Assembly (NCBI GenBank): GCA_958346165.1
Contig: CATVQO010000005.1
Location: 1 to 24,216 of the forward strand
DNA from: an uncultured Collinsella sp.
GTDB taxonomy: Bacteria; Actinomycetota; Coriobacteriia; Coriobacteriales; Coriobacteriaceae
Length of the DNA stretch: 24,216 nt
Direction: 5' to 3'
Shown piece by piece: positions 1-24,216 of the stretch. Positions within the stretch are counted from its first letter, which is position 1. Every line of letters begins with the position of its first letter. The notes beneath the pieces were generated by a model. It was not told the DNA's origin, did not search any database, and worked only from the letters and a program-made list of their open reading frames with translations. The position numbers and the translations under genes were made by a program.

Positions 1-445
1 CGAACAGGCGCAGGCCTTCGGGCAGATGCGCCGCAAGCGGATAAAACTCTTCGGCAGAATACGGGGAAGGCAAGTGTAGCAGGACGCTTGCGGCCGAGGC
101 GAACAGGATGTGCATGGCGTGGTCGGCGAGCGATTCCTCGTCAGTTGGCGTATCGAGGATGCCCGCAAGACAGCGGCGGGCGTCGGCGATACGGTTGAGC
201 GACAGACTGGCGTATCCGCAGATAAAGCATGCGGAATAGCGCAGTGCGGAATCGGTGGCGTCAAGATAGGGGCGCGCCGTCTTGGCAGCGAGGGCGGCCT
301 GTCCGCGAAAGTACAGCGCTTCTGCCGCGGCGATGGTGCGCGAATCGGGGTCGGAAATGCCTGCAACCGCAGCGTCAATCTGCCCCGGCACAAAGGCGGT
401 GCACATCAACGGCATGGGAACGCGTGGGTGGCCATTGCAGTCCAT
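1..445 (-). CDS. LuxR-type transcriptional regulator, N-terminal part (runs off the left edge)
   Basis: An open frame on the minus strand starts at the ATG complementary to 443-445 and stays open to base 1, giving 148 residues without a stop. A purine-rich GGGAGATGGAAG stretch just upstream can serve as ribosome site; another ATG seven bases upstream is out of frame. The protein is alpha-helical and carries segments such as LYFRGQAALAAKTARPYL and LRYSACFICGYASLSLNR. From memory these resemble the TPR-like N-terminal regions of Coriobacteriia regulators that end in a LuxR-type helix-turn-helix. The DNA-binding domain itself would lie outside the window, so the family call rests only on the N-terminus. 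It lies downstream of the kinase gene on the same strand with a 68-base gap, and its own promoter is not obvious. Confidence 0.6.
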   Translation of the reverse strand, partial: MDCNGHPRVPMPLMCTAFVPGQIDAAVAGISDPDSRTIAAAEALYFRGQAALAAKTARPYLDATDSALRYSACFICGYASLSLNRIADARRCLAGILDTPTDEESLADHAMHILFASAASVLLHLPSPYSAEEFYPLAAHLPEGLRLF

Positions 446-513
446 CTTCCATCTCCCAACAGCTGGCAACAATAGCAGCAATTGTACTCCTGTTGCTCGG
501 GACCCCTTTCGTT

Positions 514-1665
514 TTACTGTTCGGTTAACGCTTCGGATCGTTTTGGAAGGCTTACAAGCATGGTGGTCCCGTTCTTGGAACTTGTTTCGACCTCTACCGT
601 GCCACCGTGAAGTGCTGCAATCTCCCAAACAAGCGCTAGCCCGAGTCCTGCGCCGCCGTATGCCCTGCTGCGGGATTTGTCTAGACGAAAGAACGGCTGG
701 AAGATGCTCTCACGGTACTGTTTGGGTATTCCCGGGCCCTGGTCCTCGACTCGCAGGAACACGTGGCTGTCGTTGTCGCAGATGGAGACGTTGACAGTCG
801 AGTCGGTGCGGCTATAACGGATGGCGTTTTCGACCAAGTTGAACACCAGCCGATAGAGGAGCGTATCACTTCCGATTGTCAAAGCGTCTCCAGCACAATT
901 GAGGGCTATGCCCTTATTTTCGGCAAGTGGCGCAAGGTCGGTGAGGACCTCTTCGGACAAGGGACCGAGTTCAACATCGTCCTCGAAAGGAACGCTGCGG
1001 AGCTCACTCATCTCGAGTAATACCTTGGTCATTCGAGACATGCGCTCGGTTTGTTCTTGTAGCAAGCCGAGCAGCTCGGCTGTTTCGGGCTGCAAACCGG
1101 AGTGCTCGGAGATGAATAGTTCAATCTGTGCTTGCATAAGGGCGAGCGGGGTGCGCAGCTCGTGTGCGGCGTTGCCGGTAAACTGACGCTGTGCAGAGAA
1201 CCCTTCGCCAAGACGGGCGATCATGTCGTTGAAAGAGGCGCTGCATCGTTGTAGCTCGGTGGGCACATCTTCACTGAGTCTGATTTCGCTTAGGTTGTCA
1301 GGCTGCACGCGCTCTACCTGGGCGGCAAAAGCCCGTAGCGGTTTGAGTGCACGGCCGCTCACAAAGTATGCCAGCGCGCCGCCAAGGAGTGTGACTCCAG
1401 CCGTGATGTACCAGGTTGTCGTGCCAAAAGACTCCTGTGCGTCGTTTACGACGATCGTGATCTTGTCATCGGGGGTCGCTTTCGTTGGGTCGAACGCCTG
1501 AGGCGAATCTTCGCCGGTTGCATTAAGGGCCGAGATGTCACTGCCGATGGCATCCATGTAGCGCATGCCCGTATAGCCGACCAGGCAGTTCGTCAGCACG
1601 CATGCCGCACACGTGAGCAGTGCCGTCATAATCGTTATGCGCCATTGCAGCGAAAGCCTTTTCAT
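514..1665 (-). CDS. Sensor histidine kinase of an OmpR-type two-component system
   Basis: This 383-residue membrane kinase would sense an external cue and phosphorylate the partner regulator encoded just upstream. Two membrane helices are visible, at about residues 9-30 and 84-104, enclosing a short extracytoplasmic loop of about 55 residues. A HAMP-like linker (GRALKPLRAF) follows the second helix. The dimerisation/phosphoacceptor box is AAHELRTPLALMQ with His168. The ATPase domain shows the N box (LVENAIRYS), G1 box (EDQGPGIP), F box (FQPFFRLDKS) and G2 box (GGAGLGLAL). The start codon overlaps the stop of the response regulator by four bases (ATGA), so the two are translationally coupled. 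The signal sensed is unknown. The divergent redox operon is a plausible target but this is only inferred from position. Confidence 0.93.
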   Translation of the reverse strand: MKRLSLQWRITIMTALLTCAACVLTNCLVGYTGMRYMDAIGSDISALNATGEDSPQAFDPTKATPDDKITIVVNDAQESFGTTTWYITAGVTLLGGALAYFVSGRALKPLRAFAAQVERVQPDNLSEIRLSEDVPTELQRCSASFNDMIARLGEGFSAQRQFTGNAAHELRTPLALMQAQIELFISEHSGLQPETAELLGLLQEQTERMSRMTKVLLEMSELRSVPFEDDVELGPLSEEVLTDLAPLAENKGIALNCAGDALTIGSDTLLYRLVFNLVENAIRYSRTDSTVNVSICDNDSHVFLRVEDQGPGIPKQYRESIFQPFFRLDKSRSRAYGGAGLGLALVWEIAALHGGTVEVETSSKNGTTMLVSLPKRSEALTEQ

Positions 1666-2336
1666 TCGCTATCCTCCATAACGTAGCCCTCTCCAATCCG
1701 ATTGCGAATTGGGTCGTATCCCAAAGCGCTGCGTAGCTTTTTGCGGAGTGACGAGATATGAACGCGGATTGCGTTGCTAAAGCTGTTCACGCTGCTATCC
1801 CAAACGTGCTCGATAAGCTCCTCTTGGCTTACCGGACGCCCCTGATTAAGCATCAGGTATTCCAAGATTCCCGTTTCCTTGCGCGTAAGAGATAGAGCCT
1901 CACTGTCCACGGAAGCGATGCGCGCCTTGGTGTCAAAGCGGAGCTTTCCGCAGGTTAAGACTATGTCGCTTTGTGTAAAGCGCCTGAGGGTAAGGCTGCG
2001 GATCCTTGCCGCAAGTTCGTCCAGATGAAACGGCTTGGTGAGGTAATCGTTGGCGCCGGCATCGAGTCCGGCGACTTTGTCGGATACTTCGCCATGCGCG
2101 GACAGAATCAGTACCTTGGTCTCGCAGTCGGTTTTCCTAAGTTCCCTGAGTACGGTCATGCCGTCGATGCGGGGAAGGTTGAGGTCGAGCACCACGAGGT
2201 CGAAGGCCTCAACGTCCAGTAGGTCGAGCGCCTCCTGTCCGTCGTGACAGCAGTCGACGCTGTACGCCAAGTTTCGCAAGCTGCGCGCGATTGCATCGCA
2301 CAGTGCTCGCTCGTCTTCGACGATCAAAATACGCAT
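1662..2336 (-). CDS. OmpR/PhoB-type response regulator
   Basis: The product is a 224-residue DNA-binding response regulator. The receiver domain starts MRILIVEDE, has the phospho-acceptor Asp51 in VVLDLNLP and the conserved Lys in YLTKPF. The C-terminal winged helix is of the OmpR type (SLTRKETGILEYL and VHISSLRKKL). I place the start at 2336, not at the TTG further upstream (2354), because AAGGAG lies eight bases before this ATG and because receiver domains of this family begin right at this residue. It is the first gene of a two-gene operon with the kinase. Its promoter region is shared with the divergent redox operon, where three ATGGTC direct repeats may be its binding sites. Confidence 0.94.
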   Translation of the reverse strand: MRILIVEDERALCDAIARSLRNLAYSVDCCHDGQEALDLLDVEAFDLVVLDLNLPRIDGMTVLRELRKTDCETKVLILSAHGEVSDKVAGLDAGANDYLTKPFHLDELAARIRSLTLRRFTQSDIVLTCGKLRFDTKARIASVDSEALSLTRKETGILEYLMLNQGRPVSQEELIEHVWDSSVNSFSNAIRVHISSLRKKLRSALGYDPIRNRIGEGYVMEDSE

Positions 2337-2366
2337 AACAGTCTCCTTGCACATTTCAAATCACGC

Positions 2367-2403
2367 TTAACACGGATTTTATGGTCGATATGGTCCAATG
2401 GTC
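2367..2403 (+). promoter_or_regulatory. Possible promoter and regulator-binding direct repeats for the redox operon
   Basis: TTAACA (2367-2372) and TATGGT (2389-2394) are separated by 16 bases and could be a weak plus-strand sigma-A promoter. ATGGTC occurs three times, at 2381-2386, 2390-2395 and 2398-2403, with repeat starts 9 and 8 bases apart. Closely spaced direct repeats are typical of binding sites for OmpR-type regulators, and one is encoded by the divergent gene. Both readings are inferences from sequence only. Confidence 0.35.
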
Positions 2404-2426
2404 GCGTAACGAAAGGAGTGATCAGG

Positions 2427-2573
2427 TTGTTCAAAGCGGTAAAACCCGTGGTACAGGTCGCTTTGTTGATCGTCGGAATTGCCATGGTGTGCTTTGGCGT
2501 TATGCGTGGCGAGGCGGATGCCGTGCTGGCCAAAGCGATTAGGCTGTGCTTGGAGTGTATCGGAATTGGATAA
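2427..2573 (+). CDS. CD1871A-type CXXC motif small membrane protein
   Basis: This is a 48-residue peptide with one predicted membrane helix (VVQVALLIVGIAMVCFGV) followed by MRGE and a C-terminal CLECIGIG carrying a CXXC pair. This layout matches, from memory, the small CD1871A family of CXXC proteins known from clostridia and Coriobacteriia; its function is not established. I choose the TTG at 2427 because AAAGGAG lies eight bases before it. An in-frame GTG at 2418 overlaps that ribosome site and is less likely. The stop codon overlaps the TTG start of the next gene, so the two are coupled. With its neighbours it may carry thiol electrons across or at the membrane. The exact start is uncertain by three codons. 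Confidence 0.75.
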   Translation: MFKAVKPVVQVALLIVGIAMVCFGVMRGEADAVLAKAIRLCLECIGIG

Positions 2574-3468
2574 AAGAGAAAACACTGCGTCGCATGTTTT
2601 GGCCCGATTTCGCGGATTCATTCAGGCGGCTGCAACACTTATTACCAACATTCACCTGCCAAACTTTGCCAAAGGAAGCATCTATCAGGGCGCGGGAAAA
2701 ACAGTCTGCGTACCTGGACTTAATTGCTATTCGTGCCCCGCGGCATCGGGTGCGTGCCCCATCGGGTCGTTCCAGTCGGTGGTAGGTTCATCCAAGTTCA
2801 ACTTTTCTTACTACGTCACCGGTACGCTCATTTTGCTCGGCGTGCTGCTGGGACGCTTTGTATGCGGCTTTCTGTGCCCGTTTGGCTGGCTGCAGGAGCT
2901 GCTGCACAAGATCCCCGGCAAAAAGCTTTCGACAAAAAGGCTCAAGGCGCTCACGTACATCAAGTACGTCGTGCTGCTGTTTGCCGTGGTGCTGCTACCC
3001 GTCTTGGTGGTTAACGACGTGGGCATGGGAGACCCGTTCTTTTGTAAGTACATCTGTCCGCAGGGCGTGCTCGAGGGCGCCATTCCGCTGGCGGCTGCCA
3101 ATGCCGGAATTCGATCTGCGCTGGGACATCTCTTTACTTGGAAACTTGCCGTTCTCATTGCCGTGGTAGTGCTGAGCGTTTTGTTCTACCGCCCCTTCTG
3201 CAAATGGATTTGTCCACTCGGCGCATTCTATGCGCTCATGAATAGGGTGTCCCTACTGGGGATTCGGGTCGATGCATGCAAATGTGTCTCGTGCGGCAAG
3301 TGCTCAAAGGTTTGTCAGATGGACGTTGATGTGGTCCGCGCGCCCAATCATGCCGAATGTATCCGGTGCGGAAAGTGCATCGGGGTCTGTCCCGTCGACG
3401 CCATCAGCTATCGCTATGGCCTGGATGTGTCGGCGGAAAAGCTCCCCTTGACCGCCGATAAAAAGTAA
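2566..3468 (+). CDS. NapH/CcoG-like 4Fe-4S membrane protein (polyferredoxin)
   Basis: The 300-residue product is an integral membrane iron-sulphur protein. Helices are visible at about residues 79-98, 131-150 and 192-210, with a weaker one near 17-30. Cysteine pairs recur beside the helices (CGFLCPFG, CKYICPQG, CKWICPLG), as in NapH, MauN and NosR-type proteins. Two C-terminal ferredoxin motifs bind 4Fe-4S clusters: C240/C243/C246/C250 and C265/C268/C271/C275. A cysteine-rich N-terminal segment (C48, C54, C57, C64) precedes the first clear helix. I start it at the TTG at 2566, which overlaps the stop of the CXXC peptide and matches where conservation begins; a longer upstream reading would be the out-of-frame part of the peptide gene. 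It probably passes electrons from a cytoplasmic donor to thiols at the membrane. The partners are inferred from the operon. Confidence 0.9.
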   Translation: MDKRENTASHVLARFRGFIQAAATLITNIHLPNFAKGSIYQGAGKTVCVPGLNCYSCPAASGACPIGSFQSVVGSSKFNFSYYVTGTLILLGVLLGRFVCGFLCPFGWLQELLHKIPGKKLSTKRLKALTYIKYVVLLFAVVLLPVLVVNDVGMGDPFFCKYICPQGVLEGAIPLAAANAGIRSALGHLFTWKLAVLIAVVVLSVLFYRPFCKWICPLGAFYALMNRVSLLGIRVDACKCVSCGKCSKVCQMDVDVVRAPNHAECIRCGKCIGVCPVDAISYRYGLDVSAEKLPLTADKK

Positions 3469-3497
3469 ACAAGCTTCGACAAAACGGAGGAATGACC

Positions 3498-4469
3498 ATG
3501 AAGCTTTCTAAGATTGCGGCTCTGTTTATGGTGCCAGTATTGGCCTTGTGCCTTGTGGCGTGTTCGGCGCCCAGTGGCAATGCGAGCGAATCTGCGAGCT
3601 CCGATCCTAAGATCGCAGAACTCACTGCGCAGAAGCCGACCAATGCCGACGAGGCCGCCGAGCTGTATGCGAAGCTCATGAAAAAGGAGAACGATATCCT
3701 TTCGAGTGATAACGCACTGTGGGAAAAGGTATTCAATGCGGCAAATAAAGACTCGGCAATGATTGAGGACGGCAGCAATTACGGCGATTTCCTGCTCAAG
3801 ACCATCGACGGCGCCAAGGATGAGTTCACGGCGGATGAGCTTAAGACGCTCAAGGCCGGTGCGCAGCAGATCAAGGAGATCGAGGACAAGCTCGAGAGCT
3901 TGGAGAAGGAGTTCCCCGGCTGTGGAAGCACGCCGAGCGCAGGCGAGAGCGTCGACGCTTCGGCCGCTGGCATGACGGCTGGTGCCAATGCTTCGAGCGA
4001 GGCGACGAAGTTCCCCAGCTTTACGGGCAAAGACCTGGATGGCAACGACGTGAGCAGCGACGAGCTGTTCTCTAAGAACAAGGTCACCGTCATGAACTTC
4101 TGGTTCACCACGTGCAAGCCGTGCGTGGGCGAGCTGGGCGATCTTGAGAAACTGAATCAGGAGCTTGCCGAGAAGGGCGGACAGGTCGTGGGTGTCAATT
4201 CCTTTACGCTCGATGGCAACAAGGGCGAGATTGCAGATGCCAAGGACGTGCTGAGCAAGAAGGGCGTGACGTATAAGAACATCTGGTTCAAGTCGGATAG
4301 CGAGGCCGGTAAGTTTACGTCAAATTTGTTCTCGTTCCCGACAACGTATGTCATCGATCAGAATGGCAACATCGTAGGGGATCCCATCGTGGGAGCCATC
4401 AGCTCCGCCGAGCAGCGCGCAGCACTCGACAAGCTTATCGACCAGGCGATTGCGAATAGCGAGCAGTAG
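3498..4469 (+). CDS. TlpA-like thioredoxin-fold lipoprotein
   Basis: The 323-residue exported protein has a signal peptide ending in a lipobox (LVAC, lipidated Cys22). The ATG at 3498 is preferred over the one at 3492 because GGAGG sits seven bases before it and only one base before the other. After the signal come a helical charged region (about residues 35-140) and a Ser/Ala/Gly-rich linker. The last domain (about 180-320) is thioredoxin-like: VMNFWFTTCKPCVGEL holds the CXXC pair C206/C209, and FPTTYVID supplies the cis-proline loop. Such proteins act as disulphide reductases outside the membrane. It is 29 bases after the polyferredoxin gene, so the electrons for its active site may come from that protein and the small CXXC peptide. 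The long helical domain before the thioredoxin fold is unusual for TlpA-type proteins. Confidence 0.9.
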   Translation: MKLSKIAALFMVPVLALCLVACSAPSGNASESASSDPKIAELTAQKPTNADEAAELYAKLMKKENDILSSDNALWEKVFNAANKDSAMIEDGSNYGDFLLKTIDGAKDEFTADELKTLKAGAQQIKEIEDKLESLEKEFPGCGSTPSAGESVDASAAGMTAGANASSEATKFPSFTGKDLDGNDVSSDELFSKNKVTVMNFWFTTCKPCVGELGDLEKLNQELAEKGGQVVGVNSFTLDGNKGEIADAKDVLSKKGVTYKNIWFKSDSEAGKFTSNLFSFPTTYVIDQNGNIVGDPIVGAISSAEQRAALDKLIDQAIANSEQ

Positions 4470-4548
4470 AAAGTGCGTAAAGCATAGCGAGGATCGTGCG
4501 CCGCTACGCGAAGTAGTCCGCTACCTTTCAAGATAAGCTCCACCATAT

Positions 4549-4576
4549 AGAGGCCCCACTTGGGGCCTCTTTTTTT
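4549..4576 (+). terminator. Rho-independent terminator after the redox operon
   Basis: A perfect nine-base-pair stem (AGAGGCCCC with GGGGCCTCT) with an ACTT loop is followed by a run of T. It sits 79 bases after the thioredoxin lipoprotein stop and before the ABC exporter. Confidence 0.9.
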
Positions 4577-4722
4577 GGGCGCCGTCCCGTTCGTTTTTTG
4601 GCGCGGTTCGTTACATTCCTCACTGGCGCCGGCAAAAAATGGGGATAGAGTAGGACAAACGCGTCGAATACGAACGGCGGAGGAGAGCGGGCAGGGTGCC
4701 TGCGCAGGAGAGGTTGCCGTCC

Positions 4723-7700
4723 ATGCTGGAGCTCAAAGGAATTTGCAAAAGGTACGTCACGCAGTCGTTTACGCAGGTGGCGCTCGACAACGTAAGCCTG
4801 TCTTTTCGCGATAACGAGTTCGTGGCCATTCTGGGTCCCTCAGGCTCGGGCAAAACTACGATGCTCAACGTTATCGGCGGACTCGACCACTTTGACTCGG
4901 GCGACCTGCTGATCGACGGTATTTCGACCAAGGACTTTCACGATCGCGATTGGGATGCCTACCGCAACAACCGCATCGGCTTTGTGTTCCAGAGCTATAA
5001 CCTCATTCCGCATCAGACCATTTTGGAAAACGTTGAGCTGGCGCTGACGCTCACGGGCGTGGGGCATGCCGAGCGCCGCCAGCGTGCGCGCGAGGCGTTG
5101 GAGAAAGTCGGCCTGGGCGAGCACGTTAACAAGCGCCCGAGCCAGCTTTCGGGCGGGCAGATGCAGCGCGTGGCCATCGCCCGCGCCCTGATTAATGATC
5201 CCGAGATTGTGCTGGCAGACGAGCCGACCGGCGCCCTGGACTCAACGACATCCGTGCAGGTCATGGATCTGCTCAAGGACGTGGCGCGCGACCGTCTGGT
5301 GATTATGGTCACGCACAATCCCGAGCTGGCGTACCAGTACGCCACACGCATCGTCAATCTGGCGGACGGCAAGATTACCGACGATTCCGACCCTTTTGAT
5401 GTTGCCAAGGCCACGCGCCGTGAGGCCAAGCCTACGCGCAAAACCTCGATGAGCTTTGTGACGGCGCTGGGGCTTTCTGCCCGAAACCTCATGACCAAAA
5501 AGGGCCGTACGGCCATGACGGCCTTTGCAGGTTCGATTGGAATTATCGGTATTGCGGCAATCCTGGCGCTCTCCAATGGCGTGAACAATTACATCAAAAA
5601 GGTCGAGGAGGATACACTCTCGAGTTACCCGCTCACCATCTCCAAGCAGGACTACGACCTGTCTTCCATGATGGGCGGGCAGGGGGCTGCGGATGATGAC
5701 TCGCCTGAAAACGTGGATTCGTCCGACGACGGCGCCGGCGGCAAGGCTCAGGGAACCGATAAGATTCCCGTGGTCACGGCTGTAAAGGATATGTTTGCGA
5801 GCGTTAAGTCTAACGACATGACGAGCTTTAAGGCATGGCTTGACGACGGTGGCGACGGTATTGACAAAGAAGTCAATGCTATCCAGTACGGCTACGGTGT
5901 ATCGCCGGTTGTCTATCGTGCCGGCAAGGGCGATGAGAAGCCTGTCCGGCTGGTGCCCAACGCCATGACCGAGGCCATGAGCGGAGGCGCGAGCTCGGCG
6001 GCAACGGTGAGCATGGAATCCATGGGAACCTCGGTCTTTAACGAGATGATTGACGACCAGCGCCTGCTCGACAGCCAGTACGATGTCGTCGCCGGTCATT
6101 GGCCCACGTCCGCCAACGAAGCCGTGATGGTGCTTTCGAGCCGCGGTACGGTGGGCGACTATACGCTCTACAGCATCGGCGCGCTGGATATCGATGAGCT
6201 CAACGACCTGGTTAACAGTGCTATGACAGCCGACGGCAAGATTGAGACGCCCAAGACCGGCACCGACTTTACCTACGATGATGCGTTGTCCACGACGTTC
6301 AAGGTGCTGTCGCCGGCCGATGCCTATCGCAAAAACGAAGAGACCGGCATGTGGACCGATATGTCTGGCGACACCGACTTTATGGCCGCCAAGGTTGCCG
6401 ACGGTATCGACGTGCACATTGTGGGCGTGGTGCGACCCAACGAGACCGCCAACGCGAGCGCGTTGTCCCCGGGTATTGCCTACACGCATGCGCTGACTCG
6501 CCAGCTTATGGAGCGCGCCGCCGATTCACAGATTGTGCAGGAGCAGCTCGCCCACCCCGAGACGGATGTCTTTACGGGTAAGTCTTTCGATGAGCTGCAA
6601 GGCGAGGCCAGGCAAGGAGTGGATCTGGGCAGCATGTTCAGTGTGGACGAGGCGGCGCTCAAGAGCGCGTTCTCGTTCGATGCTTCTGCGCTCTCGGGTG
6701 CGGCCGGCGGTATGGACCTGTCGGGTCTTGACTTGTCCGGTCTGGACATTGACCTTTCGGGAGTAGGGAGGGATATCGACTTCAGCGACATCATCGCCAA
6801 AGCGCCAACCCCCGATTTCTCAGGCGTCTTCGATGGGTTGGAGCTTACGCCCGAGCAGATGCGGCAAGTGGGGGTGCTCGCCAACCAGCTGTTCACGGGT
6901 TTTATACAGTCGGAACAGTTTAAGGCGCTGTCACCCGAAGATCTTAAGGACACGTCAAAGCTTGCTGCCGCATTCTCGGCGTATCTTGAGCATGATGCCG
7001 CAGCCCAGCAATGCCTGGCACAGCTCAAGGCGCTGGGCGGCGATGCTCTTGCCGAGCGCCTGAAACAGGCGATGACCGACTATGTGCAAAAGCAGCTGGC
7101 TCCGTATCTGCAGCAGGCTATGGATCAGATGATGAAGTCGATCAGCGACCAGATTGCGGCGACGGTGTCAGCTCAGCTCAAGGCGGGCGCGGCAGGGCTC
7201 ATGGACCAGATGGCGACGCAGATGTCTTCGAGTATTGCCAACTTGGCGGGCGCCATGCGTGTGGATGCGAGCGCCTTTGCCCGTGCCATCCATTTCAACA
7301 TGGACGCCGAGGACCTGAGTTCGCTCATGATGAGCTATGCCAAGGCTTCGAAGCTCACCTACGACAACAATCTGGCCACGTTGGGTTATGCGGACGAGGC
7401 GGATCCCATCTCGGTCAAGATTTTCCCGCGCGACTTTGAGGCCAAGGAGCGCGTGCTCGATTACATCGATGCGTACAACAAGCAGGTCAAAGCCGCCGGC
7501 CACGATGAGCAGGCAATCTCGTACACAGACTACATGGGTATCATCATGGGTTCGGTGACCGACATCGTGAACACCATCAGCTTGGTGCTCATCGCATTCG
7601 TGAGTATCAGCCTGGTGGTGAGCTCCATCATGATCGGCATCATCACCTACATCAGCGTACTGGAGCGCAAGAAGGAGATTGGCATTCTGCGCGCAATCGG

Positions 7701-7977
7701 CGCGTCGAAGCGCAACGTGGCCAACGTATTCAATGCCGAGACCTTTATCGAAGGTCTCATCGCCGGCGTCTTTGCCATTATCGTCGTGGTGCTCGTGAGT
7801 TTTCCGGTTAATACCTGGGCACTTGCGGCCAAACAGGTCCCCAACCTGATGAGCCTGCCCGTGCAGGATGCGCTGGTACTCATCGCGATTTCGGTGCTGC
7901 TGACGGTTGTCGCTGGCCTGCTGCCGGCCCGTAGCGCATCCAAAAAGGATCCCGTGGAAGCCCTGCGCTCCGAATAA
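4723..7977 (+). CDS. MacB/FtsX-type ABC transporter, ATPase fused to permease
   Basis: This is a single 1084-residue ABC exporter. The N-terminal ATPase has Walker [10 protein letters not shown] (Lys44), Q-loop Gln90, signature LSGGQ (142-146), Walker B IVLADE (162-167) and H-loop His198. A first membrane helix at about 265-285 is followed by a very large extracytoplasmic region of roughly 600 residues. Three more helices lie in the last 150 residues, with the FtsX-type signature [19 protein letters not shown]. The large region has Asp/Ser-rich parts, a short repeat [16 protein letters not shown] and long amphipathic helices rich in Gln, Met and Ala. I use the ATG at 4723, preceded by AGGAGAGG, over an upstream GTG at 4696. 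Family members export peptides or lipoproteins or act mechanically on the envelope. The substrate is unknown and no separate adaptor gene is adjacent. Confidence 0.93.
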
Positions 7978-7979
7978 TG

Positions 7980-8004
7980 TGACAAAGGGGCAGTCCCTTT
8001 GCCA
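7980..8004. repeat. Short palindromic intergenic repeat
   Basis: TGACAAAGGG and CCCTTTGCCA form a ten-base stem with one mismatch around a GCAGT loop, two bases after the ABC exporter stop. There is no T-run, so a classical terminator is unlikely. Similar palindromes are, from memory, scattered in Coriobacteriia genomes, but no second copy lies in this window. Confidence 0.5.
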
Positions 8005-8030
8005 CGTTCGTTGATATGAGAGAAGAGTAG

Positions 8031-8984
8031 ATGATTCTATCGTTGGCCCCTATGGAGGGGATTACCGGGCATGTGTTCCGTCGCGTGCATGCGGAGTGCT
8101 TCGGTGCACTCGATTGCTATTACACGCCGTTTTTGCCGCCGCCGCGGGTGGGAAACCGCTTTGGCGGCAAGGCGTTTAAGGAGATCGATCCTGCCAATAA
8201 CCAGGGGCTCAACGTGGTGCCTCAGCTGATGTCCAAGAACGCGGACGAGTTTGTGTGGGCGGCACAGGTGCTCGCCGACATGGGCTACCGCGAGGTCAAT
8301 CTCAACCTGGGTTGCCCTTCGGGAACGGTTGTCGCCAAGGGCAAGGGCTCGGGTTTCTTGCGCAATCTCGACGAGCTCGAGGCGTTCTTAAGCGATGTGT
8401 GCGAGCGGTCGCCGTTGCCGGTATCGGTAAAGACCAGGCTGGGGTTGGAACGCGATGACGAGTATGAACGTGTGCTCGATCTGTATTGCCGCATGCCGTT
8501 GGCAGAGCTGATTGTGCACCCGCGCGTACAGAAGGACCGTTATACGGGCTCGCCGCGCAAGGAGTTTTACGGCGAGACGCTGGAGCGTGCGCCGTTTCCG
8601 GTGGCCTATAACGGCGACATTTTCGATCTTGAGGATATGGACGCGCTGGCGGAGGCCTATCCCGACACGCGCCATGTAATGCTAGGGCGTGGCCTGCTCG
8701 CGAACCCCGCGCTGGCTCGCATGGTTAAGGGCGGTCCTGCTGCCACGGCAACCGAACTGCAGCGTTTCCACGACACGCTGTTTGCGGTCTATGCAGAAGA
8801 GATTGGCGGCAACGCGGTCTTTCGTATGAAGGAGTGGTGGTTCTACGCCAAGTGCGCTTTCGCCGACCCCGCTACCGTTCACAAGCTCGTACGTAAGACC
8901 AAAAAGGTCGACGAATACCGCGCCGCCGTCGAGCGCGTCTTTCGCGAACAGCCGCTTGCACCCACAGCTCGCTTCAACGACTAG
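8031..8984 (+). CDS. tRNA-dihydrouridine synthase (Dus family)
   Basis: The 317-residue cytosolic flavoenzyme reduces uridines in tRNA D-loops to dihydrouridine using FMN and NADPH. The TIM-barrel signatures are present: LAPMEGIT at the start, NLNLGCPSGTV with the catalytic Cys95 and its preceding Asn92, VKTRLGL, the IVHPRVQKDRYTGS segment, VAYNGDIF, and VMLGRGLLANPAL for phosphate binding. The length fits the family. A purine-rich AGAGAAGAG precedes the ATG. Which uridine it modifies cannot be told from sequence alone. It is preceded by the palindromic repeat after the ABC exporter and ends right before a REP-like hairpin shared with the convergent glutaredoxin gene. Confidence 0.95.
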   Translation: MILSLAPMEGITGHVFRRVHAECFGALDCYYTPFLPPPRVGNRFGGKAFKEIDPANNQGLNVVPQLMSKNADEFVWAAQVLADMGYREVNLNLGCPSGTVVAKGKGSGFLRNLDELEAFLSDVCERSPLPVSVKTRLGLERDDEYERVLDLYCRMPLAELIVHPRVQKDRYTGSPRKEFYGETLERAPFPVAYNGDIFDLEDMDALAEAYPDTRHVMLGRGLLANPALARMVKGGPAATATELQRFHDTLFAVYAEEIGGNAVFRMKEWWFYAKCAFADPATVHKLVRKTKKVDEYRAAVERVFREQPLAPTARFND

Positions 8985-8985
8985 T

Positions 8986-9041
8986 TAGTCGTTGGGGACG
9001 TTCTTTAACGACTAGTCATTTATGAACGTCCCCAATGACTA
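8986..9041. repeat. REP-like palindromic element, copy 1
   Basis: Arms 8986-9003 and 9024-9041 pair over 18 bases with one mismatch around a 20-base loop; the inner part is GGGGACGTTC/GAACGTCCCC. The element fills the gap between the convergent Dus and glutaredoxin genes. Bases 9012-9041 match 19122-19151 at 29 of 30 positions, so this is a dispersed repeat and not just a local terminator, although it could end transcription from both sides. Confidence 0.85.
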
Positions 9042-9048
9042 TGTTGCA

Positions 9049-9294
9049 CTAGAGCAGGTTTTCCTGCACCCATGCGATGATGTCGCTTGACTCGTAGAGC
9101 GGCTTGCCGTCGATGAACAAGCAGGGAACCTGGCGTTTTCCGCCGACGGCGATGAGTGCCTGCTCAGCATCGCCGTCGATCGAGATATTGCGCTCGGGGA
9201 TGGTCACATCGTTATCGGCAAGGAATCGCTTGACTTTTATGCAATACGGGCAGCCGGTCATAACGTACAGTGCGAGCTCATGATTAGTAGCCAT
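9049..9294 (-). CDS. Glutaredoxin-like protein
   Basis: The product is an 81-residue single-domain glutaredoxin. It has the dithiol site CPYC at residues 15-18 (TGCPYCIKVKRFL), the cis-proline loop in RQVPCLFIDG, and a final helix ending at LYESSDIIAWVQENLL. Such proteins reduce disulphides or glutathionylated proteins, or serve as electron donors. Coriobacteria usually lack glutathione, so another thiol donor is likely; this last point is general knowledge. I start at 9294, where GGAG lies four bases upstream and the fold begins. A longer reading from 9333 would add 13 residues with no counterpart in the family. It lies 51 bases after the TipAS-domain regulator on the same strand and is probably cotranscribed. 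Confidence 0.9.
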   Translation of the reverse strand: MATNHELALYVMTGCPYCIKVKRFLADNDVTIPERNISIDGDAEQALIAVGGKRQVPCLFIDGKPLYESSDIIAWVQENLL

Positions 9295-9345
9295 AGGTCT
9301 CCAATCGGTTGCGGTTTTGATTGAAATACCCAAAGCCGCCGCGGT

Positions 9346-10173
9346 CTATGCGCGCGTCAACGACGACTCGATGGCCTGAACCAGAAACGCCGTGGCTCCG
9401 GTGCCGCAGGGCTTGTCGTAGTAGTCAACAAAGCGCTGGTCGGCAAGATAACCGTGGGCGAGGCCCAGGTATGCTTCGTCTTGGGGCTCGTGTCCCCAGT
9501 TGAGACCAATCCAACGACGATGCATCGCGACGAGCTTGCGAGCCTCGCTTCCATTCGCATCGCCATCGCCCATGGCAATCGAAAGCTGGCCCAGAACAGC
9601 GCGTTCAAGTTCCTTCATGTCGTTCCATGTCTCGGGGTCCATGTCCAGCAGCGCTTCATCTGCTGCATCGATAGCCTCATCGCCATAGCGCGCCCGCGCT
9701 TCGGCGCCGTAGCGCTCCTCGTTTTCCTGCACGGCGCGCCAGCGTTCCAGTTGCGGCAGGACGGCGCCCATGAGCGAGACGGCTTCGTCGAGCGACATGC
9801 CTGTGTTTTGTGCTAGCCGTGGGGCGCAATCCTCGATCATCGCCTCCATGGTGGTGTCGTAGGTGTACTTGCCGTGGTCGTAGCACCACTTGCAGTAATG
9901 GTCGGTCGTGGCGCCTGTGGCATCGGTGCCGCAGTCGTCGGGCGTGAGTATCATGCCGCAGCTCTGGCAATAATGCTCGGGCATTTCGAGCAGGTGGGAC
10001 AGTGGCTCGCCGGTTACGGCGGCAATGAGCTTCATCATGTCGATGCCCGGGGTGACCTCGTCGCGCTCCCAACGGCTGACGGCTTGGCGCGTGACAAAGA
10101 GTTTGGCGGCGAGCTGCTCTTGGGTAAGGTGATGGGCGCGACGGATGGCAATGAGCTTTTCTGCAAAGGCCAT
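9346..10173 (-). CDS. XRE-type regulator with zinc ribbon and TipAS-like domain
   Basis: The 275-residue protein has three parts. Residues 1-57 are a XRE helix-turn-helix (LTQEQLAAKLFVTRQAVSRW). Residues 66-102 are a small zinc ribbon with C69/C72 and C94/C97 (YCQSCGMIL and HYCKWCYDHG). The rest is helical and resembles the TipAS ligand-binding domain, with an RYGDEAI segment, a MHRRWIGLNWG motif and GLAHGYLADQRFVDYYD. TipAS domains bind thiopeptide antibiotics in MerR-type TipA, so this may be a drug- or metabolite-sensing repressor or activator. The fusion to XRE and zinc ribbon domains is less usual. AAGGAG lies seven bases before the ATG. It is divergent from TrmO and is likely followed by glutaredoxin in one operon. 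The ligand is unknown. Confidence 0.88.
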   Translation of the reverse strand: MAFAEKLIAIRRAHHLTQEQLAAKLFVTRQAVSRWERDEVTPGIDMMKLIAAVTGEPLSHLLEMPEHYCQSCGMILTPDDCGTDATGATTDHYCKWCYDHGKYTYDTTMEAMIEDCAPRLAQNTGMSLDEAVSLMGAVLPQLERWRAVQENEERYGAEARARYGDEAIDAADEALLDMDPETWNDMKELERAVLGQLSIAMGDGDANGSEARKLVAMHRRWIGLNWGHEPQDEAYLGLAHGYLADQRFVDYYDKPCGTGATAFLVQAIESSLTRA

Positions 10174-10301
10174 AGCGGCTCCTTTCTGCTGGTTGATGGC
10201 TTAAGCATACGCGGCGGCAGACGCCCTTCCAAGCAACCGTTGGTTGCACGGCGGGGGACCGCGGCGAAGAATTGCACGCAACGCCCCACGCCTCCATGCC
10301 G

Positions 10302-10307
10302 TACAAT
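10302..10307 (+). promoter_or_regulatory. Possible -10 box for a leaderless trmO transcript
   Basis: TACAAT lies seven bases before the ATG at 10315. With no ribosome site before that ATG, transcription beginning at or next to the A of the ATG would fit leaderless translation, which is common in Actinomycetota. No convincing -35 box is seen at 16-18 bases. Confidence 0.4.
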
Positions 10308-10314
10308 GACCGGC

Positions 10315-11052
10315 ATGGAACCTATTGCACACATACATACCGACCTGCCGCAGAAGTTCGGCATCCCGCGCAACAGCTTTTTGGCGCCTCATCTGCAGGG
10401 ACGCATCGTTTTTGAGCCGGAATTTGCCTCCAACGCAGCGGTTGAGGGTCTGGACTCCTTCTCTTACCTGTGGCTGCTGTGGCGCTTCGAAAACGGAACG
10501 CCCGGCGGCACGGCTAAGGACATAGCCGCCGATGCCAAAACGCAGGACAGGTCCGGCACCAACGCAAAATGGTCGAAAACTGTGCGTCCGCCGCGCCTGG
10601 GTGGAGCCGAGCGTGTGGGCGTCTTTGCCACGCGCAGTCCGTTTCGCCCTAATTCCATTGGGCTCACCTGCGTCAAGCTCGACCGCGTGGAGCTTACCGA
10701 CGATGGTCCCATCATCCATGTGTTGGGGGCCGACCTGCGCGACGGCACGCCCATCTACGACATTAAGCCCTACATTCCGTTTGCGGACTGCCACCCGGAT
10801 GCAACGGGCGGCTGGATTGAGGATGCTCCGTGGCAAGAGCTCGATGTTGAGTTTCCGCAGGCGCTGCAGGATATGGTCTCGCCCGCAAAGCTCCCCGGCT
10901 TGGTCGAGGTCCTTCGCCAAGATCCGCGCCGCGCGGGCAGCAAGCACGAGCCAAACCGCGTCTATCATCTTGCCTTCGCCGGGCTCGACATATCGTTTAC
11001 GGTCGACGAAACCCAGCTAACCGTAGTCGCCGTCAACGACGCGCAAGGCTAA
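10315..11052 (+). CDS. trmO: tRNA (N6-threonylcarbamoyladenosine37-N6)-methyltransferase TrmO
   Basis: The 245-residue enzyme methylates t6A at position 37 of some threonine tRNAs using S-adenosylmethionine. The TsaA/YaeB beta-barrel signature is clear: GVFATRSPFRPNSIGLTCVK, preceded by FSYLWLLWRFE and followed by the LGADLRDGTPIYDIKPYI motif. The length matches the E. coli protein. The C-terminal part with RAGSKHEPNRVYHLAF is also typical. Two ATGs are possible, at 10306 and 10315. The second fits a leaderless transcript from the TACAAT box and gives MEPIAHIHTDL, which is where family similarity starts. It stands alone, divergent from the TipAS-domain regulator. Confidence 0.92.
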   Translation: MEPIAHIHTDLPQKFGIPRNSFLAPHLQGRIVFEPEFASNAAVEGLDSFSYLWLLWRFENGTPGGTAKDIAADAKTQDRSGTNAKWSKTVRPPRLGGAERVGVFATRSPFRPNSIGLTCVKLDRVELTDDGPIIHVLGADLRDGTPIYDIKPYIPFADCHPDATGGWIEDAPWQELDVEFPQALQDMVSPAKLPGLVEVLRQDPRRAGSKHEPNRVYHLAFAGLDISFTVDETQLTVVAVNDAQG

Positions 11053-11164
11053 CCTGCCATTCGTCCGCACCCGTCAAATTAAGCGCCAAACCCCGCGCCA
11101 AAACCGCCCGTGCTGGTGGACAATAACGCCTACCAAAACAATCCGCTTTGCACGGGAGTTCAGC

Positions 11165-12379
11165 ATGAAATACGACTTTAGCTCGCTTATCGACCGCCAC
11201 GGCATGGACTCCATCGCCGTTGACTCTTGGGGTGAGATGCCCGGTATGGCTCCGAACGCACCCGACGAGGGCTTCGACCGCATCCCCATGTGGGTGGCGG
11301 ATATGAACTTTGCCACGGTGCCCACGGTCCAGGATTACATCATTCAGCGCGCTCAGCATCCCATGTTTGGCTATTTCAATCCTCGCGACGAGTACTTTGA
11401 CCGCATCATCGAATGGCAGAGCCGCCGCAATGGCGTCGAGGGCCTGGCACCTGAGCATATCGGCTACGAAAACGGCGTGCTGGGCGGTGTCGTGTCGACG
11501 CTGCGCGCGTATGTCCAGCCGGGCGATGCGGTGTTGGTCCACAGCCCCACCTACATCGGCTTTACCAAGTCCATTGAGGCCGCGGGCTATCGCATTGTCC
11601 ACAGCCCGCTTAAGCTCGACGACCAGGGCGTGTGGCGTATGGACTTTGAGGACATGGAGCGCAAGCTCGCACAAAACCACATCCATGCCGCGGTGTTCTG
11701 CTCGCCGCACAATCCCTGCGGCCGCGTATGGGAGCGCGACGAGATCGAGCGCGCTATGGACATCTATCGCCAGCACGATTGCATGGTAATCTCGGACGAG
11801 ATTTGGTCCGATATCATCCTGCCGGGACACAAGCACATCCCGACGCAGTCGGTGAGCGAGGATGCCCGCATGCGCACGGTTGCCCTCTATGCGCCGAGCA
11901 AGACGTTTAACCTGGCGGGTCTGGTCGGCAGCTACCACATTGTCTACAACGAGACGCTGCGCGATCGCATGTGCGCCGTGTCCGACAAGACCCACTACAA
12001 CGAGATGAATGTCCTCTCCATGCATGCGCTTATCGGTGCTTACCAGCCGCAGGGCTACGAGTGGGTGAACGAGCTCAACCAGGTGCTTGCCGGCAATATC
12101 GAGTACTTCTGCGATTACGTGGACGAGCATTTTGAGGGCGTGTCCTATTCGCGTCCGCAGGGCACGTACATGGTGTTTCTGGACTGCACCGAGTGGTGCC
12201 GCGAGCATGGCCGCGATATTCAGTGGCTGCTCGACGAGGGAGCGCGCGTGGGCGTGGGGTATCAGGACGGCCGCCCGTTCCACGGACCCTGCCACATTCG
12301 CGTGAATCTGGCGCTGCCGCTTTCGCGCGTGAGAGAGGCGTGCGACCGCCTGGACCGCTACGTTTTTAATGCACGGTAA
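11165..12379 (+). CDS. MalY/PatB-type PLP-dependent C-S lyase or aminotransferase
   Basis: The 404-residue fold-type I PLP enzyme resembles MalY/PatB, which cleave cystathionine or cysteine to release thiols, pyruvate and ammonia. The signs are WVADMNFATVP near the N-terminus, ENGVLGGVVSTLRAYVQPGD, SPHNPCGRVW, SDEIWSDIILPG with the PLP ring aspartate, and the Schiff-base lysine Lys246 in YAPSKTFNLAGL. The C-terminal GTYMVFLDC and FHGPCHIRVNLALP are also family features. CGGGAG lies six bases before the ATG. It follows TrmO by 112 bases with no clear shared role. Family members also act as aminotransferases, so the reaction is not fixed by sequence. A GC-rich hairpin after the gene probably ends its transcript. 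Confidence 0.92.
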   Translation: MKYDFSSLIDRHGMDSIAVDSWGEMPGMAPNAPDEGFDRIPMWVADMNFATVPTVQDYIIQRAQHPMFGYFNPRDEYFDRIIEWQSRRNGVEGLAPEHIGYENGVLGGVVSTLRAYVQPGDAVLVHSPTYIGFTKSIEAAGYRIVHSPLKLDDQGVWRMDFEDMERKLAQNHIHAAVFCSPHNPCGRVWERDEIERAMDIYRQHDCMVISDEIWSDIILPGHKHIPTQSVSEDARMRTVALYAPSKTFNLAGLVGSYHIVYNETLRDRMCAVSDKTHYNEMNVLSMHALIGAYQPQGYEWVNELNQVLAGNIEYFCDYVDEHFEGVSYSRPQGTYMVFLDCTEWCREHGRDIQWLLDEGARVGVGYQDGRPFHGPCHIRVNLALPLSRVREACDRLDRYVFNAR

Positions 12380-12394
12380 ATGAGAGCTTCGCGC

Positions 12395-12426
12395 GGGGCC
12401 TTCTGCCGCGTCGGCGGGAAGGCCCC
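12395..12426 (+). terminator. GC-rich hairpin, probable terminator
   Basis: GGGGCCTTC and GAAGGCCCC form a nine-base-pair stem, with an inner GCCG/CGGC pairing. It begins 15 bases after the C-S lyase stop. There is no T-run, so the ending may be Rho-assisted or weak. Confidence 0.55.
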
Positions 12427-12472
12427 GTACGGTAAGGCGTCTGTAACCATTGGGCGCTCGAGTGATTTCATT

Positions 12473-12481
12473 TGCTATTAT
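12473..12481 (+). promoter_or_regulatory. Extended -10 promoter of the solute-binding protein/kinase operon
   Basis: TGC directly followed by TATTAT reads as an extended -10 element about 43 bases before the lipoprotein ATG. TTGGGC at 12450-12455 is a poor -35 at 20 bases. The surrounding DNA is AT-rich compared with the rest. Confidence 0.4.
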
Positions 12482-12523
12482 TTTTTAGCATTTCAGTCCG
12501 TGAATAGGATCGTCTGGAGCTCG

Positions 12524-13393
12524 ATGAAAAGACCTCGCCGCTCGGTTGCCATATCGTTGTTTGTTGCGCTTGCGGTAGCGTGTGCCTTTGTCGTAGCGAT
12601 AGCCGGCTGTTCCGGGTCGAATGACGGAGCCTCGACGTCTGCATTAGAAAAACTGGACGCCTCGCAAGTCAAAGACGACGACCTTAAGACGCTCAACGTC
12701 GGCAGCGACCTCTATCCACCGTTTGTGTATACCGACGAGTACGGCGATATCGTTGGCCTGGATGTCGAGATATTGACCGAGGCTTTGGCCCGCATTGGTT
12801 ACAAGCCAAAATACCAGCTGATCGACTGGGAAAAGAAGAAAGAGCTGCTGGCGAGCGGCGAGCTCGATTGCGTCATGGGCAGCTTTAGCATGACGGGTCG
12901 CGAGAACGAGTATTGTTGGGCCGGCCCGTACCTTGCGAGCCGCCAGGTAGTCGCGGTCGATCCCCAGAGCGATATCTACACGCTTGCCGATCTTGAGGAC
13001 AAGGTTGTGGCGGTCCAGTCCACTACCAAGCCCGAGGACATTTTGCTCAATCGTACAAATGAAAACGTTCCGCAGATCAAGGAGCTCTACAGCTTTTCGG
13101 ACCGCTCATGCCTGAACCCGGCGCTCGTCGAGGGCCTGGTCGACGCCATCGCCGCGCATGAGTCTTCGCTGCTCACCTACGAAAAAGACTATGGTGTGAC
13201 GTATCGCATTTTGGATGAGCCGCTGCTGGAGGTTGGTTTGGGCACCGCTTTCGATCTCAACGATACGCGCGGCATCGACGTTAAGCTCACCCATGCCTAC
13301 CAAGAAATGCTTGTCGATGGCACCATGGAACGCCTGGTGTCAAAGTACTTTGATGACCCTGCACCATTTTTGAATACGGAGGGCCTGTCATGA
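12524..13393 (+). CDS. Solute-binding lipoprotein (SBP_bac_3 type)
   Basis: The 289-residue exported protein has an arginine-rich N-terminus, a hydrophobic stretch and a lipobox IAGC with lipidated Cys29. The mature part is a Venus-flytrap fold like amino-acid binding proteins: LNVGSDLYPPFVYTDEYGDI, GLDVEILTEALARIGYKP, and a region around GELDCVMGSFSMTGRENEY. The ATG at 12524 is used because GGAG lies five bases before it; upstream codons have no signal-peptide character. No ABC permease or ATPase is next to it. Instead its stop overlaps the start of a hybrid histidine kinase (ATGA), so it probably works as a ligand-binding subunit of that sensor and not in transport. The ligand is unknown; the fold suggests an amino acid or a similar small molecule. 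Confidence 0.9.
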   Translation: MKRPRRSVAISLFVALAVACAFVVAIAGCSGSNDGASTSALEKLDASQVKDDDLKTLNVGSDLYPPFVYTDEYGDIVGLDVEILTEALARIGYKPKYQLIDWEKKKELLASGELDCVMGSFSMTGRENEYCWAGPYLASRQVVAVDPQSDIYTLADLEDKVVAVQSTTKPEDILLNRTNENVPQIKELYSFSDRSCLNPALVEGLVDAIAAHESSLLTYEKDYGVTYRILDEPLLEVGLGTAFDLNDTRGIDVKLTHAYQEMLVDGTMERLVSKYFDDPAPFLNTEGLS

Positions 13394-15582
13394 TCGATGC
13401 GCCCGACCACGCCGTAGGGGAGCGGGACGATCGTTCGGCATGGGTATGGCTCATTGCCGCCCTGTTGGGGATAGCGCTCTCGGTTGTTGCCGGCATGATG
13501 AGCTACGGTTACACGACAGCCCAGGCCGAGCAGCGCTTTGCCGACGTTGTCGATTACGTGGCGACGCAGAGCCTTTCCTACGATGCATTCAATAGCGCCT
13601 ATACGACCAAAAACCTGATTCGCGTTATGGAGATCGCCGGAGAGGCGGCGCGCGATATGGAGCGCGACGGCTCGGTGGATAACGCCGCGCTGGAGCAATA
13701 TGCTGACCAGTTCAACGTGAGTGCGCTGATCGTGACGGACGCATCGGGCAACTTGGTGTCCGAGTCCTCGACGGATGGCGTGGGCTACGAGTCGCTTGCT
13801 ACGTATCTCAAAGAAGCGCCCGTGTTGGAGGTGGCAACCCATCCGCTTAAGTCTTATACCGATAGTATTACGCTTGCGGATGATTCGGTTGCAGACATTG
13901 GTTGCGTGGCCCGGCAGGATGGCGAGGGTATCGTTATCGCGGTAAGGCATCGGAGCGCGAAGGCGGTTGCAGGCAATACGCTCAAACTGCAGAGTCTGCT
14001 TGAAGGTTATGAAACCATCGATAGCGGCAATATCGTGATCGAAAACGATGGCAAGGTCGTTGCGACCAACGCCGTTGAACCCACCATCTTGGGCGTGTTC
14101 GACCTGCCTGCGACGGACGCCATCATTGTCGACGAAATTAAGGATCGATGTCTGCCCGGCAAAGTCCGACTGGTCAACGTCAACGGCGAGTGGTATTTGG
14201 GCACATACGGCAAAGCGCAAAAATTCTACGTGTACACCTATGCCTCGGCGCAGCGCTACTTTGAGGTCGTCGCGGCTGTCGCTGCCGGCGTGCTGGTGCT
14301 TTACAGCGGTGTTGTAGCCTCTGTTGTGATGGTGCGTCGCCGCGCTGATCGTCGACGCTTGACAGACTTGCTGCAGCAGGAGCGCGACTATGGCGACAAG
14401 CTGGCAAAGGCGGCGCGTGAGGCCTCGTCTGCCAACTCGGCAAAGACGGAGTTCCTGCGTCGCATGAGCCACGATCTGCGCACGCCCATCAACGGCATTC
14501 GCGGTATGGTTGAGGTCGGCGATGGCAATGCGGACGATCTGCAAAAGCAGACCGAGTGCCGCTCAAGGATCTGGACGGCATCGGGATTGCTGCTCGACCT
14601 TGCCAACGAGGCCCTGGATATGAGTCGTCTGGAGAGCGGGCAGATCGAACTGGAGCTTGTTCCCACAAACTTGGTGACCCTCAACCACGAGGTGCGCGAT
14701 ATTCTGGAGCGCCAGGCCGAGGAGCGTCTGGTGACAATTATCTGCGACCAGCAGACGCTTAATCATCCCTATGCGCGGGTGAGCGTGACGCACCTCAAGC
14801 GCTTGTTGCTCAATATTGCCGGTAATGCCGTTAAGTACAACCGCCGGGGCGGCTATGTTCGCCTGGTGTGCCGCGAGGTGGAGCCAGTGGATGGCGCCCC
14901 CGTCTATGAATACACGATCGCCGATAACGGTATTGGCATGAGCGAGGAGTTCCAACAGCACCTCTACGAACCGTTTTGTCGCGAGGAGCAACAGGTGGAA
15001 GGCGCTTCATCGGGAACTGGTCTGGGTGCGCCTATCGCAAAACAGTTGGTCGAGCTTATGGGCGGAACCATGAGCTTTACGAGCATCTTGGGGCAGGGGA
15101 CGACGTTTACCATCCGTCTGCCGTTTGAGAAGTGCGAGCGCTCCGAGATTCCTCAGGCTGTGCGCGTGGACGCGGGGGATGGCGATGCGCTCCAGGGCTT
15201 GCGCGTTTTGCTCGTAGAGGATAACGACCTGAATGCCGAGATTGCACAGTTTACGCTCGCCCGCGCCGGTGCCGTCGTGACGCATGCTAAGGATGGTGAG
15301 TCTGCCGTCGAGATGTTTGCCGCGAGCGCGCCGCATGAGTACGACGTGGTGTTGATGGATATCATGATGCCCGGTATCGATGGCCTTGAGGCCACGCGTC
15401 GGATTCGAGCGCTCGATCGCGAGGATGCCGCGACCACGCCGATTATCGCCGTGAGCGCCAACGCCTTTGCCGACGATCGCAGGCTTTCGCGTGAGGCGGG
15501 CATGAACGCGCACCTGAGCAAGCCTGTGAGCTCGCAAGAGCTCGTTGAGGTGCTTGCGCACATAGCCGCCGACGCTTCATAA
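13390..15582 (+). CDS. Hybrid sensor histidine kinase with receiver domain
   Basis: The 730-residue membrane kinase has helices at about residues 18-40 and 293-316 around a 250-residue extracytoplasmic region that looks like a Cache-type sensor (ALIVTDASGNLVSES and GNIVIENDGKVVAT). The cytoplasmic part has the H box SHDLRTPINGIRGM with His361, the N box NIAGNAVKYN, DNGIGMS, and GTGLGAPIAKQLVELMGG. A C-terminal receiver follows (LLVEDNDLNAEIAQ) with Asp657 in VVLMDIMMPG and Lys in LSKPVSS. No phosphotransfer (HPt) or DNA-binding domain is present, so the phosphate must go to a partner encoded elsewhere or be used internally. It is translationally coupled to the solute-binding lipoprotein upstream, which suggests a two-part ligand sensor. 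Its kinase and receiver modules resemble those of the disrupted kinase at 16173-18977. Confidence 0.94.
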   Translation: MIDAPDHAVGERDDRSAWVWLIAALLGIALSVVAGMMSYGYTTAQAEQRFADVVDYVATQSLSYDAFNSAYTTKNLIRVMEIAGEAARDMERDGSVDNAALEQYADQFNVSALIVTDASGNLVSESSTDGVGYESLATYLKEAPVLEVATHPLKSYTDSITLADDSVADIGCVARQDGEGIVIAVRHRSAKAVAGNTLKLQSLLEGYETIDSGNIVIENDGKVVATNAVEPTILGVFDLPATDAIIVDEIKDRCLPGKVRLVNVNGEWYLGTYGKAQKFYVYTYASAQRYFEVVAAVAAGVLVLYSGVVASVVMVRRRADRRRLTDLLQQERDYGDKLAKAAREASSANSAKTEFLRRMSHDLRTPINGIRGMVEVGDGNADDLQKQTECRSRIWTASGLLLDLANEALDMSRLESGQIELELVPTNLVTLNHEVRDILERQAEERLVTIICDQQTLNHPYARVSVTHLKRLLLNIAGNAVKYNRRGGYVRLVCREVEPVDGAPVYEYTIADNGIGMSEEFQQHLYEPFCREEQQVEGASSGTGLGAPIAKQLVELMGGTMSFTSILGQGTTFTIRLPFEKCERSEIPQAVRVDAGDGDALQGLRVLLVEDNDLNAEIAQFTLARAGAVVTHAKDGESAVEMFAASAPHEYDVVLMDIMMPGIDGLEATRRIRALDREDAATTPIIAVSANAFADDRRLSREAGMNAHLSKPVSSQELVEVLAHIAADAS

Positions 15583-15584
15583 GC

Positions 15585-15624
15585 ATATGGCCCGGTTCCG
15601 AGGTGGGTTGGAACCGGGCCATAT
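15585..15624. terminator. Strong hairpin between convergent genes, probable two-way terminator
   Basis: ATATGGCCCGGTTCC and GGAACCGGGCCATAT make a perfect 15-base-pair stem with a ten-base loop, starting three bases after the hybrid kinase stop and ending before the stop of the convergent flavin-binding protein gene. T-runs are lacking on both sides, so efficiency is uncertain. Confidence 0.75.
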
Positions 15625-15651
15625 TGCTATTGATGAGGCCTGTTGAGGGGC

Positions 15652-16134
15652 TTACTTCTCCTGAATCTGCTTGCCGCAAAGATGCTCAATCGAAATCTCG
15701 TAGAGTTGGACGCCCTTGATGTCTTTGGCGATTTCCTCCTCGACTTCTTCGGCAGAAGGGTAGTACTTAAGCGCGAGCTGGCGGACTTTGTCCTCGATAA
15801 ACGCAGGCGCCTCATCTACCAGGCGACAACGGCCAAAGACCACGGTACTCATAACGTAGGGAGCCCAGTCATCGTCCTTGTACCACTCGTTACCGTAAAC
15901 GGTAAAGCAGATCTTGTCATCGCGCTTGAGTGCGTCGACCTTGTGGCCGGCTTTGGCGCCATGGAAATAGATCTTGTCGTGCTCGGCGTCGAAGAAGTAG
16001 TTGACGGGAATGGCGTACGGGTAGCCATCATCGCCGTTGACGGCAAAGACGCCGCGCTTGCAGGTGGCGAGCAACTTGCGCGCTTCCTCGTCAGTGATGG
16101 CGCGTTTCTTTCGACGTAAGGGCCTAAACATCAT
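15652..16134 (-). CDS. NimA-like pyridoxamine 5'-phosphate oxidase family protein
   Basis: The 160-residue protein has the split-barrel flavin-binding fold of the PNPOx-like group. Typical segments are GVFAVNGDDGYPYAIPVNYF, IYFHGAKAGHKVDALKRDD and ICFTVYGNEWYKDDDW, followed by MSTVVFGRCRLVD. This pattern fits the NimA/5-nitroimidazole-reductase-like branch, whose members bind FMN and in some species reduce nitroimidazoles; the natural substrate is generally unknown. AAAGGAAG lies just upstream, and either of two adjacent ATGs (16134 or 16131) can be the start. It lies 38 bases after the disrupted BvgS-like kinase on the same strand and may be cotranscribed with it. Convergent transcription with the intact hybrid kinase ends at the hairpin at 15585-15624. 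Confidence 0.9.
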   Translation of the reverse strand: MMFRPLRRKKRAITDEEARKLLATCKRGVFAVNGDDGYPYAIPVNYFFDAEHDKIYFHGAKAGHKVDALKRDDKICFTVYGNEWYKDDDWAPYVMSTVVFGRCRLVDEAPAFIEDKVRQLALKYYPSAEEVEEEIAKDIKGVQLYEISIEHLCGKQIQEK

Positions 16135-16172
16135 TGGCTTCCTTTCTGCTGCGTATGGTGGTTGAGCACAAA

Positions 16173-18368
16173 CTATAGCAAAACAGCTCCGTATTTCTTG
16201 ATGCGGGCGAGCATGTTTTTGAGCTTGTTAAAGTCGACCGGTTTGGACAGATGGGCGTTCATGCCGGCGTCGTGTGCCGCCTTGGCGTCCTCGGCGAAGG
16301 CGTTGGCGGTGAGCGCGATGATGGGGATGTCGGCTGCATCGACCTTCTCGCTCAGGCGAATCGCGCGGGTTGCCTCGTAGCCGTCCATGCCCGGCATCAT
16401 GATGTCCATCAGAATCGCATCGAAGCTGCCGGCGGGACGGCCGACGTATAGGTCGACCGCTTCGTTGCCATCGGCGGCGCGAGTTACGACAATGCCTTCG
16501 CTTTCGAGCAGCGCCTGGGCAATCTCGGCGTTCAATTCGTTGTCTTCGGCGAGCAGCACGTTCATGTCGGCGAGCGAGCAGTCGAGCGCCCTCTCGACCG
16601 TATCTGCCCGCGTCTGAGGGTTCTTGTCGATATCGAGCGGAATCTGGACGTTGAACGTACTTCCCACGCCAACCTCACTCGAAATCTCAATCGTACCGCC
16701 CATCAGTTCGATAAGCGACTTGACGATTGGCATGCCCATGCCGGTTCCTTGGAACTTGCTGCGCGCATTGTCACCTTCTTGTGCAAACGGCTCATAGATA
16801 TGCTTTAAAAACTCGGGAGCCATGCCAATGCCGGTATCCGAAACGCTAAAGCAAAAGAGCGCGCGCCCGTTATCGAGTGGCTTGGTCTTTGAGCTAAAGG
16901 TGACGGAGCCGCCGTGCTTGTTGTACTTAATGCTGTTGTTTAACAGGTTGATCATAATCTGTCGGATATGGGTGGGACTGCCGATCATGTATGGTCCCGT
17001 GGCGTACGGCAGACTATTGTCCTGCATTGTGATGCCGTTATCGGATGCGCGGAGCTTGCACAGCACCAGCGTATCGTCACAGAGCTTTTTGAGGTTAAAA
17101 GGCGCATGTTCCAGTGTTAGCTTGCGGTCTTCGATTTTGCCCATCTCGAGGATGTCGTTGATCAGCGAGAGCAGGTGATTGGCGGCAACGCGCGCCTTGG
17201 CACGGCTCTCGCGGGCGACTTGCATATCGCCTTCCTTCAATTCCTCGATCTCGATAAGGCCCAGGATGCCGTTGAGCGGCGTGCGGATGTCGTGGCTCAT
17301 GCGCGTGAGGAATGCCGTCTTAGCGGCGTTGGCGGCATCGGCTTTTTTGCGCTCGGTTCGAGCGCGCACGAGCGCCCAGATGAGCAGGACGATGCCGACC
17401 GACAACATACCGATGAGGGTAGCTGCAATGGCGGTGCGGTTGCGATAAAGGAATTGAAGCGTGTTGGATTCCTGGGCCGTGTACGACGTGGAGGAGAAAT
17501 TGCTTGCGGAGAGCGATTCTCCGGCATTGATGATGCCCTTGTTGATGATTCCCAGCAGCTCGGGCTTTCCGCGCGAAATCCAGCACGAGAGCTCACAGGT
17601 GTCAGGGAGTTCGACCGTCTCGCAGTCCTCGAGATCGTAACGGTCACCGATGGTTTTTACGCGTGAACTGGGAGCGACGATGCAGTGCGCCGTTCCCTTC
17701 CTGAGGGCGTCGAACGCTTCATCGTCGGATTGGTATTCGGTTACGGTCGCTGTGGGGAACAGACTTTCAAGTGCATTTTTGTTGACAAACGATGATTTGG
17801 TACAGGCGATGTTCTGAAGGTCTTTGTTCAGGTTGCTGCCGGTGTAGATGGCGGTGAGGGATATGGTCCCCAACGATATCGACTGCACAACGCCTGTTTG
17901 CTCGGCAAACCAGTAATCTCGGTATACCGGCAGCGCAACGTCTATGCTTCCCTTTGACAGGGCCTTTGACATCATCTTGTAGCTATCAAAGGCGACGGTT
18001 TTGACCGTAATGCCAAATTTATCGTGTAGCGTCGTCGCAAGCGATGCGAGCGAGCCTTCCATTTCGCCGTCTTCGTCCTCGTTGCAGTAGGGGAGTTTGC
18101 CCGTAATGTAGCCGAGCGTGATGGTGTTGTCATTTGCTTTGAGCCAGGAACGTTCGGGGCCGTTGAGCGATGATGAACCGCTGTTTTGGGTCGAGTAGTT
18201 AGATTTGACTTCGTCGTTATAGCGTGGGTTGACGCGGGCGATTGCCGTCATGGCGGCATTGATGTCGTTCATCAGGTCGGGGCGGCTTTTGGGAACGGCA
18301 AAATAGTAATCATTCGAGCCAAGGTAGAACATGGGTGACGCATCGGGCGACGAGATGGTGTCGTTCAT
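16173..18368 (-). CDS. BvgS/EvgS-like hybrid sensor kinase, C-terminal part after an in-frame stop
   Basis: This is the long open part of a gene whose full frame runs from 18977 to 16173 (934 codons if codon 171, TAG, were read through). In full-length numbering it holds the end of a first solute-binding domain, a complete second one (LGYITGKLPYCNEDEDGE to about residue 520), a membrane helix (about residues 515-540; AATLIGMLSVGIVLLIWALV), a kinase with His562 in SHDIRTPLNGILGL and GTGMGMPIVKSLIELMGG, and a receiver with Asp858 in AILMDIMMPG. There is no HPt or output domain. A restart at the ATG at 18368 has only a weak, distant GAGG and would lack a signal peptide, so this part alone is unlikely to be exported correctly. 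The domains downstream of the stop are well preserved, which suggests a recent mutation, suppression or a sequencing error. Confidence 0.85.
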   Translation of the reverse strand: MNDTISSPDASPMFYLGSNDYYFAVPKSRPDLMNDINAAMTAIARVNPRYNDEVKSNYSTQNSGSSSLNGPERSWLKANDNTITLGYITGKLPYCNEDEDGEMEGSLASLATTLHDKFGITVKTVAFDSYKMMSKALSKGSIDVALPVYRDYWFAEQTGVVQSISLGTISLTAIYTGSNLNKDLQNIACTKSSFVNKNALESLFPTATVTEYQSDDEAFDALRKGTAHCIVAPSSRVKTIGDRYDLEDCETVELPDTCELSCWISRGKPELLGIINKGIINAGESLSASNFSSTSYTAQESNTLQFLYRNRTAIAATLIGMLSVGIVLLIWALVRARTERKKADAANAAKTAFLTRMSHDIRTPLNGILGLIEIEELKEGDMQVARESRAKARVAANHLLSLINDILEMGKIEDRKLTLEHAPFNLKKLCDDTLVLCKLRASDNGITMQDNSLPYATGPYMIGSPTHIRQIMINLLNNSIKYNKHGGSVTFSSKTKPLDNGRALFCFSVSDTGIGMAPEFLKHIYEPFAQEGDNARSKFQGTGMGMPIVKSLIELMGGTIEISSEVGVGSTFNVQIPLDIDKNPQTRADTVERALDCSLADMNVLLAEDNELNAEIAQALLESEGIVVTRAADGNEAVDLYVGRPAGSFDAILMDIMMPGMDGYEATRAIRLSEKVDAADIPIIALTANAFAEDAKAAHDAGMNAHLSKPVDFNKLKNMLARIKKYGAVLL

Positions 18369-18464
18369 GATAACGGCATCGACCTCGTTGTTTGCGAGCG
18401 CGTCGAAGAGAACGGAGCCTCCGTCATACTCCCTGTATGTGCAGGTGATTCCTTCGTTGGCGAG

Positions 18465-18977
18465 CTACTGCTGGCCAACGAAGGTTTGCATAACGCCGGG
18501 GTTGCAGCCGATAGTGAGACCCTGGAGTGCTTGAGGGTCACCCTTTGCGAGGTCGTCACGGTCGGGCCTGGCGTAGATGTAGTAGCGCTCGGTGCCCTCG
18601 GGGTTCGAGGAAAAGAGCAGCTTTTGGGCGCGCTCCTCGGAGTAGGAGATGTTGGGCATGAGGTCGATCTCGCCCGCCTCGAGCATGTCCATAAGCTCGG
18701 TGAAGGTGCCGGAGACGTATTCGTACCGCCAGCCGGGCGTGTAGTATGACAGGGTCTGGAGGTACTCGTAACCCCATCCCGAGAGACGCTCGCCGGGGGT
18801 GCCGTCTTGGAAGCCCTCGTTGCTGACGAGCCAACCAACGCGGACCGTCTTGACTTGCTGACTAGAGTCATCGGCAAAAGCCTGGACAGGCGCGATAGAA
18901 CTCAGCACGGCAAGCGCGGCAAGCACAATGGCCAGGGCGCGATATATAACTGAACGAAGGACAGTGGCAGCTCTCAC
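18465..18977 (-). pseudogene. N-terminal fragment of the BvgS-like sensor kinase, ended by an in-frame TAG
   Basis: This 170-residue open part is in the same frame as the coding region 18368-16173. It has a signal peptide (VIYRALAIVLAALAVLSS, then PVQAFADD) and the first lobe of a solute-binding domain: VRVGWLVSNEGFQDG, GWGYEYLQTLSYYTPGWRYE and LEAGEIDLMPNISYSEERA. It ends GVMQTFVGQQ then TAG (complement of 18465-18467). The frame goes on directly with LANEGITCTYREYDGGS, the expected continuation of the same domain, so one nonsense change separates the halves. I start it at the GTG at 18977 because TTAGGA lies six bases upstream; a TTG at 18983 is possible. By itself the fragment could be a secreted half-domain, but a broken gene is the simpler reading. 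Confidence 0.85.
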
Positions 18978-19070
18978 GTGCAATCCTAACGAATCGAGAC
19001 ATTACCGCATAAGGATACCAGCTCAGCCTGCCCAGTCGGCAGCTGCACCGCTAAACGCTCCCGCCCGGCA

Positions 19071-19153
19071 GTCATCGGGGACGTTCTTAAACGACTAGTC
19101 ATTGGGGACGTTCTTGTTTGACTAGTCATTTAAGAACGTCCCCAATGACTAGT
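19071..19153. repeat. REP-like palindromic element, copy 2 with an extra half unit
   Basis: Bases 19094-19115 and 19132-19153 form a perfect 22-base-pair stem (core GGGGACGTTCTT/AAGAACGTCCCC) with a 16-base loop. A further half unit, GGGGACGTTCTTAAACGACT at 19077-19096, precedes it, so the motif appears as one complete hairpin plus a partial copy. ACTAGTCATT occurs at 19094-19103 and again in the loop at 19121-19130. The element lies in the divergent gap between the disrupted kinase and the potassium channel, and matches the copy at 8986-9041. Confidence 0.88.
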
Positions 19154-19222
19154 TCCGTTTGCGGGGGAGGCGTGGGACAATACCGAGCGAATGCGATTGG
19201 TTGTTTGGGAAAAGGGGTCGCG

Positions 19223-19648
19223 ATGAACAAGTTGAGGACGCTTGCCGATGTGTTGCGACAGGCTGGCTTTGCGCGCATCACGGGCCTGTTTCTTATCTTC
19301 TATCTGCTGTGCTCGACGGCCGTCTGGCTGTCCGAGCCCACGACCCTTACGTTTGGCGATGGACTTTGGTTTAGCTTTGAGACGGTCTCGACGATCGGCT
19401 TTGGCGATATCCCCGCCGAAACGCCGGTTGCCCGCGGCGTTACCGTTATCCTAAGCGTCATCAGTATCTTCTATATCGCCATGCTTACGGGCGTGGCGGT
19501 GAACTACTGCAATACGCTCATCAAGCTGCGCCAAAAGGACACCATGGCGCGCTTTATGGACGATCTTGAGCATTTGGAAGAGCTCGATTGTGACGAGCTC
19601 GCCGACCTGTCGCGCCGCGTGCGCGAATATCGCCGCCGCCAACGCTAG
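19223..19648 (+). CDS. Two-helix potassium channel subunit
   Basis: The 141-residue protein has two membrane helices (TGLFLIFYLLCSTAVWL and VTVILSVISIFYIAMLTGVA) around a pore loop with the selectivity filter TIGFGD in TVSTIGFGDIPAETP. This is the minimal ion-channel fold of KcsA-type channels, which work as tetramers. A charged helical tail of about 50 residues (FMDDLEHLEELDCDELAD) follows in the cytoplasm; no RCK domain is attached. AAGGGG lies six bases before the ATG. Longer upstream readings run through the REP-like element and are rejected. The next gene starts 35 bases downstream and is probably cotranscribed. Confidence 0.9.
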   Translation: MNKLRTLADVLRQAGFARITGLFLIFYLLCSTAVWLSEPTTLTFGDGLWFSFETVSTIGFGDIPAETPVARGVTVILSVISIFYIAMLTGVAVNYCNTLIKLRQKDTMARFMDDLEHLEELDCDELADLSRRVREYRRRQR

Positions 19649-19683
19649 AACGGGCGCCGCGCGTCACGACGAGGGGGACTGAA

Positions 19684-20217
19684 ATGAATATCACCGTGTA
19701 TCTGGGTGCCAGCGTCGGTAATGACCCGGCGTTTCTACCTGCGGTACAGGAGCTGGGCAACTGGATTGGCACCAACGGCCACGCGCTGGTATACGGCGGG
19801 TCCAAATCGGGCCTGATGGGCGCGCTCGCCGATAGCGTGCTCGATGCTGGCGGACATGTGACGGGCGTGGAGCCGAGCTTTTTTATCGAGGCCGAGTTTC
19901 AACATGACGGTATCGACGACCTCATCGTGACGAGTGGTATGGCGGAGCGCAAGGCCAAGATGATTGAGCTCGGCGATGCGTTCATCGCCTTTCCCGGTGG
20001 GACGGGCACGCTCGAGGAGATTGCCGAGGTTATGTCCGCGGTGTCGTTGGGGCACCTGAGTGCTCCGTGCATCCTGTATAACCTGGACGGTTACTACAAC
20101 GACCTCAAGGCACTGCTCGGGCACATGATTGATAAAGGGCTATCGGGCCCACGGCGCCAGCAGGGCATCTACTTTGCCGACGATTTGCGCGAGATTGCTT
20201 CGATTATCAACGGATAA
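19684..20217 (+). CDS. LOG-family (TIGR00730-type) Rossmann-fold protein
   Basis: The 177-residue cytosolic protein belongs to the LOG group, whose tested members release the base from nucleoside 5'-monophosphates (cytokinin-activating phosphoribohydrolase activity). The nucleotide-binding signature PGGTGTLEEIAEV is complete, with the upstream ERKAKMIELGDAFIAF. The usual YGGG motif appears as YGGSKSGLMG, a small change. GAGGGGGA lies before the ATG. Many bacterial members have no known physiological role; the gene follows a potassium channel with no obvious functional link. Confidence 0.92.
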   Translation: MNITVYLGASVGNDPAFLPAVQELGNWIGTNGHALVYGGSKSGLMGALADSVLDAGGHVTGVEPSFFIEAEFQHDGIDDLIVTSGMAERKAKMIELGDAFIAFPGGTGTLEEIAEVMSAVSLGHLSAPCILYNLDGYYNDLKALLGHMIDKGLSGPRRQQGIYFADDLREIASIING

Positions 20218-20297
20218 GTCTTGAGCCTGCCCCACTATGGCTCCCAATGGTGCCGTTCGCGGCGTGGATGGTTGGCTCGTTCGGGCAACGCTCGCTC

Positions 20298-20303
20298 TAC
20301 AAT
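20298..20303 (+). promoter_or_regulatory. Possible -10 box before the ClC gene
   Basis: TACAAT lies 39 bases before the ATG of the ClC-family gene. The only -35-like hexamer, TTGGCT at 20272-20277, is 20 bases upstream, so only the -10 element is suggestive. Confidence 0.35.
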
Positions 20304-20342
20304 AAAACGTATCTATGTCGACTTTGACCGCGGGAGGACCCG

Positions 20343-21647
20343 ATGGATAACCTTGCCAAACCCACAAACCGCGCGCTGTTTTTAGTTAGCGTTGCCGTGA
20401 CCGGTGCGTTCGCAGGTGCCGCGGTCTGGCTGTTCTTTTTTGCGATGGAGCACGGTATCGACTATCTATGGACCGAGATTCCGCACGCGCTGGGCGTCGC
20501 TTCGCCCGAGCTCGCGAACGGCCCGTTTGGCTTTTTGCCGTACCCGTTTTTCGTCTGCATGCTGGGCGGTCTGCTGATTGGCCTGTACGAAAAGATGACG
20601 GGCACCAAGACCGATGACCTTAACCAGGTCATGACCAAGGTCAAACAGGATGGGTGCTACCCCTACGAAAATCTGGGCAAGCTGTCGCTTGCCGCGCTGT
20701 TGCCGCTGCTGTTTGGCGGCAGCATTGGACCGGAAGCTGGACTGACCGGCGTCATTGCGGGACTGTGCAGCTGGGTCGGCGATCGCATGCGTCGCTTTGG
20801 AGCCGAGTTTAGGGAACTCACGCTGCTGGGCACCCAGGCTGCCCTGACGGCGCTCTTTACCGCACCCGTCTTTGGCTTTGTGGCTCCGCTCGCCGGTAGC
20901 GCCGACGGCCAGGGTGCCAATGATACTGAGGACCCCGCGTCCGACGAGATCACGATCAAGCTGCCCAAGGCACAGAAGACCGTGGTCTACGGCATTGCGA
21001 TTGCCGGCGGTCTGGGCACCTACCTGCTGCTTGGCCAGCTTGTGAGCGGCGGCATGGGCATGCCGAGGTTTGAGGCCGCCGAGGTGGGCAACCTGGAGCT
21101 TGCTTGGCTCATTCCTCTTGCGCTGATCGGCACGGTCTGCGGCTGGCTGTACTTTGTCTCTGAGCACGCGAGCGAAGCATTTGCCCATGCAATAGGGGAA
21201 CGTCCTGTCGTCAAGGCCATGCTAGCCGGTCTGGCGCTCGCCATCTGTGGCACGGTCCTGCCCTACACCATGTTTGCCGGCGAGACCCAGGCCGGTGTGC
21301 TCATGGAAACCTACCTCAGCATTCCCGCCGGCGTGCTTATCGCGACCGGTCTGGTCAAGGCCATGCTGACGCCCGCCCTCATCAATATGGGCTGGCGTGG
21401 CGGTCACTTCTTCCCGGTTATCTTCTCGGGTGTGAGCCTGGGCTACGGCTTAGCCATTCTTACCGGTGCCGATCCGGTCTTTTGCGTCGCCGTCTGCACG
21501 GCATCGACGATGGGCGCCGTTATGCGTCAGCCGGTCATGGTCGTGGGCCTGCTGCTCATGTGCTTCCCGCTCAAAGGCATCGTCTGTATGATTATCGCCG
21601 CCGTCATCGCCGCCGGTATTCCGCTGCCCAAGCCGCTGCGCAAGTAG
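20343..21647 (+). CDS. ClC-family chloride channel/transporter-like membrane protein
   Basis: The 434-residue protein has about ten hydrophobic helices. The ClC-type motif GGSIGPEAGLTGVIAGL lies near residue 126 and GWRGGHFFPVIFSGVSLGYG in the C-terminal half corresponds to the second pore-lining motif. The canonical GSGIP and GREGP motifs of the E. coli transporter are not seen in standard form, so this belongs to a diverged ClC branch often called ion channel protein. Between helices there is a hydrophilic insert (SADGQGANDTEDPASDE). No CBS domains follow. GGGAGG lies six bases before the ATG. Whether it conducts chloride, fluoride or another anion, and whether it is a channel or an exchanger, cannot be decided here. 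Confidence 0.85.
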   Translation: MDNLAKPTNRALFLVSVAVTGAFAGAAVWLFFFAMEHGIDYLWTEIPHALGVASPELANGPFGFLPYPFFVCMLGGLLIGLYEKMTGTKTDDLNQVMTKVKQDGCYPYENLGKLSLAALLPLLFGGSIGPEAGLTGVIAGLCSWVGDRMRRFGAEFRELTLLGTQAALTALFTAPVFGFVAPLAGSADGQGANDTEDPASDEITIKLPKAQKTVVYGIAIAGGLGTYLLLGQLVSGGMGMPRFEAAEVGNLELAWLIPLALIGTVCGWLYFVSEHASEAFAHAIGERPVVKAMLAGLALAICGTVLPYTMFAGETQAGVLMETYLSIPAGVLIATGLVKAMLTPALINMGWRGGHFFPVIFSGVSLGYGLAILTGADPVFCVAVCTASTMGAVMRQPVMVVGLLLMCFPLKGIVCMIIAAVIAAGIPLPKPLRK

Positions 21648-21696
21648 CATGGTAGCGCGCGCCGGGGGATATGCCATTTGTCGCGGATTTGCGGGG

Positions 21697-21710
21697 GGGC
21701 GATCGCGCCC
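21697..21710. terminator. Weak hairpin between convergent genes
   Basis: GGGCG and CGCCC form a five-base-pair stem around ATCG in the 86-base gap between the ClC gene and the convergent ABC permease. No T-run follows, so terminator function is doubtful. Confidence 0.3.
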
Positions 21711-21733
21711 TTCGTGGATTGGGACTCGCGTGG

Positions 21734-22432
21734 CTACAGCTCGCGTACTCGATAAACCTTGGTGCTGACGGTGCAGCTGATTGCACATAGCGCGAGGGCA
21801 AGTACGGCGATGCCTGCACACAGACAGCCCAGAACGGCAGGATCGGGATTCGCCCCGGCAATCGACATGAGCCAGTTGCTGATGGGGTTGGAGGAACTCA
21901 GCATTGCCATGGTGCCGCAGCCAAACAGGGCAAACAGGCCAAGGGATAGGCGCAGCGCCTCCATGTGTCCAAATCGGAAGAACAGCGGCTGTGTCAAGAA
22001 TACCATCATGAGGGAGATGAGCATTGATGCCGCCGAGGCGGTTGCGATTTCAAAGATCGTCTGTCCCGTCGAAGGAATGCCCGCGCTGTTGAAGAGCGGG
22101 ATGGAGGCGATGCTCAAAAGCGTGGCTGCACATGCCATGACGACCGAGAAGACAACGATGCACAGGTAGCGTGCGCAAATAATGTCTTTGCGCGAGAAGG
22201 GCAACGTTGCTCGATAACGCTCCCAGCCGTTTTGGTTATCGTAGCCAGCTAGCGAGTTCATGATTATGATGGGCGACATTGCGCTGACCGCACAGGCGCC
22301 GGCGCTCATACCGGAATCGCCGTCTGTCGCGTTGGCGAGGGTCAACACGACGAAGATGAACAGCCCGACACCCGCGATGCTCGGGGTGAGCGTGCGAACG
22401 ATGGCGAGCTCGGACATAAAGGCACGTTTCAT
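21734..22432 (-). CDS. ABC-2 type permease of the YtrA-type operon
   Basis: The 232-residue membrane protein has six predicted helices, for example IAGVGLFIFVVLTLANA, YLCIVVFSVVMACAATLLS, MLISLMMVFLTQPLFF and CLCAGIAVLALALCAISCTV. The cytoplasmic loop NQNGWERYRATLPFSRKDII is typical of ABC-2 permeases of this small size (about 230 residues). AAGGGA lies six bases before the ATG, and the ATG overlaps the stop of the ATPase gene (ATGA). As the third gene of a GntR-ATPase-permease operon it should form the channel part of an efflux or stress ABC system of the YtrBC type. The substrate is unknown. Confidence 0.9.
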   Translation of the reverse strand: MKRAFMSELAIVRTLTPSIAGVGLFIFVVLTLANATDGDSGMSAGACAVSAMSPIIIMNSLAGYDNQNGWERYRATLPFSRKDIICARYLCIVVFSVVMACAATLLSIASIPLFNSAGIPSTGQTIFEIATASAASMLISLMMVFLTQPLFFRFGHMEALRLSLGLFALFGCGTMAMLSSSNPISNWLMSIAGANPDPAVLGCLCAGIAVLALALCAISCTVSTKVYRVREL

Positions 22433-23241
22433 TTCGAAGTCCCTTTCAGCGTGAGGCGCAGATAGTCGTCAATGGTTGCCCGATCGCAGGGAATCTCGGG
22501 GAAGGCCTCGAGCGTTTCGCGACGGTTGGGCACGAGCACGTCCACGCTGTAGGCGTGGTGGACGGCACGGGCGCCTTCGACGCAAACCATAAGCTCGGCG
22601 GCCTGTGCTTGGGTACAGTGGGCGATGCCGGCGCGGTCGGTAATATCCTCGCGCGGCAGGTCAAACACAATCGAGCCAGCATCGATGCAGATGACGCGAT
22701 CAGCGGTGCGATCGAGATCGGACGTAATGTGGCTCGAGAGCAACACGCTGTGCTGGCCGTCGGCGACAAAGGCAAGCAGCTCATCAAGCAGTTCCTCGCG
22801 TGCCATGGGATCGAGGCCCGCAGTGGCTTCGTCCAAAACGAGCAGCTTGGCATTGTGGCTGAGCGCGCAGGTAAGTTGCAGCTTCATGCCCATGCCGCGG
22901 GAGAGGTCCTTGACCTTTGTCTTGGGATCGAGGCCAAATCGGTTGATGAATCCGGCGAACGTTTCGCGGTCCCACGTGGGGTACGCCGGGCCTACGAGCG
23001 ACTCGATCTGGCCCACCTTGAGCGTGGAGGGGAAGGGGCACGTGTCCAGGACAAGACCGACGCGGGAGCGTAGATGGCGTTGCGACTCATCGGGCGCGTC
23101 GGCGCCACAGCGCTGCCCAAACAGGCGCACCTCGCCGGCATCGAGCTTGATAAGCCCGAGCGCGGCGCGAATGGTCGTTGTCTTGCCGGCACCGTTAGCG
23201 CCCACAAAGCCAACAATCTGGCCGGGCTCCACGGCGAGCAT
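22429..23241 (-). CDS. ABC transporter ATPase of the YtrA-type operon, N-terminus shifted out of frame
   Basis: The open frame of 270 residues holds a nearly complete ABC ATPase: Walker A GANGAGKTT, a signature in the variant form LSRGMGMKL, Walker B KLLVLDEATAGLD and the H-loop in LLSSHITSD, followed by a C-terminal extension. The frame has an ATG at 23241 but no ribosome site there, and the first strands of the fold are missing. The expected start MQNLLELKGVSRR lies upstream at 23309 in another frame, with AAAGG eight bases before it. One missing base in the run GCCGCGTGAG near 23270 explains this. If the sequence is right, the ATPase is broken or made only poorly from an internal start. 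The gene lies between the GntR regulator and the permease. Confidence 0.82.
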   Translation of the reverse strand: MLAVEPGQIVGFVGANGAGKTTTIRAALGLIKLDAGEVRLFGQRCGADAPDESQRHLRSRVGLVLDTCPFPSTLKVGQIESLVGPAYPTWDRETFAGFINRFGLDPKTKVKDLSRGMGMKLQLTCALSHNAKLLVLDEATAGLDPMAREELLDELLAFVADGQHSVLLSSHITSDLDRTADRVICIDAGSIVFDLPREDITDRAGIAHCTQAQAAELMVCVEGARAVHHAYSVDVLVPNRRETLEAFPEIPCDRATIDDYLRLTLKGTSK

Positions 23242-23309
23242 GATATCACGCAGCGAAAACGGTCGCTCACGCGGCGTGAGACACCTTTGAGTTCTAACAA
23301 GTTTTGCAT
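23242..23309 (-). other. Displaced N-terminal codons of the ABC ATPase (frameshift)
   Basis: ATG at 23309 with AAAGG upstream encodes MQNLLELKGVSRR, the normal opening of an ABC ATPase. The next residues in this frame are not ATPase-like, while the -1 shifted frame continues ERPFSLRDIMLAVEPG as expected. Adding one G to make CGC CGC GGT GAG would restore a single frame of 293 residues. The site lies in a small inverted repeat (TCACGC/GCGTGA), a place where sequencing errors or slippage can happen. Confidence 0.75.
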
Positions 23310-23332
23310 GGTATAGCCTTTCTTGCAGATGG

Positions 23333-23713
23333 CTACTGCATGGTTTCGGGGGCTACCAGGTCGAGCATCTCGTGCAGCTTGTCGCGCGTGACACCCAAGG
23401 CTTCGGCTTGGCTTGCCGCTTTCGCAAGCAGCTCTTCGATATGGCAGAGCTGGTTTTCGCGCAAGAGCTCTTGGTTGCCCTCGGCGACAAAACAGCCTTT
23501 GCCCTGCACGGTGCAGATAAACCCGAGCTGCTCCAGGTCGGCGTAGGCGCGCTTGGTGGTGATGACGCTCACGCCAAGATCGCTCGCGAGTGCACGGATG
23601 CTGGGGAGTTTGGCTCCCGCAGCGAGCGTGCCCGATAAGATCTGAGCTTTGACTTGCGAGGTTATTTGCTCGTAAATGGGCTTGTCGCTCGAATTGGATA
23701 GGATGATGTCCAC
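23333..23713 (-). CDS. GntR-family regulator, YtrA type
   Basis: The 126-residue regulator has a GntR winged helix (PIYEQITSQVKAQILSG, LPSIRALASDLGVSVITTKR, and GKGCFVAEG) and only a short helical tail of about 45 residues, as in the YtrA subfamily. These proteins usually repress their own operon with an ABC transporter, and here the ATPase and permease follow directly. The start is GTG at 23713 with AAGGAG five bases upstream. The gap to the ATPase start at 23309 is 23 bases. A matching operator-like inverted repeat overlaps a promoter upstream, so self-regulation is likely. Confidence 0.93.
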   Translation of the reverse strand: MDIILSNSSDKPIYEQITSQVKAQILSGTLAAGAKLPSIRALASDLGVSVITTKRAYADLEQLGFICTVQGKGCFVAEGNQELLRENQLCHIEELLAKAASQAEALGVTRDKLHEMLDLVAPETMQ

Positions 23714-23740
23714 AGCGGCTCCTTAGCTGTTGGGCTACAC

Positions 23741-23791
23741 GTGTATATAACCGGTAAGCACAGTATATATACACTATGCACAGTTATGCAA
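23741..23791 (-). promoter_or_regulatory. Promoter and likely operator of the GntR-ABC operon
   Basis: On the minus strand, TTGCAT (23791-23786) and TATACT (23767-23762) are 18 bases apart and form a good promoter. GTGTATATA at 23741-23749 and TATATACAC at 23766-23774 are a perfect nine-base inverted repeat separated by 16 bases; the right half overlaps the -10 region. Such a dyad fits a YtrA-type repressor site, and the position would block transcription. The pairing with this repressor is inferred. Confidence 0.65.
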
Positions 23792-23824
23792 GAGGTAAAT
23801 AGGGATTGTCCGCTCGTTCGTTCA

Positions 23825-24120
23825 TCTCAATCTGTAACATCTGGAACCGATTTGGACGGCTACCTGTTATAGATTGAGATTTTGCTGGCGGGCCCCACCT
23901 AGTTGTCTCAATCTGTAACAACTGGAGAAGTTATTGGCTGCTAGATGTTACAGATCGAGACATTGGCCGCCCGTCTATCCTCATATCTCAATCTGTAACA
24001 GATGGACCCGTTTTGAGTGGCTAGATGTTACAGACCGGGATCTTTCTGGGACGCCCACCTGGTTGTCTCAATCTGTAACAGGAAGAGGTTCAAAAACCGT
24101 CTAGATGTTACAGATCGAGA
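23825..24120. repeat. Regular array of alternating 15-base elements (four 55-base hairpins)
   Basis: The element TCTCAATCTGTAACA occurs exactly at 23825-23839, 23906-23920, 23986-24000 and 24066-24080. Its inverted copy (TGTTACAGAYCGRGA or near) occurs at 23865-23879, 23946-23960, 24026-24040 and 24106-24120. Starts are 40, 41, 40, 40, 40, 40 and 40 bases apart, so orientation alternates on a 40-base period and hairpin units repeat every 80 bases. Each hairpin has 15-base arms and a 25-base loop; the spacers between hairpins are 26, 25 and 25 bases. Loops and spacers differ, though units 1 and 3 are partly alike (16 of 25 loop bases match). Three of four right arms are preceded by CTAGA. No coding frame fits. 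Function unknown. Confidence 0.92.
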
Positions 24121-24216
24121 CAAACTGCTGCGGAGTGTCGCCATCGACTGCTAACCAGGCTCCAACTGATGAATTTGTCCTGATAGGCGCTCTAGAGCGG
24201 GATTTCGCGGCTACAA
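24121..24216. other. Right-edge non-coding stretch, nothing recognised
   Basis: No open frame, promoter or repeat of note is seen after the array, apart from a short palindrome CGCTCTAGAGCG near 24188-24199. Together with the operator and array, the bases from 23714 to the end contain no recognisable gene. Confidence 0.5.

Follow-up and report, generated by a model that had tools for sequence, protein, structure and literature searches.

Among the short dispersed repeats of bacteria, REP sequences are the best known; a single type of enzyme is linked to their spread. The BIME-2 units of E. coli consist of such REPs linked to a RAYT; they are made of extragenic elements of alternating, inverted orientation and vary in copy number by whole units. 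The homing endonuclease I-Bth0305I has a catalytic domain of the PD-(D/E)XK type. In the REPtrons (REPIN-RAYT systems) a gene is linked to its own short inverted repeats, which occur both near the gene and as dispersed extragenic copies. These repeats are inverted doublets with conserved ends and a variable spacer, and compensatory changes are frequent in REPINs, according to the available parts of two papers (PMC3116915, PMC8266576). The type IV antitoxins AbiEi (S. agalactiae) and Rv2827c (M. tuberculosis) bind inverted repeats as well. In the available part of PMC7319586, AbiEi, a member of an abortive-infection system, is described as binding cooperatively to a pair of 23-bp inverted repeats with 3 bp between them and as bending the DNA, and Rv2827c as binding four 23-bp inverted repeats, arranged as two pairs whose members are separated by 13 bp.

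The Collinsella arrays described here are similar to REPtrons and BIME-2 in the features listed. They differ from REPtrons in the probable enzyme, which is AbiEi-like plus Vsr-like PD-(D/E)XK and not an HUH Y1 protein, and in the repeat, an apparent duplex dyad with a fixed 25-bp loop that forms alternating chains and shows no compensatory changes. Neither the REPs nor the RAYT of BIME-2 were found. In comparison with AbiEi and Rv2827c, a C-terminal nuclease part is added, the repeats flank the gene on both sides and are dispersed, and no toxin gene was recognised among the few neighbours. In comparison with I-Bth0305I and Vsr-like endonucleases, the gene, of presumed nuclease activity, has arrays of the presumed target site on both sides. 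Among the matches listed in the open-licence literature, none concerned these arrays or an AbiEi/DUF559 protein paired with repeats. PMC8040213 and PMC7771070 were considered as prior descriptions and rejected as unrelated to these arrays, as far as the available parts of both texts go.

Architecture and conservation of the dyad

The window, i.e. the whole stretch of 24,216 nucleotides from an uncultured Collinsella sp. that was analysed, contains eight 15-base elements of alternating orientation at 23825-24120, in steps of 40-41 bp, as reported in a preliminary description made from the letters alone. The elements start at 23825+, 23865-, 23906+, 23946-, 23986+, 24026-, 24066+ and 24106-, at successive distances of 40, 41, 40, 40, 40, 40 and 40 bp. 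Paired two at a time, they form four dyads of 15+25+15 bp, 55 bp each. The left arms of the four dyads do not differ in a single letter, and the right arms have 0-2 mismatches to TCTCRATCTGTAACA. Loops of 25, 25, 25 and 25 bp and linkers of 26, 25 and 25 bp likewise agree with the lengths given before. The features are:

23333..23713, minus strand: gene of a GntR-family regulator (Pfam GntR, 59.4 bits), left neighbour of the array
23825..23879: dyad 1, arms 23825-23839 and 23865-23879, loop TCTGGAACCGATTTGGACGGCTACC; orthologous dyad at G015:C1:2345613-2345667
23880..23905: linker 1, 26 bp
23906..23960: dyad 2, arms 23906-23920 and 23946-23960; orthologue at G015:C1:2345694-2345748
23961..23985 and 24041..24065: linkers 2 and 3, 25 bp each
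23986..24040: dyad 3, arms 23986-24000 and 24026-24040, right arm with 2 mismatches; absent as a single step of about 80 bp in genomes G013 and G003
24066..24120: dyad 4, arms 24066-24080 and 24106-24120; orthologue at G015:C1:2345854-2345908

A scan of the window with up to 3 mismatches gave 9 matches against 0.89 expected, a number reached in 0 of 100 shuffles; the ninth match (774-788) stands alone, away from the array. The gntR gene is thought to be a neighbour of the array and not its partner. Adjoining the gntR start, GTGTATATAACCGG...CAGTATATATACAC was observed at 23741-23773, mostly kept with few letter changes in 21 clade loci, and it is a possible GntR operator.

The same layout was found in the collected dyads. 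Loop length was 25 bp in 420 of 425 distinct dyads (24 in 1, 26 in 4), and the 248 distinct linkers measured 25 bp (144), 26 bp (98), 24 bp (5) or 23 bp (1). Alternating chains held 2-10 elements, with one of 16, and 182 of 203 distinct chains started with a plus and ended with a minus element; the other 21 were odd-numbered under the tolerance used. The symmetrised consensus consists of mostly A/T at -31 to -29, a purine at -28, TCTCRATCTGTAACA at -27 to -13, TAG at -10 to -8 and A/T at three central positions, the remaining loop letters being nearly unconstrained. The sample for the type A comparison was five genomes and the window.

Dyads were collected with at most 3 mismatches per arm and at most 4 overall. 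As this rule favours conserved arms, a divergence test anchored in the flanks was made at the gap between two genes that we take to be glgP and msmK (these names, like clpB, prfC and NRAMP, are our own reading of the proteins, with no family search behind them). In the 11 of 21 loci with six elements, divergence between genomes was 3.6% in the arms, 20% at the A/G position, 9.9% in the linkers, 9.6-9.7% in the flanks and 15.7% in the loops. Arm letters and loop length are thus held, since the arms diverge far less than loops and flanks and the loop is fixed at 25 bp. The earlier suggestion of selection on arms and distance, as in protein-binding DNA sites, is supported by these figures at the level of sequence. 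Genus-wide, the two halves of a loop avoid complementarity (3.87 of 12 alike versus 4.96 between loops), perhaps serving to avoid unstable long palindromes.

The preliminary description had also considered a chain of RNA hairpins, and it took most arm differences, which would be G-U pairs in a minus-strand RNA, to favour minus-strand transcription weakly. This argument fails. Position 5 (A/G) is the one two-letter position of the arm, and its left and right letters vary independently (Fisher P = 0.88, 162 collapsed dyads); elsewhere arm pairing is as the columns predict. The covariation check proposed at that time, run on these 162 dyads, thus gave no arm covariation. Because the arms do not covary, a binding site in duplex DNA is favoured over an RNA hairpin. 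Loop pairing in the dyad register was depleted (mean z -1.96), and folding was slightly weaker than in column-resampled dyads, with energies of -3.35 versus -3.89 (sd 0.30) for the loop and -22.3 versus -23.1 (sd 0.32) for the whole dyad. Single dyads do fold well as RNA, with z of -2.6 to -7.9 versus shuffles, like any inverted repeat; a mild enrichment of pairing (z about 3) was seen at two pairs of loop positions that are shifted by two places from the dyad register. No Rfam family was reached at gathering score, the three miRNA matches being far below it.

The glgP-msmK array (L058, 5084-5299) is flanked by terminator-like hairpins, one behind glgP (5014-5037) and further ones, on the minus strand, towards msmK (5306-5412); this too speaks against a minus-strand hairpin chain. 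The two terminator scans differ here; one gave three minus-strand hairpins near L058 outside the array, the other the glgP hairpin. Over 15 loci, a terminator-like hairpin was found near the array in 6 and within the array in none, and a role of the arrays as terminators was rejected. The array was rightly held not to be a CRISPR: the elements are inverted and 15 bp long, and the loops share a consensus and are found again at other loci.

Distribution, gain and loss of the arrays

Allowing up to 3 mismatches, the 55-bp dyad was present in 38-67 copies per genome in 21 of 41 Collinsella genomes (Collinsella aerofaciens clade); three further genomes had one dyad and 17 had none. The reversed-pattern control gave 0 in 41 of 41. 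Class-wide, 22 of the 296 genomes surveyed had the dyad, including two with a single copy, and by genus it was found in 1 of 125. In a scan of named genomes at least 120 stretches matched, and all 80 titles among the matches listed were Collinsella; by our own count, C. aerofaciens accounts for 46 of these. The genome set came nearest to the window with G001, which has 39% of sampled words in common. Orthologous loci were retrieved with the GntR protein as query. Where found, its orthologues had 94-100% identity in array-rich genomes (21 of them) and 59-65% in 16 others, and the dyad family is therefore assigned to one tight clade. The search of related Coriobacteriia suggested in the preliminary description thus revealed a family dispersed in a clade and not a local oddity. 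A tandem duplication of one strain, or arms without fixed spacing, had been named as outcomes that would make a function unlikely, and neither was seen, given the 21 genomes and the nearly invariant loop.

The number of dispersed arrays ranged from 17 (G015) to about 20 (G059) per genome. On G015:C1, the elements with 0-1 mismatch formed 17 arrays of 2, 4, 6 or 8, plus a single stray element at 1052559. The gaps holding these 17 arrays were 6 divergent, 8 tandem and 3 convergent, the last read by hand; a second reading counts two of the tandem gaps as convergent, and our own gene callers disagree at some loci. Pairs of arrays also flank ordinary genes, presumably including an NRAMP-like transporter gene, and the idea that array pairs are transposon ends was rejected on this account. 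A phage origin was likewise rejected; no exact dyad occurred in viral contigs, and the array had no blastn match in phages. As regards a possible role as chromosome-domain sites, clustering by chromosome position (Rayleigh P 0.015 in G059, 0.028 in G015) weakened to 0.09 and 0.22 when neighbours were thinned. DnaA_N was searched in three genomes, and none was found.

Occupancy differed between loci. The glgP-msmK gap held an array in 21 of 21 loci read, with an even element count (2-10) in each. The clpB gap was occupied in 18 of 23, two with an odd count. At the GntR locus of the window, 11 of 21 clade genomes had 4, 6 or 8 elements and 10 had none; the junctions were closely similar, and no target-site duplication was seen.

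Lone dyads were observed in three genomes. G029 (L114) has one upstream of clpB on DNA 97% like that of the C. aerofaciens clade. In G031 (L113) one lies beside a clpB fragment, and this genome also has its own, more distant clpB. Import of these two is likely because the surrounding DNA is close to the C. aerofaciens type, and they likely reflect recombination between species. The otherwise dyad-free G014 carries a dyad (L018:1501-1555) by what we read as a tRNA-like gene. Its flanks resemble DNA at the L059 array, whose neighbour looks integrase-like on our reading, and acquisition by import is possible.

The bracketed gene and its paralogs

The candidate partner gene (for example L170:5888-6946) encodes an AbiEi-like DNA-binding part fused to a C-terminal Vsr/I-Bth0305I-like PD-(D/E)XK part. 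It was bracketed by the same arrays in 17 of the 17 loci with both sides readable, and was present in 19 of 22 array-rich genomes versus 0 of 21 array-poor ones. About 55 bp separate the end of the upstream array from the probable start of the gene, and further arrays follow downstream. On this linkage, the gene is likely the partner of the arrays. Three array-rich genomes, G015, G011 and G010, lack it and keep 42, 40 and 53 dyads, within the range of the others. The gene is therefore dispensable at present for array upkeep, and these genomes show that arrays outlive it or manage without it. At the partner-gene site of G015 the gene is absent and one dyad remains. The matches of G015 to G059 across the missing gene overlap by 22 bases within a half-site (18 versus G001, 16 versus G030), which is more simply read as loss through recombination between half-sites.

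Family searches with the partner protein gave little. In Pfam only DUF559 was matched, with 13.8 bits under a cut-off of 20.6, and neither NCBIfam nor PADLOC gave any match, so that no AbiEi model of the three collections was reached. The PADLOC AbiEi models did match two of the two relatives scanned. Foldseek gave no match at E 0.001, with AbiEi at 3.2e-3, and the best hit of a PDB sequence search with the profile (E 0.78) was not credible. Among the fold families compared, the fold matches AbiEi and I-Bth0305I. It comprises an AbiEi fold with an N-terminal winged helix and a Vsr-like PD-(D/E)XK fold with conserved catalytic residues; the PD-(D/E)XK residues do not vary among 62 aligned proteins. 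Among the few neighbours inspected, at L170 and L191, no DUF1814-type toxin gene was recognised; in G015, the two that were scanned are an amidohydrolase and a protein without Pfam match.

Paralogs of the gene were studied in 51 loci of paralog matches, which form 32 groups below 60% identity. Inverted repeats were called as 15-mers with at least 13 matching letters at a pitch of 25-60. The controls were 120 genes, called with our codon-based gene caller, from pieces of G059, one piece of G015 and loci of array-poor genomes. An inverted repeat on at least one flank was found in 24 of 32 groups versus 29 of 120 controls (P 2e-7), and on both flanks in 11 of 32 versus 3 of 120 (P 1.7e-6). A word of at least 14 of 15 letters common to both flanks occurred in 17 of 32 versus 7 of 120 (P 6.5e-9). 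By majority rule, 8 of the 32 groups had no dyad on either flank.

In the four groups compared, the repeat is private. A group's own motif was present on both sides within 650 bp in 9 of 9 loci of A333, 7 of 7 of B360, 4 of 5 of C347 and 16 of 16 of the main group (16 of the 19 main-gene loci). None of these four groups, each with at least 5 members, bears the motif of another within that distance. The repeats around paralogs often have another sequence and pitch than the main dyad; pitches of 31, 37, 40 and 41 bp occur in one clade. Arrays of A333 alternate like that of the window, in 31/30-bp steps, and a single side can hold as many as 12 elements (L324). Away from the genes, counted within the sequence in hand only, motif B formed 7 inverted pairs at 40-41 bp in 4 distinct places and motif C 9 at 37 bp in 4 places; dispersal of motif A relies on a single pair, at 31 bp. 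Two further pairs of motif B bracket a B360 gene (L132) and were excluded as evidence of dispersal. The reversed-motif controls for A, B and C gave no pairs. Dyads of motif B (GTGGAWWWTCTCCCA) were seen with additional half-sites beyond the dyad, at a distance of 28-29 or 51 bp (L323, L054, L338 and others), a layout unlike that of simple alternating arrays.

Proposed working and alternative explanations

From the gene linkage, the dispersed gene-free copies and the private pairing, as in REPtrons, we infer that the arrays are cognate dyads of a clade-specific AbiEi-like/Vsr-like nuclease, i.e. a nuclease-borne replicator with non-autonomous copies (probability about 0.6). Binding and cleavage by the partner protein are parts of this proposal, and its spreading step is graded lower than the whole. 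The window array would be one of many dispersed arrays of a 55-63 bp duplex-DNA dyad, with the partner gene elsewhere in the genome between the same arrays and with paralogs owning private repeats. The DNA-binding part would read one half-site of about 24 bp, WWWR-TCTCRATCTGTAACA-NNTAG. Two protomers on opposed half-sites 40 bp apart would be joined via the C-terminal parts, with DNA bending of the kind reported for AbiEi. The 40-bp pitch is larger than that of AbiEi and would fit the larger C-terminal part. Nicking or cutting at dyads could then allow repair to add or remove whole dyads or to copy them into other intergenic sites. The arrays, and with them that beside gntR, would mainly be non-autonomous copies, their tightness kept by selection for binding.

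An alternative is that the arrays are operators and chromosome-organising sites of an AbiEi-like autoregulator or global regulator, kept for the host, with the nuclease fold dimerising or dormant. The described binding of AbiEi and Rv2827c to inverted repeats, the upstream array just before the probable start of the partner gene and the constant occupancy of the glgP-msmK gap are in line with such a regulator. It is nevertheless unlikely, given arrays in all three kinds of gap, their variable presence among close relatives at GntR, the arrays downstream of the partner gene and the invariant PD-(D/E)XK residues. The orientation mix of the gaps, as called by our own gene callers, also disfavours promoter regulation by the arrays.

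The nuclease could instead be a toxic or anti-phage enzyme held by chromosomal arrays that act as decoys or self-marks. The abortive-infection background of AbiEi and the PADLOC matches of both relatives fit such a role; the main protein itself matched no PADLOC model, no DUF1814-type partner was recognised among its few neighbours, and the viral and phage sequences searched gave neither an exact dyad nor a blastn match. We regard a defence role as improbable.

Mobilisation as classical REP/BIME by a RAYT (HUH Y1 transposase) is more doubtful still and is considered very improbable. Y1_Tnp was found in 37 of 43 genus genomes and is mildly associated with the arrays (22 of 22 array-rich, 15 of 21 array-poor, Fisher P 0.009), and the alternating orientation and extragenic place resemble BIMEs. 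However, Y1_Tnp is frequent in the array-poor genomes too, G015 and G059 have no match within 100 kb of any array, the dyads lack compensatory changes, and it is another gene that the arrays bracket. A chain of structured RNA hairpins is barely credible in view of the independent arms, the depleted loop pairing, the slightly weaker folding than in resampled dyads and the lack of an Rfam family at gathering score, good folding of single dyads and mild off-register enrichment notwithstanding.

Returning to the nuclease-borne replicator, its features were compared with those that define REPtrons. A gene linked to dispersed repeats is present, as seen in the bracketed loci and in the 21 dyad-rich genomes. 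An HUH Y1 transposase is missing, the linked protein showing only weak DUF559 and the AbiEi/I-Bth0305I fold, and the hairpin is not kept by compensatory changes. Because a defining feature of REPtrons fails and toxin-antitoxin status is not established, arrays and partner were rated as a new kind, working like a REPtron with an unrelated enzyme. Tentatively, and with somewhat less than an even chance, they may be undescribed within-genome replicators that converged on the REPtron way of life, with a private dyad per nuclease, a bracketed gene and seeded copies; dozens of such orthogonal pairs of protein and site may exist in Collinsella alone. If so, the REP-like way of life arose more than once, with an unrelated enzyme, and much repeated intergenic DNA in a common human gut genus would be accounted for. 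The pairs would also be orthogonal DNA-recognition parts supplied by nature, allowing the sequence of a protein to be compared directly with the sequence and the pitch of its site.

A second palindromic repeat, CCACCACAAAGG / CCTTTGTGGTGG, was observed in addition, its two forms often lying about 21 bp from each other. It gave 275 matches with at most 1 mismatch in 105 partly overlapping loci, and it occurs in the flanks of L053, L055 and L060.
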